Shown here: piece after piece, positions 1-64,000 of the stretch
Layout of the letters: each line of letters opens with the position of its first letter
How positions within the stretch are numbered: position 1 is the first letter of the stretch
Source of the DNA: Priestia megaterium
Lineage (GTDB): Bacteria > Bacillota > Bacilli > Bacillales > Bacillaceae_H
Length of the DNA stretch: 64,000 nucleotides
Direction of reading: 5' to 3'
NCBI RefSeq assembly: GCF_009497655.1
Contig: NZ_CP023317.1
Location: 3,439,501 to 3,503,500 of the forward strand
The notes under the pieces: generated by a model
Databases searched by the model: none
The model's input: the letters and a program-made list of their open reading frames with translations, nothing else
What the model was told of the DNA's origin: nothing
Position numbers and translations under genes: made by a program

Positions 1-71
1 CTGCACTATTCGTATTATAACAATCATCTATAAATAAAACCTACTTATATTGTTGACTTTGACAGCCCCAA

Positions 72-109
72 AAATAAGAGCCCCTGTAAATGAAGGTCCG
101 CTCTTATTT
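72..109 (-). terminator. Terminator of the tiny lipoprotein gene
   Basis: A 10-bp perfect stem (AAATAAGAGC / GCTCTTATTT) with an 18-nt loop lies 8 bases past the stop codon of the small minus-strand gene at 117-182. On the minus strand the stem is followed by a T-rich stretch, as expected for a rho-independent terminator. Confidence 0.6.
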
Positions 110-116
110 ACTTAGT

Positions 117-182
117 TTAATTACTACTGCAAGCTGCTAATGCTAGCAATAATACAGCAGAAGTTGCTAAAACCTTTTTCAT
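117..182 (-). CDS. 21-residue lipoprotein-like peptide
   Basis: The ORF starts MKKVLATSAVLLLALAACSS and stops one residue later (Asn). It has a basic N-terminus, a hydrophobic core and a lipobox (L-A-A-C, Cys18), so it is essentially a lipoprotein signal peptide with three residues after the lipidated cysteine. A GAAGGTG ribosome site lies about 6 bases before the ATG and a terminator follows the stop, so it looks like a complete monocistronic gene, not a fragment. It resembles entericidin-like mini-lipoproteins in architecture only. Membrane anchoring after Lgt/LspA processing is inferred; the function is unknown. Confidence 0.6.
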   Translation of the reverse strand: MKKVLATSAVLLLALAACSSN

Positions 183-349
183 ACATGCACCTTCAACTCT
201 CTAATAACCATTCTCCACCTATTATTTATTGTTAATAAAAGGTAGAAACTTTGTATATTTTATCATGTTTTTTGTATTCATGAACATCACTACTACCTAA
301 CCTAATAATCTTATTTTTGTACGGACTGAAGTTCTTCTTTATAGGTAAC

Positions 350-391
350 AAAAAAGCATAAACCCGTTGGTCTCCAACAAAATTTATGCTT
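350..391 (-). terminator. Terminator of the galactonate operon
   Basis: AAGCATAAA pairs with TTTATGCTT, with an inner GTTGG/CCAAC stem. On the minus strand the hairpin runs into six T residues. It sits about 95 bases beyond the stop of the transporter gene, the last gene of the operon. Confidence 0.65.
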
Positions 392-486
392 CTTCTTTAA
401 TAAATCTTTTACGAATTCTCTTTTAATCCCGCCACAAATAATTCCAGATGTATGATTCCTAAAAAACTATAAGATTATAAACAGCC

Positions 487-1806
487 TTACACAATATCTC
501 GATTCAATTTTTCATCTTTAACCACTTTAATTCTTTCCACTTTTCCTACAAGGAAGATATACGAAAGTGCTCCTAAAAGGGCCAATGCCGCTATGAATAC
601 TAGCGCTGGAGCAAAGTTGCCTCCTTTAGCTAAGAAACCAATAACAATCGGAACAATAATAGAAGCTAGACCGCCGATAAAGTTAAAAACTCCGCCTGTT
701 AAACCGACTAAGTGTTTAGGCGCTAGCGTTGAGACAAAGACCCATGTAATAGAAGCCAGACCATTTCCAAAAAACGCAATAGCCATAAACATGATAATGA
801 GAGATGTGCTATTTACATAATTGGCTCCGATAATTGAAGTTGATAAAAGCAGCCCTACGATAATAGGTGTTTTTCTTGCAATACCTAGTGATACTCCTTT
901 TTTCACTAAGGCGTCAGATACAAAGCCAGATAATAATACTCCTACAAACGCTGCTAAAAACGGCGCAGATGCTAAGAATCCTGATTTTAAGAAATCTAAC
1001 CCTCTGTATTCCACAAGGTACGTTGGAAACCAGGTAAGGAAGAACCATAAAGTAGAGTTGACGGCAAACTGTCCTAAGTAGATGCCCCATAGCTTTCTGT
1101 GAGAAAAGGCTTCTTTAAGATTTCCCCATTCGAACTTTGCTCTTTCTCCTTTCGTATCAGCAGCTTTAACTAAGCCTCCACCTTCTTCGATATGCTGTAA
1201 TTCTGCTTTATTTACTTTACTATGCTGAGAAGGATCACGATAAAAGATATACCATATAATGCCCCACGCTATACCAATAACCCCTGTAGTAATAAACAGA
1301 CCTCTCCACCCTAAAAAGTGCTGAATGGTAACTAGTGTAGGTGTTAAAAATGCTAGCCCTGCAAACTGTCCTGAAGTATAAAAAGCAATTGCTGATGCTC
1401 TTTCCTGATTTGGAAACCAGCTGGTAACTACTTTATTATTGGTCGGAAAAGCCGGTGCTTCGAATGCTCCTGTAGCTAAACGCAGACCAAAAAGACTCAC
1501 AAATCCCTTAGTAAATCCTTGCAGCAGCGTAACAATAGACCAGGTAATTAAACTAAAGGCATACGTAGCACGAGCGCCAAAGCGGTCAGCCATTACCCCT
1601 CCTGGTATTTGTAAAGCAGCATAAGCCCATCCAAAGGCTGAAAATATGAGACCCAGTTCTACTGATGATAGCTTTAGATCTTTGGACATGGCTGTGGCAG
1701 CTACAGAAATATTACTTCGATCCATATAGTTGATGACAACGCTTATGAAAATAAATGCTAAAACACGAAATCTAACGCGAGTCGGCTTTTCGCTATACCC
1801 CTTCAT
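487..1806 (-). CDS. MFS sugar-acid:H+ symporter (galactonate/glucarate type)
   Basis: A 439-residue major-facilitator protein with 12 predicted membrane segments. The N-terminus (VINYMDRSNISVA) is the signature of the anion:cation symporter family that includes ExuT, GudP, GarP and DgoT. A strong AGGGGGGATAAGG site precedes the ATG. It is the last gene after iclR, kdgK, aldolase and dgoD, so its most likely substrate is D-galactonate or a closely related hexonate, taken up with protons. A hairpin between it and dgoD may lower its expression relative to the enzymes. Family is certain; substrate is inferred from neighbours. Confidence 0.88.
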   Translation of the reverse strand: MKGYSEKPTRVRFRVLAFIFISVVINYMDRSNISVAATAMSKDLKLSSVELGLIFSAFGWAYAALQIPGGVMADRFGARATYAFSLITWSIVTLLQGFTKGFVSLFGLRLATGAFEAPAFPTNNKVVTSWFPNQERASAIAFYTSGQFAGLAFLTPTLVTIQHFLGWRGLFITTGVIGIAWGIIWYIFYRDPSQHSKVNKAELQHIEEGGGLVKAADTKGERAKFEWGNLKEAFSHRKLWGIYLGQFAVNSTLWFFLTWFPTYLVEYRGLDFLKSGFLASAPFLAAFVGVLLSGFVSDALVKKGVSLGIARKTPIIVGLLLSTSIIGANYVNSTSLIIMFMAIAFFGNGLASITWVFVSTLAPKHLVGLTGGVFNFIGGLASIIVPIVIGFLAKGGNFAPALVFIAALALLGALSYIFLVGKVERIKVVKDEKLNRDIV

Positions 1807-1838
1807 TCCCTTATCCCCCTGTATATGACTAGTTTAAG

Positions 1839-1878
1839 AAAAGATCTGACTGACGGTCATTTATCAATCAGATCTTTT
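1839..1878 (-). terminator. Intercistronic hairpin, dgoD to transporter
   Basis: AAAAGATCTGA and TCAGATCTTTT form an 11-bp perfect stem with an 18-nt loop in the 92-bp gap between dgoD and the transporter. It could be a partial terminator or a 3'-end stabiliser that sets the ratio of enzyme to transporter. No separate promoter for the transporter is obvious. Confidence 0.5.
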
Positions 1879-1898
1879 GTACTAAAATGGTTTCCCCT

Positions 1899-3047
1899 TT
1901 ACCATTCCGCTACAGAACCATCTTTATGACGCCATACTGGATTACGCCAATTATGACCAATATCAGCCATTTTTCTAACATGGTCTTCATTAATCTCAAT
2001 ACCTAAGCCAGGTCCATCTGGAATCTTTACAAATCCTTCTTCATATTTAAATACGTGGTTATCAACAATATAATCTAGTAAATCACTGCCTTGGTTATAG
2101 TGAATGCCTAAGCTTTGCTCTTGAATAAATGCGTTGTGGCACGTTGCATCTACTTGAAGACAAGCTGCTAATGCAATAGGTCCTAACGGGCAATGAGGTG
2201 CAGCCGCTACATCAAAGGCTTCAGCCATTGAAATAATTTTCTTACATTCTGTAATTCCTCCCGCATGTGATAAATCCGGCTGAATAATATCAACGTATCC
2301 GTCCGTTAAGAGCTTTTTAAACTCCCATTTTGAAAACATTCTTTCTCCTGTCGCAATAGGAATGGATACATGGTTGGCAATTTCTCTTAATGCCTCATTG
2401 TTTTCCGGCAAAACCGGCTCCTCGATAAACATTGGACGATAGACCTCTAGTTCTTTAGCTAAAATTTTTGCCATTGGCTTATGTACTCGTCCGTGAAAAT
2501 CAATACCTATTCCTACATAAGGTCCCACTGCTTCTCTGACAGCAGCGATACGTTCCACTACTTGATCAATTTTTTCATATGAATCTACGTATTGAAGCTC
2601 TTCTGTCCCATTCATTTTTACTGCTGTAAACCCTTTTGAAACAACTTCTCTTGCTGCTTCGCCTACATCTGAAGGGCGGTCTCCTCCAATCCACGAATAT
2701 ACTTTAATAGATTCTCTTGCTTTTCCGCCTAACAGTTGATGTACAGGAGCATCGTAATATTTTCCTTTTATGTCCCACAATGCTTGATCAATTCCTGATA
2801 TCGCGCTCATTAAAATAGGTCCGCCTCGATAGAAGCCGCCTCGGTACATAACGTTCCAATGATCTTCAATATTTAGTGGATCTTTGCCAATAAGATACTC
2901 CATCAGCTCATCTACTGCAGCTTTAACGGTAGAGGCTCTTCCTTCGATAACAGGTTCTCCCCACCCAACAATTCCTTCGTCTGTTTCTATTTTTAAAAAT
3001 AACCAGCGTGGCGGCACTTGAAACAATTCATAATTAGTAATTTTCAT
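1899..3047 (-). CDS. dgoD: D-galactonate dehydratase
   Basis: A 382-residue enolase-superfamily dehydratase that turns D-galactonate into 2-dehydro-3-deoxygalactonate. Metal ligands Asp183, Glu209 and Glu235 and catalytic His185 and His285 fall at the same positions as I recall for E. coli DgoD (contexts [26 protein letters not shown]). The N-terminal capping domain (about 1-125) precedes the barrel. Its ATG overlaps the end of the aldolase gene by 14 bases, indicating translational coupling. The DxH motif and full length support galactonate, but relatives acting on other hexonates share most of these residues. Confidence 0.9.
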
Positions 3048-3696
3048 GTACTTTTTCCCCTTTCGTTATACCATTCACTGCGGCTACGTATGCTTTAGCC
3101 TTTTGTGTTAGCTCCTGCAGGTATGCATGAGTAATTTCACGATTTGTATCTACTAAAGAACTTCCAATCCCAAACCCTACAGCACCTGCTTCTTCAAATT
3201 CTTGAATATTATCTAAGCTCACTCCTCCTGTTGGAAGAAGTGGAATATGAGGAAGCGGCCCTCGAATATCTTTAATATAGCTAGCCCCCAGCCTAGCAGG
3301 AAAGACTTTGATAATATCTCCGCCATTTTCATATGCCGTTAGAATTTCAGTAGGTGAAAAAGCCCCTGGAATACTCACCGCACCGTATCTTTTTGTTAGT
3401 TTAATCGTTTCAATATTAACCGTTGGAGAAAGGATAAACTTTGCACCTGCTAAAATAGCTGAACGTGCTGTTTCAGGGTCAAGCACTGTACCTGCTCCTA
3501 CTAGCACTTGATCACCCAGCTCTGTAGAAACCTCTTTAATGGCTGAAAGTGCGTCCGGAGAATTTAGAGTAATTTCTATATTTTTTACACCGCCGTCATT
3601 AAGCGCAGAGGCAATCTTCACTACGCCCTGCGGTTTGGCTCCTCTAATAATCGCAACGATTTTATGCTCTAATAAATGTGATAAACTATCCGTCAT
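3034..3696 (-). CDS. 2-dehydro-3-deoxy-6-phospho-galactonate/gluconate aldolase
   Basis: A 220-residue class I KDPG/KDPGal aldolase that splits the phosphorylated 2-keto-3-deoxy acid into pyruvate and glyceraldehyde-3-phosphate. Seen: the substrate-binding segment IIRG (about 16-19), EITL (41-44), the glycine-rich VGAGTVLD loop, and Schiff-base Lys130 in IIKVFPA, followed by the phosphate-binding LLPTGGV loop. It lies 17 bases after the kinase and overlaps dgoD, so KDPGal is the likely in vivo substrate, although this family often accepts both C4 epimers. Confidence 0.88.
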
Positions 3697-3713
3697 GGGT
3701 AAGCCCCTTTCTT

Positions 3714-4667
3714 TTATCGTATAACGTCTTCTTTTGTAATCGCATTCATAAATTCGTAAAGCTCTTTCTTATCAGGCAAGCCTTCAATATCACCCTCTAC
3801 GGTTACAACCATAGCTCCTATAGCACACCCTCTTCTAACCGTTTCTTTTAAAGAAGATTTATCTATTAATCCCGATAGTATCCCAGCGGCAAAACCGTCA
3901 CCAGCTCCTACTGGATCTATCACTCTAGCAACTTTAAAACCTCCCACGTAAGCGGATTCATTTTCAGTCGAATAATAAGCTCCTTCCTCACCTAGCTTAA
4001 TAACAACTAGTTCTGCACCTAATTGATGAAACGCTGCTGCAACATCTTCAGGGTTATCCTTCTCAAATAAAAACTGACCTTCGTTCATTCCTGGTAAGAT
4101 AATATCCGCATATGTAGCCATTTCAATGAGTGTTTGACGCGCAGTTGATTCATCCCAAAGCGTCTTGCGTAAATTTGGATCAAACACTATTTTTACACCA
4201 TTTTTTTTAGCTGCTTTCATTGCTTGAAAAACAGCTTCATGGCAGGAGTCGCTCAGCGCAGGTGTTATTCCTGTCACGTATAAATATTTGGCAGAAGAGA
4301 TATACTCTTCATTCATATCATGCGGATTCATAAAGCTTGCTGCTGACCCTTGTCTGTAATAAAACACTTTACTGTTCATTTCATTTGTCTTTTGCTTTAA
4401 AAAAAGACCTGTAGGAGCATGATCATCAAATATTACATGTCTTACATCTATTCCTTCTCCTTTAATACTTGAAAGAACCCGCTCTCCTAGCTCGTCTTTT
4501 CCTAATCGGCTAACCCATCCCGTTTGATAACCTAGTTTTGACAGGGCGATTAACGTGTTGCTTTCTGCCCCAGCAATTTTCGAAGAAAAATCTTTAGCAT
4601 ATCGCATCTTTCCATTCGAGTGTGGGGTAAACAGAATCATTGTTTCCCCCATGCTTATCACATCCAT
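3714..4667 (-). CDS. kdgK: 2-dehydro-3-deoxygluconate/galactonate kinase
   Basis: A 317-residue PfkB/ribokinase-family kinase. The C-terminal signature DPVGAGDGFAAG places the catalytic base at Asp257 with its anion hole. The N-terminal part has the sugar-binding GAESNTLIALSKLG segment typical of KDG kinases. It phosphorylates the 2-keto-3-deoxy acid made by the dehydratase before aldol cleavage. AAGAGGGG precedes the start, and the gene sits 17 bases after iclR and 17 before the aldolase, in one transcript. Confidence 0.87.
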   Translation of the reverse strand: MDVISMGETMILFTPHSNGKMRYAKDFSSKIAGAESNTLIALSKLGYQTGWVSRLGKDELGERVLSSIKGEGIDVRHVIFDDHAPTGLFLKQKTNEMNSKVFYYRQGSAASFMNPHDMNEEYISSAKYLYVTGITPALSDSCHEAVFQAMKAAKKNGVKIVFDPNLRKTLWDESTARQTLIEMATYADIILPGMNEGQFLFEKDNPEDVAAAFHQLGAELVVIKLGEEGAYYSTENESAYVGGFKVARVIDPVGAGDGFAAGILSGLIDKSSLKETVRRGCAIGAMVVTVEGDIEGLPDKKELYEFMNAITKEDVIR

Positions 4668-4684
4668 TTTACCCCTCTTTTCAT

Positions 4685-5443
4685 TTATCTCTTCGCCTCT
4701 TCATATCCAGCAATAAAAGATATATTAGTCGCTGTTTGAAGCAGCCTTTCTACAATAAAGTCTTTATGCTTCAGCATTCTTTCCTTAGGACCAGCTACAC
4801 TAATAGCAGCTTGAATGCTTCCCTTTGCTCCAAATACAGGTGCAGCAAGGCAAAATAACCCTTCTTCATTTTCTTCATCATCAATTGCATAGCCCATTTG
4901 AACAAAAGAATCTAGATTGTCATTAAGAACTTTTTTATCTGTAATTGTATAGTCCGTAATAGGCAGCAGCTCCGTATGTTCAAGCAGCTGCTCTCGCTGA
5001 TCTTTAGGAAGAAAAGCTAAAAAAATTTTTCCTAATCCGGTACAATAAAGCGGCTTTCGGTTACCAGGCTGAGCGGTTGTTCTAATAGAGCGATTATTAT
5101 CAATCTTAACAACATAGACCAATTCTCCATCTGACAGCAAGGCCATAAACACAGTTTCTTGAACATCCTCCATCAGCTTCTTTAAATACGGTTTTCCCTC
5201 TGAAGAAATATCCAATGATTCCATAGCCGCTGTTCCAATTTGAATTAGCTTTGGCCCTAGCTTGTACTTCTTTAATGAGTCCTGATTCAAATACCCTTCA
5301 TTATGAAGTGTTCCCACAAGATTAAACGTACTGCTTTGCGGAAACGAAAGTAAATCGCTAACTTCTTTTACTGTTAACCCCTCGGGATGTTGAGCAATCA
5401 ATTCAAATACCCTTAATACACGTTCTGCTGATTTTACTGACAT
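4685..5443 (-). CDS. IclR-family regulator of the galactonate operon
   Basis: A 252-residue IclR-type regulator: an N-terminal winged helix (about 1-65, AERVLRVFELIAQHPEGLTV) and a C-terminal effector domain (about 75-250) containing LGKIFLA. It is the first gene of the five-gene minus-strand operon. A perfect 18-bp palindrome lies 15 bases upstream of the ATG, so autoregulation plus control of the whole operon is likely. The effector is probably the sugar acid or its keto-deoxy product. Repressor or activator cannot be told from sequence. Confidence 0.87.
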   Translation of the reverse strand: MSVKSAERVLRVFELIAQHPEGLTVKEVSDLLSFPQSSTFNLVGTLHNEGYLNQDSLKKYKLGPKLIQIGTAAMESLDISSEGKPYLKKLMEDVQETVFMALLSDGELVYVVKIDNNRSIRTTAQPGNRKPLYCTGLGKIFLAFLPKDQREQLLEHTELLPITDYTITDKKVLNDNLDSFVQMGYAIDDEENEEGLFCLAAPVFGAKGSIQAAISVAGPKERMLKHKDFIVERLLQTATNISFIAGYEEAKR

Positions 5444-5458
5444 GAATAAACCCTCTCT

Positions 5459-5476
5459 AAATCACATATGTGATTT
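5459..5476. promoter_or_regulatory. Palindromic operator upstream of iclR
   Basis: AAATCACATATGTGATTT is a perfect 18-bp palindrome just upstream of the IclR-type gene. A degenerate second half-site (ATATGATTT) follows at about 5486-5494. Its position suits an autoregulatory operator for the IclR protein; binding is inferred. Confidence 0.55.
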
Positions 5477-5604
5477 TAAATTTTATATATGATTTACTGA
5501 TTTAAATATTATCATAGACAGATCATTAATTCAAAATATTTTTACAAATAAAACAAAAATACTTATGACAGAAACTGAAAAATGATTAATAAATACCAAT
5601 ATAA

Positions 5605-5631
5605 AAAAGCTTCTATGATGAAATCATAGAA
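5605..5631 (-). terminator. Terminator after the ABC efflux operon
   Basis: TTCTATGAT / ATCATAGAA form a 9-bp perfect stem with a 3-nt loop, followed on the minus strand by GC and six T residues. It separates the DrrAB-like operon from the iclR operon promoter. Confidence 0.6.
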
Positions 5632-5660
5632 ACTAGAAAAAATTGTAATGGAAGTTAGTT

Positions 5661-5768
5661 ATGAAAAATAGAGATTTTTTATTATCGATTTTTTTTAATG
5701 TATTTTTAGCTTATCTATGGGTCTTTCTCCTTTATTTAATTTTTGATTTTGTTCAGTTAGCTGTATAA
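5661..5768 (+). pseudogene. Truncated membrane-protein gene, 5' end only
   Basis: A 35-codon ORF starts MKNRDFLLSIFFNVFLAYLW and is almost wholly hydrophobic. GGAAG lies before the ATG. Its last codons are contributed by the 96-bp repeat that begins at about 5759, so the reading frame is cut exactly at the repeat border. Bases 5704-5759 match a stretch at about 47495-47550 at roughly 86%, where the continuation of a similar protein survives. I read this as the 5' part of a roughly 105-residue two- or three-helix membrane protein, truncated on arrival of the repeat. Confidence 0.45.
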
Positions 5769-5854
5769 ACGATAAACTCAAAAGGTGAACAAGCCCTTGA
5801 GTACCAAGGGTTTGTTTTTTGCATGAGTTCCGGAAAGAGGCATTACGACAACTA
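5759..5854. repeat. 96-bp hairpin repeat, copy 1
   Basis: This stretch matches 24208-24303 over 96 bases with no gap and six substitutions. The core is a 12-bp stem AACAAGCCCTTG / CAAGGGTTTGTT (one G-U pair) with a 5-nt loop and a following T-run, which reads as a plus-strand terminator. An outer AACTCA/TGAGTT pair brackets it. No ORF is preserved. It could be a MITE-like mobile hairpin, a REP-type element or a conserved RNA. Confidence 0.7.
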
Positions 5855-5943
5855 GAAGTAATCCCTGTTTTATGCTATCAATACTTTACATTAAAATTCC
5901 GATGATTCCATATACGTTTGGTAGCTTGCTCAGTTTATAAAAT

Positions 5944-6693
5944 TCACCCTAATTTGCGTTTGAATTCTTTACTAGCGAACAAGTAAGCGATGACCATGAT
6001 ACCTAGGCACCAGGCAAGGGCACTCCAGATATCGTTGCCAACAGATCCTTCATACAAGAGTGCACGAATCGTATTCACGATTGAAGTCACGGGCTGGTTC
6101 TCGGCGAATGCCCGAACAGCTTTAGGCATCGTTTCAGTGGGAACAAAGGCGGAACTAATAAAAGGTAGGAAAATCAGTGGGTACGAGTAGCCTGTGGCTC
6201 CTTCCATAGATTTCGCTGTCAGTCCTGGAATAATGGCCAACCATGTCAGGGCTAGCGTAAACAGCCCGAGTATCCCGGCTACCGCGAACCAATCTAGGAT
6301 ATCAGCGCTGGAACGGAAACCCATCAAGAGCGCGACGAAGATAACTATCACGATAGTAAGGGCATTGGAAACAAAAGATGTCAACACGTGAGCCCATAAT
6401 ACCGAAGAACGTTTAATGGGCATGGTGATGAAACGGGCCATCAGTCCACTTTTTACATCATTAAATAGCCGAACGGAAGTGTAAGCGACGCCGGATGCGA
6501 TAGCCATCAGCAGGATTCCCGGTAATAGATAATTGACGTAATTGGCTGTTCCTGTATTTATAGCGCCACCAAATACGTAGACAAACAGTAGCATCATCAT
6601 AATTGGCGTAATCGCCACCGTAATAATCGTATCCGGGCTGCGCATAATCGTGCGCATCAAACGTCCTAGTAATACAACTGTATTGTTTTTCAT
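5944..6693 (-). CDS. ABC-2 type permease (DrrB-like drug efflux)
   Basis: A 249-residue ABC-2 permease with six predicted membrane helices, of the daunorubicin-resistance DrrB type. It starts one base after the stop of the ATPase gene and forms the membrane half of the exporter. Base composition is visibly GC-richer than the neighbouring operons, suggesting the cassette was acquired. Substrate is unknown; related PadR-linked DrrAB systems export antibiotics or other lipophilic compounds. Confidence 0.87.
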   Translation of the reverse strand: MKNNTVVLLGRLMRTIMRSPDTIITVAITPIMMMLLFVYVFGGAINTGTANYVNYLLPGILLMAIASGVAYTSVRLFNDVKSGLMARFITMPIKRSSVLWAHVLTSFVSNALTIVIVIFVALLMGFRSSADILDWFAVAGILGLFTLALTWLAIIPGLTAKSMEGATGYSYPLIFLPFISSAFVPTETMPKAVRAFAENQPVTSIVNTIRALLYEGSVGNDIWSALAWCLGIMVIAYLFASKEFKRKLG

Positions 6694-7455
6694 TTACATT
6701 TCCTCCTTTTTGCCGATGATTGCGAGGAAGATTTCCTCTAATGTTGGCTGTTTCTCAATGTATTCCACTTTTGCTGGGGGGAACATCTCTTTAAGTTCGG
6801 TAAGGGTACCGGTTTTGATGATTTTTCCGCCATGTAGGATGGCTATACGATCTGCCAGTTGTTCAGCTTCTTCCAGATACTGAGTCGTGAGCAAGATGGT
6901 CGTACCACCGCCAGCAAGCTCTTTGATAGTGTTCCAGACTTCAATCCGGGCTTCCGGATCAAGTCCGGTCGTCGGTTCGTCGAGAAAAATAACAGCTGGC
7001 GCCCCAATCAGACTCATAGCTATATCAAGTCGGCGCTTCATTCCACCGGAATATTGATCCGCCCGGCGATTGGCTGCATCGGTCAAGCTGAATCTTGCAA
7101 GGAGATTGTCAGCTACTTCATTAGGATTAAATACCCCTCGCAATTTGGCGATCATTATCAGGTTTTCCTTCCCAGTAAGCATGCCGTCTAACGCTGCGAA
7201 CTGCCCCGTTAGGCTGATGTTTTGGCGGACGTCAGCCGGTTGACGTTGGACGTCAAATCCGCAAATACTTACTTCGCCGCTATCAGCCTTCATCAGTGTT
7301 GAAAGAATGTTAACTGTCGTCGTCTTCCCTGCTCCATTTGAGCCCAGCAGTGCAAAAATTTCACCGCGCTGCACCTCAACATTCACCCCTTTTAAAACTT
7401 CTTTGTCTTTAAAGGACTTTTTTAATTCTTTTACAAAAATCGCTGTATTTCTCAT
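6694..7455 (-). CDS. ABC transporter ATPase (DrrA-like)
   Basis: A 253-residue ATP-binding subunit. Walker A is LGSNGAGKTTT (about 37-47), the signature is YSGGMKRRLD, Walker B is AVIFLDEPTTGLDP, and the switch histidine is replaced by Gln in LLTTQYLEEAE, as is usual for DrrA-type proteins. It pairs with the permease encoded immediately downstream. A PadR-type operator lies about 125 bases upstream, in the gap after the DUF1048 gene, so this half of the cassette probably has its own repressed promoter. Confidence 0.9.
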   Translation of the reverse strand: MRNTAIFVKELKKSFKDKEVLKGVNVEVQRGEIFALLGSNGAGKTTTVNILSTLMKADSGEVSICGFDVQRQPADVRQNISLTGQFAALDGMLTGKENLIMIAKLRGVFNPNEVADNLLARFSLTDAANRRADQYSGGMKRRLDIAMSLIGAPAVIFLDEPTTGLDPEARIEVWNTIKELAGGGTTILLTTQYLEEAEQLADRIAILHGGKIIKTGTLTELKEMFPPAKVEYIEKQPTLEEIFLAIIGKKEEM

Positions 7456-7578
7456 ACGTTTTTCCTCCTTTTAAAAAGCTCCACAAGCTTGCTTGTTAGA
7501 ACTGTCATGATGTAACTAAGCTGAGCGTCTCGTAGAGCTAGGTTTTTGATACCTTACTATTCAGTCTGACTGATATTC

Positions 7579-7592
7579 TGTATCACTTAGTA
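7579..7592. promoter_or_regulatory. PadR-type operator before the ABC genes
   Basis: GTATCACTTAGTAC fits the imperfect palindrome GTAnnACTTAGTA that recurs three times around the padR promoter. The surrounding bases (7563-7592) also resemble 8411-8440 (both contain TCTGACT then ATTCTGTAT). Lying upstream of the ATPase gene, it is a probable binding site for the local PadR repressor. Confidence 0.6.
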
Positions 7593-7644
7593 CTGAGTTT
7601 GAAAAATGACTGAATAGCAAAAGCAACTAGCTATTCAGTCGATG

Positions 7645-7998
7645 TTATTGATTAAATTTATTTTTTCCTAATCGTTCCTTAATACTCTGGTTCAAATCTT
7701 CACGATACTTAACCATATAAGTTTTAGCATTTGCCACTAATTCGTCAGCAAAGGAAGCCACATCGTCTCCAGTAATTTCGAGCACCTGTCTACCTTCTGC
7801 AGCACCTGCTTCGAATAAATCAATTAATTCATACTGCATGTGTAGCATATCCATTCCGTTGCCCGATGAGAAATTCCACATGTAGTTTTGAATTTTTTTA
7901 AATACAAACTGATAGTCCTCTGGCAAGGCTTCAACCCGTGCCATCATCATTTTATACTCTTTTTTATCACCAATCATTTTTTTGAATATTTCCAACAT
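7645..7998 (-). CDS. DUF1048 family protein
   Basis: A 117-residue, largely helical, charged protein beginning MLEIFKKMIGDKKEYKMMMA. The family (DUF1048) is regularly encoded beside PadR regulators and DrrAB-type transporters, which is what is seen here. It lies about 70 bases downstream of padR on the same strand with AAGGAGG before the ATG. No catalytic motif is visible; a scaffolding or sensing role is possible but unproven. Confidence 0.8.
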   Translation of the reverse strand: MLEIFKKMIGDKKEYKMMMARVEALPEDYQFVFKKIQNYMWNFSSGNGMDMLHMQYELIDLFEAGAAEGRQVLEITGDDVASFADELVANAKTYMVKYREDLNQSIKERLGKNKFNQ

Positions 7999-8068
7999 GT
8001 CATTTTTCCTCCTTTTTATAAAGCTTCATAAGATGCTTTAAAACTATCCGACGGTCTATCCTATGAAG

Positions 8069-8395
8069 CTAGTTTGACTTCAAGACGTTGATTTTTGATG
8101 ATACAAAATCCCACCTTTTCCAAAACAACTCAAGCTCCTTGTAGCCCGCCTCATTAAGCGAATAAAATTTGCGGGGTGGGCCCATATCTGATGGTTTTTT
8201 TTCTATATTCACAAGTTTTTTCTTTTCTAATCGTACGAGAATAGTGTAGACCGTTCCTTCCACGACCTCGATAAATCCAAGCTCGTTCAGACGGCGTGTA
8301 ATCTCATAGCCATAGGTTTCATGGCGGCTGATAATTTCTAACACACAGCCTTCCAGCGAACCCTTCAGCATTTCAGTTAAATTTTCGATCTTCAG
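8069..8395 (-). CDS. PadR-family transcriptional repressor
   Basis: Winged-helix PadR protein with the family core LKGSLEGCVLEIIS, YGYEITRRLNELGF and VEGTVYTILVRLEKKKLV, followed by GPPRKFYSLNEAG. Start uncertain. The frame is open back to a TTG at 8443, but that TTG lies next to an operator copy and has no ribosome site. A CTG at 8395 follows AGAGGAGGTT and gives KIENLTEMLKG, as I recall for close relatives; an ATG at 8371 is the shortest option. I chose 8395. It very likely represses itself and the DrrAB cassette through the four repeated operators. Confidence 0.82.
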   Translation of the reverse strand: MKIENLTEMLKGSLEGCVLEIISRHETYGYEITRRLNELGFIEVVEGTVYTILVRLEKKKLVNIEKKPSDMGPPRKFYSLNEAGYKELELFWKRWDFVSSKINVLKSN

Positions 8396-8426
8396 AACCT
8401 CCTCTATATTGTCTGACTTATATTCT

Positions 8427-8520
8427 GTATTACTTAGTACCAAGCCAATTTTTACTTAATAACTTTTAAAATTAAGCTATTAAGTAATACTTAGTATATG
8501 TAGATTGTAATACTTAGTAC
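8427..8520. promoter_or_regulatory. Cluster of three PadR-type operators
   Basis: Three near-identical 14-mers lie in the padR promoter: GTATTACTTAGTAC (8427-8440), GTAATACTTAGTAT (8484-8497) and GTAATACTTAGTAC (8507-8520). The last two start 23 bases apart, about two helical turns. With the fourth site at 7579 they define a local regulon of regulator plus exporter. Confidence 0.65.
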
Positions 8521-8588
8521 CGGGCATTTCAACTATTTTTTAAAATATTTTCAAATGTAGATATATTCAGGGATAATACTAAGAACCA

Positions 8589-8634
8589 AAAAAACTTATT
8601 AAAAGAATCCATAAGTTCTTTTAATAAGTTTTTT
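8589..8634. terminator. Bidirectional terminator
   Basis: AAAAAACTTATTAAAAGAA pairs perfectly with TTCTTTTAATAAGTTTTTT (19 bp, 8-nt loop). T-runs on both strands allow termination either way; it ends the small minus-strand gene at 8662-8856. Confidence 0.7.
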
Positions 8635-8668
8635 CCGTTACAGATACCGTTACAGATACCTTTACAGT
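8635..8668. repeat. Short 12-bp tandem repeat
   Basis: CCGTTACAGATA occurs twice head to tail, followed by a degenerate third unit CCTTTACAG that overlaps the stop region of the next gene. It is probably replication slippage; no function is visible. Confidence 0.5.
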
Positions 8669-8856
8669 TTTTCCGTATAACCTCTTAAATTTCGAATTAA
8701 AAAAGAGATCCCCGTCAGTAAACAATTAAGAAACAAATATTTAGTCAGATAGTGTTGAAAACTGTATGTGAAGTAGAAGTATAAGAAGAACACAAAACTA
8801 AAATAGAAAATAAACTTTAAATATCTTTTTAAAACTGCGTTATGAGGAGAATTCAC
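8662..8856 (-). CDS. Small membrane protein, unknown function
   Basis: About 64 residues beginning MNSPHNAVLKRYLKFIFYFS, with two hydrophobic aromatic-rich segments and a basic C-terminus (RNLRGYTEKL). The GTG at 8856 is preferred because AAAAGGAG lies 8 bases before it; an upstream ATG at 8880 overlaps this ribosome site. A strong terminator follows. I do not recognise the family. Confidence 0.5.
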   Translation of the reverse strand: MNSPHNAVLKRYLKFIFYFSFVFFLYFYFTYSFQHYLTKYLFLNCLLTGISFLIRNLRGYTEKL

Positions 8857-8930
8857 GTTGACTACTCCTTTTAAAGTCATATAATAAAATTATTTTTTTA
8901 ACCTATATTGAACCATTTTTCTGTGTTATT

Positions 8931-9833
8931 TTACAAAACAATTAGAAAAATGATAGGCAATGTAGCAAGGCTTAGAGAGGTACTAATTAACGTTGCGCTT
9001 GATACAAACTCCGGCTCTGTATTAAATTGCAGCGCATACATAGTTGTATTAGCAGCTGTGGGCATAGCAGCCATAATAATCATAATTTGTTTAACCATCT
9101 CATCCACAGGTAGCAGAAGAGTTAGTATATAAGCGATAAATGGTGAGATTACAAGCTTGATAGCTAATGACCATGAAACTTTGGCTTTGGCTAAATTTCT
9201 AATTGATATTTTAGCAAGCTGCATGCCAAGTACGATCATGATGGTAGGAATAGCTGCACCCGCTACTAAATCAACCGCTTCTTTTACAGAGTTGCTTAAT
9301 GGAATATGAAGAAACTGAAATATAGCTCCTAAAAGTCCCCCATACACAATTGGTATCCGTCTAACTGAGTCAATGGCTGATTTTATACCATTTCCCTGTG
9401 GACTTCCTTTAGCTGCATAGTAAACTCCAACTGTACACATGACCAATTGCTGTATGACCATTAAAATAATGGCAGAGTCTAAGCCTGTCACGCCAAAAAG
9501 TAATAAAACAACGGGTGTACCGTAGTTTCCATTATTCATAAATGAAGACGCTAATATCATTCCACAGGTTTCTGAAGTAGAATATCGCTGAAAATAAGCA
9601 ATAATATAGACGACAGCAATTAATGCAAAGCAAAGTGCAAATGTGTATAACGTAAGATATAAGTAATCAATCGTAAATTTGGTTGTGTAAAATGTTTTGA
9701 ACACTAGAACTGGAGACATCAAATAAAGTGCCATTGTTGAAATCGTTTTGGTATCAAATCCTATTTTCTTTTGTCCAATAAATCCAAGTGCAAAAATCCC
9801 GAAAATAGGAAGAAGGATTGTTAGGAACTCCAT
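8931..9833 (-). CDS. AEC-family transporter (possible sulfolactate exporter)
   Basis: A 300-residue auxin-efflux-carrier (AEC) family permease with about ten membrane helices; relatives move malonate, malate and other organic anions. It lies just downstream of the sulfolactaldehyde dehydrogenase gene on the same strand, but a strong terminator separates the two, so it is either expressed by read-through or independent. As the sulfo-TAL pathway ends in sulfolactate, which must be excreted, export of that anion is an attractive but unproven job. Confidence 0.8.
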   Translation of the reverse strand: MEFLTILLPIFGIFALGFIGQKKIGFDTKTISTMALYLMSPVLVFKTFYTTKFTIDYLYLTLYTFALCFALIAVVYIIAYFQRYSTSETCGMILASSFMNNGNYGTPVVLLLFGVTGLDSAIILMVIQQLVMCTVGVYYAAKGSPQGNGIKSAIDSVRRIPIVYGGLLGAIFQFLHIPLSNSVKEAVDLVAGAAIPTIMIVLGMQLAKISIRNLAKAKVSWSLAIKLVISPFIAYILTLLLPVDEMVKQIMIIMAAMPTAANTTMYALQFNTEPEFVSSATLISTSLSLATLPIIFLIVL

Positions 9834-9871
9834 GTTTGTTCACCTTCGTCATTTTTTCTTTGTTATTTTCC

Positions 9872-9913
9872 AAATGAAAGACCTAGAAAATTAAGAATCT
9901 AGGTCTTTCATTT
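9872..9913 (-). terminator. Terminator after sulfolactaldehyde dehydrogenase
   Basis: AAATGAAAGACCTAG / CTAGGTCTTTCATTT form a 15-bp perfect stem with a 12-nt loop, starting 12 bases past the stop codon. The flanking T-run on the minus strand is short, so read-through into the AEC gene is possible. Confidence 0.65.
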
Positions 9914-9924
9914 AAACTAATACA

Positions 9925-11358
9925 TTATAAATTTAGAACAATGATACGTTCTTCCGTCATTTCTTCAATTGCATATTTTGGACCTTCTTTTCCGTTACCG
10001 CTCTTTTTCACACCGCCATACGGCATATGATCGACACGATACGCTGAAGCATCATTTACAATTAATCCGCCTACTTCGATTTCACGAGCTGCCTTCATAG
10101 CAAACTGTAAGTCGTTCGTAAAAAGGCCTGCCTGTAACCCATAGTCAGAATCATTTACTTTTGAAATCACTTCATCAATCTCATCATATTGAGCAATAGC
10201 TACTACTGGCCCGAATACTTCTTGACGACAAACTTTCATCTCATCATTTACATTAGTCAAAATTGTAGGAAGATAAAAAGCACCGTCACGCTTTCCTCCA
10301 AGTTCAATTTTTGCCCCTTCTTCCACCGCTTCTTTTACCCATTCTTCCACTCTCTCTGCTTCTTTAAGACGAATCATAGGTCCAATATCGGTTTGCTCAT
10401 CCATTGGATTACCGACTACTAACTTTTCTGTTTTTTCTTTTAGCTTATTAACAAAAGCAGTATAAATATTCGTATGAACATAAATTCGTTGAACGGAAAT
10501 GCAAACTTGTCCTGCGTTATTAAAGCTTTTTTGAGAAATTAAAGATGCAGCTTTTTCTAAATCAGCGTCTTTATGTACGACAGTAGCCGAATTATTTCCT
10601 AGTTCAAGTGAAACTTTACGTAAACCTGCCTTAGATCGGATAAGTTCTCCTACTCTTGGGCTTCCTGTGAACGTAAACATATTAACATCTTGGTTTTCTA
10701 ATAACCATTCACCAATTGCTGCCCCATCTCCAGTCAATACTTGAAGGCGCCCTTTTGGCAGCCCTGCTTCTTCCATTAACTCAGCTAGCTTGAGCGCACA
10801 AATTGGAGTGACTTCAGCAGGCTTTAATACTACACTGTTCCCAGCTGCGATTGCCGGTCCAAGTTTATGACAAACTAGATTGATAGGTACATTAAACGGT
10901 GTGATAGCTGCAACAACTCCAACCGGGACTTTTACTGTAAAAGCCATACGATTCTCCGAGCCTTGAGCCGATTCAACAGGCACACCTTCTCCATGAATAC
11001 GTTTTGCCTCTTCCGCTGAAATTTGTAAAGTTGTAGCTGCGCGCTCAACTTCTCCGCGAGATTCACGAATAGACTTTCCAACTTCAGTAGCCAAAATTTC
11101 AGCAAATTCTTCTTGACGGCTTAGTAATAACTCAGCTGCCTTCATTAATACCTCGTAGCGTTCGTACGGTGAAAAAGTGTTTTTTAACGCCTCTTTCGCG
11201 CTGGCCACAGCTTTATTTACATCGTCTTTTGTAGCTACTGAGATTTCAGCTGCAGGCTGCTGCGTATATTTATTTAAGACTTCCATTTTTTCTGCTGTTG
11301 TTTCCCATTCCCCATTTACATATAAACCATATTGTTTGACTTGAGTTAAACTTGTCAT
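9925..11358 (-). CDS. sftD: Aldehyde dehydrogenase, probable 3-sulfolactaldehyde dehydrogenase
   Basis: A 477-residue NAD(P)-dependent aldehyde dehydrogenase. Catalytic Cys286 lies in NNAGQVCISVQR and the general-base Glu252 in LELGNNSATVV; the cofactor-binding FTGSPRVGE segment is present. In a gene cluster with a sulfoquinovosidase and SftT-like transaldolase it is the obvious enzyme to oxidise 3-sulfolactaldehyde to 3-sulfolactate, as reported for Bacillus sulfo-TAL strains. It starts about 30 bases after the GntR gene and is probably cotranscribed. The family alone would also fit other aldehydes, so the substrate rests on context. Confidence 0.82.
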   Translation of the reverse strand: MTSLTQVKQYGLYVNGEWETTAEKMEVLNKYTQQPAAEISVATKDDVNKAVASAKEALKNTFSPYERYEVLMKAAELLLSRQEEFAEILATEVGKSIRESRGEVERAATTLQISAEEAKRIHGEGVPVESAQGSENRMAFTVKVPVGVVAAITPFNVPINLVCHKLGPAIAAGNSVVLKPAEVTPICALKLAELMEEAGLPKGRLQVLTGDGAAIGEWLLENQDVNMFTFTGSPRVGELIRSKAGLRKVSLELGNNSATVVHKDADLEKAASLISQKSFNNAGQVCISVQRIYVHTNIYTAFVNKLKEKTEKLVVGNPMDEQTDIGPMIRLKEAERVEEWVKEAVEEGAKIELGGKRDGAFYLPTILTNVNDEMKVCRQEVFGPVVAIAQYDEIDEVISKVNDSDYGLQAGLFTNDLQFAMKAAREIEVGGLIVNDASAYRVDHMPYGGVKKSGNGKEGPKYAIEEMTEERIIVLNL

Positions 11359-11388
11359 TATCTCCACATCCCCAATTGTATTAGCGTT

Positions 11389-12123
11389 TTATCTTGTAAG
11401 CTCAATATTGTAATGATATTTGTCACTGCGATATTTTGTTACCGTAAATTCGAGTGGCTTATCATCAAAACCGTAACTTACTCGTGTCATTTCAAGTAAA
11501 GCTTCTCCGCCTCGTATGCCTAACAGATCGGCTTCATAAATCGTTGCATTAATCGCAGATATCTTCTCTTTAGCTCGTTTCAAGAAGATTTCATTATCTT
11601 CTAGTACTTCATAAAATTTTGCACGGTTTAAATCTTGTTCAACTAGTATTTTCCCAATATGCGTAGGCCAGCAAGAACGTTCAATGGCAATAGGCACTTC
11701 ATCGGCAAAACGAATTCGTTCAATAACTAAAACCTCTTCTCCAGCATCCAGTTCCAGCATAGAAGTTTCATAATATAAATCTTTTTTAAAATCAGTACGA
11801 ATGAGTTTTGAATTCGGCGTTAGTCCTTTTTCTGCCACTTCTTCTGCTAGTCCTTTAAGCTTGCCTAAGCTACCGCCAATAAGCGGCTGAGGTTTTACAA
11901 TTGTTCCTCTGCCTTGTTTTTTTTCCAGCAGTCCATCCTGTACTAGCATAGAAATAGCTTGTCTTAAGGTAGTACGGCTTACATCAAATTCTTGCATTAA
12001 TTCTTGTTCTGTTGGAATTAACGTATTCGGCTTCCAAACTTTTTCTTGTATACGTTTAATTAAGACATCTTTTACTTGAAGATAAAGCGCGATATTTTTA
12101 TTAGAACCGATTGTATCTTTCAT
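11389..12123 (-). CDS. GntR/HutC-family regulator of the sulfoquinovose genes
   Basis: A 244-residue protein with an N-terminal GntR winged helix (about 10-80, containing EFDVSRTTLRQAISML) and a C-terminal UTRA ligand-binding domain typical of the HutC subfamily. The promoter contains an inverted repeat with AAGTTAGC arms flanking a TATAAT box, as expected for an autoregulated repressor. Encoded inside the cluster, it most likely senses SQ or a pathway intermediate such as sulfofructose. An AAAAGGAG ribosome site precedes the ATG. Confidence 0.86.
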   Translation of the reverse strand: MKDTIGSNKNIALYLQVKDVLIKRIQEKVWKPNTLIPTEQELMQEFDVSRTTLRQAISMLVQDGLLEKKQGRGTIVKPQPLIGGSLGKLKGLAEEVAEKGLTPNSKLIRTDFKKDLYYETSMLELDAGEEVLVIERIRFADEVPIAIERSCWPTHIGKILVEQDLNRAKFYEVLEDNEIFLKRAKEKISAINATIYEADLLGIRGGEALLEMTRVSYGFDDKPLEFTVTKYRSDKYHYNIELTR

Positions 12124-12140
12124 GTTCTCAAACTCCTTTT

Positions 12141-12180
12141 AAGTTAGCGTTTGGTATTATTATATAGTATTGGCTAACTT
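12141..12180 (-). promoter_or_regulatory. Inverted-repeat operator of the gntR gene
   Basis: AAGTTAGC and GCTAACTT, perfectly complementary, flank a 24-bp centre that contains a minus-strand TATAAT at 12159-12164. This places a repressor site on each side of the -10 element. No convincing -35 box is seen. I did not find the same arms at the other promoters of the cluster. Confidence 0.55.
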
Positions 12181-12207
12181 TTACTGTAGCAGAGAAGTAG
12201 GATCTTT

Positions 12208-13548
12208 TTAGACATAGACCTTTGTTTCTAGATTAAGCATGCGCCCTAGTTCAATTAGATGTTCTGTCACATCACCATACACTAGTGCAAAGTGAGGCTC
12301 ATATCCCGCATGCATAAGTTCATAAAGTGTGTCTGATGCATTTGTCGCCAGTTCCACTTCTACAGATGTACCTGTAAAAGGCTGCTCTACATCTAAGGCA
12401 TCTCCTTTCATCACTAGAAGGCGATACCCATCAGGCGTATGACTTACCCTGAAGATCGTTACTTCTCCTGCTTTTAATCCGAAATCCATTGCAAAACCAA
12501 TTTTTCTGTTAGGATGCACCCCTGCTGTTGCTCCGGTAGAAGGATTGGCAAGTGAATATGCTCCTGCACCGCAGTGCCAAAAAACAACTGAGTTTTTTTC
12601 TTCGTCTATGTGAACTAAATCTCCCAGGTAAGGTGCATTTCCCCCTGCTAACTCACGCAGGATAAACATGGAGATTGATCCGTGAATATCTGACTCACAG
12701 GATGTCACCATTCCGTCTTCCGTAAACTGAGACAGCGTTGAGCACGGAGCAGCTCCTAAATCATTAAAGAAATCTGGCCAGCATCGCATAGCTAATGCAT
12801 CTAACTCTTCACGTTGAATGTGCTTTTTAATATAAGTGGAAAATTGAGCAAATTTAGCAACGGTTTCATCGTTTCGATTTAGACCAATCACCTGCTTTTC
12901 TGCCCGCTCAACTTCCCCTATCCATTCGTGTTCTGGAAGTTTTACGCACTCTTTAAACGCTTCTTGTAAATCCATCTTATGAAGAGTTACGCCAAGTGCA
13001 CTTTTTAATTCATCTTCGTTAGCTTGTGAAAAGAAGAATCCCGGCGGATAATCTCCCACTACCCCAATTTTTAATTCATTTAATGCTTTTAACACGCGCA
13101 TAACGTTAATTTGTCTTAATAGACGCTCCTGCAAGGCTTTCTCATCTGGATTTCCAAATACAAACGCAAACGGATGCTGATGATTACGCAGCACATTACT
13201 GGTGCTATTTCCGCCTGTTAGAGAGTTTAAACGTAAACGTCCCCCTACACTTGGCTCACGTACGGACCAAACAATTACAGGCTGTTTAAAATACTCCAAT
13301 ATCTTAACCATAAATTCACCGTCGGCAAACGTAACGCTTTGATATAGAACGGTATCAATCTTATCCCCTTTAATTGAATCAAGAAATCCCTGTAATTCTT
13401 CAACTGAAGTTATAATTTGCTCCGGCGCGATAAGAGTACTGCAGTTGCCGTTCAGCCACTCCATACTTTTTTGACGATACATTTCAGCCGCTTCAATATC
13501 AAATGTTTTTCTACCTATAGGCACATATAAAACTGTTGTATTTTGCAT
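12208..13548 (-). CDS. L-fucose/arabinose isomerase-like protein
   Basis: A 446-residue member of the L-fucose isomerase-like superfamily, recognised from its overall fold pattern (LYVPIGRKTFDIEAAEMYRQ start, TFADGEF, GVVGDYPPGF, CWPDFFNDLGAAPC, ESDIHG, HCGAGAYSLANP). These proteins use a divalent metal to interconvert aldoses and ketoses. Within the sulfoquinovose cluster it may isomerise SQ to 6-deoxy-6-sulfofructose, or act on an SQ epimer, while the DUF4867 protein is the other isomerase candidate. It has its own promoter in the 113-bp gap after the GH31 gene and an AAGGGGAAC ribosome site. Confidence 0.78.
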   Translation of the reverse strand: MQNTTVLYVPIGRKTFDIEAAEMYRQKSMEWLNGNCSTLIAPEQIITSVEELQGFLDSIKGDKIDTVLYQSVTFADGEFMVKILEYFKQPVIVWSVREPSVGGRLRLNSLTGGNSTSNVLRNHQHPFAFVFGNPDEKALQERLLRQINVMRVLKALNELKIGVVGDYPPGFFFSQANEDELKSALGVTLHKMDLQEAFKECVKLPEHEWIGEVERAEKQVIGLNRNDETVAKFAQFSTYIKKHIQREELDALAMRCWPDFFNDLGAAPCSTLSQFTEDGMVTSCESDIHGSISMFILRELAGGNAPYLGDLVHIDEEKNSVVFWHCGAGAYSLANPSTGATAGVHPNRKIGFAMDFGLKAGEVTIFRVSHTPDGYRLLVMKGDALDVEQPFTGTSVEVELATNASDTLYELMHAGYEPHFALVYGDVTEHLIELGRMLNLETKVYV

Positions 13549-13586
13549 ATAGAGTTCCCCTTGTCGTAAAACTATTTGTTATAACC

Positions 13587-13615
13587 ATTTTAAAATACAT
13601 CATTACCTTTATCAA
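13587..13615 (-). promoter_or_regulatory. Sigma-A promoter of the isomerase-like gene
   Basis: On the minus strand TTGATA (13610-13615) and TAAAAT (13587-13592) are separated by exactly 17 bases, about 40 bases before the ATG. This suggests the second half of the cluster can be transcribed independently of the importer promoter. Confidence 0.5.
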
Positions 13616-13661
13616 CACTATTTTCCGTTTGACTACATTTCTTATATAAATAGCTCTTAAA

Positions 13662-15701
13662 TTAGATGTGAAGTAGTTTAGAAAACAACTCACTCCATAT
13701 AGATTTTTTACGGTAAAATACAGGTGGATAACCTAATGGCGCTTGAACAGTAACCGATCCTCCTGTGTGCTCTTCACCGCTCCATACATGGACCCACTGA
13801 TCTTCTGGTAAATATACTTCCCACTCTGTTTGGTTTTCTTGATGAACCGGCGCAACAAGTACATCTTCACCAAATAAATATTGATATTGAATATCATATG
13901 TTTTTTCGTCTTCTTCATAGTGCATAAACAAAGGTCGCTGAACAGGAATTCCACGTCGCGCATTTTCTTCTACAAGTGATCTAATATAAGGTGCCATCGT
14001 TACATAAACATTAGACATTCTTGCTAAATGCTCTAGTGTCTCCTCATCACCGTCAAACTGGAAACAATCATCCGGACGATTTCCTTCATGTGTTCTCATC
14101 ATAGGCGTGAAGGCTCCCATTTCTGCCCATCTCATCAGCAGCTCTTTTGAACGTTTATTACCATGTAGACTTGTGTACCCGCCAATATCACTATGGTGTA
14201 AGCCACAGCCACTCATTCCTGATGATAAAGCTGCAGGAATAACGGAAGCTAAACCATCATCCAGCGACCAATCTACGCTTTGATCTCCGCCCCAAAGAAG
14301 CGTACAGTATTTTTGTATGCCCGTATATCCGGCGCGCATAAAGTATACAATTTCACCAAGTTTTCCTGCTTCTGATACCGCTTCATAGTTCGCTTTTGCC
14401 CACATTGTCGGCCAAGCATTATGCATAATCTTAGCGTCGACTCCATTTTTGAGCACAACATCCGTTGGTAAGTATTCGCCAAAGTCGGCCATCCATCCGT
14501 CTAATCCAAAATCAATCATGTTCTCTTTAATAACTTGTTTATACCATTCAGTAGCCTCTTCGTTGGTAAAATCCACAACTCCGCAATAAAATTCACCGAA
14601 ATCCACTAAATACGTATTTCCTTCCATATTTAATGCCAAGTATCCTTTATCTTCAGCTTCCTTATATAAATCACCTTCAATGGCTACATATGGATTAATG
14701 TAACCTAGAAAACGAATATCATTTTCTTTCCACTCTGCAATTTTTTTATCTAGCTCCGGGTATTCACTCTCGTTCCATTTCCAATTCCACATTAAACGTT
14801 TGCCGAAAGAAGTAATACGTTTGCCCTGCCAATCTTGGCACCATACTCCAGATACCTTCATACCTTTCGCTAAAACTTTTTCTAATTTTTGTTCAACAAC
14901 ATCTGTACCACCTTGAATACCTAAAACCACGCCGTTATATACCCAGTCTGGTAGCTCGGGCTGTCTTCCGAATAAACCCGTAATTTTTTCAACTAATTCA
15001 AGGTACGTATCCGCCGTTTCAAACAGCATATATTCAGGTACTTCCCAAACCTGCAGTTCATGGAACATCTCATTACGAAAATCAAAGTCCGCGTATGCCG
15101 TTGTTTCTACGTGACAATAGTACTTTTTACTAGATACATATGTAGGCTGAGGAAAGTTGGTATTATAGTAATCTCCTCCAGCTCTATCAACTACATCAGC
15201 TTGCCATGTTACATATGTCTGTTTGTTTCTTCCTACGCCCGGCTCAGATGTCCATAAAGGAAAGTTTTTTCCTCTCATATTAAAATGAGAAAGTTGTTCT
15301 CCGCATCCATAGACTTTTTCCTGTTTATCTGCAGCTACTCGTAACCAAAAGCGGTTAATGTTCGCATCGTGTTTTTGGTATTCTACTTTTAGACGGTCCT
15401 CTTCTTCCTTAACTATAAGAGATAGGATATGATCTCCATTTTTATAGCTGGAGAAATCTATTTTATATGCCCCTTCTACTTCTTCAACAGTTGCGTAGCG
15501 AAGAGCTGTACGTTCAGTCACATAATCTTTAATATCAAAGTTCCCTCGATACATTTCAATCGTTTCTTCTCCATAACCAACAAACAGCATTGGCTTTTGT
15601 ATTGTATGCTGAAGCAGAACTACACCGTTAAGAGCAACTTCAAATCCATCTTGTAAGATCTCCACATTGACTCCTTTAGTTACGTTTAAGGTACCTGACA
15701 T
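13662..15701 (-). CDS. yihQ: Sulfoquinovosidase (GH31)
   Basis: A 679-residue GH31 enzyme, almost the length of E. coli YihQ, and alignable by eye over its whole C-terminal two thirds. Nucleophile Asp406 (WMADFGEY) and acid/base Asp473 (GGDQSVDW) match YihQ D405 and D472. The sulfonate-recognising residues Q288, R301, W304 and Y508 correspond to Gln289, Arg302, Trp305 and Tyr509, all with the same +1 offset, so specificity for sulfoquinovose glycosides is well supported. No signal peptide, hence cytoplasmic hydrolysis of imported SQ-glycerol. GGGAGAG before the ATG at 15701 decides the start. Confidence 0.95.
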   Translation of the reverse strand: MSGTLNVTKGVNVEILQDGFEVALNGVVLLQHTIQKPMLFVGYGEETIEMYRGNFDIKDYVTERTALRYATVEEVEGAYKIDFSSYKNGDHILSLIVKEEEDRLKVEYQKHDANINRFWLRVAADKQEKVYGCGEQLSHFNMRGKNFPLWTSEPGVGRNKQTYVTWQADVVDRAGGDYYNTNFPQPTYVSSKKYYCHVETTAYADFDFRNEMFHELQVWEVPEYMLFETADTYLELVEKITGLFGRQPELPDWVYNGVVLGIQGGTDVVEQKLEKVLAKGMKVSGVWCQDWQGKRITSFGKRLMWNWKWNESEYPELDKKIAEWKENDIRFLGYINPYVAIEGDLYKEAEDKGYLALNMEGNTYLVDFGEFYCGVVDFTNEEATEWYKQVIKENMIDFGLDGWMADFGEYLPTDVVLKNGVDAKIMHNAWPTMWAKANYEAVSEAGKLGEIVYFMRAGYTGIQKYCTLLWGGDQSVDWSLDDGLASVIPAALSSGMSGCGLHHSDIGGYTSLHGNKRSKELLMRWAEMGAFTPMMRTHEGNRPDDCFQFDGDEETLEHLARMSNVYVTMAPYIRSLVEENARRGIPVQRPLFMHYEEDEKTYDIQYQYLFGEDVLVAPVHQENQTEWEVYLPEDQWVHVWSGEEHTGGSVTVQAPLGYPPVFYRKKSIWSELFSKLLHI

Positions 15702-15757
15702 TTTTATCTCTCCCATCAATTAATAGAGCTTAGTCTTTTATCTAACATTCATGCGCT

Positions 15758-16429
15758 CTATTGATAAACTTTAATATTTTCTCCTTTTATACCTGGGTGT
15801 GCGCCTTTATTGATTAATTGCTCTCTTTCAGGATGAGCAATTAACCATTTATTTTTCATAAACAATAACTCATCTTCTTTTGTTCTTTTTTGAATATTAG
15901 TTGATAACGGATCATTTGTTCCTTTAGGTAAAATGACGACTGTTTTAAACCCTTCGTTATTGACCTTACAAGGAGCAAAATGTAATGTCGTACCATACAA
16001 TTCAACTGCTGTTCCTTCAGGTACAAAGAAAGCGATTACATCACTTGAATTAAAAAAGTTATTTTCAACTCCCTGTACCTTACCTAATAAAAGAACCATA
16101 TCCGTTATAGCGATATTAATTTCACTGCTTTTATGATACTCAAGACCATTTAAGGTTGAATTAGGACCATTACAATATCCAATTTGAATAGGCATCTCAC
16201 CATAAAAAGCTTCTTGAAGCTGATCTTTAATAATGGTGTTTTCCATCTCAGTAACGGATGCTACGTATACATTCTGATCTTGAGGAATAGTTAAACTATC
16301 CATATATGTTTCTAGTTCACTGAAATCGTATTCATTAATTACCTTTCCATAAGGCTTAAATTTGCTGTCCTCTATATGATAAAAAGGTACATGTTTATTT
16401 AAGTCTTTCATGTATTGAAAGCTGCTCAA
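15758..16429 (-). CDS. DUF4867 cupin-like protein, candidate SQ isomerase
   Basis: A 223-residue protein of the DUF4867 family with a cupin-like beta-rich core (FFVPEGTAVELYGTTLHFAP). I recall this family as a conserved component of sulfo-TAL clusters in Bacillus and gut Firmicutes, and it is a candidate for the SQ to sulfofructose isomerase, but I cannot tell from sequence whether it or the L-fucose-isomerase-like protein does this step. It sits between sftT and the sulfoquinovosidase gene. Start: TTG with AAAGGAGAG 9 bases upstream. Confidence 0.75.
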   Translation of the reverse strand: MSSFQYMKDLNKHVPFYHIEDSKFKPYGKVINEYDFSELETYMDSLTIPQDQNVYVASVTEMENTIIKDQLQEAFYGEMPIQIGYCNGPNSTLNGLEYHKSSEINIAITDMVLLLGKVQGVENNFFNSSDVIAFFVPEGTAVELYGTTLHFAPCKVNNEGFKTVVILPKGTNDPLSTNIQKRTKEDELLFMKNKWLIAHPEREQLINKGAHPGIKGENIKVYQ

Positions 16430-16455
16430 CGTTTTCTTCTCTCCTTTTGCTATAT

Positions 16456-16501
16456 AAAAAGCCCCTCCAAGAAGATAATAAGATTCTAAGAGGCGCCTTT
16501 T
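16456..16501 (-). terminator. Hairpin between sftT and the DUF4867 gene
   Basis: AAAAAGCCCCTCC pairs with AGGCGCCTTTT with two internal mismatches, continued by a short AGAA/TTCT extension. On the minus strand it ends in a T-run. It probably acts as a partial terminator that makes the transaldolase message more abundant than the distal genes. Confidence 0.5.
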
Positions 16502-16516
16502 ATAAAATACATATGT

Positions 16517-17197
16517 TTATTTTAAGACAGGAGCTTCTGTGACTGTATTATCCCAAGCGTTGCGGAATTTGTTTAAACCATAGTCTGTGAACGCATGCTG
16601 GAAGCTTTCTTTATATACATCAAATCCGCAAGTCACAATATGCGCACCAGCTTTTGCCGCATCTACAATTTGTTTACCATTACGTAAAGCAGCAACAATG
16701 ATTTCTGTGTTGTAATCGTAGTTTTTATAGATATTCACAATATCCTGAATGTATTGAGTTGTATCGTCCCCGCTATTTTCTTTCCAGCCGACAAATGGAG
16801 ATACAAATTTAGCTCCAATTCTTGCAGGCTGAAGTGCTTGTGATGGCGAGAAGACAAGAGTGACGTTAGTAGAAATACCTTCTTTTTCAAATTCCTTTGC
16901 TGCAATTAAGCCAGGCTCTGTGCATGGAATTTTAATAACAAAGTTTGACGATAATTTAGCAATCTTTGTCCCTTCTTCTACCATATCTTTAGCATTATCT
17001 AAATGAGGATTGATTTCCACTGAAATCGGGAAATTTTCGACTCCTTTAAACTCACTTGCAAATTCATCTAAAACCGTTAAGAATGGTTTACCGCTGTTCA
17101 TAATGTGGCGAGGGTTTGTTGTAACTCCATCAATTGCCCAGTTTTCATACGCGTAACGAATTTCCTCTAAAATTGCACTATCTAAAAAATACTTCAT
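16517..17197 (-). CDS. sftT: 6-deoxy-6-sulfofructose transaldolase
   Basis: A 226-residue small transaldolase of the TalC/MipB type. Schiff-base Lys89 lies in NFVIKIPCTEPGL, and the barrel motifs FLDSA, GVTTNPR and NVTLVFSPSQA are intact. In the sulfo-TAL pathway this enzyme cleaves sulfofructose, releasing 3-sulfolactaldehyde and moving the dihydroxyacetone unit to glyceraldehyde-3-phosphate to give fructose-6-phosphate. The link to SQ comes from the adjacent sulfoquinovosidase. It has its own strong promoter with a cre-like spacer and a TGGAGG ribosome site. Confidence 0.9.
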   Translation of the reverse strand: MKYFLDSAILEEIRYAYENWAIDGVTTNPRHIMNSGKPFLTVLDEFASEFKGVENFPISVEINPHLDNAKDMVEEGTKIAKLSSNFVIKIPCTEPGLIAAKEFEKEGISTNVTLVFSPSQALQPARIGAKFVSPFVGWKENSGDDTTQYIQDIVNIYKNYDYNTEIIVAALRNGKQIVDAAKAGAHIVTCGFDVYKESFQHAFTDYGLNKFRNAWDNTVTEAPVLK

Positions 17198-17274
17198 CTT
17201 TATACCTCCAGTTAAGTGACTATTACCCCTAAAAGATAATGACCTTTATATAATTTGTAATAACCTTTGTATTT

Positions 17275-17303
17275 ATAATATGAAAACGCCACCAATATTT
17301 CAA
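17275..17303 (-). promoter_or_regulatory. sftT promoter with cre-like spacer
   Basis: Minus-strand TTGAAA (17298-17303), 17-bp spacer, TATTAT (17275-17280). The spacer carries TGAAAACGCCACCA (plus strand, 17281-17294), matching the cre consensus TGWAANCGNTNWCA at all but two fixed positions. The -10 and adjoining spacer are shared with the importer promoter at 18933-18961. Confidence 0.65.
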
Positions 17304-17360
17304 GTACTTTTTGCTAGATTATTAAATTAATTTTGTATTTCGTCCATTTTACCTATCATC

Positions 17361-18758
17361 TTACATTGGTATTCTATTTTTACTTTTAGCAAGATCCGCT
17401 ACGATTTTATTGTATTTTTCATCTGAAAGTTTATAAAAGAAAAACATGACAATAATCGTTGCAATGGCTAATGCACTTGGATAAATAAACATTAACCCTC
17501 TGATTCCCTCCAGTACATTTGCACTTTGCACCGCGTTTGGGACGTAACCCACAACTCCTAACACAACGCCAGGAATAAAGCCTGCAAGCGCTTGAGAAAG
17601 TTTACGGAAGAACGTAAAGAAAGAATACACAACACCTTCAGATCGATTTCCAGTCTTCCATTCGCCATACTCTACAGCATCAGAAACTAATGCCCAGTTC
17701 AAACTGTTTACAAATGAGCTTCCGAAGAAAGCAAAGCAAGCTAATGTAATAAAAATCACTGCGTTATCTGCAAAAACATAAGCTAAAATATCTCCTACAG
17801 CCCAAATCGCGCACCCTAATATGTACGTAGATTTCTTTCCAATCTTTTTAACCATGAAAGGAACCATTGCTACGCCGATAAATACACAGCCTATACTAAA
17901 AAAGCCCATATAAGGAACGATTGCTACATTTTTTAAAACGTACTGACAAAAATAGACTTGTACAGCAAGCTTGACGTTAAAAGCTGAAAAGGTAAACAAA
18001 TTAACTAAACAAAGAATGAGTAAAGGCGTATTCTTAAAAAGCCCTTTATAGCTGTCAGTCAGCTTTACATTTGTATTTTGGGGTTTTTCATACACATATC
18101 TTTCTTTTACATTGGCATAACAATAGACTTGTAATAAAACGCCCAAAAATGCAAAAATAGATACAGCCACTAAATAACCAGTAGATTGATTGTTAAACAT
18201 TAAGACAATCGGCATAAACCCTACAGTTGTAATAAGAAGGCCTAAATTTGAGCCTGCTTGTCTAAATGATGCCATTTCTGCTCGTTCAACGGGATCTTTT
18301 GTCATCGCAGGTACCATTGATCCATAAGGAATATTTGAAATGCTATAAATCGTTCCAAATGCCATATACGTTACATATGCCCATATAATCTTTCCGGTTA
18401 TTGAAAAATCGGGATTAGTAAAGCTGACTATCGTTATCAAAGCAAGCGGTATTGCAGCATAAAGAAAGAATGGTCTAAATTTGCCTTTAGGACCTATCTT
18501 CTTTCGATTATCAATCCAAGTACCTACTGTAATATCAGCGAACGCATCCCATATTTTTGTAATTAAAAATACTAAACCTGCTGTTGCAGAAGGCAAGCCT
18601 AACGCATCGGTATAAAACTTCAGCAAATAAATTTGACCCAAGTCTAACATAAAGTTATTTCCTACATCTCCCAATCCATAAGCAACCTTCTCTTTAAGTC
18701 TTAGTTTCTTAGGCGTATTAATTGAATGTTCTACATTTTGAACCAATGGCTGTTCCAT
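17361..18758 (-). CDS. GPH-family symporter, probable sulfoquinovose importer
   Basis: A 465-residue glycoside-pentoside-hexuronide:cation symporter with 12 membrane segments. Family marks are the N-terminal EKVAYGLGDVGNNFMLDLGQ-like segment, AFADITVGTWIDNR in the loop between helices 2 and 3, and SNIPYGSM. Preceding sftT in the cluster and sharing its promoter architecture, it most likely imports SQ or SQ-glycerol with Na+ or H+. AAAGGGGGAG before the ATG at 18758 decides the start over an in-frame TTG at 18782. Confidence 0.87.
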   Translation of the reverse strand: MEQPLVQNVEHSINTPKKLRLKEKVAYGLGDVGNNFMLDLGQIYLLKFYTDALGLPSATAGLVFLITKIWDAFADITVGTWIDNRKKIGPKGKFRPFFLYAAIPLALITIVSFTNPDFSITGKIIWAYVTYMAFGTIYSISNIPYGSMVPAMTKDPVERAEMASFRQAGSNLGLLITTVGFMPIVLMFNNQSTGYLVAVSIFAFLGVLLQVYCYANVKERYVYEKPQNTNVKLTDSYKGLFKNTPLLILCLVNLFTFSAFNVKLAVQVYFCQYVLKNVAIVPYMGFFSIGCVFIGVAMVPFMVKKIGKKSTYILGCAIWAVGDILAYVFADNAVIFITLACFAFFGSSFVNSLNWALVSDAVEYGEWKTGNRSEGVVYSFFTFFRKLSQALAGFIPGVVLGVVGYVPNAVQSANVLEGIRGLMFIYPSALAIATIIVMFFFYKLSDEKYNKIVADLAKSKNRIPM

Positions 18759-18932
18759 AAGTTCTCCCCCTTTGATTAACACATTTTAAGACTTCACATT
18801 AAACATGCATCACACAGAAGATTACAATTTTGATAGACTTCCAAACTTATAACCTCCTCTAAGTTGATACTAAAATCACCTCCCCCTTCATAACATCACA
18901 ATGTTTACAAAAAAGTTACTACCTTTTTATTT

Positions 18933-18961
18933 ATAATATGAAAACGCATACAAATTATCAA
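18933..18961 (-). promoter_or_regulatory. Importer promoter with cre-like spacer
   Basis: Minus-strand TTGATA (18956-18961), 17-bp spacer, TATTAT (18933-18938). The plus strand of the spacer reads TGAAAACGCATACA (18939-18952), one mismatch from the cre consensus. Binding of CcpA here would block RNA polymerase, giving carbon-catabolite repression of SQ uptake. The rest of 18759-19172 shows no other feature. Confidence 0.7.
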
Positions 18962-19172
18962 GTGTTTTTTTTATTTTATTTACAAAAGGCTGAATAATAA
19001 TAACAATAAATCTATAGATGTCCCTGGAGGAATAAGGATTCTTTTTGGGTTGTGTGTCGGAAAGAATGGTTATGTGCACTAGTTTTATACATGATATAAA
19101 GAACTTTCCAAAGAATAATTATGATAAAATGGGGTTAAAAGGAATTTAAAAATTAAAAGAGGTTAAATCAAT

Positions 19173-19718
19173 TTGGGAAGAAATTTTGTTATAACGTTAT
19201 TCATTTGTGTATTAAGTATTCTACTGAAAATTATAATGCTTGTTCTAAATTTGAATGGCATTTACGTGCAAGGCACCAACTTTTCTGAGGACACTATTGA
19301 CCTTATTATAAATACCGTAATCCTATTATCCGTTACCAGGATTATTATGTATAAACTAAAAGATAAAACGTTAAAAACCCTTACTGTTATATGTTCGACC
19401 TTTCTCATAGTAAGTAATTTTTGTTGGTGGCTGCTTATAGATAGTGATACTGCATACACTACTTTTTATTCCCCTAGCAGGAATGAAGCTTTTGTGGTTA
19501 AAGAAACGCGTCATAGTGAGGTCTATCAACTGTGGAAATTTAAATTATTATCAAAAAAACTTGTGGATATTCGTGGTGATGATGGTTACAGAATGTTTTA
19601 CGAGGATAACTACAAATTAGAATGGATGAATCAGAACCAATTAAAAATCCACTATCTATTTGACCCAATAAGCCCTAATGATTATAAGAATGTAACTGTT
19701 ACATACAAGGAATATTAA
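19173..19718 (+). CDS. Membrane-anchored hypothetical protein
   Basis: A 181-residue protein with three hydrophobic N-terminal segments (about 5-25, 40-57, 70-90) and an extracytoplasmic-looking hydrophilic C-terminal half (about 95-181, SDTAYTTFYSPSRNEAFVVK). It starts with TTG behind AAAAGAGG and is followed by a clear terminator, so it is a stand-alone gene. I do not recognise a family with assurance. Confidence 0.6.
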   Translation: MGRNFVITLFICVLSILLKIIMLVLNLNGIYVQGTNFSEDTIDLIINTVILLSVTRIIMYKLKDKTLKTLTVICSTFLIVSNFCWWLLIDSDTAYTTFYSPSRNEAFVVKETRHSEVYQLWKFKLLSKKLVDIRGDDGYRMFYEDNYKLEWMNQNQLKIHYLFDPISPNDYKNVTVTYKEY

Positions 19719-19733
19719 ATATCTAGATATACT

Positions 19734-19770
19734 AACAGCCTTTAGATTTGCCAACCTAAAGGCTGTTTTG
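19734..19770 (+). terminator. Terminator of the 181-residue protein gene
   Basis: AACAGCCTTTAG / CTAAAGGCTGTT form a 12-bp stem followed by TTTTG, 15 bases past the stop codon. Confidence 0.7.
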
Positions 19771-19930
19771 ATTGTTGAAACAGGTATTACATTAGCTTCA
19801 ACTTATTTTTTACTTCTTCCAAAGTAGCTTTAATATCACATTATAAATCTTATTGTTTTAAAAAGAGTATTCCTAAAAATATTCTAATAAAAAATAAGTT
19901 TGATCGATAACACAAAAGAATTAGTCATCA

Positions 19931-20521
19931 TTACAAGAGTTCCTTTTGATAGCAATAGCACTCATGCACTCTCTCATATTCACGAATCACCCTTTCCTTT
20001 TCAGGTCCTGTATAATGGGCAAATGCCTGAACTGGCTGTAAATAGTGGAATGAGCTACTAATTGCTTTTTTTATTTCGGTAGATGTTTCAAGGAATACAT
20101 GTAAATGAGACGCCCTGGCTTTAAAATTGTTTTTTAAATACCATTTATTTACCCAGTGATCATCCCGAGTCCACGCTTCAAGATAAGTAATCCCTAGCTT
20201 TCTAACTCGATTTTCTGCTGCATAAAGTAGTTGATTGGCAATTCCCTTGCGACGAAAATCTGGGTGAACAGCAAGATGCCAGATCATACCTCCAAGCCCG
20301 CTCTCTAAACCGGAACAAACCGTGCCTTTTTGAGATTCACATTCAACATCAATAAGTCCCACAATTTGCTTATTTTCTACAGCCACTAGCTCAACAGCTG
20401 AATTTTTATATTTCTCTTTCACTCTAAGAACGTTATCAAAATAAGCAGTGTCCAAGAACGACAATACTCTACACCGAAGCCATTCAGTTTCATCTGTTTC
20501 TTTATAATCTCTTATATACAA
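19931..20521 (-). CDS. GNAT-family N-acetyltransferase
   Basis: A 196-residue protein with the GNAT core at about 40-140: the acetyl-CoA loop is VHPDFRRKGIANQLLYAAENR, split as HLAVHPDFRRKGIA and the following helix, then TYLEAWTRDD and WYLKNNFKA. The C-terminal 55 residues are an extension. AGGAGG lies 7 bases before a TTG start. The acceptor substrate cannot be predicted; the gene is monocistronic. Confidence 0.82.
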   Translation of the reverse strand: MYIRDYKETDETEWLRCRVLSFLDTAYFDNVLRVKEKYKNSAVELVAVENKQIVGLIDVECESQKGTVCSGLESGLGGMIWHLAVHPDFRRKGIANQLLYAAENRVRKLGITYLEAWTRDDHWVNKWYLKNNFKARASHLHVFLETSTEIKKAISSSFHYLQPVQAFAHYTGPEKERVIREYERVHECYCYQKELL

Positions 20522-20725
20522 GAAAATCCTCCTAGACTTATTAATCGCTTAAGAAGACCTTTTCTTTTATCACTTATAAATTTCCTAGTTTGTACCAAAA
20601 GTTTTTATTTAGTGGGATAAGAAGGTACTATTACAGATACTTTTTTAAACGTATATCTTTCCAATCCATATGCATTGTAACCTTAACGAATCAACGTTTA
20701 GGAGAGCTATTAAAATCGTTAATGC

Positions 20726-20770
20726 TAAAAAAGCTAAGTTTCTTAGTGCGATAAGTAAGAAACTTAGCTT
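20726..20770 (-). terminator. Terminator of the sigma/anti-sigma operon
   Basis: AAGCTAAGTTTCTTA pairs with TAAGTAAGAAACTTAGCTT (one bulge), with T residues on the minus strand after the stem. It begins 7 bases past the stop of the DUF4179 gene. Confidence 0.7.
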
Positions 20771-20776
20771 TATCTT

Positions 20777-22108
20777 TTATTTAGAGACTTTTATGACTGT
20801 ACCATTTACGTTGATTGTATCGATTTTTGATAGATCTAATGGAGAAGAAGATAGAAATTTAGCTTTAACGCTTTTGTTGTCACTAAAGTTTTGTAATGAA
20901 TCGAGTGATTGGCTGCTTCCATTTTTCATTTTGACACTCACTTTTATGTTATCAGTGTCTTTAAATTTGCCTTTTCCATATAGCGTTACACCTAGCGATG
21001 AAAGGGTCATTTTAGTTGCTTTCCAACTGCCAAGGTTTTCATTAAAACTCAGACTTTTTTCTTTTTCTACAGAATGCAGTTTAAATGTAGTGCTCCAATT
21101 ACCCTTTGTAAAATTGCCGTTAGATATAAGGTCTCCCATAAGCTTTAACTTACTAAGATCTTCATTATTTACATCAAAGATATATTCTACATAGTTATTT
21201 CCGTAAACAGTTTCTCCTGATTCATCTACTCCATAAGAGATGTTGGAAGAAGCATTTATCTTCTTGCCTGAAGGATTGACTAAATAAAAATCTCCGTGGC
21301 TATCTATATCTTCATTGGACCATTTTGTTTGAACGTGAAGTTGACCATCAATAAATCCAATATTTGATACATGCATAAATTTTATTTTTGGCAGAGAGAT
21401 AATAGTTTCGTTAGGTTTTAAGATTTCTATCTTTTCACCTTTTTCAAGTTTATTAAACATCTCTCCACCACCTCCAGACGTACTATCTGAGTTAATAGAA
21501 ACTGTCGCTACTTCTTTATTTTTTAAATCTGCTAAGTGAGTGTCTACATGAATACCATCATGGTTATGCTTGTTGCTAAGGAAAGAGCTTATTTGGAAAT
21601 TTATTTTTTTATGGTTTAAGTTTGTGCCTCCGTTTGCTTGAACTCGTAACGTCGCTGTGTTTGTATCTTTATCGTAGTCAACAATTTGGCTATTAAACAT
21701 ATGCCCTTCAGTTAGTGTATAATCATAAAGGTCCAACGTTTTGTCTATGCGGTTACCGGTTAAATCTTGCATCGTAACATAAATAACAGCCATTTCATCA
21801 TCATTCATGGCACCTATAACCTTCATTTTTATTCCTTTATCTTCACTAGTGGTTTCAATAGGCTGAAGAAACAAAGCAATGTCAGGACTAACAAGAGATA
21901 GTAAGTGGTTAAAACTTGGAAAGGCCGCTGCACTTACACCTGCAGAGCCTATAAGGAATAAGGCTGCGGCAGCTGAAAACACAATTGCTTTTTTAAACGT
22001 TCTTCTTGGTTGCTCTGATTTAGCCTTTTCTACACCGAGTTTGGCTCTCATGTGTAATTCTTTTGGAATTTCAATTTGTTCAAGTTCTTGTTTTAGTTTA
22101 TTCTTCAT
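20777..22108 (-). CDS. DUF4179 protein, probable anti-sigma factor
   Basis: About 443 residues: a short cytoplasmic N-terminus with LKQELEQIEIPKEL, one membrane segment (about 40-62, FSAAAALFLIGSAGVSAAAF), and a large extracytoplasmic DUF4179 domain with repeated beta-rich segments. The ATG at 22108 overlaps the sigma-factor gene by 11 bases, the classic arrangement of an ECF sigma factor with its membrane anti-sigma partner. It probably holds the sigma factor inactive until an envelope signal. An in-frame TTG three codons upstream is less likely as start. Confidence 0.83.
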   Translation of the reverse strand: MKNKLKQELEQIEIPKELHMRAKLGVEKAKSEQPRRTFKKAIVFSAAAALFLIGSAGVSAAAFPSFNHLLSLVSPDIALFLQPIETTSEDKGIKMKVIGAMNDDEMAVIYVTMQDLTGNRIDKTLDLYDYTLTEGHMFNSQIVDYDKDTNTATLRVQANGGTNLNHKKINFQISSFLSNKHNHDGIHVDTHLADLKNKEVATVSINSDSTSGGGGEMFNKLEKGEKIEILKPNETIISLPKIKFMHVSNIGFIDGQLHVQTKWSNEDIDSHGDFYLVNPSGKKINASSNISYGVDESGETVYGNNYVEYIFDVNNEDLSKLKLMGDLISNGNFTKGNWSTTFKLHSVEKEKSLSFNENLGSWKATKMTLSSLGVTLYGKGKFKDTDNIKVSVKMKNGSSQSLDSLQNFSDNKSVKAKFLSSSPLDLSKIDTINVNGTVIKVSK

Positions 22109-22664
22109 AAATACCAACGCCTTTCACTTGTTTACGAAGTTTAGCTAAAGCACGATATAAAATAGATTTTGCCGTGCCCAAAGGAATGGTTAACGTCTCA
22201 GCTATTTCCCTAAAAGAATAGCCTTCATAAAACCGTAAAATAATAACACTTTTTTCATCTTCATTTAATTCTTCTACTAGTTGGTGAAGGGACAATGTAA
22301 GGGGAATATCTTCAATGCCTGAGCCGATGATTTCCTCATGTTCTGGATGTAATTGAACGACCTTGCTATTTTTTCTTAAATGATCGATTGCGCACCTAAT
22401 GGTAATCTTGATTAACCATGTCTTAAAGTATTCAGGCTTTTTTAATGTATCTATCTTTTTAAAAGAACGGTATGCTACTTCTTGCACTACATCAAGAGCA
22501 TCGTCCTTATTTTTGACATATACATAAGCCATTCGATAAATATCTTGTTCATATGTCTGAAAAAGCTTCAAAAAAGCTTTATCATTACCTTTTTGAGCTT
22601 TCTTAACGATCCTAATAATTGAAATCCTTCCTCTCTTCTTTTTCCTTTTATACTTATTAGACAA
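22098..22664 (-). CDS. ECF-type RNA polymerase sigma factor
   Basis: A sigma-70-like protein of up to 188 residues. Region 2 is seen in LKLFQTYEQDIYRMAYVYVK and DDALDVVQEV, region 4 in LHQLVEELNEDEKSVIILRF, YSFREIAETLTIPLGTAKS and RALAKLRKQ. Start uncertain: the TTG at 22664 has no clear ribosome site, whereas AGAGGAAGG lies inside, before ISIIRIVKKAQKG. It is cotranscribed and translationally coupled with the DUF4179 gene. Target promoters are unknown. Confidence 0.87.
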   Translation of the reverse strand: MSNKYKRKKKRGRISIIRIVKKAQKGNDKAFLKLFQTYEQDIYRMAYVYVKNKDDALDVVQEVAYRSFKKIDTLKKPEYFKTWLIKITIRCAIDHLRKNSKVVQLHPEHEEIIGSGIEDIPLTLSLHQLVEELNEDEKSVIILRFYEGYSFREIAETLTIPLGTAKSILYRALAKLRKQVKGVGIYEE

Positions 22665-22740
22665 AGTTACTTGGCATTTGGCTTAAAATTTTAATAAAAA
22701 AATGAACTAACGGTATAAAAAGACTCTAATTACCTTTTTT

Positions 22741-22827
22741 TTAGTCAAGGTGTTTTTGACTAAGAGCATGGTAAAGATTGTAGAAAATATAAAAAGCTAC
22801 CCCGCCATTGGTAAACGAGATAGCTTT
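22741..22827. other. Two hairpins between fabH and the sigma gene
   Basis: TTAGTCAA / TTGACTAA (22741-22763) is an inverted repeat upstream of the sigma gene that might be an operator or a 5' hairpin. AAAGCTA / TAGCTTT (22793-22827) precedes a T-run on the minus strand and is the likely fabH terminator. Nothing else is evident in 22665-22936. Confidence 0.4.
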
Positions 22828-22936
22828 CTAGTAGAAATGCATTTAATTTTCTTTGTTTATTGTTTTCATTCTTCCGTTTATTAAAGATAGTATAAGCTGT
22901 AGAATTCTTGTTGTAATGGTATACATTAATTATTTA

Positions 22937-23923
22937 CTACTTACCTAAATCCCATTTAATAAGGTGGCCTGCGTGGGTAAGGCCTCCTCCAAATCCGTAG
23001 AGTAAGAGAACATCTCCATTTTTTAATTTCCCGTCGTTTATCCCTATTTGTAATGCTAGAGGAATGGAAACGGAAGAAGTGTTTCCCATGTACTCAACAC
23101 TAGTTAATGTCTTCTCGACTGGAAACTCTGATCTTTCACATATAGATTCAATCATTCGTAAATTGGCACTGTGTGGAACGAACCAATTTACTTCTCTCTT
23201 TTGTAGATTTGCTTGTTCTAGCAATTCAGATATACCTAAAGGAATTGTTCGAGATGCCCACTTATATACTTCCCTTCCGTTTTGCACCATCTTGCCACCC
23301 GAACTCAAAGGTTGTCCATGCATAGTAGTAGATAAATTGGTGCGGTATACATGTTTACCTCCCTTTCCATTTGTACCGATATGCGTAGCAATAAAACTCG
23401 GGCGCTCTACATCACTTTCGACCAAAACAGCTGCAGCTCCATCCCCAAATAGGACACATGTAGTGCGATCTGTATAATCTGTAACCTTTGATAACGTTTC
23501 TGCAGTTACGATTAGGACTTTATGATGAAGTCCTGATGTAATAAAAGCGTTTGCCATGTGTAATCCGTATGTAAAACCAGCACAGGTAGCATTAAAGTCT
23601 AGGGCCCCTGTTGTAGGAATATCAAAGTAGCCTTGTATTTGAGCTGCTACGCTTGGAAATGCATAGTCCGGTGTCGTAGTTGAGACAATGATACATCCTA
23701 CATCCTTTAACTCTTTCTGATACTGCTCCACTAAGTTTTCAATTGCTTTAACAGCTAGATCAGAAGAATATTCGTTTTCATCAGCAATTCTTCTTTCCCT
23801 CATGCCAGTTCGTTTCACGATCCATTCATCGTTTGTATCTACAATTCTTTCTAAATCGTCATTGGTAAGTCTTTTTTTCGGTACATATGTACCTATTGCT
23901 GTAATACGTGCAGTTGATTTCAT
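22937..23923 (-). CDS. fabH: 3-oxoacyl-ACP synthase III (FabH)
   Basis: A 328-residue condensing enzyme that starts fatty-acid synthesis by joining an acyl-CoA primer to malonyl-ACP. The catalytic triad is visible: Cys in FNATCAGFTYGL, His in FVPHSANLRMIE and Asn in YMGNTSSVSIPLAL. The C-terminus ends in the usual LLYGFGGGLTHAG. The ATG at 23923 follows AAGGGTG; upstream in-frame codons lie in the promoter and are excluded. A FapR operator lies inside the promoter. Standing alone, it is probably a second FabH (FabHB-like) isozyme. Confidence 0.92.
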   Translation of the reverse strand: MKSTARITAIGTYVPKKRLTNDDLERIVDTNDEWIVKRTGMRERRIADENEYSSDLAVKAIENLVEQYQKELKDVGCIIVSTTTPDYAFPSVAAQIQGYFDIPTTGALDFNATCAGFTYGLHMANAFITSGLHHKVLIVTAETLSKVTDYTDRTTCVLFGDGAAAVLVESDVERPSFIATHIGTNGKGGKHVYRTNLSTTMHGQPLSSGGKMVQNGREVYKWASRTIPLGISELLEQANLQKREVNWFVPHSANLRMIESICERSEFPVEKTLTSVEYMGNTSSVSIPLALQIGINDGKLKNGDVLLLYGFGGGLTHAGHLIKWDLGK

Positions 23924-23966
23924 TGTATTCACCCTTCTCTTATTTGTTACCAAGATATATAAATTG

Positions 23967-23995
23967 ATATTAGTACTAGGTACTAATAAAGTCAA
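23967..23995 (-). promoter_or_regulatory. fabH promoter with FapR operator
   Basis: Minus-strand TTGACT (23990-23995), 17-bp spacer, TAATAT (23967-23972). The region between holds ATTAGTACTAGGTACTAAT (23969-23987), a near-perfect match to the Bacillus FapR box. FapR would therefore occlude the -10 and spacer and release on malonyl-CoA, tying this gene to lipid homeostasis. Confidence 0.85.
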
Positions 23996-24047
23996 TGATT
24001 TTATATGAAAAAATTGTAAATTAAAATTCATTCAAGCTTAATAATAA

Positions 24048-24092
24048 AAATATAAACCTCCCCCGAATTATACCTGGAAGAGGTTTATATTT
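24048..24092. terminator. Terminator upstream of the fabH promoter
   Basis: AAATATAAACCTC / GAGGTTTATATTT form a 13-bp perfect stem with a 19-nt loop. It can end transcripts arriving from the small gene at 24341-24628. Confidence 0.6.
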
Positions 24093-24207
24093 AGTAAGCT
24101 TATTAGAGGGTTAAGGTAATGACCATATGCATAAAATGCAAATTTTTTATTCATTCATTTTATTTTTTCTCTTGCATCAAACCTTTATAAATAAGGGATC
24201 TATAAAA

Positions 24208-24303
24208 AGCTGTATAAACGATAAACTCAAAAGGCGAACAAGCCCTTGAGTACCAAGGGTTTGTTTTTTGCATGAGTTCCGGAAACAGGTATTATGGTAA
24301 CTA
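24208..24303. repeat. 96-bp hairpin repeat, copy 2
   Basis: Matches copy 1 (5759-5854) base for base except for six substitutions, five of them transitions. The 12-bp hairpin with T-run and the outer AACTCA/TGAGTT pair are unchanged. The flanks are unrelated to those of copy 1, which fixes the element borders at about AGCTGTATAAACG on the left and AACTA on the right. Confidence 0.7.
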
Positions 24304-24340
24304 CAAATTTATGAAGTATAAGTCTTACTAAGCAAATTTT

Positions 24341-24628
24341 TTATTTATTGTTATATTGTTTTATAACTGTGACTATAACTGCCATTAACAGAACAATTGC
24401 GCTATTTATAAGTAAATAGTATCCAACTTGTAAACCATAAAATATGGCAAAAGCGTCTCTAATGATTAACAGTGCTAATATACCGCCTATTGCCCCAAAT
24501 AAAGCCGCCAGTATCAATATTGTGAAAGCAGCAGCGTATAGACTTTTCTTTTTTTGGTAGGAGATAAATCCAACGATATTTGCAATGATAATAAAGAAGC
24601 CGATAAGTATTAAGAAGAAGTTAGCCAT
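24341..24628 (-). CDS. Small three-helix membrane protein
   Basis: A 95-residue protein beginning MANFFLILIGFFIIIANIVG with three hydrophobic helices (about 2-20, 31-55, 65-88) separated by short charged loops (YQKKKSLY) and a basic tail. GAGGAG before the ATG at 24628 decides the start. It lies just downstream of the DUF418 gene and may share its transcript. I do not recognise the family. Confidence 0.55.
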   Translation of the reverse strand: MANFFLILIGFFIIIANIVGFISYQKKKSLYAAAFTILILAALFGAIGGILALLIIRDAFAIFYGLQVGYYLLINSAIVLLMAVIVTVIKQYNNK

Positions 24629-24759
24629 TTTCTTTAATTCTCCTCTACGGACTATTAATTGGTTAAAATTTCTAATATCTAATATCAATTTAACATAAAA
24701 TTCTATGTAAAAGTTTTGCTTCTTATAACATGTTTGATATTCATCCAAAAGAAGCTGAC

Positions 24760-25938
24760 TTACATTTTAAGATCTTTCTTTATATTTTTCCTTATAGTTA
24801 AATTGGCTAAGCGTTTACGCGCTGATTCCATAGGACCCATTTTAAAATAACGAAGCCACAAAGTAGCAAATAACATTTGAAACAAACAGATTAATACCCA
24901 AACAAAAATGACGAAGAATGAACGAGGGTGTCCACCCAATCCAAGGCCCCATCCATAAAATAAAATTGAGCTTAAAACATTCTGTAACACGTAGCAACTT
25001 AAAGACATCTTACCTACTTTTTCTAAAACTCTCCATAATGAAAAGGCCTGAAATTTTTCAATTAGGAAACTAATAGCTCCCATGTATCCAATCGATAAAA
25101 TAGGGGCAAACACATACCTTACTGGAAAATCAAAGTATCCTCCAGGAACAAATAATAATAGGTTTAGAGGTAGCCCAACTAAAAGTCCTGTCTTCATCAT
25201 CCTCTTTCTGATATTAATACCATTGGAGTTATTGTCAAAAGCCCCTATTCTCACTAGTAAAACACCAATTAAAAACATACATATATTAAATGGAATGACG
25301 AAAATTGCTTCTGTGCGCAGCTCCCAAAAATGAAAAAGTCGATACTGAATTTGATTCATCCATGATCCATGTTGATAAAGGTTCATCACTTCTTTTGGCA
25401 CAGCAACTAGCTCATCTCCTATTGAGTTAGTTAGCACACCTAAGAACACAAGTACTATAAAGAAAAGATGAATCGCTGCTGCACTAATCATTGTTATTCG
25501 TATCATTCTCTTTCGCATTTTTACGATAAGTGATACGACAATGGCAGTTACTGCATAAGACATTAAAATGTCGTACTCTAAGACAAAAATAAAGTGCAAA
25601 AGCCCTTCCATTAATAAAAGTAAAGACAGCCATATGTACCTTCCCGGCCAAGTCTGATTTAATCGTTTTGATTGCTGATATTTCAGTTCTAAACCAACAC
25701 CAAACATAATGGCTAAGAGGCCAAGTAATTTTCCGTTAATTAAGGACAGAAAAAGGATTCTTAAAAAGTCATCTCCTGATAACCACCATTGATTATGGTT
25801 AAAAGTAAATATATAATTTATATCTCCCAGATAGGCAAACAGCCAAATATTTGTTCCTAATGTTCCCAGAATCGCTAGTCCTCTTAATATATCTAAAGAG
25901 CGAATTCGTTTTTTATTCTCCACTTCCCATGCCCCCAT
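24760..25938 (-). CDS. DUF418 (YeiB-like) integral membrane protein
   Basis: A 392-residue polytopic protein. The N-terminal RSLDILRGLAILGTLGTNI is the hallmark of the YeiB/DUF418 family, and the C-terminal DUF418 region (about 240-380) contains a GKMSLSCYVLQN-type segment and a GPMESARKRLANL motif near the end. Ten or more membrane segments. Family members are thought to be acyltransferase-like transport or modification proteins, but no activity is established. Confidence 0.83.
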   Translation of the reverse strand: MGAWEVENKKRIRSLDILRGLAILGTLGTNIWLFAYLGDINYIFTFNHNQWWLSGDDFLRILFLSLINGKLLGLLAIMFGVGLELKYQQSKRLNQTWPGRYIWLSLLLLMEGLLHFIFVLEYDILMSYAVTAIVVSLIVKMRKRMIRITMISAAAIHLFFIVLVFLGVLTNSIGDELVAVPKEVMNLYQHGSWMNQIQYRLFHFWELRTEAIFVIPFNICMFLIGVLLVRIGAFDNNSNGINIRKRMMKTGLLVGLPLNLLLFVPGGYFDFPVRYVFAPILSIGYMGAISFLIEKFQAFSLWRVLEKVGKMSLSCYVLQNVLSSILFYGWGLGLGGHPRSFFVIFVWVLICLFQMLFATLWLRYFKMGPMESARKRLANLTIRKNIKKDLKM

Positions 25939-26344
25939 CCTTTACTTTCATTCTAATAACGTTCCGAATACATTTCTAAAAAGGATTGTTTATTTTCGTT
26001 ACTCTCCTTCTTGATATGTCATAGTTCAACTATATTAGATTACGTCGCGTCACCTTCAACCCTTATTTTTAAATGAATGAATTATTTTTAGTGCAATAAA
26101 GAGAGCGTAGATACGTTTTGAGAAGTGCGAAGGCTGCCTGCTTTGGAAACAGGTTTAGCCAAAATCCAAAAGATATACTGGCTTACGCAGAGTACTAATT
26201 ACAAAAAAAAGAAACCCTAGTATTTTTAAGGTTTCTTTCTTTCTGATATTCCACTCTAAGCGACAATTGAAGATAAATTAAAATGCTTTTACTGCAATAT
26301 AACGTTTTCCAACGTTTTGTAATTCATATTCTAAAAGCTGGCAT
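25939..26344. other. Gap with one terminator
   Basis: No gene is supported here. A hairpin AAAGAAACC / GGTTTCTTT at 26208-26238 ends minus-strand transcripts from 26345-26554. GGCTTACGCAGAG (26180-26192) is an inverted copy of the CTCTGCGTAAG stretch at 26851, so part of this gap may be decayed repeat sequence. Confidence 0.4.
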
Positions 26345-26554
26345 CTAGCTTTTAGAAAGTTCGTTTATCTCCCTTTCAATAAGAGCTACTGAAAGTTCGA
26401 ATGCTTGTATCCTTCTTTTAGCTAAGGTTATTTGAGATTTATATCTATCGGCATTTTCTTTAGCTTCAAACGTTTTTACTGTCTGTCTGAGTTTATGTAA
26501 AGTTGAATCAATTTGACGTTTTGCTTCAACTAATTCAGGTACGTCAAATTTCAT
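26345..26554 (-). CDS. Small coiled-coil protein
   Basis: A 69-residue, highly charged helical protein (MKFDVPELVEAKRQIDSTLH start) with heptad-like spacing of Leu, Ile and Val, predicted as one long coiled coil. AAAAGGAGGGACTCC before the ATG is a strong ribosome site and a terminator follows. No membrane segment or known domain. Probably a real cytoplasmic protein; function unknown. Confidence 0.6.
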   Translation of the reverse strand: MKFDVPELVEAKRQIDSTLHKLRQTVKTFEAKENADRYKSQITLAKRRIQAFELSVALIEREINELSKS

Positions 26555-26856
26555 TGGAGTCCCTCCTTTTTATCATTTTTATCGATAAGATGGCTTTCTT
26601 TAAAAAGGTTGTTTATCGGCAGAGCTACTGTTATCTATATTTCCTGTACATGAGTAGCCATCCAAAAATGTTTATTATACCAAATATAGTGAACACAAAC
26701 TTACCACTTAAAACTTCTCTTAACAATATACCTGATAAACTAGTGTTTGTTTATCTGTAGAAGTTGAAAGGTTCCTTTAAAAGAAGCAGGTTTTTTTGAG
26801 GTATTGAGAGGTGACGTCAATTTTTATTAAGATGCTCAGCTGTTCTAAAATAGCCT

Positions 26857-27077
26857 CTGCGTAAGGGCCACGCTAAATAACCCATTCAAAATCTCTCAAC
26901 GCAATAAAATTTGTCATACAAATTTCGTTTTTCATCTTCACAACAAAAATAGTTTGTGATATACTTCACATGTAAGGATGTTCACATGAACTAACAAACT
27001 CTTGAATGTAAAGTAGAAAAAGCTATTTCACTCCGATGCCAATACGATTGAAATAGCTTTTTTTATGCTCTTATTTT
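26857..27077. repeat. Intergenic repeat unit, copy A
   Basis: Bases 26906-27077 match 31296-31467 without gaps, with about eight mismatches. Weaker similarity reaches back to about 26857. The unit carries a promoter and a terminator (see the ncRNA entry). In copy A the minus-strand tail still reads GVLKIRA-stop, like the GVMEIRA-stop of the small gene beside copy B, so a neighbouring small gene was duplicated as well and has since decayed here. The remaining gap (26555-27228) shows no other supported gene. Confidence 0.75.
26972..27064 (+). ncRNA. Putative small RNA, copy A
   Basis: Promoter: TTCACA (26937-26942), 17-bp spacer, extended -10 TGATATACT with TATACT at 26960-26965. About 93 nt later a 12-bp stem AAAGCTATTTCA / TGAAATAGCTTT is followed by seven T residues. 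The only ATGs meet stops within a few codons, so it is probably untranslated. A small 5' hairpin (TTCACATGAA) is TTCATATGAA in copy B; the pairing arms are kept. Confidence 0.6.
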
Positions 27078-27228
27078 GAGAACCCCCACCATTTCTACTG
27101 CTATGGCCTTCTGTACAGTTCTCTAGGAGAAGTAGTTACATCTATCTTACTCGCTTGCTTTTAGAGTTTGATGTTCCTAACCTATCACTCAAAAAATAGA
27201 GAGGGTTCTATTTTCCGCTTATTGCAGA

Positions 27229-27768
27229 TCAACCCTTATTAATTGCCGCAATCGCTTTTGTAATACGAGCATCGTCACCTACTGCATCTAAGAGAGCTAT
27301 TCCTTCAATTGTAACAAGAGCTAGTGCTGCTACTTGTTCTTTATCCTCTCCTTCGTCTACCTTAATGATATCTAGGTAGAACTGATAAAAGCTGTCGCAG
27401 ATTTCCTTTGCTACAGAATGAAATGGGTCCCCTTCTTTTGATGCAACCGCAACTAATTCAAGCCACAGCTTAATGTATGGACGAACTTCAGGATCTCTCA
27501 TCATGTTATACAAATGGGGAACTAGCGTCTGAAATGAATGCTTCTCCATTTCTGTATTGTGAAGCATGTAAATAAGCTTTTGAGAAATAAAGGATAGCAC
27601 AACCGTAAATAATTCCTCTTTGTCATTAAAATAATGAAGTAGCATTCTATCGCTGGTTTCCGCTGCTTTCGCAAGATTTCGCAAACTGGAGGCCTGCAGA
27701 CCATTTAATAAAATATAGTCAGCCGTTTTTTCTATAATTTCTTGTTTTTTCTTTTCACCTTTTTTCAT
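27229..27768 (-). CDS. TetR/AcrR-family regulator
   Basis: A 179-residue regulator with an N-terminal TetR helix-turn-helix (about 8-55: NGLQASSLRNLAKAAETSDR, then LLHYFNDKEELF) and an all-helical ligand domain. The ATG at 27768 follows AAGGAGC. It is divergent from a small membrane-protein gene, and an inverted repeat with AAAATGTA/TACATTTT arms lies between them, so it most likely represses both. Confidence 0.83.
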   Translation of the reverse strand: MKKGEKKKQEIIEKTADYILLNGLQASSLRNLAKAAETSDRMLLHYFNDKEELFTVVLSFISQKLIYMLHNTEMEKHSFQTLVPHLYNMMRDPEVRPYIKLWLELVAVASKEGDPFHSVAKEICDSFYQFYLDIIKVDEGEDKEQVAALALVTIEGIALLDAVGDDARITKAIAAINKG

Positions 27769-27863
27769 ATAAAGCTCCTTACTGTCTTTTTCTGTCGTAT
27801 AGATACAATTATGAAGGAAACTTAGCTGCTTTGCATTATTCCCATTCATTTTTTTGTTGATAA

Positions 27864-27887
27864 AAAATGTAATGAGTGCTACATTTT
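27864..27887. promoter_or_regulatory. Inverted-repeat operator between tetR and its neighbour
   Basis: AAAATGTA and TACATTTT flank an 8-bp centre in the divergent promoter region. Arm length and spacing suit a TetR-family dimer pair. It overlaps the region just before the ribosome site of the plus-strand gene, where a repressor would block transcription. Confidence 0.5.
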
Positions 27888-27907
27888 AAGAAAGGGGGAT
27901 GATTGAA

Positions 27908-28246
27908 TTGGTAAGTAAAAACGACAAATCAATGGACAGTAACACATTTTCTAGAAATAATCGAATACCAAAAGCATTACTTATTTTAGTATTAGTATCT
28001 TTTTCTGTTTTAACAGGTCTGGCCGTATATCATTATGGCTTCCTTGGTATTTTTTCTCAGGCATTTAACAACTATGCTTCTATGCAAATATTCTTTGATT
28101 TATTGATAGCACTAATTCTAGTGCTTGTATGGATGTGGCATGATACAAAAAAGACAAATCGTTCTTTTTGGCCATGGGCACTAGTCACACTAATAATTGG
28201 CTCGTTCGGTCCCCTTTTGTATCTGTTGCTGCGCAAACGCATTTAG
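27908..28246 (+). CDS. Small membrane protein, DUF2834-like
   Basis: About 112 residues with three hydrophobic segments (about 25-45, 60-80, 88-106). The middle FFDLLIALILVLVWMWHD and final LYLLLRKRI resemble DUF2834 proteins, which is a tentative match. AAAGGGGG directly touches an upstream ATG at 27899 but stands 9 bases from the TTG at 27908, so the TTG is preferred. It is probably the target of the divergent TetR regulator. Confidence 0.65.
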   Translation: MVSKNDKSMDSNTFSRNNRIPKALLILVLVSFSVLTGLAVYHYGFLGIFSQAFNNYASMQIFFDLLIALILVLVWMWHDTKKTNRSFWPWALVTLIIGSFGPLLYLLLRKRI

Positions 28247-28269
28247 CAGATTAAAAGACTTTGTATTGC

Positions 28270-28311
28270 AAAAAGAAAGCCTTTTGCAAAATAAAACAAG
28301 GCTTTCTTTTT
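28270..28311 (+). terminator. Terminator of the DUF2834-like gene
   Basis: AAAAAGAAAGCCTT / AAGGCTTTCTTTTT form a 14-bp perfect stem ending in T residues, 23 bases past the stop codon. Confidence 0.75.
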
Positions 28312-28324
28312 ATCTAATTAAGTA

Positions 28325-28393
28325 TTAATCAGCTGTTTCCTCTAGTACAACTTTAATAGCCTTTGCGAGCATCTTTGCTGTACGTGTTTCTTC
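28325..28393 (-). pseudogene. 3' remnant of an unidentified gene
   Basis: On the minus strand the frame ends EETRTAKMLAKAIKVVLEET, Ala, Asp, stop, which looks like the last helix of a Rossmann- or flavodoxin-like protein. Similarity to coding sequence stops at about 28394, where an opposite-strand fragment begins. No start codon or ribosome site. Tentative. Confidence 0.3.
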
Positions 28394-28565
28394 CTTCGAG
28401 GAGTGGTTTAGAGATTTATATAAGGTTCCATCTTATAACACTATCATTTGGAAAGATAATAAAATAAAAAAGATTCCTTTAGATCCCCAAAAAGTAAAGA
28501 TAATAAAGCAGGATCAAAATCATGCAATGAAGTTTATTGAACTTGTTAAAAAATCATCTAAGTAA
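28394..28565 (+). pseudogene. 3' remnant of a second unidentified gene
   Basis: An open frame without start reads EEWFRDLYKVPSYNTIIWKD and continues with a lysine-rich tail to a stop at 28563-28565. Composition is protein-like, but the 5' part is missing and the fragment meets the preceding minus-strand remnant head to head. This points to a deletion joining two broken genes. Confidence 0.35.
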
Positions 28566-28650
28566 ACCTTTAATTGTTAAATTAAAGGTTTATTTCTATA
28601 TATTGTGTTATACTCTTAAACATGTATTACGGTTGTAGAGGAGTTTTAAA

Positions 28651-29205
28651 TTGAAACAGAAAGAGATTTTTTCGTGGATCAAATCCATCGTTATTGCTTG
28701 TATCCTGGCTTGTGTGGTGAGAGAGTACATATTTACGCCTATAGTAGTAGACGGTGAATCGATGATGCCTACTTTAAAAGATAGTGAACATATTATTCTT
28801 AATGAAATGGGTAAAAATAACGCAGATAATATAAAAAGATTTGATATTATCGTTTTTCACGCTACAAAGGAAAAAGACTATATTAAAAGAGTAATTGGTT
28901 TACCGGGTGATCATATAGAATATCGCAATGACACGCTATATATAAACGGAAAAAAATATGAAGAGCCTTATTTGGATCAATACAAAAAAGAAATAGTAAC
29001 AGGCCCGTTAACTGAGGATTTTAAACTTGAGGATTTTACAGGCAGCAAAACAGTTCCAGAAGGTCAATTGTTTGTCATGGGAGATAATAGAATGTATAGC
29101 TTAGATAGCAGATCACCTCAAGTAGGAACAATCTCCGTAGACAAAATCGTAGGAAAAGCAAAATTAGCTTATTGGCCTTTAAAAGAATTTCAATGGATTA
29201 AATAA
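28651..29205 (+). CDS. Type I signal peptidase
   Basis: A 184-residue membrane-bound serine protease (S26A) that removes signal peptides from exported proteins. One N-terminal anchor (about 8-26) is followed by the catalytic serine in GESMMPT, the general-base lysine in DYIKRVIGLPGD, and the conserved GDNR plus LDSRSPQVG box. Size and layout match the SipS/SipT/SipU group. A TTG start follows AGGAG by 7 bases, and a terminator follows. Confidence 0.92.
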   Translation: MKQKEIFSWIKSIVIACILACVVREYIFTPIVVDGESMMPTLKDSEHIILNEMGKNNADNIKRFDIIVFHATKEKDYIKRVIGLPGDHIEYRNDTLYINGKKYEEPYLDQYKKEIVTGPLTEDFKLEDFTGSKTVPEGQLFVMGDNRMYSLDSRSPQVGTISVDKIVGKAKLAYWPLKEFQWIK

Positions 29206-29212
29206 AGTCTTT

Positions 29213-29240
29213 AAAAGCTCCCTTATTAAAGGGAGCTTTT
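29213..29240 (+). terminator. Terminator of the signal peptidase gene
   Basis: AAAAGCTCCCTT / AAGGGAGCTTTT form a 12-bp stem with a 4-nt loop and T-run, starting 8 bases past the stop codon. Confidence 0.8.
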
Positions 29241-29290
29241 TCTATTAAATACAAACTAAAAAATAACGATATTTATGTGCTTTACCTTTA

Positions 29291-29525
29291 TTATTTCTCC
29301 GCTACTATATTCAGTACTGCAGCTGCTTTTGGCCACCCCACGTAAAAAGCCATATGAGTTATTAGTACAATAATTTCTTTTTCAGTCACTCCATTCTTTT
29401 TTGCCAGCTGCAGATGAAAAGACATTTGTTCAGTGTTGCCAATACTGATTAAAGCAGAAAGTCACAAAGTTAGGAGCAAGATCTCTCATGTCGTTCAGCA
29501 GCTTAGAATTAATACCGTTATTCAT
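29291..29525 (-). pseudogene. Carboxymuconolactone decarboxylase-family pseudogene
   Basis: AAAGGAGG and an ATG open a frame MNNGINSKLLNDMRDLAPNF that stops soon after at QYWQH. The C-terminal half continues in another frame as HLQLAKKNGVTEKEIIVLIT, then HMAFYVGWPKAAAVLNIVAE, which is the recognisable end of the alkylhydroperoxidase/carboxymuconolactone family. A frameshift and probably a deletion that removed the catalytic region have inactivated it. The start overlaps the end of the tautomerase remnant, suggesting a former two-gene operon. Confidence 0.7.
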
Positions 29526-29527
29526 AT

Positions 29528-29722
29528 TTATTGTGCCTCCTTTTGATTAACCATTTGTGCGATTCCTTGCCCAAATGACCAGTTTTCAAGGGTTGTTTCG
29601 TTTACTGTAATAAAGATATTGTTTGTAGAAAGGTCTAAGTCAGTGTGAAGTCCCTCTGCAATGGACTGATGTAGCTTCTTTTTCTGCTCAATAGTTCTCC
29701 CCTGCCCACATGTAATAGAAGG
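29528..29722 (-). pseudogene. Tautomerase-family gene without a start codon
   Basis: The frame PSITCGQGRTIEQKKKLHQS continues to FGQGIAQMVNQKEAQ, about 64 residues, typical of the 4-oxalocrotonate tautomerase superfamily whose catalytic Pro follows the initiator Met. Here the codon before the first proline is TTT, and upstream there is no ATG, GTG or TTG with a ribosome site. It therefore seems unable to make an active N-terminal proline and is probably a pseudogene. Confidence 0.6.
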
Positions 29723-29833
29723 AAACTTATTGAACGTAATGAATTTATCTATAAAAAAATCCTTTGCTTCCAGGGCAAAGAATTTTTTTGCAGTTATAGA
29801 GAGCTTTGTCCCTTTTACAGATTAATATAATAC

Positions 29834-30460
29834 TCATCCACTATCTCTATCATGAGCATAGTTTTTTGATAAGCTGTCTTTAAAGTCTTGAGAAAGCTTC
29901 ATATTTCTAAAATTTAAGCCAATTAAATCTTCAACATCTTCATTTAAATACGACCATTTAGATGGTGATGTCATTAAATGGTCTAACAAAACAGATTCAT
30001 TAAAACCTATGACACATATATCTAAGCTCCTTTCTCCCCATATCGCCCACTGCTTAGAAGAAGAAAACCATACCACCTTCTCTGAATTATAGTAAGGGGC
30101 ATCCGCAGGGTAATCCTCCGGTCCAATTTCTAAGGCATTCCTATACTCTTCACTTGATAAAGAAGTAGGAAGCTTCAAGTAATTAAAATAGCCAAACTCT
30201 TTATAAAAATAGTTTGTGGGGTGTGGATCTAAAACCGCAACTGTAACTTCCTTTTCACTAAAGATTTTTGTTAAATATTGTACGGTAGGCCAAAAATCAT
30301 CACACATCACCCAATAGAACTCTTCAAATAAATAATAATCACACCTTTGGTTAAATACTTGGTCAGGCAATTCTTTATTTGTGTTAAAGATACTTTTTAA
30401 ATTTTTATTAGTGGATTGAAATTCTTGGATATCTTTAATGAAAAAATTTGTGGGCTTCAC
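29834..30460 (-). CDS. Hypothetical protein, immunity-protein-like context
   Basis: A 208-residue soluble acidic protein rich in aromatic residues (YYLFEEFYWVMCDDFWPTVQ). No signal peptide, membrane segment or motif that I recognise. It follows the SF0329-family gene by 19 bases on the same strand, so both are probably cotranscribed. The size, acidity and solitary cytoplasmic nature recall immunity or contact-system accessory proteins, but no toxin gene is present, so this is only a suggestion. Confidence 0.55.
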   Translation of the reverse strand: MKPTNFFIKDIQEFQSTNKNLKSIFNTNKELPDQVFNQRCDYYLFEEFYWVMCDDFWPTVQYLTKIFSEKEVTVAVLDPHPTNYFYKEFGYFNYLKLPTSLSSEEYRNALEIGPEDYPADAPYYNSEKVVWFSSSKQWAIWGERSLDICVIGFNESVLLDHLMTSPSKWSYLNEDVEDLIGLNFRNMKLSQDFKDSLSKNYAHDRDSG

Positions 30461-30479
30461 AGTTTAGCCTCCTTTTTTA

Positions 30480-31034
30480 TTAACTGGGCGTATGTTTGAA
30501 CGGCGTGATGTTATCAACCTCGCATCTTAGTTCATAAAATTTCATGATTAAGGGGGGGGGGACATTAGAATCATATCTTAAAGCTTCCAATGTCCTCTTG
30601 CCTAACCTTCTATCTACTAATGCAAGAGCTTGAAGAATAATATTCTCAGAATTTAATGCTCGATGAATGGTCAGCTGAGGATACTGGATAAAAGCGCTAT
30701 AAACATGTTCAGCGTTAAAAACGCCTCTATGTTTTAGAATACTTGCAGTGTAGTCCATATCATCTACCTGGCCAATGAATTCTGGGAAACATTCATATAA
30801 ACACTCGGGAAAAGGTTTGCTTGTTTTTCTCTTCACTTCCTCCCAGAGGTTATCATGTTCCATTAAATATTCTGCTGAAGAAGCATTAAAAACTTCCTTT
30901 TTATCTAAAGTAATCCAAATACGCGTCCGCTCTCCACGAGAAACGTTATATTTAGTTAGATGAATACTCAATCTATGCTTCAATTTACCACAGATTAAAT
31001 TCCCCATATCTTTCTTTACTTTTGTCCATTTCAT
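30480..31034 (-). CDS. SF0329-family protein with a C10 tract
   Basis: A 184-residue protein paralogous to 55369-55902. Shared marks are W(T/S)KxKK at the start, a middle block with R(T/A)xIT(L/V)DK, and LDRR(L/V)GKRTL followed by FY(E/K)LR near the end. The family (named SF0329 in databases, as I recall) has no known activity. Ten consecutive C residues on the coding strand encode part of VPPPL at about residue 160; the frame is intact as given, but slippage would remove the conserved FYELR end. Confidence 0.7.
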   Translation of the reverse strand: MKWTKVKKDMGNLICGKLKHRLSIHLTKYNVSRGERTRIWITLDKKEVFNASSAEYLMEHDNLWEEVKRKTSKPFPECLYECFPEFIGQVDDMDYTASILKHRGVFNAEHVYSAFIQYPQLTIHRALNSENIILQALALVDRRLGKRTLEALRYDSNVPPPLIMKFYELRCEVDNITPFKHTPS

Positions 31035-31202
31035 ACTATCCTTGTACCCCTATTCTTTCCTAAAACTATACGCTTCAGCTTATAGAAACATTATATTATA
31101 TAAGATATTTGTTTTTCCTAATGTATTCAGCATATCCATATACCTTATCAAGATCTATTTCTTGCTGCTCTTTCTCTTCTAAGTCAAGCACTCTTTTCTA
31201 TC

Positions 31203-31467
31203 TGCGTACGAGTTATGCTAAACCGAATATTCAAACCCCATCAACGCAATAAAGAAGCAGCCTCTCGCAAATAATGAGATTGCTTCTTGCACCTTAAAAT
31301 TTGTCATACAAATTTCGTTTGCTACCTTCACAACAAAAATAGTTTGTGATATACTTCACATATAAGGATCTTCATATGAACTAACAAACTCTTGAATGTA
31401 AAATAGAAAAAGCTATTTCACTCCGATGCCAATACGATTGAAATAGCTTTTTTTATGCTCTTATTTC
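31203..31467. repeat. Intergenic repeat unit, copy B
   Basis: Bases 31296-31467 match copy A (26906-27077) closely. Upstream, copy B carries an extra stretch of about 42 bases containing an AAGAAGC / GCTTCTT hairpin between the shared TCAACGCAATAAA and AAATTTGTC stretches. The similarity extends back to about 31203. The unit ends inside the small gene at 31453-31572. Confidence 0.75.
31362..31454 (+). ncRNA. Putative small RNA, copy B
   Basis: The promoter TTCACA (31327-31332), 17-bp spacer, TGATATACT (-10 at 31350-31355) and the terminator AAAGCTATTTCA / TGAAATAGCTTT plus T-run are identical to copy A. Internal differences are few. The hairpin also works in the other direction as terminator of the convergent small gene, whose stop codon lies in the T-run. 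Confidence 0.6.
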
Positions 31468-31572
31468 CATCACCCCATCCTTTCTTAGCTGTACGTTGTT
31501 TGAGTCTGTTTCCACTTGCTTCTGTATGTGAAGCGCGATCTTTTCAAAATCTATTTCATCATACTTGTTCAT
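31453..31572 (-). CDS. 39-residue hypothetical protein
   Basis: A short charged peptide starting MNKYDEIDFEKIALHIQKQV and ending DGVMEIRA. AAAAGGAG stands 7 bases before the ATG at 31572, which is preferred to the ATG two codons upstream. It shares a bidirectional terminator with the convergent small RNA. A decayed relative of its 3' end is seen next to repeat copy A, so gene and RNA seem to have duplicated together. Confidence 0.5.
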   Translation of the reverse strand: MNKYDEIDFEKIALHIQKQVETDSNNVQLRKDGVMEIRA

Positions 31573-31638
31573 AGTCATACTCCTTTTAAATAAAAAACGT
31601 AAAAGCCGCCTCGGTTTGTCAGATAAGGCAGCTTTCAC

Positions 31639-32050
31639 GAGAAATTTAATATAGAATCTGTTTTACTATAAATTATAGTATACTTTTCCGGTAAACACTA
31701 TATTTTCCTGTAGAGACACACTCGTCTAGGTAGAGAATATAGTTAACTATAAATTTAATGATAAATATGATTTAGTTATTGATCATCATCTATTTCATTT
31801 TATAAAACGTAACCGATGGTCTACTATAATTGAATGTCTGAAATGTTGAGCACTAAAGAAAGAGAATGAATGATGGTTGGTCTATAGAAATGTATCAATC
31901 TTATTCGTTTAAAGACGACCATAAAAATAAGAGTAGGATTGTCATGAAGTTAATAAGGTTGTTGTAAGAAAATTATAGTTAAAACACTAAAGCCAAAGAA
32001 ATGTATAGCCTTCTATGGCTTTTTTACTGCTGGCAAATCTGCGTCATTCT
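31639..32050. other. Gap without a supported gene
   Basis: A hairpin AAAGCCA / TGGCTTT at 31989-32022 followed by T residues may end transcripts from either side. A 34-codon ATG frame at about 31872-31976 has no good ribosome site. Nothing else stands out. Confidence 0.35.
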
Positions 32051-32401
32051 CTAGTTTAAAAAATCCCTTTTATATCGAACAGCAAGATATATACCTGAAG
32101 CAATGAATGCAATGGAATATTTAAATAAGAAGAAAATTTGCCACATATATTCTTTTGGGAAAATCAGGTCACACAAAATGACTCCATACAGTACAACGAG
32201 GGCACTTTTTAAACCGATTTGGCTTGTTCTTTCGTCAGACACACTCATGCCCATTTTCTTTTGAAAAACATATATTAAAACTGCTCCTACTATAAGCGAT
32301 ATAAATCCAATACAAATAAGCATATTCCAGTTACTATTTGATTGTTCTGTCCAGGTTCTCAAAGGAGTAAAAATGGCATTTTCTATTTTGTCAGTTATCA
32401 T
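32051..32401 (-). CDS. DUF2178-like membrane protein
   Basis: A 116-residue protein with three membrane segments (about 27-45, 65-80, 86-106) and a DERTSQIGLKSA motif in the cytoplasmic loop, which is typical of DUF2178-type proteins found beside small XRE regulators. It begins one base after the XRE gene, so the two are a translationally coupled pair. Function unknown. Confidence 0.72.
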   Translation of the reverse strand: MITDKIENAIFTPLRTWTEQSNSNWNMLICIGFISLIVGAVLIYVFQKKMGMSVSDERTSQIGLKSALVVLYGVILCDLIFPKEYMWQIFFLFKYSIAFIASGIYLAVRYKRDFLN

Positions 32402-32402
32402 T

Positions 32403-32630
32403 TTAATCCCTTCCTTTCACATAACTAAAAATATCGTTCACATCTACGTTAAAGAAATCAGCTATTCGAAAAGCTAAAACAAGAGAAGGCGAATAATTGT
32501 TCTTCTCCATCACATATATAGTTTGTTTAGATACTCCAACTGCGTCAGCCAGTTCTTTTTGAGACATCCTGTTTAAAACCCGATGTTCATACACTTTATT
32601 TTCAACGTAGTCACCATTTTTTTCTTTCAA
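32403..32630 (-). CDS. Small XRE-family regulator
   Basis: A 75-residue helix-turn-helix protein ([20 protein letters not shown], then [19 protein letters not shown]), the compact YozG/YvaO-like type with little beyond the DNA-binding domain. The TTG at 32630 is chosen because AAGGAAGG precedes it by 8 bases. It is paired with the membrane protein downstream, an arrangement common in Firmicutes. Confidence 0.83.
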
Positions 32631-32740
32631 TGTAATCACCTTCCTTTTTTTTTGACTACAACTATATAATACAACAAACTTTGATAAAGGTAAAGTAAAC
32701 TTATACAAAAGATAAATATTATTATACATTCTAGGGAAAC

Positions 32741-32780
32741 AAAAAGAGTTAGACTCTTAGCGAGAAGTCTAACTCTTTTT
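32741..32780 (-). terminator. Terminator after the DJ-1/PfpI gene
   Basis: AAAAAGAGTTAGACT / AGTCTAACTCTTTTT form a 15-bp perfect stem with T-runs both ways. Confidence 0.7.
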
Positions 32781-32872
32781 CTATTTCAACATCAAAAAAT
32801 AAAGTACTCATTTCCTTTTACTGTTTAAAAACGGTTCATTTTCGTTTCTTCGCTAAAAACAATATTCGTTGA

Positions 32873-33457
32873 TTAGTTAAATCCCATTAAGTTTTTCACC
32901 TGTTGAACATTTTCTATAGAAGTTAATTTCTCTAATAGTAAAAAGGCCACATCAAACCCGGTGCTGGGGTTTGACGAAGTAATTATATTGTGGTCTACGA
33001 CAATATAATCGTCTTGAACAAGTACACCAAATTCTCTTAACTGTGCTCTTCTTATACTTGTGGGGTGATTATAGGTAGTAGCTTTTTTACCTTCCAGAAT
33101 TCCACTTTTTCCAAGTGAAAGAGCGGCAACACAGACACTGGCTATAGGTTTTCCTGCTGAGTGAAATTCTCGAATAACCTGCAAGAATCTCTCATCGTAA
33201 GCATCTTCGTAAAAATTTGCTTCTTCAAAGCCACCTGGTATAGCAAGCGCATCAAATTCTTTTACATTAATATCTGATACTAGCATTTCTGGAATTACAG
33301 TAAAGTTCCATGTACATGTTAGTTTTGGATGTAAGCCCGCTGTTATTAGTTCAGTCGTGCCGTCTCCCTCAAATTTATTCCATCCAAACACATCTGTAAA
33401 AACGCTTGCTTCTACAGCTTCAAATCCATTTGCTAAAAGTAATAATATTTTCTTCAT
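32873..33457 (-). CDS. DJ-1/PfpI-family protein
   Basis: A 194-residue class I glutamine-amidotransferase-like protein. The nucleophilic-elbow cysteine lies in GKPIASVCVAALSLG, with the partner Glu in NGFEAVEAS and a later His in TYNHPTS. The family includes proteases, chaperones and glyoxalase III-type deglycases; which applies cannot be told. It is divergent from an Lrp-family regulator, a likely controller. Confidence 0.85.
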   Translation of the reverse strand: MKKILLLLANGFEAVEASVFTDVFGWNKFEGDGTTELITAGLHPKLTCTWNFTVIPEMLVSDINVKEFDALAIPGGFEEANFYEDAYDERFLQVIREFHSAGKPIASVCVAALSLGKSGILEGKKATTYNHPTSIRRAQLREFGVLVQDDYIVVDHNIITSSNPSTGFDVAFLLLEKLTSIENVQQVKNLMGFN

Positions 33458-33594
33458 AGAATCATCTCCTTTCAGTAAATTTTATGAAATATTCATGCAA
33501 TGTTATATACAAATAATTAGGTTATTTCTAAAGATATCTTTACTAAATTAGGTAATTACTTGATAATAATTAATAAAAAAAGGTTGACGATAAA

Positions 33595-34038
33595 ATGGGC
33601 GTAATAGATAGAAAAATACTTCATGAACTGCAGCCAAATGCTAAGATTTCAATGAAAGAATTAGCTCAAAAAGTTTACTTATCTTCTCCTTCTACCATTG
33701 AACGAGTGAGAAGGTTAGAGGAAAACGGGATTATAAAAGGCTATAAAACAATTGTTGATGCAGAAAAATTGAATAGAAACATAACTGCGTTTGTTTTATT
33801 TGAAACGACAAAATGTAAGGATCATGCCGCGTTTTGTAGCGTTCATCCTGATGTAATGGAATGTTATCGTGTGGCAGGAAAAATAAGTTACATAGCAAAA
33901 ATATGTACAGAGTCCGTACATACTTTAGAAGAATTTATTCATAAAGCTATGGAGTTTGGTACACCTTCAACAAACATCGTTTTATCATCACATACGAATA
34001 TGGAACTTAAATTATTTCAAGATACTAGCAGTGGATAA
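33595..34038 (+). CDS. Lrp/AsnC-family regulator
   Basis: A 147-residue protein with an N-terminal helix-turn-helix (about 5-50: AKISMKELAQKVYLSSPSTI, ERVRRLEENGIIKGY) and the C-terminal RAM/AsnC ligand domain (about 65-140). AAAGG lies before the ATG. Divergent orientation to the DJ-1/PfpI gene suggests local regulation. The effector is probably an amino acid. Confidence 0.86.
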   Translation: MGVIDRKILHELQPNAKISMKELAQKVYLSSPSTIERVRRLEENGIIKGYKTIVDAEKLNRNITAFVLFETTKCKDHAAFCSVHPDVMECYRVAGKISYIAKICTESVHTLEEFIHKAMEFGTPSTNIVLSSHTNMELKLFQDTSSG

Positions 34039-34171
34039 CTTTAAAAAAGCATGTTTATATATTTGTTAGTTAACAGTATCCAAATTGATTTTCCAAGAGA
34101 GCTAAATCAATCAAATTTCATATATGAGCCTGTTGTAATAGGGATCTTTAAAAACAAGGAGGAGGATATAC

Positions 34172-35071
34172 GTGCAAATAAAAAAAGATGAAAGACAGTC
34201 ATTTTATGCCGGATGTCAATTCGTAGATATAGAAGATCAAGGAAATGAACACGGCTTTCCTTTACTTATTATGTATCCTACATATAAAGAAGAAAAAGTT
34301 GAAAAGATGGGACCTTACACGATAAGCGCTGCGCAAGATGCTCCACTTTCAGACGGATTATTTCCTTTGGTCATTATTTCTCATGGAGATGGAAGCACGC
34401 CTCTTGCTTATCGAACCATTGCCCAGTTTTTAGCACGTAATGGTTTTATTGTAGGGGTACCTCAGCATCCATTTAATAATCGAGAAAATAATACGCTATC
34501 TGGAACAATAGATAACCTAAAAAATCGACCTACTCATATACGTACTGTAATTGATTGGTTTTTAAAAGAAAGTCCCTTTTCTCCGTCCATTCATTCAAAT
34601 AACATTTCTCTTATTGGCCATTCAATGGGAGGATATACGGCTCTTGCCGTAGCAGGTGGAGTTCCCACTTCTTTTCCTTCTGAATCTCCTGATCAAAAGC
34701 CTTATTGTTTATCTGTTGATCATGATAAGCGGGTTCAATCACTTATTCTTTTAGCGCCAGCCGCCGGATGGTTTAGAGAAAGAGGAGCTCTTGAAGACGT
34801 GAATATACCTATTTTAATGATTACAGGAGAAAAGGATACGATTACTCCTTCTTTTCACGGGGAATTTGTGTTAAATGGGGTTTCTGATGCGGAAAAAGTT
34901 CAGTATATCGTTGTAGAAAATGGAGGACATTTTTCATTTCTCAGTCCATTTCCGGACTTTATGAAATCTCCTACCTTCCTCCCTTCTCAGGATCCGGAAG
35001 GCTTTAATCGCAAAGAGTTTCATGAAAACCTGCAAAACACTATATTGAATTTTTTATTACATTCTTTTTAA
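34172..35071 (+). CDS. Alpha/beta hydrolase (dienelactone hydrolase/PAF-AH-like)
   Basis: A 299-residue alpha/beta hydrolase. The nucleophile elbow is GHSMGGYTA, preceded by the oxyanion segment LVIISHGDGS; the acid is probably the Asp in ITGEKDTITP and the catalytic His lies in VENGGHFSF. No signal peptide. The overall pattern is like bacterial PAF-acetylhydrolase and dienelactone-hydrolase relatives. A GTG start follows AAGGAGGAGG. Substrate unknown. Confidence 0.8.
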   Translation: MQIKKDERQSFYAGCQFVDIEDQGNEHGFPLLIMYPTYKEEKVEKMGPYTISAAQDAPLSDGLFPLVIISHGDGSTPLAYRTIAQFLARNGFIVGVPQHPFNNRENNTLSGTIDNLKNRPTHIRTVIDWFLKESPFSPSIHSNNISLIGHSMGGYTALAVAGGVPTSFPSESPDQKPYCLSVDHDKRVQSLILLAPAAGWFRERGALEDVNIPILMITGEKDTITPSFHGEFVLNGVSDAEKVQYIVVENGGHFSFLSPFPDFMKSPTFLPSQDPEGFNRKEFHENLQNTILNFLLHSF

Positions 35072-35131
35072 CAGATTAGTCAGTTGTACCACCTTTTCTT
35101 TTGAAGCAATTATATCTAGAAAAGAGCAGTT

Positions 35132-35169
35132 AAAATCCCTTAGAAACTGATGAGCTTCTAAGGGATTTT
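35132..35169. terminator. Bidirectional terminator between convergent genes
   Basis: AAAATCCCTTAGAA / TTCTAAGGGATTTT, 14-bp stem with a 10-nt loop, between the alpha/beta hydrolase and the PTS operon. A start-less open frame on the minus strand at 35210-35290 (ELEVVSSIHSLSVHAINKGI) may be a gene remnant. Confidence 0.7.
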
Positions 35170-35304
35170 ATTTGTAACCTTATGCTTACGAATCAGATGC
35201 GTCACCCTAAAGAATCCTTGAAGCGGTCAGAATGCCTTTGTTAATTGCATGAACTGATAATGAATGGATTGACGATACTACTTCAAGCTCTTGTCTATCA
35301 TTTT

Positions 35305-36693
35305 TTATTTCTCAACTTTTTTGTAAGGCACTGCATGACTTTCTTGCTTGCGTATACTGGCCAAGATCATTATCAGTAACACTAAACCAATACCAACCAT
35401 AATGGTAGTTTTTCCACCGAAATGAGCTAGCCCACTCAAGAATAGTCCCACTATACCGAAGTCTGAATCTGAAAATGTAGCATTTGATAGACCCAAATCT
35501 CCCAACACGGGTATTAATAGAATTGGCATGAAACTGATTAAAAGGCCGTTCACAAATGAGCCTAAAATCGCACCGCGTACACCACCCATTGCATTTCCAA
35601 ACACCCCTGCAGCTGCACCCGTAAAGAAGTGAGGTACTACACCTGGTAAAATAATGATTCCTCCTGATAAAACTAGTATTAACATACTAACAATGCCGCC
35701 TAAAAAACTTGAAAAGAAACCAATTAATACAGCATTTGGTGCATAAGTATATATAATTGGAACATCTAATGCTGGCTTTGAATTTGGCACAATTTTAGAA
35801 GATATTCCTTTAAATGCTGGTACAATTTCAGCTAATACCAATCGTACACCAGCTAAAATGACGAAAACGCCGGCAGAAAACATTCCTGCTTGAAGTACCG
35901 CAAATAAAATATAGTTTTTTCCGTCACTTAATTTACCTTCGACATAACCAGGCCCCGCAAAAAGAGCGACAATAACGTAGAAAATCGCCATAGTTAATGC
36001 AATACTAACCGTACTGTCTCGTAAGAAGCCGAGACCTTTTGGAAAGTTAATTTTTTCTGTTGATACAATCTCTTTCTTTCCCTTTACAGCCATCCCCACG
36101 AGACCACCAACTGCAAAACCAACTGCTCCAGAATGTCCTAATGCCACATTATCATTACCTGTTAGTTTACGGATAAAAGGCTGAACGAGGGCTGGAGAAA
36201 GCGTCATGAAAATTCCCACCGTTAAAGCACCAAAGAGAATTAATGAAAACGATGTAAAACCACTTACGGATAAAATGATGGCAATCATACATGACATGTA
36301 CAAAGTGATATGTCCTGTCAGAAAAATATATTTAAATCGTGTAAAACGAGCAATCAGCAGGTTTACAATCATACCAAAAAACATAATTAATGCGGTCGAA
36401 GAACCATATTTACTCAGTGCAATCGCAACGATGGCTTCATTATTTGGAACGACACCGTTTACGTTAAATGCTGCTTTGAACATTTCTCCAAATGGAGCAA
36501 GGGCTTGTTGAAGAATCCCTGCACCTGCTGTAATAACCAGGAACCCAACAAACGTTTTTGTTGTTCCTTTTAGTGTATCTGAAAGATTTTTCTTTTGTGC
36601 AAGTAGACCTACTAGAGCAATTATGGCTACTAAAACTGAGGGTTCACTCAGAACGTTAACTAATACATTTAACACCTGATTCATCGCTATCAC
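35305..36693 (-). CDS. ulaA: PTS ascorbate-type transporter subunit IIC
   Basis: A 462-residue UlaA/SgaT-type EIIC permease with about ten membrane segments (VLVNVLSEPSVLVAIIALVG start, GAAAGVFGNAMGGVRGAILG re-entrant region). It moves L-ascorbate or a similar acid across the membrane while the IIB subunit phosphorylates it. It lies 12 bases after the IIB gene on the same strand. The family is clear; ascorbate itself is inferred from the best-known members. Confidence 0.88.
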   Translation of the reverse strand: MIAMNQVLNVLVNVLSEPSVLVAIIALVGLLAQKKNLSDTLKGTTKTFVGFLVITAGAGILQQALAPFGEMFKAAFNVNGVVPNNEAIVAIALSKYGSSTALIMFFGMIVNLLIARFTRFKYIFLTGHITLYMSCMIAIILSVSGFTSFSLILFGALTVGIFMTLSPALVQPFIRKLTGNDNVALGHSGAVGFAVGGLVGMAVKGKKEIVSTEKINFPKGLGFLRDSTVSIALTMAIFYVIVALFAGPGYVEGKLSDGKNYILFAVLQAGMFSAGVFVILAGVRLVLAEIVPAFKGISSKIVPNSKPALDVPIIYTYAPNAVLIGFFSSFLGGIVSMLILVLSGGIIILPGVVPHFFTGAAAGVFGNAMGGVRGAILGSFVNGLLISFMPILLIPVLGDLGLSNATFSDSDFGIVGLFLSGLAHFGGKTTIMVGIGLVLLIMILASIRKQESHAVPYKKVEK

Positions 36694-36705
36694 CTCTCAA
36701 TTTCT

Positions 36706-36987
36706 TTACAGTAGATTTTTTTCTTGCAGAACCCCTGTTAATTTAGCGCGTAATTCTTCTAAATCAATAATATTATCCAAAATTACGACGTTTCCTAAGC
36801 TTGCCCCGCCTTCTGCAATATCTTTTGCAAGAAAGAACACGTCTGCATCCTCTGGTGTTGCAGAACCTAAATCAGAATGATTTACTTCTACGCCGCTTAC
36901 TCCCATCTCATTCAACAACTGTTGAATATTCATTTCCACCATAAAACTTGTTCCTAATCCTGATCCACATACTGTTAAAATTTTCAT
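36706..36987 (-). CDS. ulaB: PTS ascorbate-type transporter subunit IIB
   Basis: A 93-residue EIIB protein with the phospho-accepting cysteine at position 7 in LTVCGSGLGTS. It receives phosphate from an EIIA domain and passes it to the incoming sugar. It starts in the stop region of the PRD regulator gene (1-base overlap), so it is translationally coupled. No separate EIIA gene is visible, so the EIIA domain of the regulator may supply the phosphate. Confidence 0.88.
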   Translation of the reverse strand: MKILTVCGSGLGTSFMVEMNIQQLLNEMGVSGVEVNHSDLGSATPEDADVFFLAKDIAEGGASLGNVVILDNIIDLEELRAKLTGVLQEKNLL

Positions 36988-39029
36988 TATTCATCTTCTC
37001 CTTTTTTTCGCATCATAGCTATAATTTCAGCTGAAGTTTCAGCTTCTTTTAAACGTTTTAATGAGTCTTCATTTACTAAAAATGAGGTCAATTCTGACAG
37101 TGCTTTTAAATGTAATTTGTTATCAATGGCTGCTAGACAGATAAACAAGTCAATTGCATGTTCTTCTTGGTTCAGTAACAAAACTGGTTTCTTCATTCGT
37201 AGAAGGGACATACCAAGCTCTTGTACACCTTGTTCTGGCCGGGCATGAGGAATAGCAATTCCTTTCCCTATATGAATAAAAGCTCCCATTTCTAAAACTC
37301 TATCAATCATTGCTTGAGTATAGGCTGAGGTAATATAATGCTGTTCCTCCAAAGGTTTTGCTGCCAATTGGATTGCTTCTTCCCACTCTAGAGAATCGTC
37401 AGAGAATTGAATCTTATCCTCTGTTAAAAGTTCAGAAAGCATAGGGGCGTAACTCCTTTCACGTGTATGGCTTTGTCTTAAATGTTTCGTTAAATCTTCA
37501 TAAAGCGCTTTTTCATTTTTAATAGTTGCATATTTTCGTATGGTCGCCATTAACTTATCCATTGGGATAGTCGATTGAACCGGCAAATTGAAATCAGCTG
37601 CCACGGCCTGCTGCAAATAGTTTTCCTCTAGCGCTGTTAATAGTGGACGTGTTAAATAAACAGGCTTGGATGATTCCAAATAAATAGTTGAAAAAATCAT
37701 ATCGTAACTGTCTGGTGACAGTTTTTCGATTTCTGCAGCCGAATATGATTCTGTAAAATGCAATTTTGGAAACAGTTGTCGTAATTGCGTTCGTAGCATC
37801 ATAGAGGAACTAATCCCGTTTGGGCAAACGATTGTGGCTTTATACACTTTAGGTTTAGCCTCCAGTTTTCGAACATGCCCACCGAATAAAATCGTAAAAT
37901 ACCCTATCTCTTCATCTGAAATACATTTTCCCGTATATTCAGAAAGCGGCTTCAACGCCTGTTTAACAAATTCAAAGAGTACACCGTGCTCTGTTTTAAT
38001 TGTGTCAATTAACGGATTTGATAATGGCACTTCACAGATGATTCTAAAATAGGCTGGTACCAAATGTTTATATAAGAGCGATTTTAAAATATGCCTTTCC
38101 TTAAATGGTACTAATATTAAGCGCTCTACTTCTGAAATAATAGTACTCGATACAAGGTCAAGCTTTTCATCAATATGGAGCTCGTCTATATTCTGCATAG
38201 CAGATAACAATTGAACCGTTAGATAGATAACCTCTGCTTCAGCCACTTCATCAAATAAATAAGCTGATAGCTCTTCCCCCATTTTTAGTAAGGGCTGTTC
38301 TTTCATTAATTTAATTTGCTTGATTGGTAGAATCAGTTTATGATGCCCAGACCTGCACTGTAGAAATAAGAGTTCATAAACTAGCTGATCTAGCCGGTTA
38401 CTAACAAAATCAATCCGATATTTTTTAGCTAAATCATTTACGTTCTCTCTAATTACTGAACCCGTATTTTCATAATTCCAACTATTAAGAACCTGCTTCA
38501 TCCCTGAAATGCCCATTGGCAATTGCAAAAGTGTTCCAATACAAATAGTTGCAAATCGACGCTTAAGCCTCTCTTCTCCCTCTAGATGAAAGCCATCTGT
38601 CCGGTTATAAGATAACTGAATGCCTTCTTTCTCACAATACGAACGAAGCTTTTTAATATCCGCTAGTGCTGTATTCCTGCTTACCTGCAGAAAAGACTGA
38701 TAATGTATATTTGCTATAGGCTCTTTTCTTATATACGTGTATAAATAAATTAAGTATATCCGCTCAGTCTCTTGAAAAACTGACTGCTGACGGTTAAGCG
38801 ATGTTCCTTCTAGTTTCCAATAATTTTTAATTCTTTCATCAACCTTAAATTCTATATCAATCACTTGAATTTTCGGTAAATCTAAATTGCTTAATGCATT
38901 GTTCAACTTATCAAGCGTATAGGCAAATTGTCGAGGTGATAAATTTATTTGAAGTCTCAACTCCGGAATTGATAACTTCGGGTAATTAATCATCTGCTCA
39001 AGCAGCTGCAATGATTTATGATCAAACAT
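36987..39029 (-). CDS. PRD-containing transcriptional activator with EIIB and EIIA domains
   Basis: A 680-residue BglG/MtlR-type regulator. In order: N-terminal winged helices (about 1-150), two PRD domains (about 190-390), an EIIB-like domain (about 395-485, with Cys in VCPNGISSSMM) and an EIIA-like domain (about 530-675, with a phospho-His in GIAIPHARPEQG). Phosphorylation by the PTS would tune its activity. As the first gene of the regulator-IIB-IIC operon it should activate its own operon in response to the transported sugar. Confidence 0.87.
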   Translation of the reverse strand: MFDHKSLQLLEQMINYPKLSIPELRLQINLSPRQFAYTLDKLNNALSNLDLPKIQVIDIEFKVDERIKNYWKLEGTSLNRQQSVFQETERIYLIYLYTYIRKEPIANIHYQSFLQVSRNTALADIKKLRSYCEKEGIQLSYNRTDGFHLEGEERLKRRFATICIGTLLQLPMGISGMKQVLNSWNYENTGSVIRENVNDLAKKYRIDFVSNRLDQLVYELLFLQCRSGHHKLILPIKQIKLMKEQPLLKMGEELSAYLFDEVAEAEVIYLTVQLLSAMQNIDELHIDEKLDLVSSTIISEVERLILVPFKERHILKSLLYKHLVPAYFRIICEVPLSNPLIDTIKTEHGVLFEFVKQALKPLSEYTGKCISDEEIGYFTILFGGHVRKLEAKPKVYKATIVCPNGISSSMMLRTQLRQLFPKLHFTESYSAAEIEKLSPDSYDMIFSTIYLESSKPVYLTRPLLTALEENYLQQAVAADFNLPVQSTIPMDKLMATIRKYATIKNEKALYEDLTKHLRQSHTRERSYAPMLSELLTEDKIQFSDDSLEWEEAIQLAAKPLEEQHYITSAYTQAMIDRVLEMGAFIHIGKGIAIPHARPEQGVQELGMSLLRMKKPVLLLNQEEHAIDLFICLAAIDNKLHLKALSELTSFLVNEDSLKRLKEAETSAEIIAMMRKKGEDE

Positions 39030-39366
39030 CTTATTATCCTCCTCATGTTTATTATAAAATAGAAGTGTTAGCGATTACATAACTGTTCAATCCAATCTTT
39101 GTTGTCATTTTAGAATAGCTGTTGGACTGAAGGTTATATTTCCCATTTAAAAGTTTAACATAAGCTCTCGCACCACAGAATGGCAAACGTTTATTATTTG
39201 ATTTTTATCTTTTAAAGCTATAGTAAAGCAATTTAAATGGCCTCCCTTACTATAGTAAGCTTTTCTACCGGCGTAAAAAAACAAAAAAGAAGTGACCCTT
39301 TGGTCACTTCTTCTGTTCATTAACTATTTTCCGAGCTGTTTTTACTTATCAAACATTCACTTATAT
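39030..39366. other. Upstream region of the PTS operon
   Basis: No gene is supported. It holds the start region of the PTS operon, a TTACTATAGTAA palindrome at 39247-39258, and the haloperoxidase terminator listed separately. Confidence 0.4.
39287..39312 (-). terminator. Terminator of the haloperoxidase gene
   Basis: AAGAAGTGACC / GGTCACTTCTT, 11-bp stem with a 4-nt loop; long T-run on the minus strand. A very similar hairpin follows the FUSC gene at 44836-44863. Confidence 0.75.
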
Positions 39367-40203
39367 TCAGTCTCTTAAAAACGAAAGCAGCGCTTCGTTA
39401 AATTCATGTGCATGCGTTGCATTTAAGCCGTGAGGACCGCCTTTTATTAAAGCTAATTTCGAATCAGAAATGGCTTCATGCGTTCGCTTTCCGCTATATT
39501 CAAATGGAACGATCTCGTCTGCATCACCGTGAATAATAAGAGTCGGTATTGTAAACTTAGCTAAATCGTCTCTGAAATCCGTTTTGCTGAAAGCAGCTAT
39601 ACAGTCTAGCGTCCCTTTAGGTGATGCAGCTGCTGCAATATCCCGGTTGTACAGTCGAAATGGTTCGCTGACTAAGCCCTTTCCGTCTTCAGCTCCAAAA
39701 AATGTTTTTGTAAAATCCTCAAGAAAAGCTAAACGATCATTTTTTACGCCGTTTTCAAATTCTTGGATTCCTGCATCATCCAATGCTCCTTCAGGATGAT
39801 CCTCTGACTTGTAAAGAAATGGTGGTACGGCTCCTGCAAATACGGCTTTTTCTACTCTATCTGTGCCGTATGTTCCTACATAACGGGCTACTTCTCCGCC
39901 ACCCATTGAAAACCCAACTAGTGTCACATTTTTTAAATCCAAATGTTCTAGCAGCTGATGTAGATCAGCAGCAAATGTATCATAATCGTATCCGTCCCAT
40001 GGCTGAGAAGACTTGCCGAATCCTCGGCGGTCATACGTGATGACTCTGTGTCCAGCCTCAATAAGAGCCGGAACTTGATATTCCCAAGACCGTCCGCTTA
40101 GTGGCCAGCCATGGATTAAGACGACCGGCTTTCCTGTCCCGTGATCCTCGTAGTATAGTTCAATAGGTGCTTCATTTTCTGTTCCTACCGTAATTTTTGC
40201 CAT
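39367..40203 (-). CDS. Alpha/beta hydrolase, non-haem haloperoxidase type
   Basis: A 278-residue cofactor-free chloroperoxidase-like hydrolase. HGWPLSGRSW carries the oxyanion hole, the nucleophile Ser is in GFSMGGGEVARY, the acid Asp in IIHGDADEIVPF and the His in KGGPHGLNATH. In vivo these enzymes are probably esterases or perhydrolases. Monocistronic, with its own terminator; it sits next to redox-stress genes but shares no visible operator. Confidence 0.88.
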   Translation of the reverse strand: MAKITVGTENEAPIELYYEDHGTGKPVVLIHGWPLSGRSWEYQVPALIEAGHRVITYDRRGFGKSSQPWDGYDYDTFAADLHQLLEHLDLKNVTLVGFSMGGGEVARYVGTYGTDRVEKAVFAGAVPPFLYKSEDHPEGALDDAGIQEFENGVKNDRLAFLEDFTKTFFGAEDGKGLVSEPFRLYNRDIAAAASPKGTLDCIAAFSKTDFRDDLAKFTIPTLIIHGDADEIVPFEYSGKRTHEAISDSKLALIKGGPHGLNATHAHEFNEALLSFLRD

Positions 40204-40239
40204 TTCGCTACCTCCATTATATAGTCATTCTTTATTTGG

Positions 40240-41331
40240 TTAAGTGGTCGTAAACCTAGCGTAGATCATAAAAAAGATCGCTAATTCTCCTATGACGACA
40301 GTGCTGGGAACAATAAGTATTAAGTTAACAATAAAAAATACCGCTAAAATTCCTAAAAACATTCCCAAGTGATACACTTTCAAACGATGTTGTTCAAATC
40401 TATATTGGTGAAAAACAAGAGTGGTTGCCATGAAATAAAGCAGCACGGATCCGAATACAAAATATAAGCTGAATGTGTACTGAACTTCATGTAAAAACAT
40501 GAGCTTAATCGATGCTGCAATCATGCTTAGAGACATGAGGATAAGTAAGTGTCCGTAAATAATCGTTTGTCCGGCTCTTTGAATAGACTTGTTTACTTTC
40601 TTTTCTACATTCTCAAAGTACTGCCACCACATAGCAATAATTAGGACAAATGAAATAACCGAAAATAAAATGGTATTCCAGTCCCCTTTTTGTGGCTGTA
40701 TCACAGCAAGAATGCTGACAACGGATTCTCCAAACAGGATTAATGTTAACAAAGCAAAACGCTCTAATAAATGAGCGGTGTTGGTCGGTAATTTTGCCAG
40801 TCTATTATGCCCTAAAACAGGTAAAATCATATCCACTGCAATTCCTGTATACAACACGGCGTAGCGAATCCATGAATCAAAAAGAAGCGAAAGAAGTGAG
40901 ATGAAAATCCCAATTCCAAAGCATGTGCCTAAAAACACAGCAACTTTTTTTCGTTCATCTCGTTCAAATTTTTGAACAATAAGGTATTGAATCGAGGTTA
41001 ACGCTCTTAGCCCAATATAGCCAATCAAAAAAGAGACGTAATATTGATTAAAATCTACGGACAAGCTTGAGATCATGATAAGAACAAACAGCATTTGAAG
41101 AATCATAAAAATGCGCTGATGCAAAAAGTCTTGTCCAAACCGATTGATAAACATCGTTTGTCCGGTCCACGCCCACCATATAGGAATAAAGATTAGTACA
41201 AACTTTAACAAATACTCTCCATGAATATACCCTTGTTCAACGTGAAGCAAAACATGCGTAGCAGTAGCAACGGCTGCCACAAATAACAAATCATAAAAAA
41301 GCTCCAGCCACGTAACTTTTTTTTCTTCCAC
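40240..41331 (-). CDS. ltrA: LtrA-family (low temperature requirement A) membrane protein
   Basis: About 363 residues with ten or more membrane segments; the N-terminal KKVTWLELFYDLLFVAAVA and the GESVVSILAV and LLERFALLTLILF segments are typical of LtrA proteins. The GTG at 41331 follows GGAAGGGA by 9 bases and gives the normal MEEKKVTW start, so the 37 upstream in-frame residues are excluded. Function unknown; first found through cold sensitivity in Listeria. Confidence 0.85.
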   Translation of the reverse strand: MEEKKVTWLELFYDLLFVAAVATATHVLLHVEQGYIHGEYLLKFVLIFIPIWWAWTGQTMFINRFGQDFLHQRIFMILQMLFVLIMISSLSVDFNQYYVSFLIGYIGLRALTSIQYLIVQKFERDERKKVAVFLGTCFGIGIFISLLSLLFDSWIRYAVLYTGIAVDMILPVLGHNRLAKLPTNTAHLLERFALLTLILFGESVVSILAVIQPQKGDWNTILFSVISFVLIIAMWWQYFENVEKKVNKSIQRAGQTIIYGHLLILMSLSMIAASIKLMFLHEVQYTFSLYFVFGSVLLYFMATTLVFHQYRFEQHRLKVYHLGMFLGILAVFFIVNLILIVPSTVVIGELAIFFMIYARFTTT

Positions 41332-41427
41332 TACTCCGCATCCCTTCCTATCATTTACCAGGCTGTCGTGAATGTACTTTATTTTATATATAAGAGACGC
41401 ATACTTCATGAAAGGCAGCTTAGTAAA

Positions 41428-41468
41428 AGATAGGTGAGCCAACGGTTCATCAGTCGGCTCACCTATCT
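41428..41468 (-). terminator. Terminator of the isochorismatase-fold gene
   Basis: AGATAGGTGAGCC / GGCTCACCTATCT, 13-bp perfect stem with a 15-nt loop. Confidence 0.65.
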
Positions 41469-41587
41469 AACAGTTACTTTTATGTTGTTACATTTTCTCC
41501 GTCACATAAATGATCCATAGATGCCATTCTACTTTCGTGTTTTATATGTAAAGAGAACGACCGATGCCAAACTTAAGCTCCGCTACG

Positions 41588-42232
41588 TTAGACACTCTGC
41601 TTGCTGAAATCGCGCTGAGCTCCTCTATAGCTGCCCATTAAGTTTTGATAACCAGGAAGATGACTAGAAATTAAATTGCCAAAACCTTCAACGTCGTTGC
41701 GCCAGTCACGCTGCAGCTCGCACGCTACGCTAAACCAGTTCATAAGCTGCGCGCCGCCGTGAGCCATACGCGTTAATGCCGCATCTGCGACTTGCTTGTT
41801 GAACGTCCCGGAAGCATCTGTCACAACAAACACTTCGTAGCCTGCTTTAATGGCAGAAAGCGCAGGAAAAGCAACGCAGACGTCTGTCACTACACCCGCG
41901 ATAATCAGCTGTTTTTTCCCGGTCGCTTTAATGGCTTTAACAAACTCTTCGTTGTCCCACGCGTTAATTTGTCCAGGACGAGCTATTTTTGGCGCGTCAG
42001 GAAACAAATCAACGAGTTCCCCCATTAGCGGGCCGTTGGGTCCATTTTCAAAGCTAGTTGTTAAAATAACCGGTAAATCAAAGAATTTAGCCGTATCACC
42101 AAGAGCCAATACGTTGTTTTTAAATTCATCAACACCATAATCACGTACAAGGCCAGAAATAAGACCCGTTTGGTGGTCAACTAAAAGCACGGCAGCATCA
42201 TCTTTTGAAAGGCGAGAGTAAAGATCAGACAT
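41588..42232 (-). CDS. Isochorismatase-fold hydrolase (YcaC-like)
   Basis: A 214-residue cysteine hydrolase. The triad is Asp in AAVLLVDHQTGL, a Lys in AIKATGKKQLIIAG and Cys in GVVTDVCVAFPALS. Closest in pattern to YcaC, an octameric hydrolase of unknown substrate often induced by stress. AGGAGG precedes the ATG and a strong terminator follows, so it is monocistronic next to the quinone-stress group. Confidence 0.85.
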   Translation of the reverse strand: MSDLYSRLSKDDAAVLLVDHQTGLISGLVRDYGVDEFKNNVLALGDTAKFFDLPVILTTSFENGPNGPLMGELVDLFPDAPKIARPGQINAWDNEEFVKAIKATGKKQLIIAGVVTDVCVAFPALSAIKAGYEVFVVTDASGTFNKQVADAALTRMAHGGAQLMNWFSVACELQRDWRNDVEGFGNLISSHLPGYQNLMGSYRGAQRDFSKQSV

Positions 42233-42404
42233 TTTATCATCCTCCTTAAATTAAGGCAAGTAAGGACACGTACCTTTTTCATTCCTTACAAGCGGTCTAT
42301 CATTTGAACGGTTTTTTAGATTTCATTTATGATCTGTTGAGTAAAACATGTATAGAAAGAAAAGTTATTTCTGAGGTGAAGGTTCGTGAGGTGTGTTCTC
42401 TTTC

Positions 42405-42971
42405 TTAATCTAGAACAGGAACAGGCGCTTGATCAATCCAATGAATGAACTGCTGTAAGTAGCGCTGAAGATAGCGTTTCGTTGACTCATCAGTTAGGAC
42501 CTTTTGCTGAGCATCAACTTTTTCATGAACTTGCGAAATCAGCATTTTTTGAAATGGTAAAACATGAACTTGCATAGCTTCTAGTACTTCTCTCGTTTGC
42601 TTTTGAGCAAAAGCCGTACCGAAGCCTCCTGGAGTTGCGCCAATGAGACCAACTGGTTTTCTGTTTAAAACAGAAGAAGTCCGAGGCCTTGATGCCCAGT
42701 CCAAAGCATTTTTTAATACTCCTGTAATTCCGGAATTGTACTCTGGACTTACAATGATAACACCATCAACATCTTGAATCGCAGCTCTAAAGGATGCGAC
42801 AGATTCTGGTGATCCGTCAGCTTCTAAGTCTTCATTAAAAAAAGGCAGGCTGCTTATTTCGATCCAGCGATATTGAGCTGAGTCATCTAATGTAGTCAAT
42901 GACTCAGCAATCATTCGGTTATACGAATTCTTTCGTAAACTTCCACAAATAAGACCAATGGTTTTTGTCAT
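42405..42971 (-). CDS. NAD(P)H-dependent FMN reductase
   Basis: A 188-residue flavodoxin-like oxidoreductase: FMN phosphate loop ICGSLRKNSYNR (about 8-19), and VSPEYNSGITGVLKNALDW, the classic flavin-binding signature, at about 75-95. It probably reduces quinones, azo compounds or chromate using NAD(P)H. Located in a set with a ring-cleaving dioxygenase-like protein and DoxX, it fits electrophile and quinone detoxification. AGGAGG precedes the ATG. Confidence 0.87.
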   Translation of the reverse strand: MTKTIGLICGSLRKNSYNRMIAESLTTLDDSAQYRWIEISSLPFFNEDLEADGSPESVASFRAAIQDVDGVIIVSPEYNSGITGVLKNALDWASRPRTSSVLNRKPVGLIGATPGGFGTAFAQKQTREVLEAMQVHVLPFQKMLISQVHEKVDAQQKVLTDESTKRYLQRYLQQFIHWIDQAPVPVLD

Positions 42972-43126
42972 CTATTCACCTCCTTACTTGGAATTAATTT
43001 CATATTACCACGGTGTTTCAAATATAGATATTAGTTTTATATATAGATAAATTAATTCCTTCTTTGTACCTAATTTAGGGTTAAACTAGCGTTTTACCAT
43101 TACTAAAAGAATTATTTCAGTAAAAT

Positions 43127-44065
43127 TCAGTCTAATTCTCTCACTTCAAAAGGAATCAAAGCTCTTTCAATTTGATCTCGATGGGTTTCGTACTGTTCAG
43201 GAAGCATGAGCTTTTCTCCCATTGTTTCAAGTGACTCATCATGTGCAAAACCTGGAGGGTCTGTTGCAATTTCAAATAAAATTTCTCCGTGTTCTTTAAA
43301 GTAAATCGCATTAAAGTAATTTCGATCTCGAACAGCCGTCACTCCGTATCCGCTATCGGCTACGTATTTCTGCCATTCCAACTGATCTTCATCATCTTTT
43401 GCTCGCCATGCAATATGGTGAACCGTTCCAACGCCCATTTGCCCGCGTCCAATGGTTGTTAATTTTAAATCGATGATATTTCCAATGTCAGCTGATGATT
43501 GAAACCGTATAAAATCTCCTTCTTGACCTACTTTTTTTAGCCCCATTACGTTTTCTAATAATTGAGCTGTTTCATCAGGTCGAACCGATAATAACGTAGC
43601 GCCTCCGAATCCTTTAATAGCAACATCTGAATTAATTTCACCAGCTTGCCACGTATTCTTTTCACCTTCTTCTCTTTCCACAATCTCTAGATGCAAACCA
43701 TGAGGATCGTCAAACTCTAAATACTGCTCTCCAAATCGCTCCATCTTTGTAGCTGGAACTCCAAACTTAGCTAATCGCTGTTCCCAAAAGCCCATCGCAC
43801 CTTTTGGAACCACATAGGAAGTTACGCCAACTTGCCCGTCGCCTATTTTTCCTTGTCGTGCATTTGCCCACGGAAAGAATGTGATAATCGTTCCAGGTTT
43901 TCCGCCTTCATTCCCAAAGTAAAGGTGATACGTTCCTGGATCATCAAAGTTTACCGTTTGTTTGACCAAGCGTAACCCTAACACGCCCGCATAGAAATTA
44001 ACATTTTCCTGAGGATGACCTACAATCGCCGTGATATGATGAATACCCGCTGTTTTTTTACTCAT
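43127..44065 (-). CDS. VOC-family ring-cleaving dioxygenase (MhqA/MhqO-like)
   Basis: A 312-residue protein with two glyoxalase/VOC halves (about 5-140 and 150-290). Candidate metal ligands are the His in AGIHHITAIVG, the His in VHHIAWRAKD and Glu in GEILFEIATDPPGF. It belongs to the Bacillus MhqA/MhqE/MhqO type, controlled by MhqR and induced by hydroquinones. The ATG at 44065 follows GAAGGAG. An MhqR-like palindrome lies 75 bases upstream. Confidence 0.85.
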   Translation of the reverse strand: MSKKTAGIHHITAIVGHPQENVNFYAGVLGLRLVKQTVNFDDPGTYHLYFGNEGGKPGTIITFFPWANARQGKIGDGQVGVTSYVVPKGAMGFWEQRLAKFGVPATKMERFGEQYLEFDDPHGLHLEIVEREEGEKNTWQAGEINSDVAIKGFGGATLLSVRPDETAQLLENVMGLKKVGQEGDFIRFQSSADIGNIIDLKLTTIGRGQMGVGTVHHIAWRAKDDEDQLEWQKYVADSGYGVTAVRDRNYFNAIYFKEHGEILFEIATDPPGFAHDESLETMGEKLMLPEQYETHRDQIERALIPFEVRELD

Positions 44066-44140
44066 TACTACCATCTCCTTCGATACATTTTTCGTCATAT
44101 GTTTCGTTATCCCTCTTAAAATTACAACTATTTATCGTAA

Positions 44141-44160
44141 ATATCTCGAATTCAAGATAT
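44141..44160. promoter_or_regulatory. MhqR-type operator
   Basis: ATATCTCGAATTCAAGATAT is a 20-bp palindrome with a single mismatched pair, closely matching the B. subtilis MhqR box (TATCTCGAATTCGAGATA type). It lies upstream of the dioxygenase gene. A one-sided match (ATCTCGAATTAAAATATC, about 44639-44656) precedes the DoxX gene. Confidence 0.7.
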
Positions 44161-44207
44161 TAGTCAAAAAATAAAAGCACCTTGCTTATTCCAACCCATT
44201 TTCTCTT

Positions 44208-44606
44208 TTAGAAAATAAAAGTATCTAGTGCATAATAACCTGGTCCTGCAATAGCTACACCGATTGCTACGACTAAAAGCGTAAGATTATATTCATATCC
44301 GTTTTGTGTTGCCCAGTATCCATTTGGACCGTGTACTTTCACAATCGCCATAACCATTGTTCCGGCAATCAAAAGTGCTCCAAGCGGCGTAAGAAGTCCT
44401 GCAGCAAATAAAGCTCCGCCTACTAGCTCAGATAAACCAGCCATTAACGCCATTCTAACGCCTGGCTTCATTCCGATAGATTCAAACCATCCGCCCGTTC
44501 CTTTTAAGCCGTGGCCGCCAAACCATCCAAATAATTTCTGAGTTCCATGTGCCATAAAAGATAATCCAATGACTAAACGTATTAACAATAAACCAATGCT
44601 CACCAT
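44208..44606 (-). CDS. DoxX-family membrane protein (MhqP/CatD-like)
   Basis: A 132-residue protein with four membrane helices; [20 protein letters not shown] and GWFESIGM are the DoxX hallmarks. In B. subtilis the same pairing (MhqP with MhqO, CatD with CatE) is induced by quinones and catechols. It is probably cotranscribed with, or coregulated with, the dioxygenase gene downstream. Its biochemical role in thiol/redox stress is not settled. Confidence 0.85.
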
Positions 44607-44955
44607 TTTTTATTCCTCCTATTTTTTCATCACTTTAAAATCTCGAATTAAAATATCTTTAATTAAGGATAATTATAAAATCATATGCTCCTACTGTCAA
44701 TATAAATTTTTATATTTTTTTGTAGCTAGTTAAAAGGCTTAACGACTTATTAAAAACATATTCTAGATTTTATGTGGATATGAGCACTGGAGCGGAAAAT
44801 ATAAAAGCTAAATTGTATTATTTATTCAATAAAAAAAAGAAGTCACCCCTTGGTAACTTCTTTCCCTCTTCTACTGTGCATGTATAGTTCAATAACTGGA
44901 TACTGAAGTTATCACCCCACTTATAAAAGGGATATCTGGATCACTTGAATTAGTA
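44607..44955. other. Gap upstream of DoxX
   Basis: Contains the DoxX promoter area with the half MhqR match at about 44639-44656, and the FUSC terminator at 44836-44863 listed separately. No gene is seen. Confidence 0.4.
44836..44863 (-). terminator. Terminator of the FUSC gene
   Basis: AAAGAAGTCACC / GGTAACTTCTTT, 12-bp stem with one mismatch and an eight-residue T-run on the minus strand. Confidence 0.7.
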
Positions 44956-45985
44956 TCATTTTGCTTTTAATTTATCAATTAATTTAAGCGTATCATTATA
45001 TAGACTTAATTGATATCTCTGGGACTCTAGTTCAGGTGGGATACGGATTTGTAAAGGTATCGAAGAAAGATCGAGTACATCCAAAGATGATTTCTTTATA
45101 GAGTAATTTTCTACGTTTTTATTAGCTTGTTCTGTTATGTATTCTCCTAATACCTGTAGTTGAACAGCCCATTTTTGTCCATCAACTGTGGGTAGAGAAT
45201 TCGTTTTGGACCAGTCGTTAAATGTAGTGAGTACACTCGAAATATAGGTATACCCATAAAAGGAATTGTTCATTTTGTTTTAACTGCTGCTTTTTATTTC
45301 TGCCAAATGGGTTCAACCTTAAACTCTTTTCTGCTTTCCTTAATTCCTTTTCGACCTGGTGAAGTTCCTGAAGCAAGTTGGTTGTATCATCTATTAAATT
45401 TTCTCCTTCAACAAATGTACAGTTATTATTTACCCAGTAAGCCACCTTTTCAAATAATTGTCCAAGGTCTATTCCAAATTGAGTTAAAGTTCTACGAGCT
45501 TCTTTTACGTAATTTGGTGGAACAATTATGATATGAACAATAATAGCGACAAGAGCTCCTATGATCGTGTCTCTTATTCGATCAGAGACATAATAATTTG
45601 TTTTATGAACAAATACAAAAACTAATAAAATAGTAAGCGCAATTTGATGAATGATCGTCTTATGTAGCCTTAATACAACAGGAAGCACCATTCCCATTGT
45701 TAATAATAACCCTATCGTCCATCCGTTCACTTCTACATGTTTAATGATAAAAATCGTAGCAGCAATTCCAAAAAGAGTGCCGATAATTCGATAAAAAGCA
45801 TACACAGCAGAATGCTGGATGGTTTCTTGAATAGAAAGAATCACAGTTAAAGGCGCCAAATAAGGATGCTTAGAGCCTAACATTTTTGCCAGTTCCCACG
45901 ATACACCAGAAGCTATAGATATTTTGGCTATAAGTAGTAATCCTTTTATTAGTTCGAGCTTTTGCTTTCCCTTATTTATATCCAT
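44956..45985 (-). pseudogene. FUSC/aromatic-acid exporter gene with a frameshift
   Basis: The 5' frame (45985 down to 45218) encodes an N-terminal membrane domain with six or so helices (VIIVPPNYVKEARRTL follows the last) and a helical cytoplasmic start. It then runs into a stop after FLLWVYLYFECTHYI. The second frame resumes at about 45250 with YISSVLTTFNDWSK and continues to 44956. Joined, the two give one protein of about 340 residues of the FUSC/ArAE exporter type. A single indel at about 45235-45250 explains the break; real mutation or read error cannot be distinguished. Confidence 0.7.
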
Positions 45986-46014
45986 AAAAACTCCTTTATT
46001 TAAACACCTATGTA

Positions 46015-46030
46015 TGTAAGTCGACTTACA
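46015..46030. promoter_or_regulatory. Perfect 16-bp palindrome before the FUSC gene
   Basis: TGTAAGTCGACTTACA lies 30 bases upstream of the FUSC start codon. It looks like an operator for a TetR- or MarR-type dimer, but no regulator gene is adjacent, so the regulator would act in trans. Confidence 0.5.
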
Positions 46031-46169
46031 GTCACTTCCTGTCGTTACTTACTATTAACTGGAGAACGTAACTTTATTACAAACAAAGCTGTTTTCATAT
46101 ATAAGAGTTGATTGGATAAAACTCTTCTCTTAAAACACATACTAGCTGTTTAGCTATCCTTCAATCCAT

Positions 46170-47438
46170 CTATTTATCCCGCAATTTGTGTACTACGCTT
46201 TCTATATGCTTCACCGCTTGGTATACACCATTTTCCGATTGAATGATGCTTTTTATTTGTTGAGCATTTTCAATATACTCTTTATTTTCTACTTGTTCTA
46301 ACGCGTGAACCAATTCGAATACTTGGAGATTTTTTTCTTGTAACGGCTTTAGTGAATACCCTTTTTTATAGAGAAGATTTGCCCAAAACGGTTGATCCAC
46401 TGTAAACGGAATGATAATTTGTGGTACGCCACTCAGTAAAGCTTCAGACATTGTTCCAACACCTCCATGATGAATAATGCCTTTAGCACGTTTAAATAAA
46501 AGTCTATGGGATGCACCTTTAACGGCGAGTATATTCTCTTGTTGATTAAACTTCATACCGCTTGTTCCTGTTAGCACTATTGCGCGATTGTCCGTCTCCT
46601 TTAATGCCTGAATTAACTTTTGTTTAAAAATTGATGGACTCTTTAAAGGCATAGAACTAAATGATACTACAATAGGCTTCTTTCCTTTTTCTAGAAAGTT
46701 TTCTATTTCATTGGGTAGCACCTCTTCCTCTACTTCTAAAAAGAAAAAACCTGGTAGACATACAGAACCTTTCCAACTCTCTACTTCTTTGAAAAGAAAA
46801 GGACTAATAGGATAAATTATAGGAATAGGTGCACCGTTTACGTCATATGTGTAAAGTCCGGCTTTTCTCTTCGGGAATTTTAACGTTTTTTCTCTAAAAT
46901 CGTTAATTTCTTTCATAAAAGGGTACTCACTGAACTTTACTATCTTGTAGGATAATCTATTTAATGTAGGACCAAAGCTTTGTTTTGACGATAAAGAGAA
47001 ATTTGGGAACTCTGTAATTGGATACATAATTGGAACGGGCGGTAAGCAAATGCAAGGAATATGATAGTACAGCGCAATATCAACGGCACCAAGAGCTTTA
47101 GGATGATAAATGATTAGATCGGCTCCTTGGGAAGCCTGATAAAAATCATCCATACTTCTTCTGTAGGATGGAGCAATTTTTTCTTTTGAAAATTTCATTA
47201 TTTTAAAAGGTGAAAACTTCTTACCATTAAGTATATCTCTTCCTTCCTCGCTCTCCATTATCGCCATCAAATCAGTAGCAGCGGGATGAAAGGAAACCTT
47301 ATTTTCTTCAATAAAATGTTGAAACGTCGCACCTGTACAAATGACTACTTCATGTCCAATCTTAATCATTTCTCGAGCAAGTGCAATATAAGGCTGTACA
47401 TCTCCTCTACTGCCTAACGTTAAAATTGTCACTTTCAT
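46170..47438 (-). CDS. UGT-type glycosyltransferase (GT1)
   Basis: A 422-residue GT-B glycosyltransferase. N-terminal TLGSRGDVQPYIALAREM is the acceptor-domain signature, and the C-terminal donor motif is IIHHGGVGTMSEALLSGVPQ followed by PFTVDQPFWA. It resembles sterol/macrolide/flavonoid glucosyltransferases that use UDP-sugars. The ATG at 47438 follows GGGGGTGG; residues upstream in frame are excluded. Monocistronic. Acceptor unknown; antibiotic inactivation or lipid glycosylation are both possible. Confidence 0.85.
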   Translation of the reverse strand: MKVTILTLGSRGDVQPYIALAREMIKIGHEVVICTGATFQHFIEENKVSFHPAATDLMAIMESEEGRDILNGKKFSPFKIMKFSKEKIAPSYRRSMDDFYQASQGADLIIYHPKALGAVDIALYYHIPCICLPPVPIMYPITEFPNFSLSSKQSFGPTLNRLSYKIVKFSEYPFMKEINDFREKTLKFPKRKAGLYTYDVNGAPIPIIYPISPFLFKEVESWKGSVCLPGFFFLEVEEEVLPNEIENFLEKGKKPIVVSFSSMPLKSPSIFKQKLIQALKETDNRAIVLTGTSGMKFNQQENILAVKGASHRLLFKRAKGIIHHGGVGTMSEALLSGVPQIIIPFTVDQPFWANLLYKKGYSLKPLQEKNLQVFELVHALEQVENKEYIENAQQIKSIIQSENGVYQAVKHIESVVHKLRDK

Positions 47439-47499
47439 AATTTCCACCCCCATAATAAATAATAACTTAACTTTTTTGTTTTGCTGCAACTATATTTTA

Positions 47500-47730
47500 G
47501 CTTATGTATGAATTTTTCTTATTTATTTAATTTTTGATTTCGTTAAGTTAAATGATAATGTTTTATGGTTTGCGATAGTTCTTGCATTCACAGATAATTT
47601 ACTCTTTGCAAAGGTAATAAGGCAGATTAATCCCTTTGTTGAATATAAAATTACTCATCCTTTAAAAATTGCAAGATTTATAGTTTTCAGTTTGATTGCT
47701 ATAGCCAACTTATACTGGATAAAATGTTGA
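47500..47730 (+). pseudogene. Decayed small membrane-protein gene
   Basis: A frame with one early stop reads IFLIYLIFDFVKLNDNVLWF, then AIVLAFTDNLLFAKVIRQIN, and ends IAIANLYWIKC-stop. Bases 47495-47550 resemble 5704-5759 (about 86%). The two loci together rebuild a roughly 105-residue membrane protein: the 5661 locus keeps the start, this one the rest. No start codon or promoter remains here. Confidence 0.5.
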
Positions 47731-48008
47731 ATCAGAGTCTTTATATTCTCATGTCTCCTTTTCATCGTCATTAAAAGAAAAACTCATTTCTATTTTAAAA
47801 GAAGTCTATTCCGGACTTAATCTACTGAAATGATTAAAAGGTTGCAAAAGCTCTCTCCTTACCAAATAGCTGGTATAAAAGACGTTTTTTCATTCCGTAT
47901 TAAGGGAATTAAGATAGAAATTTTAGAAAAAGGAGCTAAAATGGCAAAATAGTAAATTTAAGTCTTTCTGGAAGTCATTAATGTTAATTAAAAATATGAA
48001 GGAGGAAG
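47731..48008. other. Gap with a possible 40-codon remnant
   Basis: A frame at 47830-47952 reads MIKRLQKLSPYQIAGIKDVF and ends KGAKMAK. It has no ribosome site, and a protein-like frame ending GLNLLK-stop precedes it, so it may be another decayed gene. The last bases hold the AAGGAGGAAG ribosome site of the BCCT gene. Confidence 0.3.
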
Positions 48009-49514
48009 ATGATGAAGAAAACAACACCTATTTTTTGGATCTCTTTAATCATTAGCGTTTTATTTGTAGGCTGGGGTATATTAAAACCAACTAATCTACT
48101 TCACGTCATGACCACCGCGGAAAGTTATTTGCTTAATCGCTTTGGTTGGTTTTATCAATTTTCTGCCACATTCTTTTTAATATTTGCCTTAGTATTAGCT
48201 TTTAGTCGATTTGGAAAAATAAAACTGGGCAAACCCCATGAAAAACCTGAGTTTAGTACCCCTACTTGGTTCGCTATGTTATTTAGCGCTGGGATGGGAA
48301 TTGGTTTACTTTTTTATGGGATTTCTGAGCCAATCTCCCACTATGCTACACCCCCTTTTGGGAAACCTCAAACTACTGAATCTGCAAAACTGAGCCTAGA
48401 ATATACATATTTACACTGGGGATTTCATGCTTGGGCAATTTATGCTGTAGTAGCACTTGCCTTAGCCTATTATAAATTCCGAAAAAACATGCCTGGACTA
48501 ATGAGCGCAACCCTAACCCCTCTTATTGGAAATAAGAGTAAAGGACCAATTGGCTACGCAGTAGACATCATAGCTGTATTTGCTACCATATTTGGGGTGG
48601 CCGCATCTTTAGGATTAGGAGCTTCACAGATAAATAGTGGATTTCATTACCTAACTGGCATGCCTATTAGCTATAAAGTTCAACTCGTTATTATTGCCAT
48701 TACAACTATTTTATTTATTACATCTGCAGGAACCGGTGTTTCAAGAGGTATCAAATATTTGAGCAACGCTAACATGGTTTTAGCCGTCATTCTATTTGTT
48801 TCTTTTCTTTTTCTTGGACCTACACAATACTTAATAGAGCTTTTCTCTACAACCTTTGGTTCCTACGTTCAACAATTACCAAGCATGGGGCTGCGATTTG
48901 CTCCCTTTAATTCGGACAATAACCAGTGGGTAAAAGATTGGACCATTTTTTACTGGGCTTGGTGGATATCATGGACCCCATTTGTGGGAACTTTCATTGC
49001 ACGCGTATCTAAAGGAAGAACGGTTCGTGAATTTATTATGGCTGTATTAATCGTTCCAACACTTGTATGCTCAATATGGTTTGGCATATTTGGAGGTACC
49101 GGTATTTATTTTGATTTTGTGAAAGGATTAGATGTGGCAAAACAAAGCTTAGAAACCTCTCTATTCTTTGTGTATGATCAAATGCCGTTTGGAAGGTTTC
49201 TTTCTACCATCTCTGTAGTCCTTATTTTGACGTTCTTTGTGACTTCTGCAGATTCGGCCACTTTTGTTCTGGGGATGCAAACTACAAATGGGAATTTAAA
49301 TCCACCTTTCTTTGTTACATTTATTTGGGGAATCATTTTAGCTGCTATTTCAGCAATTTTATTAGGTACAGGTGGCCTGCAAGGCATGCAAGCAGCTATT
49401 ATTGTCAGTGCATTACCATTAGGGATTGTTCTTCTATTCATGTCCTATGCATTAATTAAGTCCTTCCGACAAGAAGTTTCTGAAGATAAAAAGCAAAATA
49501 AAAAAACTGCTTAA
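48009..49514 (+). CDS. BCCT-family betaine/choline/carnitine transporter
   Basis: A 501-residue transporter with 12 membrane segments. MGIGLLFYGISEPISHY (helix 3 region) and the aromatic box WAWWISWTPFVGTFIARVSK are BCCT signatures. Most members import glycine betaine or related osmolytes with Na+. The MGIGLLF sequence has Gly-Ile-Gly where Na+-coupled members vary, so the coupling ion is not assigned. AAGGAGGAAG precedes the ATG. Close to an NhaP antiporter, it fits salt and osmotic adaptation. Confidence 0.9.
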   Translation: MMKKTTPIFWISLIISVLFVGWGILKPTNLLHVMTTAESYLLNRFGWFYQFSATFFLIFALVLAFSRFGKIKLGKPHEKPEFSTPTWFAMLFSAGMGIGLLFYGISEPISHYATPPFGKPQTTESAKLSLEYTYLHWGFHAWAIYAVVALALAYYKFRKNMPGLMSATLTPLIGNKSKGPIGYAVDIIAVFATIFGVAASLGLGASQINSGFHYLTGMPISYKVQLVIIAITTILFITSAGTGVSRGIKYLSNANMVLAVILFVSFLFLGPTQYLIELFSTTFGSYVQQLPSMGLRFAPFNSDNNQWVKDWTIFYWAWWISWTPFVGTFIARVSKGRTVREFIMAVLIVPTLVCSIWFGIFGGTGIYFDFVKGLDVAKQSLETSLFFVYDQMPFGRFLSTISVVLILTFFVTSADSATFVLGMQTTNGNLNPPFFVTFIWGIILAAISAILLGTGGLQGMQAAIIVSALPLGIVLLFMSYALIKSFRQEVSEDKKQNKKTA

Positions 49515-49627
49515 CTTATTTCAATATGAAGCAGCTTTAAAAGGTGTATGATTTATTTTTAAACTGATATTTATATCTTTTGTTTGAGGGAAACTTTATA
49601 GTAAACATCATGTATGTAAGCTTTGTT

Positions 49628-49662
49628 AAAGGTTGTTTCCTTTTAGTGAGGAAACAACCTTT
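49628..49662 (+). terminator. Terminator of the BCCT gene
   Basis: AAAGGTTGTTTCCT / AGGAAACAACCTTT, 14-bp stem with a 7-nt loop followed by TTCTCTTCTT. The remaining gap to 49917 shows no gene. Confidence 0.7.
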
Positions 49663-49917
49663 CTCTTCTTGCATGTTTGTAAGTACCAACTTATTTTTTT
49701 GATTGAAGTTGTATTCAAATTTATATTATTTAGCATTATATAAGTAATTTATTGCTAATGATACCTTAGGAAAATATTATCTATAATAAACAAAGTTATA
49801 AGAAAAGCCGTATATCTCTCAAGGTGACAGAAACCTATCCATAAAGAGAATGTACTCTTAACAATACTTGGCACATGAAGCATAATTTCAGTTTTAAAGA
49901 GACAAAGGAGCATAAAA

Positions 49918-51099
49918 ATGGTTACATATTGGATTATTTTATTAGCTATCGCTGTAGGGGTAGTGTTTATCGCGGAAAAACTGAAACAACCTTATCCCAC
50001 TTTCCTTGTAGTAATAGGATTAATTATTGGTTTGGTACCCATTCCTGCGTTGGGAGAAATAAAAAGTTATGCAGCCAATGATACCGTGTTTCAAACGACC
50101 GTTATTTTCATCTTCTTATCAGCTTTGTTAGGGGATGCAGCACTTAAACTTCCCTTTGATGAATTAAAACGTAATAAGAAATCGATTTCTTTATTAGCTT
50201 TTTTAGGTACATTTCTTACCTTCTTACTAGTTGCTGCTTCTACTTATTTTTTCTTGCACCTTTCTTTGCAAGAATCCTTAATTTTCGGTGCACTTATGGC
50301 AGCTACTGACCCTGTATCCGTTCTAAGCATTTTTAAGTCAATGGGCCTAAACAAGCGCCTCTCCATTGTGGTCGAAGGAGAAAGTTTAGCAAATGACGGA
50401 GTTGCTGTTGTACTATTTCAAATTGCTGTGGTAACTACTGCCTTGAGCTTAACAGGTACATTGAATGCGCTGCTTGAATTTCTGAAAGTTGTAAGTGGAG
50501 GCATATTGATTGGTGGAGTGTTTGGTTTATTAGCTTCTCGTATTACATCTAAGATTGATCATTATTTAGTGGAGACTGGATTATCGATGGTTCTATTTTA
50601 TGGTACTTTTCAGCTTGCTGAACACTTTGACGTTTCTGGGGTAATATCTGTAGTAGTAGGTGGCGTAATCTTAGGAACTTATGGACGAAACGTAGGCATG
50701 TCAGATCTAACACATGAAAAAGTGAATTCCTTTTGGGAAACAATCGCCTTTCTCTCCAATGCGCTTATTTTCTTACTAGTAGGATTAGAAGTGAGTCGTA
50801 TTGATTTTTTAGATAAAGGATGGCTTATCGTTGGAAGTATTCTTATTGTTCTTTTAGCACGTTTTCTCGCTGTCTATATAAGCTTAGCTTTTGATAAATC
50901 CATTCCAACTTCATGGAAACCTATTATTTCATGGGGAGGATTAAAGGGATCTCTTTCAATTGCGCTTGTTTTAGGCATTACACCCGAATTTGAAGGAAAA
51001 AATCTGTTATTAGCAATGACATTTAGTAATGTAGTCTTTTCTCTTCTTATTCAAGGAACAACACTAAAAAAATTAGTTTCATTTTTGAATGTAAAATAA
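49918..51099 (+). CDS. Cation:proton antiporter, NhaP/CPA1 type
   Basis: A 393-residue antiporter with 11-12 membrane helices. The ion-binding helix carries the acidic pair in MAATDPVSVLSIF, followed by VEGESLANDGVAVVLFQ and WGGLKGSLSIAL, all typical of NhaP/NhaG-like CPA1 proteins that exchange Na+ or K+ for H+. No C-terminal cytoplasmic regulatory domain. AAAGGAG precedes the ATG. Confidence 0.9.
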   Translation: MVTYWIILLAIAVGVVFIAEKLKQPYPTFLVVIGLIIGLVPIPALGEIKSYAANDTVFQTTVIFIFLSALLGDAALKLPFDELKRNKKSISLLAFLGTFLTFLLVAASTYFFLHLSLQESLIFGALMAATDPVSVLSIFKSMGLNKRLSIVVEGESLANDGVAVVLFQIAVVTTALSLTGTLNALLEFLKVVSGGILIGGVFGLLASRITSKIDHYLVETGLSMVLFYGTFQLAEHFDVSGVISVVVGGVILGTYGRNVGMSDLTHEKVNSFWETIAFLSNALIFLLVGLEVSRIDFLDKGWLIVGSILIVLLARFLAVYISLAFDKSIPTSWKPIISWGGLKGSLSIALVLGITPEFEGKNLLLAMTFSNVVFSLLIQGTTLKKLVSFLNVK

Positions 51100-51238
51100 A
51101 AGCCTATACTAAAAGAAAGCTGATGTTATGTTTGAAACTTTTCTTACACCCACTCGTATATCCATAAGGAACACCCTTACTCCTTTCTTAGTCAACATAC
51201 AATAAATACGCGATAGAAAGCTTACAAGGAGGAATTAG

Positions 51239-51448
51239 ATGGAATCAAGAATGAGTTGGTGTATTAAAAATCCTTCGTTTTATTTGGGAGCTGTTTTATT
51301 TCTCATCTTTGGTAGCCAATGCGTTATGGGATATATAAAAGAACATCAATTCTACGTTTTAGAGAGCATATTGAGTATCATAGGTGTTTTTATGATTGTT
51401 CTACCGTTGAAAAAGAAACTTGCTCCTCATTCACCAAAAAGCACTTAG
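51239..51448 (+). CDS. 69-residue membrane protein
   Basis: Two hydrophobic segments (about 12-30 and 40-57) joined by a short polar loop, and a basic tail (KKKLAPHSPKST). AAGGAGG stands before the ATG. I do not recognise the family. It follows the antiporter gene by 140 bases and might be cotranscribed. Confidence 0.55.
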   Translation: MESRMSWCIKNPSFYLGAVLFLIFGSQCVMGYIKEHQFYVLESILSIIGVFMIVLPLKKKLAPHSPKST

Positions 51449-51495
51449 TTATATGGGACTGACCCCTGATTTCGAGACAAGGATCCAAACACCTT

Positions 51496-51681
51496 TTAAA
51501 CAGCCAGTTTTCGGTATTGTACCGGTGACTGGTTGTTTAGTTTTGTTTGAATACAGATATGGTTATAATAAGTAATGTAGCTTTCGACAGTTTGTTCTAC
51601 GATGGCAGTCGTAGTACATGTTAACTCATCGAGGTAAAATGTTTCAGACTTTAGGGTGAAATGAAACGATTCAATTCAATT
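51496..51681 (-). mobile_element. IS3-family (IS150-type) transposase remnant
   Basis: The minus strand reads FHFTLKSETFYLDELTCTTT, AIVEQTVESYITYYNHICIQ and TKLNNQSPVQYRKLAV-stop, the unmistakable C-terminus of an IS150-group DDE transposase (including the E of the catalytic triad region in LKSE). Only about 62 codons survive; upstream the frame breaks. No terminal repeats could be placed. Confidence 0.75.
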
Positions 51682-52048
51682 CTGTTATTTTGTTAGTAAT
51701 AGCTTATATAGTGAGTTTTAGATTTAACAGAAAAAGCTAAAATCAATTAAGGAGCTGCTTGATAAAAAGAAATCCTTAATAAAATCATGTAGCAAAGGGG
51801 GGCTTTAATACGATTTCGGTATGAATAGGAATCTAGATCGTTACGTTTGTTTCCACATTTCAGGGCACATACTCCGGGTATAGATTAAATAGAAAAAGTA
51901 AAGAAGCAGAAAAAAAAAGAGATTATACAGCAAGATAGCACGCTGTGTAGTGTCTTTTTTCTGCCTTTTCGCTTTTATATAGACTAATAAGGTTTTATTT
52001 TTACACGAAGGTAGACACCTAAAGCGATTTTCACTTTACAAAGCTACA
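51682..52048. other. Gap downstream of the DUF2089/SHOCT-like trio
   Basis: No gene is supported. The stretch at 51681-51732 resembles 55303-55354 at about 77%, possibly debris of the same family. A degenerate AAAAAGACAC/GTGTCTTTTT-like fold lies at about 51930-51965. Confidence 0.3.
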
Positions 52049-52330
52049 TCATAGTCTAACTCTTACTTCCGTACCATCTGTAGCTTTGACATCTACTAGC
52101 ACCATCCCCTTATGTTTCTTTAGTTCCTTGACGATAGGCTTTAGCACACTTTTATCTATTAGCGGAAAAGTAAAGTTCAGCTCTTTTCTTTTAAAATGTT
52201 CTTTTGTCCATTTATCTATATGCTTCTGGATAAATTTCGAAAAAGCAACGCTAATAGCAACGTTTAAAAGAGCATATGGAATTGGGATACTAAACCGAAC
52301 TTCTTTGGTTTTCACTTTTACATGAATCAT
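52049..52330 (-). CDS. Small hypothetical protein of the DUF2089 operon
   Basis: About 93 residues beginning MIHVKVKTKEVRFSIPIPYA, with an amphipathic middle and a C-terminal KGMVLVDVKATDGTEVRVRL. The end resembles the GQIVDIKSANGDTVSVIIE end of the preceding protein, so the two may be related. It starts 10 bases after that gene's stop. Function unknown. Confidence 0.65.
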   Translation of the reverse strand: MIHVKVKTKEVRFSIPIPYALLNVAISVAFSKFIQKHIDKWTKEHFKRKELNFTFPLIDKSVLKPIVKELKKHKGMVLVDVKATDGTEVRVRL

Positions 52331-52340
52331 AAGCGCACCG

Positions 52341-52730
52341 TTATTCAATGATGACTGAAACGGTATCTCCGTTCGCCGATTTAATATCAACAATCTGGCC
52401 ATCTAACTCGTTTTCAATTGCTTCAACAATCAGGTTTATGTCTATATCTTTTACATATTTTTCTGATTGAGGAATACTTGCTGCGATGCTGTGTCCAGCC
52501 ATTAATACCAGCTTGACAAGCTTTATTGGCAAATTAACCTTCACATTATCATTTTCAGTTGAAACAACTCGAATTTTCAACGTTTTATCTAAATACGCAT
52601 TCGGTTTCTTCAAAAGCTTATTGCCTGTTTCTTCTTTTTCTTTTAATACTTGAATCAGTTCTGATCCCTTTTCTGCATCAATTTTTCCTTCTTGAACCAT
52701 TGTTAACACTTTTGTAATTTCCTCTTTCAT
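52341..52730 (-). CDS. SHOCT-like domain protein
   Basis: A 129-residue protein. The N-terminal KVLTMVQEGKIDAEKGSELI is a SHOCT-like helical segment, followed by a basic strand region and VNLPIKLVKLVLMAGHSIAA. AGGGGG lies 7 bases before the ATG at 52730. Middle gene of a three-gene operon led by the DUF2089 regulator. Proteins of this sort are often envelope-stress accessories; the role here is not known. Confidence 0.7.
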   Translation of the reverse strand: MKEEITKVLTMVQEGKIDAEKGSELIQVLKEKEETGNKLLKKPNAYLDKTLKIRVVSTENDNVKVNLPIKLVKLVLMAGHSIAASIPQSEKYVKDIDINLIVEAIENELDGQIVDIKSANGDTVSVIIE

Positions 52731-52741
52731 AGACAATCCCC

Positions 52742-53107
52742 CTATTCTTCTTTTAAGAGCTTGATGGCTTCTTCTGCTGTAATTTCACCATTTTCTAACA
52801 TAGACACAACTTTTTTCTCGTCTACTTCGTTTTTCTTCTTTTCTACATATCCAAGAGATGAAATGATGTCAGTCAGCTTTCCGCGAACAGTTGGGTACGA
52901 AACGCCCAGTTCTTTCTCAACTTCTTTGATATTTCCTCTGCATGTTAAAAACACTTCTACAAAATGAAGCTGATCACTCGATAAAGATGCCAGCTTAGAT
53001 AATTCAAACTCATTTTCAATCGTCGTGTGACAATGGCTGCACTGTAGCTTTGTAATTTTTAACGTTTCACTGCAGACAGGACAATTTGTAAGTACTTTAT
53101 AAGCCAT
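52742..53107 (-). CDS. DUF2089 zinc-ribbon/HTH protein
   Basis: A 121-residue protein of family DUF2089: a zinc ribbon formed by CPVC and CSHC (about 8-30), then a helix-turn-helix region with GNIKEVEKELGVSYPTVRGK, and a C-terminal SHOCT-like EITAEEAIKLLKEE. It is probably the transcription regulator of the operon it heads. AAGGAG stands 8 bases before the ATG at 53107. Confidence 0.82.
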   Translation of the reverse strand: MAYKVLTNCPVCSETLKITKLQCSHCHTTIENEFELSKLASLSSDQLHFVEVFLTCRGNIKEVEKELGVSYPTVRGKLTDIISSLGYVEKKKNEVDEKKVVSMLENGEITAEEAIKLLKEE

Positions 53108-53351
53108 AATCAAATCTCCTTCTTTTAGTTAATTTGATTATATAACAATTATTTAATATTAAAAACAATAAAATTAAATAATTTTAAATAAAAAATTAAA
53201 TATAATAATTTATACTTCAAAAAAATCAATAAAATATTTTAAATCACGCACAATGAAAACTAATAAATATTTGCTGAATTAGATGCTTGAGGTTTAAAAA
53301 GACACATACAGCTATACAAAAAAGAGTACCTTAAAACCTTCCCCAAACCTA

Positions 53352-53386
53352 AAAAAACACAGACCATACAATGGTCTGTGTTTTTT
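53352..53386 (-). terminator. Terminator of the DHA2 efflux gene
   Basis: AAAAAACACAGACCAT / ATGGTCTGTGTTTTTT, a near-perfect 15-bp stem directly after the stop codon, with T-run. Confidence 0.8.
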
Positions 53387-53387
53387 A

Positions 53388-54833
53388 TTAATGCGCTTTT
53401 TGTTCAACATTAACTCTCTTGATAAAGAACGAGATCACTAATCCAACAATGGAAACAATAATCGCAAAGACGAATGCATGTTGAACACCGTTGGTAAAGG
53501 CAAGAACTTGGTTTAATGGATCCATTTTATCTGACACCGTCTCAAGGAAGCTTCTTGAACCTGATGACAGAATCGAGATTCCAACAGCTGTTCCGATTGC
53601 TCCAGAAACCTGCTGCAAGGTGTTCATAATCGCTGTTCCATGCGGGTACAGCTCTGGTGGAAGCTGGTTTAAACCATTTGTTTGAGCTGGCATCATAATC
53701 ATCGAAATGGCAATCATAAGCGCAATGTGTAACCCAATGATAAACCCTGTTGACGTTTCCAGCGTTACGGTTGAAAAACCATACATGGTGCCGACTACAA
53801 TCAAAAGACCAGGAATAACTAGCCATTTGGGACCAAAACGGTCAAATAATCCGCCCATAACCGGTGAAAGAATTCCGTTAATCACTCCTCCTGGAAGAAG
53901 CATTAGGCCAGCGGCAAAGGTTGATAAAGCTAATGATGTTTGTAAGTACAGGGGTAAAATCATCATGGCAGACAGTAGTACCATCATGCAGACTAGAATT
54001 AATAAAAGACCAATTGTAAACATTGGATACTTAAAGGCTTTAAGGTCTAACATTGGCTCTTTCATCTTCGTTTGACGAATAGAGAATGCAACTAGTGCAA
54101 CAGTTCCAATCACAAGAGTTAGAATAACCTGTAGACTTCCCCAGCCCCCGCCTTCTCCAGCGCTGCTAAATCCAAATACAATTCCTCCAAAACCTATTGT
54201 TGAAAGAACAACAGAAATCATATCGATTTTTGGCTTTGTTGGTGTGGTAACGTTCTGCATAAAGAAAGCTCCAAACACCAAGGCAACCACTAATAATGGA
54301 AGTGAAATCCAGAAAATCCAGTGCCACGTTAATGTTTTTAAGATTAAGCCTGATACAGTTGGTCCAACAGCTGGAGCAAACATAATAACAAGGCCAATGA
54401 TCCCCATTGACTTTCCACGCTTATGCGGTGGAATAATAACAAGAATCGTGTTGAACATAAGCGGTAAAAGCAAAGCTGTTCCCACGGCTTGCACGACACG
54501 GGCAATCATTAGTACCCCAAACGTTGGTGCGATAGCGGCAATAAATGTTCCGATAATCGAGCAGATTAGCGATGCTATAAAAAGCTGTCTCGTCGTAAAC
54601 CGCTGAAGAATAAAACCTGAAATAGGTACCAGAATTCCTAACGTTAATAGATATCCTGTTGTTAGCCATTGTGCCGTTGTTTCGTGAATACCAAAGCCTG
54701 AAATTAGCTCTTTTAACGCCATATTTAGCGCTGTTTCACTAAATAAGCCGATAAACCCGGCAATAAGAAACGACGTAATAATCGGCAGCACTTTGATGTT
54801 AGAGCCTTCGGCTGCTGTTTGTTGATTACTCAT
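53388..54833 (-). CDS. MFS drug exporter, DHA2/EmrB type
   Basis: A 481-residue, 14-helix major facilitator. Motif A/B-like segments LQRFTTRQLFIASLICS and ARVVQAVGTALLLPL, and motif C-like GLVIMFAPAVGPTVSGLI mark proton-driven drug antiporters of the EmrB/QacA (DHA2) group. Monocistronic, with a strong terminator and ribosome site AGAGAGGAAG. Substrates are unknown. Confidence 0.88.
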   Translation of the reverse strand: MSNQQTAAEGSNIKVLPIITSFLIAGFIGLFSETALNMALKELISGFGIHETTAQWLTTGYLLTLGILVPISGFILQRFTTRQLFIASLICSIIGTFIAAIAPTFGVLMIARVVQAVGTALLLPLMFNTILVIIPPHKRGKSMGIIGLVIMFAPAVGPTVSGLILKTLTWHWIFWISLPLLVVALVFGAFFMQNVTTPTKPKIDMISVVLSTIGFGGIVFGFSSAGEGGGWGSLQVILTLVIGTVALVAFSIRQTKMKEPMLDLKAFKYPMFTIGLLLILVCMMVLLSAMMILPLYLQTSLALSTFAAGLMLLPGGVINGILSPVMGGLFDRFGPKWLVIPGLLIVVGTMYGFSTVTLETSTGFIIGLHIALMIAISMIMMPAQTNGLNQLPPELYPHGTAIMNTLQQVSGAIGTAVGISILSSGSRSFLETVSDKMDPLNQVLAFTNGVQHAFVFAIIVSIVGLVISFFIKRVNVEQKAH

Positions 54834-54882
54834 ATTAAATTGTCTTCCTCTCTTTTACGTACTCTTTTTGATAAATTTTTTT

Positions 54883-55032
54883 CTATCTCAATGATAAGTT
54901 GATTAGCAGACAAACGATACATACCGATATAAAGATTAGTAATAAGTTTAAGACATTGTGCTGATTAAGCTTTTTCCTTCTCTTCTCTTTTGACCGGATT
55001 GCTTTTTGTCTTCTAAATTCGTTTCTTTCCAC
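54883..55032 (-). CDS. 49-residue basic single-pass membrane protein
   Basis: The frame gives MERNEFRRQKAIRSKEKRRK followed by KLNQHN and a hydrophobic segment VLNLLLIFISVCIVCLLINL ending SLR. It thus has a strongly positive N-terminal half and one C-terminal membrane helix, predicted N-in. GAGAGAGG lies 5 bases before the GTG at 55032; an ATG at 55050 is an alternative. It resembles small basic membrane peptides that interact with larger membrane complexes. Not recognised. Confidence 0.5.
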   Translation of the reverse strand: MERNEFRRQKAIRSKEKRRKKLNQHNVLNLLLIFISVCIVCLLINLSLR

Positions 55033-55368
55033 AGATACCTCTCTCTCCATTTCATTTCTAAATTACGTATGTAAACTGTTTCCCATTTATGTATATGCTT
55101 TTTCAATAAGCAAGATAGAACTAAAAAATGAAAAGAGGAAAGGCACATATTTATACCATTCCCCTGCACAAAGGAAAAATGAATTTCCACTTTGTATACC
55201 AGGAATATTGTAACACATCTATAAGTACTGTTTCTATCTAAAATATACTAAATAATGATATCTATATACCTAACTTAGTGCCCTGTGACAATTAAAATTT
55301 GTTTCTGTTATTTCATTAGCAATGACGTATATAGTCATTTTTGAATGTAATAGAAGTTCTGTTTATGT

Positions 55369-55902
55369 TCATTGGCTACTATGTATATTCTCTGCTTCAT
55401 AACGTAATTTATAAAAATCCTGAACGAATGTGTTTTCTTCTAAAATGGATTCTTTCATTTTACGTAAAGTTCTTTTTCCTACACGACGGTCAAGCATACA
55501 CAATATTTTTATTAACATATCATTCGACTTTAAAGATAATTCAATTGGTGAATTAAAATATTCCTCCAAAGCAGAAAAGAAATCATATTGTGCATAAATG
55601 CCTTCCGTTTTTAATTGTTCTTGAGCTTGTTCTTGGATTGCTCGATTATTAAAAACATTATCATAAGTAAAATCGTCTAACTGAATACGAATATCTCTTT
55701 CTCTATAATATTCTTCTTTTTCAGCAGTAATCGTACACATATTTAACATTTCTACTTTATCAACAGTTATGACAGCCCTACCTAACTGGTCATGTGCTTT
55801 TCGATAATTAATCACTTGAAAATCTACTCTTGAATGCAAAGATTCGCATACAAAACTCAGTAAACGTTTCTTTGCTTTGCTCCATTTTGGATGATACAGC
55901 AA
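55369..55902 (-). CDS. SF0329-family protein
   Basis: A 177-residue paralogue of the protein at 30480-31034: WSKAKKRLLSFVCESLHSRV at the start and LDRRVGKRTLRKM ... FYKLRYEAENI at the end align without large gaps. No signal peptide or catalytic motif. It stands alone between intergenic stretches. Two family members in one window, each near gene debris, suggest an accessory rather than core role. Confidence 0.7.
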   Translation of the reverse strand: MLYHPKWSKAKKRLLSFVCESLHSRVDFQVINYRKAHDQLGRAVITVDKVEMLNMCTITAEKEEYYRERDIRIQLDDFTYDNVFNNRAIQEQAQEQLKTEGIYAQYDFFSALEEYFNSPIELSLKSNDMLIKILCMLDRRVGKRTLRKMKESILEENTFVQDFYKLRYEAENIHSSQ

Positions 55903-55984
55903 TAAACTCCCTCCCTTTCAACCTATTAAATTTTACCATTATAACATATCTGTGGTAGTAGAAAAGAAGTATATGCAAGAATTA

Positions 55985-56020
55985 AAAGAGCAAACTCTCT
56001 TACACGTGAGTTTGCTCTTT
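55985..56020 (-). terminator. Terminator of the 565-residue MFS gene
   Basis: AAAGAGCAAACTC / GAGTTTGCTCTTT, 13-bp perfect stem with a 10-nt loop. Confidence 0.75.
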
Positions 56021-56051
56021 CTCTTCTTCATTCAAATTTCTTAAGTTTAAC

Positions 56052-57749
56052 TTATTGTCCTATATCCTTCATCCTTTTAAGAGCTTTTCTATATTCTTGA
56101 TCTCTCATATGCAGCATTTTATCAGGAGAAGGTTTAGGCTGGCCAAACTTTTTCAAAGCTTCTCTATACTCGCTGTCACCAATGACTCCATTCGAAACAA
56201 TCTCTTTAGGCGAACGCTCAAAAACGGGAGTAGCTTTTTTACTGTGAACCTTTTCGGTACTCGGCTTTTCTTTATTTTTTTCTTTATCATGCGACTTATG
56301 AGCCAGCTTGTGTCCCTTACCTGTTAAAAACATCAAAAACGAGAGAATGAATACCACAATGCTCAATACACACGAAAACGTAGAAAAGGTATGATACGTA
56401 ATGATTTCAGATTTTACATGTAGAGATTGCGTGAAATTTTCTTTACTAGCCACCTGGCTCTCTGCACTTACCGTTGCAAGGTGATCTTTATACACCTTTG
56501 CAAAAACAATACTGCTGATTACAGGAATGACCGCAGATACTGTCACTCGTATAAATTGAACCGTGACCATCCGAGGGACTAAGCTTGGTAGTGGTCCGCC
56601 TAAAGCAGCACCCATCAGACCTGCAGCGACTGTGAATCCTACTCCTGCGATTAAAGCGGCAAAGCTGATAATAAAGAGAAAAGCTGAAGCATGACCGTCC
56701 ACATACATCCACTGTATGTTTACTCCCATAATAATGACGGCTCCTATAATACCTAATACGCCCGGCCCGACTTTATCATATAATACGGCACTTAATATGG
56801 CTGCAATTACTATCCCGGCAAAAAGCCCGATATAGATCAGTGACATCTCTCCTTTATCAAAACCAGATTCACTTTTAAGCAATCCTTGTAGGGATAAAAG
56901 AGTGAGACTCATACTAATATTTCCTATAACAGCGATTAAGATAGCGAGAGCTGGTTTTCGAGAAGCCACTAATCGAAAGGGAATTAAAGGATTTTTAATA
57001 TGCCATTCTGCTATAAATAAAAAACATAAAAAAATGATGCTTCCTACTATGCCTATCCATACATAAGTAGATGCCCATCCTGATTTTTGGAGATTAAGTA
57101 ATGTAAACGTAATAAATGCAGTAACCATAAACATTAACGCTGCACCGATGATGTCAAATGGTTCATGATGTTTTTGCTGTTGCTTGGCATGATCATTTGT
57201 TAAAAATTTGTAGCTAAAACCTATTCCCAGTAAGGAAAGTACGGCCGCTATATAAAATAACCATCTCCAGTGTCCGTAGCTTTTCACTAACATTCCGAGA
57301 AAAATACCCACAACGCTAGAGCCATAAAATCCGCCAATAAGAATCAGTAATGCCAAGTTCCGTTTCTGAATCGGAAAAGAAAGAACCAGCATTGGAATCA
57401 TCATCATAAGTGCTAAACCCGTTCCTATCCCTTGTAAAAAACGACCAATTCCCATTCCTAAGAAGCTGTTAGAAGCAATACTTACGATAGCTCCTATAAG
57501 AAACAAACACATCGAAAGAACATAATTCCTTCTCTCCCCTAACTTGTGTCGAAGGATAGGTCCAAACGGAATACAAAATGCAAAGCTTATAACCCCTATT
57601 AAAACCGGTGTTATCGAAATATAAGATTGATTGTGAAACGTTTGTTGGAGAATGTCACGTATAGAATTTAATGACGTGTTTAACATTAAACCAGGACCAA
57701 TAGCTAAAACTGCCAGTAAGGAAATCCCCCAGTGTTTTTCTATTTTCAT
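56052..57749 (-). CDS. MFS transporter with a charged repeat tail
   Basis: A 565-residue, 14-helix MFS protein of the DHA2-like group with RFLQGIGTGLALMMMIPMLV in the motif region. Unusual is a cytoplasmic tail of about 90 residues (from about 475) rich in Lys and Glu, ending in two copies of an EYR(E/K)ALK(K/R) motif (DSEYREALKKFGQ and DQEYRKALKRMKDIGQ). It is encoded just downstream of a TetR gene and is probably the exporter under its control. Confidence 0.85.
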   Translation of the reverse strand: MKIEKHWGISLLAVLAIGPGLMLNTSLNSIRDILQQTFHNQSYISITPVLIGVISFAFCIPFGPILRHKLGERRNYVLSMCLFLIGAIVSIASNSFLGMGIGRFLQGIGTGLALMMMIPMLVLSFPIQKRNLALLILIGGFYGSSVVGIFLGMLVKSYGHWRWLFYIAAVLSLLGIGFSYKFLTNDHAKQQQKHHEPFDIIGAALMFMVTAFITFTLLNLQKSGWASTYVWIGIVGSIIFLCFLFIAEWHIKNPLIPFRLVASRKPALAILIAVIGNISMSLTLLSLQGLLKSESGFDKGEMSLIYIGLFAGIVIAAILSAVLYDKVGPGVLGIIGAVIIMGVNIQWMYVDGHASAFLFIISFAALIAGVGFTVAAGLMGAALGGPLPSLVPRMVTVQFIRVTVSAVIPVISSIVFAKVYKDHLATVSAESQVASKENFTQSLHVKSEIITYHTFSTFSCVLSIVVFILSFLMFLTGKGHKLAHKSHDKEKNKEKPSTEKVHSKKATPVFERSPKEIVSNGVIGDSEYREALKKFGQPKPSPDKMLHMRDQEYRKALKRMKDIGQ

Positions 57750-57806
57750 ACCACAATTCCTTTCTGCCTTTCATGATTGTAAAATATCTTTATTTGAACA
57801 AACTAA

Positions 57807-57838
57807 AAAATAAAGCTTCAGTAAGGAAGCTTTATTTT
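57807..57838 (-). terminator. Terminator between tetR and the MFS gene
   Basis: AAAATAAAGCTTC / GAAGCTTTATTTT, 13-bp stem with a 6-nt loop. It overlaps the last codons of tetR and implies the MFS gene has its own start point in 57750-57806 or is expressed by read-through. Confidence 0.6.
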
Positions 57839-58447
57839 ATTTTCTAAACCTGCCACTCGAATTGGCCCTAGAAGAGTTAAACGGGTTAATTTATCAGCCA
57901 TAAATGCAGGGCTAAATTTCATATCGCTTTCTAACCAAGAACAAATGACACCTATATGAGCTGATGTAATATAGCTAATCAGGATATCTTTAGGAATATC
58001 CAGTCCATCCTCTTCTTCTCCAATCGAAGAGATTAGCTCTCCGTACACTCTTTTCTTTACAATTTCCGTCATATGACTTCTGAATTGAGGCAATCCTCGG
58101 TCACTTAGCATGACTTTAAAATAATCCGCGTGTTCGTAGATGAATTCAAAAAGCTTTAAAAAAGAAACAGACTCATCTTTTTCTTCCACTTCTGAGGAAA
58201 CCTCGTTATTTTGTTTAGGCTTTACTTGCTCTATTAGCTCTTCTAGAACTTCATTCATAATCTGAACAAGAAAGTCTTGCTTATCTTGATAATGTAAATA
58301 AAATGTTCCTCGCGTTAATTCCGCTTTTTCCGTAATTTCTTGAATCGTAATGGACGTGACATCTTTCTCCTTAAGAAGTTCGACTAAAGCGTCTCTTAAG
58401 TATTTATTTGTTCTTTTTATCCTAGGATCTACTTTTTTTTTAGTCAT
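57818..58447 (-). CDS. TetR-family regulator
   Basis: A 209-residue regulator. The helix-turn-helix (about 12-58) reads LVELLKEKDVTSITIQEITE, then KAELTRGTFYLHYQDKQDFL. The rest is an all-helical ligand-binding domain with an acidic insertion (SSEVEEKDESV). It precedes the MFS exporter gene on the same strand and probably represses it. A degenerate inverted repeat with GATA/TATC arms lies at about 58483-58502 in its promoter. Confidence 0.85.
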   Translation of the reverse strand: MTKKKVDPRIKRTNKYLRDALVELLKEKDVTSITIQEITEKAELTRGTFYLHYQDKQDFLVQIMNEVLEELIEQVKPKQNNEVSSEVEEKDESVSFLKLFEFIYEHADYFKVMLSDRGLPQFRSHMTEIVKKRVYGELISSIGEEEDGLDIPKDILISYITSAHIGVICSWLESDMKFSPAFMADKLTRLTLLGPIRVAGLENKIKLPY

Positions 58448-58733
58448 AGTTGATCTCCTTGTATCACTTTTATTAAGACATACGATAGACTATTTAAACT
58501 ATCCTGTATCGTCAACATACATTTTATACATAATGTAAACTAATGAACATCATGTATATTAAGTCTCACAAAGTATTGCCAATCTGTCAATATCAAAAAT
58601 TGGGTAGCGTTAAAACATTCGTTAGACATGGATTGAGTGAACTCAAGAGTGTAATCTTTTGTAAAAACGTTCAAAAGAAATGGTATTAGAAATGAAGGAA
58701 TAGTAAAAATTGATATTATGGAGGTGTTTTCTT

Positions 58734-58928
58734 ATGAAAAAGTTTGAAGTAACGTTTCATTTAATCAATGGTGAAATCAGTCATATAGTTGAAACTAAAT
58801 CACTTATTCGTGCAAAGAACTACATACAATATAGATTTGAAGATAAAAGTAAAGTATTGGACTTAGCAAATGACTTGGTACTCGTTAAAAGCAGCGTTCA
58901 ATACTTTACCGTAGCTGAAAAAGAATAA
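58734..58928 (+). CDS. 64-residue hypothetical protein
   Basis: MKKFEVTFHLINGEISHIVE start, alternating beta-strand pattern and a C-terminal LVKSSVQYFTVAEKE. TGGAGGTG lies 8 bases before the ATG at 58734, which decides the start over an in-frame ATG at 58710. A small soluble beta-rich protein, possibly of a family that includes other 60-70-residue Bacillus proteins. Not recognised. Confidence 0.6.
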   Translation: MKKFEVTFHLINGEISHIVETKSLIRAKNYIQYRFEDKSKVLDLANDLVLVKSSVQYFTVAEKE

Positions 58929-58978
58929 GTAATGATATAAAAGGGATAAATGATCGAGTATGAATGGCTTGTTACACC

Positions 58979-59064
58979 GCTGTTAATTTCCATGCAAGGC
59001 TTCGCTTTTCGCAGGCGGCAAGTGAGTCTGCAGGAGTCTTTCGCCTTGCTATCCAATTAACGGC
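58979..59064. repeat. REP-like imperfect palindrome
   Basis: An 86-bp inverted repeat with nested arms: GCTGTTAATT / AATTAACGGC at the ends and GCAAGGC / GCCTTGC inside. The middle (CGCTTTTCGCAGGCGGCAAG) resembles the widespread Bacillus intergenic repeat with CGCTTTCCGCGGGCGGCAAG, as I recall it. No coding signal. Probably a REP/MITE-type element with a long folded RNA. Confidence 0.6.
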
Positions 59065-59098
59065 TACAAGCACCTACATTCACCCTCATAATAAAAAA

Positions 59099-59122
59099 AT
59101 CCGAACAGTTTATCGTTCGGAT
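59099..59122 (-). terminator. Terminator of chaB
   Basis: ATCCGAAC / GTTCGGAT, 8-bp stem with an 8-nt loop and a seven-residue T-run on the minus strand. Confidence 0.7.
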
Positions 59123-59159
59123 CTTCCTTCCACTAAACTACTTTTAAGCTCTTTTCTCG

Positions 59160-59357
59160 CTATTTTTTCACCCAGTTATCATTACTATTTTTTTTGTACT
59201 TTGTTTTCACTGCATTCCACGCAACTTTATGCGCCGTAGCTTCTTCTTTGTATTCGTCACTCGCTGAGTTAAATGCTTCTTTATAAATTTCCTGAGCATG
59301 ATGAGGAAGGTTATCTTTTACTCCATCAGGCAATTCTTTTAATGAATTGTAAGGCAT
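59160..59357 (-). CDS. chaB: ChaB-family protein
   Basis: A 65-residue protein matching the ChaB family over its length: MPYNSLKELPDGVKDNLPHH, then EIYKEAFNSA and HKVAWNAVKTKYKK. ChaB was first named as a regulator of the ChaA cation antiporter in E. coli; in Bacillus its role is unclear and no chaA is nearby. AAGGAGG precedes the ATG. Confidence 0.87.
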   Translation of the reverse strand: MPYNSLKELPDGVKDNLPHHAQEIYKEAFNSASDEYKEEATAHKVAWNAVKTKYKKNSNDNWVKK

Positions 59358-59464
59358 ATAGTATTCCTCCTTGAAAACGTCTTTTACTACTGATTTACCT
59401 GTTCTTAATGAGTATAAACATTTAATAAACTCTGAAAACGAATGGGAGTTTTGACTCTATAAAA

Positions 59465-59496
59465 AAGAACAGCACCTCTCTAGGAAGCCTGTTCTT
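59465..59496 (-). terminator. Terminator of the GH32/GH13 operon
   Basis: AAGAACAG / CTGTTCTT with inner partial pairing, followed by six T residues on the minus strand, 14 bases past the GH32 stop codon. Confidence 0.7.
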
Positions 59497-59509
59497 CAAG
59501 TGAATCTAA

Positions 59510-61024
59510 TTATCCTTTAAACATCAGCGGGGAAACGCCCTTACTTAAGTTCCATTTGCTTAAGGTAATCAATTCAATTTCTTGATCAGCAAAGAAACAA
59601 ATACCTTTTGCATTTTCTACAGGATAGATTCTGCTCGTCATCACTTTCTCGCCTTCATTAATAAAAACTTCAATGGACGATTTATCGACAAAGAGATGAA
59701 GATGCAGGTGGTTATCATTTAATCCAACAGGTGCTTTTCTTACTCCTCCATCACCTTCACCTGAGTTATCGCGATTAAAGATAAACAAACTTTCTAATCT
59801 ATCATAGGTTAAAAGCGTTTCTTGGTGAGTTTCGTTATCTGTTCGCAATTTCACTCCGAATTTTGAAGCGGCTTTTGCGTTAATTTTCACTTCAAGTTCG
59901 TAACAATCACCTGAAATACCTGCAAGTTCTTGTTCTCCACTAACGATAATATTTTTATACTGCACGTGATGTTGACGAAGCTGCTTAAGCTCTGGAATTG
60001 GTTTACTAATTATGTTCCCTTGTTTAATAGAAAGCTCACGCGGAATAGTCATTGCTCCTGCCCAATTGTATTTTTGTTCAGGCATGCAGCTTTCCCACAT
60101 AGCCATCCACGCTATCATAATTCGTCTGCCATGTTCATCTTCTGTTGTTTGAGGAGCATAAAAGTCAAACCCGTAGTCTAAAAGTTGAAAATCTTCATGT
60201 TGAAGCAGCCCCGTTTTATAGTCTAATTTTCCTTTTATATATCCAGCTTGATGTAAGTTATGATAGAGATCTCCTTCTGGTTTTACTCCTTGAGGCGACA
60301 TGACAAGCACGTCCTGTCCGTCGAGACTAAAAAGATCTGGACATTCCCACATAAAACCAAGATTCCCTTGGCTTTTGGCCATTATATTTATAAACTCCCA
60401 ATCCATTAGATCTCTTGAACGATACAAAAGAACTTGGCCCTCATGATCCTTCGTGCGTGATCCAAGAACACAATAATAATAGTCATCTTTCTTCCATACT
60501 TTTGGATCTCTAAAATGATCAGGGTGAATATTCCCTTCAGGCACTGAATCAATAACTGGGTTTTGAACTGCTTTATTAAAATGAACGCCGTCTTCGCTTA
60601 CAGCAAGACACTGAACTTGTCGTAAGTCCGTATCATAGTTAGCTCCCGTCCACACATTCCCTGTATACATGGCATAAAGCTTTCCATCTTTTTCAACTGC
60701 ACTTCCTGAAAAGCATCCATCTTGGTCATATTCTTCACTCGGAGCAAGAGCAATAGGGAGATGTTCCCAATGAGTGAGATCTCTACTTTTTATATGCCCC
60801 CAAAACATTGGCCCCCACTCGGGAGAATATGGATGATGCTGATAGAATAAATGATACTCACCTTTGTAAAAGCAAAATCCGTTCGGGTCATTCATCCAAT
60901 ATGCCGGTGTAGACACATGGTATTGTAATCGCCAATAATTCTGATTAACAGCCTCCTGCTCGTTTAACACACTCTTCATTGCCTTTGAGATTTTTTCTTG
61001 ATGTTGATTTTTTAATGTTTTCAA
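59510..61024 (-). CDS. sacA: GH32 sucrose(-6-phosphate) hydrolase
   Basis: A 504-residue beta-fructosidase. The nucleophile Asp lies in YWMNDPNGFCFY, the transition-state stabiliser in HFRDPKVW and the acid/base Glu in WECPDLFSL; a C-terminal beta-sandwich (about 360-500) follows. No signal peptide, so it acts inside the cell on imported sucrose, sucrose-6-phosphate or short fructans. It follows the GH13 gene by 54 bases in a LacI-controlled operon. No PTS gene is visible in the window. Confidence 0.9.
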   Translation of the reverse strand: MKTLKNQHQEKISKAMKSVLNEQEAVNQNYWRLQYHVSTPAYWMNDPNGFCFYKGEYHLFYQHHPYSPEWGPMFWGHIKSRDLTHWEHLPIALAPSEEYDQDGCFSGSAVEKDGKLYAMYTGNVWTGANYDTDLRQVQCLAVSEDGVHFNKAVQNPVIDSVPEGNIHPDHFRDPKVWKKDDYYYCVLGSRTKDHEGQVLLYRSRDLMDWEFINIMAKSQGNLGFMWECPDLFSLDGQDVLVMSPQGVKPEGDLYHNLHQAGYIKGKLDYKTGLLQHEDFQLLDYGFDFYAPQTTEDEHGRRIMIAWMAMWESCMPEQKYNWAGAMTIPRELSIKQGNIISKPIPELKQLRQHHVQYKNIIVSGEQELAGISGDCYELEVKINAKAASKFGVKLRTDNETHQETLLTYDRLESLFIFNRDNSGEGDGGVRKAPVGLNDNHLHLHLFVDKSSIEVFINEGEKVMTSRIYPVENAKGICFFADQEIELITLSKWNLSKGVSPLMFKG

Positions 61025-61078
61025 CCGATTTCTCCCTGCCTTTCTCTACGTGAATGAGTTACGTGTGATAAAAAGAGA

Positions 61079-62788
61079 TTAAAACGATGAATCAATCTCA
61101 CAAACAATGGATTCGTAAGGTCGCAATTTTAGTTGATTTGGGTGTAATTCCAAATGATCGTAGTTCGATAAAATAACTTCTTTCATAGTAAAATCTAAGT
61201 TTAAAGCTACTTCTTTATGATCAAAGTTAGCGATTACCGCTATTTTTTTATTATTAAACTCCCTTGCGTAAGCCATGATTTGTAGACTATCTTCAAACAA
61301 ATCTTCGTATTTACCAAAAGCGATAACCTCTGAATATGGACTGCTTTTTCTTAATTTAATTAAATTTTTATAGAAATAAAATAAAGAATTATCATCTTTT
61401 AAAGCATTCTCAACGTTAATAGAAGAGTAATTAGCATTTATCTCTAGCCACGGTGTGCCTTGGCTAAACCCTGCATATTGAGAATGATTCCACTGCATAG
61501 GTGTTCGGGAATTATCACGGCTGCGTCTCCAAATTGCTGCTAATGCTTCTTCTTTTGAAAATCCTTCTTTCAGCGCAGAGTGATATTGATCAATTGAAGC
61601 TAAGTCATTGTAATGCTCAATCGACGGATACTCTACATTTGTCATTCCGATTTCTTGTCCTTGATAGATGAATGGTGTGCCTTTTAGTAAAAAATAGACC
61701 GTAGCTAACATTTTTGCTGACGTAGGTCCTATATCTTCTGGTTTAATAAATTTATTTAAAGAACGAGGCTGGTCATGGTTTTCTAAATAAAGCGCTCCCC
61801 ACCCTGTATTGTTATAGAACGTTTGACTATCAGAGATGGCTCTTTTGAAATCAAGCAGATTCCACTTATGCGGTTCATACCATTTTCCTTTTTTTCCTAC
61901 GTCTAAATCGACATGATCGAATTCAAAAAGCATACTAAAATGTCCTTCTTCTCCCGCGTAAATAGGCAGTTCTTTGTGTGATACTCCAGGAGCTTCCGCC
62001 ACAGTTAAGATATCATGTGAAGCAAAAGCTTCTTTACTTAGTTCACTTAAAAATTCATGAATGCCTTCTTGATTTGTTTCAATTACATTCATTTCACCAT
62101 CCGAATTAGCAAAGTCCTGTCGTTTTTTTATAAATGTAATGGCATCTACTCGAAAGCCGCTAATTCCTTTTTCTAACCACCATGTGACCATGTTATAGAC
62201 AGCATTTCGAAGATCAGGGTTTTCCCAATTAAGATCAGGCTGCTTTTTAGAAAATGCATGAAGATAATACTGTTCTGTTTGTTCATCATACTCCCAGCAT
62301 GAACCGCCAAAAATAGATTCCCAATTATTAGGAGGGCTTCTATCTTCTTTTCCATCTTTCCAAATATACCAATCTCTTTTCGGATGATTTACATCACTTT
62401 TTGATTCTAGGAACCACTCATGTTCATCCGAAGTATGGTTAACGACTAGGTCCATAATAATCTTTATATTTCTTTTTTTGGCTTCATCAATCAGTAGATC
62501 CATATCTTCCATAGAGCCAAATTCTTCTGCAATGGCTTGATAATCAGAGATGTCATATCCGTTATCATCCATTGGAGATTGATAAACTGGACTTAGCCAA
62601 ATAACGTCGATACCTAACTCTTTTAAGTAATCTAATTTTTGAATAACTCCTTTTAAGTCGCCAATTCCATCACCATTCGAATCGTAAAAACTTTTCGGAT
62701 AAATTTGATATACAACTGCTTCTTTCCACCACTGTTTATTCATCGTTATAGCGCTTTCTGGATTCTTTCTTTCGCTTAGTTGAACCAT
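61079..62788 (-). CDS. GH13 alpha-glucosidase (oligo-1,6-glucosidase type)
   Basis: A 569-residue cytoplasmic GH13 enzyme. Conserved regions: DLVVNHTSDEH, GFRVDAITFIKK (nucleophile Asp), TVAEAPGV (acid/base Glu) and LENHDQPRS (stabilising Asp). The layout is that of MalL/oligo-1,6-glucosidases, which cut isomaltose, maltose or sucrose-type glucosides. AGGAG before the ATG at 62788 supports the longer start; a second ATG at 62743 also gives a good N-terminus. First gene of the operon; the promoter region has a LacI-type palindrome and a cre box. Confidence 0.87.
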   Translation of the reverse strand: MVQLSERKNPESAITMNKQWWKEAVVYQIYPKSFYDSNGDGIGDLKGVIQKLDYLKELGIDVIWLSPVYQSPMDDNGYDISDYQAIAEEFGSMEDMDLLIDEAKKRNIKIIMDLVVNHTSDEHEWFLESKSDVNHPKRDWYIWKDGKEDRSPPNNWESIFGGSCWEYDEQTEQYYLHAFSKKQPDLNWENPDLRNAVYNMVTWWLEKGISGFRVDAITFIKKRQDFANSDGEMNVIETNQEGIHEFLSELSKEAFASHDILTVAEAPGVSHKELPIYAGEEGHFSMLFEFDHVDLDVGKKGKWYEPHKWNLLDFKRAISDSQTFYNNTGWGALYLENHDQPRSLNKFIKPEDIGPTSAKMLATVYFLLKGTPFIYQGQEIGMTNVEYPSIEHYNDLASIDQYHSALKEGFSKEEALAAIWRRSRDNSRTPMQWNHSQYAGFSQGTPWLEINANYSSINVENALKDDNSLFYFYKNLIKLRKSSPYSEVIAFGKYEDLFEDSLQIMAYAREFNNKKIAVIANFDHKEVALNLDFTMKEVILSNYDHLELHPNQLKLRPYESIVCEIDSSF

Positions 62789-62843
62789 TGCTTATCAGCT
62801 CCTATGTATTTATATTAAAATGATGTATATATTCTTCTGCTTT

Positions 62844-62861
62844 TATGGTATCGATACCATA
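62844..62861. promoter_or_regulatory. LacI-family operator of the GH13/GH32 operon
   Basis: TATGGTATCGATACCATA is a perfect 18-bp palindrome with the central CG typical of LacI/GalR-family operators. It lies 55 bases upstream of the GH13 start codon and downstream of the adjacent LacI-family gene, which is its likely regulator. Confidence 0.7.
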
Positions 62862-63018
62862 TGTAATTAAAAAAATTTATGTTATTAAAAAATCTGATAT
62901 AACCCTTTATACCTCACGCTTCTATACTTACCTCAAACTCTTTGTTCTAGTATGCGATAAATAGCTGAATGTAGAGGAACTGTCTTCTGCTTTAAGGTAA
63001 ATTTATTGTATTATATTA

Positions 63019-63032
63019 TGGGAACGGTTTCA
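63019..63032. promoter_or_regulatory. cre-like site
   Basis: On the minus strand TGAAACCGTTCCCA matches the cre consensus TGWAANCGNTNWCA except at one position. It lies between the LacI gene and the GH13 promoter, where CcpA could repress the operon in glucose. Confidence 0.6.
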
Positions 63033-63058
63033 ATTACTTTTCTGAAAATTTTTCAAAA

Positions 63059-63091
63059 AAGGTGAGAACTAATAGATTTAGCTCTCACCTT
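63059..63091 (-). terminator. Terminator of the LacI-family gene
   Basis: AAGGTGAGA pairs with TCTCACCTT, extended by AGCT-type pairs; the minus-strand continuation is TTTTTTGAAAAATTTTC. Confidence 0.65.
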
Positions 63092-63107
63092 CATCTATTA
63101 TCTCCTA

Positions 63108-64000
63108 TCACGTTGAGCTTCGAACAACTAGCTCGATTGGGAGTTCAAACGTTTCTACTGTCGATTCAGAATCATTCAGCATATCGATCAGGATTTCCAT
63201 TGCTTTAATCCCCATTTGATCAATCGGTTGTCGTATAGTTGTTAGCTTTGGATCTAACATTTGTGCAAGAGGTTGGTCATCAAATCCAATAATCGCCAAA
63301 TCATTAGGTATACTTAGACCAGACTCTTTGGCTTCGATCATCATTCCTCCAGCAATTTCATCACTTCCTGTAAATATAGCCGTTGGGCGATCCTCCATTG
63401 ACAGGATTTTTTTAACTACTTGTTTTCCGTCTTCAATACTATGTTGATTAACAAAAATCCATTTTGGATCCGGCTGAATTCCTGCCTCTTGAAGTGCTTT
63501 TTGATAACCTTGGTTACGGTCCTTGTCCTTACCTTCCTCAGCGAACAATCCACCTGTACAGTACCCGATTTTCCGGTGTCCCTTTTCAAGTAAATGCTTT
63601 ACGCCTATATACGCACCCTTATATTGATTTAATCGAACGATTGGAACATTTGCGTTGTTTACATATTCGTTGCACAACAAAATAGGACCATACTCAGTAA
63701 AAGGCTCTATGAGACTCCAGTCATTTTCAATGGACGTCATAATAATTCCGTCAACTTGCTTTGTTTTCAGTAAATTTAAAAATGCTAATTCTTTCTCTTT
63801 ATCTTCATTACTTTGAAAGATTAATACATGATAGTCCTTTTTATAAGCAACTTGTTCAATTGAATCGACTAAATAAGAGAAAAATGGATTTATAATCCTT
63901 GGTACAATAACACCAATTGTAGTCGTTACCTGTCCTCTTAACTTTCTTGCCGAAGGATTTGGCGTATAATTAAGCTCTTTCATTGCTTTTAGCACACGAT
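63108..64000 (-). CDS. LacI-family regulator (5' end beyond the window)
   Basis: The C-terminal 297 or so residues of a LacI/GalR regulator; the frame runs to the window edge with RVLKAMKELNYTPNPSARKL, which is the end of the DNA-binding domain and hinge helix, so only the first 40-45 residues are missing. The periplasmic-binding-protein-like core (ITTIGVIVP-type start at about residue 28, RNQGYQKALQEAGI, AIIGFDDQPLA, TTIRQPIDQMG) is complete. It very likely controls the adjacent GH13/GH32 operon through the 18-bp palindrome. Confidence 0.88.
   Translation of the reverse strand, partial: RVLKAMKELNYTPNPSARKLRGQVTTTIGVIVPRIINPFFSYLVDSIEQVAYKKDYHVLIFQSNEDKEKELAFLNLLKTKQVDGIIMTSIENDWSLIEPFTEYGPILLCNEYVNNANVPIVRLNQYKGAYIGVKHLLEKGHRKIGYCTGGLFAEEGKDKDRNQGYQKALQEAGIQPDPKWIFVNQHSIEDGKQVVKKILSMEDRPTAIFTGSDEIAGGMMIEAKESGLSIPNDLAIIGFDDQPLAQMLDPKLTTIRQPIDQMGIKAMEILIDMLNDSESTVETFELPIELVVRSST

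Follow-up and report, generated by a model that had tools for sequence, protein, structure and literature searches.

A chromosomal sulfo-TAL cluster for sulfoquinovose catabolism in Priestia megaterium, with a candidate sulfolactate exporter and a predicted GntR operator

Sulfoquinovose (SQ) is the sugar of plant sulfolipids, and other sulfur bacteria feed on the sulfolactate formed from it. The founding papers of the sulfo-TAL (sulfo-SFT) pathway of SQ catabolism are reportedly those of Frommeyer 2020 and Liu 2020. SQ production is estimated at 10 billion tonnes a year (PMC12890257), and sulfo-TAL has been described in the Priestia megaterium/aryabhattai group (PMC12890257, PMC9594981). Its founding representatives, in Bacillus (Priestia) megaterium DSM 1804 and B. 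aryabhattai SOS1, have the same enzymes and the same type of dehydrogenase as the locus studied here, and a comparison at the level of proteins revealed no difference. The anaerobic gut Firmicutes Eubacterium rectale and Clostridium symbiosum share with it the sulfoquinovosidase SftG, the SQ isomerase SftI and the transaldolase SftT, along with SftX in E. rectale (PMC11968277), but reduce sulfolactaldehyde to DHPS (PMC8397734, PMC11489063). In the sulfo-EMP2 clusters of Bacilli, SftI, the DUF4867 protein, GH31, GntR, the dehydrogenase and an AEC transporter occur in the same order in most cases, together with the same type of predicted operator as here, whereas a PFK-type sulfofructose (SF) kinase, SqiK, and a class II aldolase, SqiA, replace the transaldolase. 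The import of SQ and the export of DHPS or sulfolactate were called poorly characterised in 2022 (PMC8873060); hence, in a cluster that is itself already known, a candidate exporter that is widely conserved and a predicted operator would be modest, directly testable additions.

The locus lies in a 64,000-nucleotide stretch of contig NZ_CP023317.1 of P. megaterium (hereafter the window), which is part of a 5.03-Mb contig in a genome of 5.24 Mb and 3 contigs. A plasmid origin was considered and rejected, as no near-identical plasmid record was found for positions 8500-19000 and the window falls within the 5.03-Mb contig. The open reading frame list places eight intact, co-oriented genes on the minus strand at 8931-18758, with a promoter-like site beginning at 18961. 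Pfam and NCBIfam scans give their order, in the direction of transcription, as GPH importer, transaldolase, DUF4867 protein, GH31 enzyme, FucI-type isomerase, GntR/UTRA regulator, aldehyde dehydrogenase and AEC transporter. These are the member families named in the original prediction, which had read the locus as a complete sulfo-TAL cluster leading from SQ to sulfolactate; the family scans, the likeness to solved proteins and the residues discussed below bear this out. It had also regarded the pathway as already known in Bacillus and Priestia, and the proteins are indeed near-identical or close to solved ones and come from the same group as the founding organisms. We put at about 0.93 the probability that a chromosomal sulfo-TAL cluster of the P. 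megaterium group, with export by the AEC transporter and control through GntR and cre sites, explains this locus.

The GH31 sulfoquinovosidase SftG/SqvC (13662..15701, minus strand; 679 aa) was aligned with 8r56, 6pnr and E. coli YihQ (5aed), and is approximately 97% identical to 8r56 (1561 bits; identity counted from the alignment). Its ATG lies at 15701, while the version in the open reading frame list, of 685 aa, opens six codons earlier at 15719. Gln289, Arg302, Trp305 and Tyr509, which correspond to the YihQ residues that we take to matter for SQ recognition, are all present, as are both catalytic aspartates (Asp406 and Asp473). Each is displaced by +1 relative to YihQ, as had been claimed for the four recognition residues; numbered along the 685-aa version, the same residues show an offset of 7. 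The sulfofructose transaldolase SftT/SqvA (16517..17197, minus strand), which matches the TAL_FSA family of Pfam, differs from the solved BmSF-TAL (8bc3) at 2 of 226 residues (226/226 aligned, 506 bits), and retains the Schiff-base lysine, Lys89, named in PMC12890257. The sulfolactaldehyde dehydrogenase SftD/SlaB was assigned by family scans and residues to 9925..11358 on the minus strand, with its reading frame opening at 11367. Numbered from 11358, it has Cys286 and Glu252, in addition to His164 and Asn280, the pair reported for B. megaterium SlaB (PMC10599462). In an alignment of 63 rows including that of the window, His164 is found in 58 and Asn280 in 56. Among the best 25 of 44 matching NCBIfam models, none was matched at its own cut-off; domain and residues together point to a sulfolactaldehyde dehydrogenase of the aerobic Bacillus type. 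Lastly, the 446-aa FucI-type protein SftI/SqvD (12208..13548, minus strand; PF02952) scores 829.4 bits against the sulfoquinovose isomerase SftI model NF048012, the cut-off of which is 700. A sequence search for solved relatives of SftI returned none that was convincing (best E 0.46).

A search of genome contigs with an 11-row alignment of SftI found 101 relatives, and 80 loci were obtained from it. The census comprises 66 Bacilli loci with an identity of at least 52%, with 14 loci at 29-33% (L114-L127) left out. Some loci sit close to the end of a contig (L048, L050, L060, L062, L063 and L109 among them), or have a 10-kb flank that ends inside the neighbourhood, and a gene missing from the census is therefore not proof of absence.

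The original prediction had listed a second isomerase candidate among the extra members, and this could not be upheld: there is a single SQ isomerase, SftI, and the DUF4867 protein is the metal-binding cupin SftX/SqvB (15758..16429, minus strand; PF16161). Counted from its alignment with 9gyy (474 bits, 223 residues), the identity to that chain is about 94%, and Glu97, His99, Glu103 and His150, the 2His-2Glu metal site at the positions given in PMC11968277, are all there. A B. megaterium DUF4867 structure is reported in the same paper, and we infer that 9gyy is this structure. A role as a ring-opening enzyme or mutarotase has been proposed for SftX (PMC11968277, PMC9594981); an NMR experiment, as far as the assay could tell, showed no such mutarotase activity towards SQ or SF (PMC11968277). 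In the census the DUF4867 gene is found in 49/50 loci with GH31 as against 7/16 without it, a co-occurrence that would fit a role after the release of SQ by GH31. Contig ends and the relatedness of the loci weaken this hint.

The first and the last gene of the cluster encode transporters. The GPH/MFS_2 sugar:cation symporter (17361..18758, minus strand), identified by family scans, is from its context likely to import SQ or SQ-glycerol; its reading frame opens at 18782, and the ATG at 18758 stands behind a ribosome-binding-site-like GGGGGAG. At the distal end, the AEC-family membrane transporter (8931..9833, minus strand) scores 87.5 bits against PF03547 (Mem_trans; cut-off 25.7), and 79.1 of 246 bits, below the cut-off, against the subfamily model TIGR00946. 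The gene order and the AEC gene had been singled out as deserving attention. The census shows both to be the family norm: the same order is seen again in relatives, which regularly include an AEC gene. A dehydrogenase gene is present in 61/66 loci, and the next gene on the same strand encodes an AEC protein in 46, an SBF-family protein in 5 and neither in 10. When the loci are divided by pathway, AEC directly follows the dehydrogenase in 20/20 loci with a transaldolase and no SF kinase, SBF fills this slot in the 2/2 loci that combine the two enzymes, and the 39 loci that have SF kinase plus aldolase but no transaldolase split into 26 with AEC, 3 with SBF and 10 with neither. Neither family occurs in the five loci without a dehydrogenase, one of which, L048, reaches 3.5 kb beyond its isomerase gene. 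The association with the dehydrogenase has a Fisher p of 0.0017 for AEC and 0.0003 for AEC or SBF, with kinship of the loci ignored. The SBF assignment derives from a PF01758 test of one of the five proteins, to which the other four are 50-63% identical.

Structure prediction relates the two families distantly. The model of the AEC protein (mean pLDDT 81.5) has a PIN-like fold and matches PIN8 best (TM 0.81), with weak matches to homologues of the bile-acid symporter ASBT (TM at most 0.62; lowest E 7e-4). Conversely, the SBF model (mean pLDDT 71.5, against 46 or lower for the four models predicted alongside it) matches ASBT best (TM 0.76) and PIN8 weakly (TM 0.58, E 4e-3). Sulfolactate resembles malate. 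Many bacterial members of the AEC family are annotated as AEC transporters or malate permeases without tested substrates (PMC9330825), and we take the AEC protein as the leading candidate for exporting sulfolactate in this cluster.

Control of the cluster probably resides in the HutC-like GntR/UTRA protein encoded at 11389..12123 (minus strand), identified by family scans and presumed to be a local repressor. Three promoter-like sites by consensus match were found on the minus strand. P1 (18933..18961; TTGATA-17-TATTAT) precedes the importer gene, and its spacer contains a cre-like site with one mismatch at 18939-18952; position 18961, at which the original prediction had ended the cluster, is the first base of its -35 hexamer. 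By P1 lie two operator-like palindromes, 20 bp apart and without assigned strand (18890..18927), of which the first (18910-18927, score 16.3) starts 6 positions after the -10 hexamer, and the other (18890-18907) scores 12.8. P2 (17275..17303; TTGAAA-17-TATTAT) precedes the transaldolase gene and has a cre-like site with two mismatches in its spacer (17281-17294). Downstream of it are again two palindromes, 21 bp apart and strandless (17231..17269), comprising a weak one that begins 6 positions past the -10 hexamer (17252-17269, score 7.7) and, 27 positions past it, the highest-scoring one of the window (17231-17248, score 20.4). P3 (13587..13615; TTGATA-17-TAAAAT), upstream of sftI-gntR-aldh-aec, encloses a palindrome at 13594-13611 (score 17.1). 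A promoter scan of the window gave 44 sites against 36.9 ± 6.2 in shuffles, which is near chance, and P1-P3, all 10-of-12 matches, therefore rest on their place and adjoining motifs. A terminator scan was uninformative, with 7 sites against 7.0 in shuffles.

The palindromes were scored with an 18-bp matrix built from 311 regions upstream of genes in the 66 loci, with the window excluded. The top three sites in the held-out 64 kb are those upstream of the transaldolase (20.4), SftI (17.1) and GPH (16.3) genes, and a matrix from 44 more distant loci retrieves the same three as leaders (20.5, 17.0 and 15.1), closely followed by an unrelated site at 49627 (14.7). At a score of at least 8, the palindrome precedes SftI genes in 47/57 cases, transaldolase in 20/21, GPH in 5/6 and the ABC binding protein in 26/27; it is found at DUF4867 genes in 27/49, the dehydrogenase in 7/13 and gntR in 7/35, and is rare upstream of AEC (2/42), SSS (1/9) and GH31 (0/10) genes. 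As background, that score is reached by 30/1555 regions generated by resampling that preserves first-order base steps. From these sequence comparisons, the palindrome, of the type AAAGGT-n6-ACCTTT, is probably the operator of the GntR protein. A pattern derived from the three cluster sites has 4 matches in the 5.24-Mb genome, against 2 for a reversed-pattern control. A wider regulon was considered on account of the fourth match, at 2.82 Mb, and rejected: the genes beside it show no likeness to those of the cluster at the protein level, and the site was taken as chance.

Cre-like sites, defined by what we take to be the cre consensus with at most one mismatch, are enriched in relatives upstream of first genes, being found at ABC (19/27), DUF4867 (18/49), transaldolase (6/21), GPH (4/6) and SftI (6/57) genes, whereas shuffled upstream regions yield means of 0.8 or less. 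In the 64 kb of the window such matches are not special, as there are 7, one of them in the GPH promoter. The cre-like sites in the two promoter spacers suggest repression by CcpA when better sugars are present.

Several alternative readings of these genes deserve consideration. That the GH31 enzyme might be an ordinary alpha-glucosidase in a cluster for another sugar is hinted at by the name alpha-glucosidase of the matching NCBIfam model PRK10426, but the conservation of all four SQ-recognition residues and both aspartates, the closeness to 8r56 and the match of the partner enzymes to an SF transaldolase and an SQ isomerase make this next to inconceivable. It is also very improbable that SQ is in truth isomerised by the DUF4867 protein, with a different task for the FucI-type protein. 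The wording of the original prediction and the mixing of the names SqvB and SqvD within PMC11968277 lean that way, but the FucI-type protein passes a curated sulfoquinovose isomerase model, the review PMC9594981 puts SqvD in PF02952 and SqvB in DUF4867, and 10/66 loci have the isomerase gene with no DUF4867 gene in the stretch examined.

A more serious alternative concerns the AEC protein, which might import SQ, SQ-glycerol or a carboxylate, or have another task, with sulfolactate leaving, for instance, through a TauE-type permease. Sequence does not reveal the direction or the substrate of transport, permeases of the TauE type have been put forward as exporters of sulfonates for Arthrobacter and Enterococcus gilvus (PMC8873060, PMC11489063), and the 10/61 dehydrogenase loci with neither AEC nor SBF imply that an exporter of these types is not universal. 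Nevertheless, we regard this as rather unlikely: importer genes of the GPH, SSS or ABC type are already present in 62/66 loci, and 46/46 AEC genes directly follow the dehydrogenase gene, whether the cluster is of the sulfo-TAL or the sulfo-EMP2 type, the dehydrogenase step being common to both. Still less likely, though worth bearing in mind, is that the palindrome belongs to another regulator or that the GntR protein is an activator. The second gene of the same GntR family found in ten loci could own some of the sites, but the motif recurs in loci with the GntR family (63/66), and its location, either within a predicted promoter or beginning 6 or 27 positions past the -10 hexamer, fits repression. 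Taking both together, we lean, with some reservation, towards a general model in which sulfolactate export in Gram-positive sulfoglycolysis is the dedicated task of the AEC protein, or in some Paenibacillaceae of an SBF protein whose predicted fold is distantly similar, and a single GntR/UTRA operator and cre switch is shared by sulfo-TAL and sulfo-EMP2 across Bacilli. No paper joining sulfoquinovose and sulfolactate with an auxin efflux carrier, or sulfoquinovose in B. megaterium with an operator, was found in a literature search whose scope left the two founding papers outside, and AEC proteins are not named in PMC11489063 or PMC12890257.

With the enzyme steps taken from published work on the same bacterial group, the cluster is very likely to operate as follows. 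SQ or its glycosides would enter by the GPH symporter, and SftG would free SQ from the glycosides. SftI would then convert SQ to 6-deoxy-6-sulfofructose (SF), perhaps aided by the DUF4867 cupin, possibly through opening of the SQ or SF ring. SftT would transfer the dihydroxyacetone unit of SF onto glyceraldehyde-3-phosphate, yielding fructose-6-phosphate, which would pass into glycolysis, and sulfolactaldehyde, which the dehydrogenase would oxidize to sulfolactate for export by the AEC transporter. The GntR/UTRA protein probably represses the three promoters via the palindromes, with an SQ-derived ligand releasing the repressor.

The phyletic distribution of SftI is patchy. Within the genus, a full-length match is present in 4/10 genomes, that of the window included, with only pieces in a fifth; across the class, matches at E <= 0.001 are present in 33/398 genomes, of which 7/398, again counting this one, pass the SftI cut-off.

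The gene content recorded in our census of Bacilli loci around SftI relatives places genes of the transaldolase and kinase routes of sulfoquinovose breakdown side by side in two instances. The Paenibacillus alkaliterrae locus (L067, 6122-15293) combines a sulfofructose transaldolase with a PFK-type 6-deoxy-6-sulfofructose (SF) kinase and a class II aldolase, and the P. ginsengihumi locus (L074) joins the transaldolase and the PFK-type SF kinase in one cluster. Their transaldolases, respectively 77% and 75% identical to that of the window, both conserve Lys89, and the two loci appear to be hybrid sulfo-TAL/sulfo-EMP2 clusters.

Clusters lacking GH31, including L098, L100, L102, L104 and other loci with the same gene family (F13), encode a Gfo/Idh/MocA oxidoreductase, an assignment based on a test of the L049 copy. 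This enzyme may be of the NAD-dependent sulfoquinovosidase kind (cf. PMC10755693). Two genes of the same GntR family occur in 10 census loci in total; in L051-L054 and L056, where the order is G-R-I-R-D-AEC (sulfoquinovosidase, regulator, isomerase, regulator, dehydrogenase, AEC-family transporter), the extra GntR gene is flanked by the sulfoquinovosidase gene on one side and the isomerase gene on the other. A genome of the same genus as the window shows just two short SftI matches (G004:C66:6160-6704), one with two internal stops, apparently representing a decayed copy.

Within the window, the dehydrogenase-AEC intergenic stretch (9834-9924) contains a perfect 16-bp hairpin, AAATGAAAGACCTAGA ... 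TCTAGGTCTTTCATTT, without a T run, which might tune AEC expression. Judged from their ORF translations, the genes downstream of the cluster (5944-8443) comprise two that resemble an ABC exporter and one for a PadR-like regulator, seemingly unrelated to the sulfo-TAL genes.
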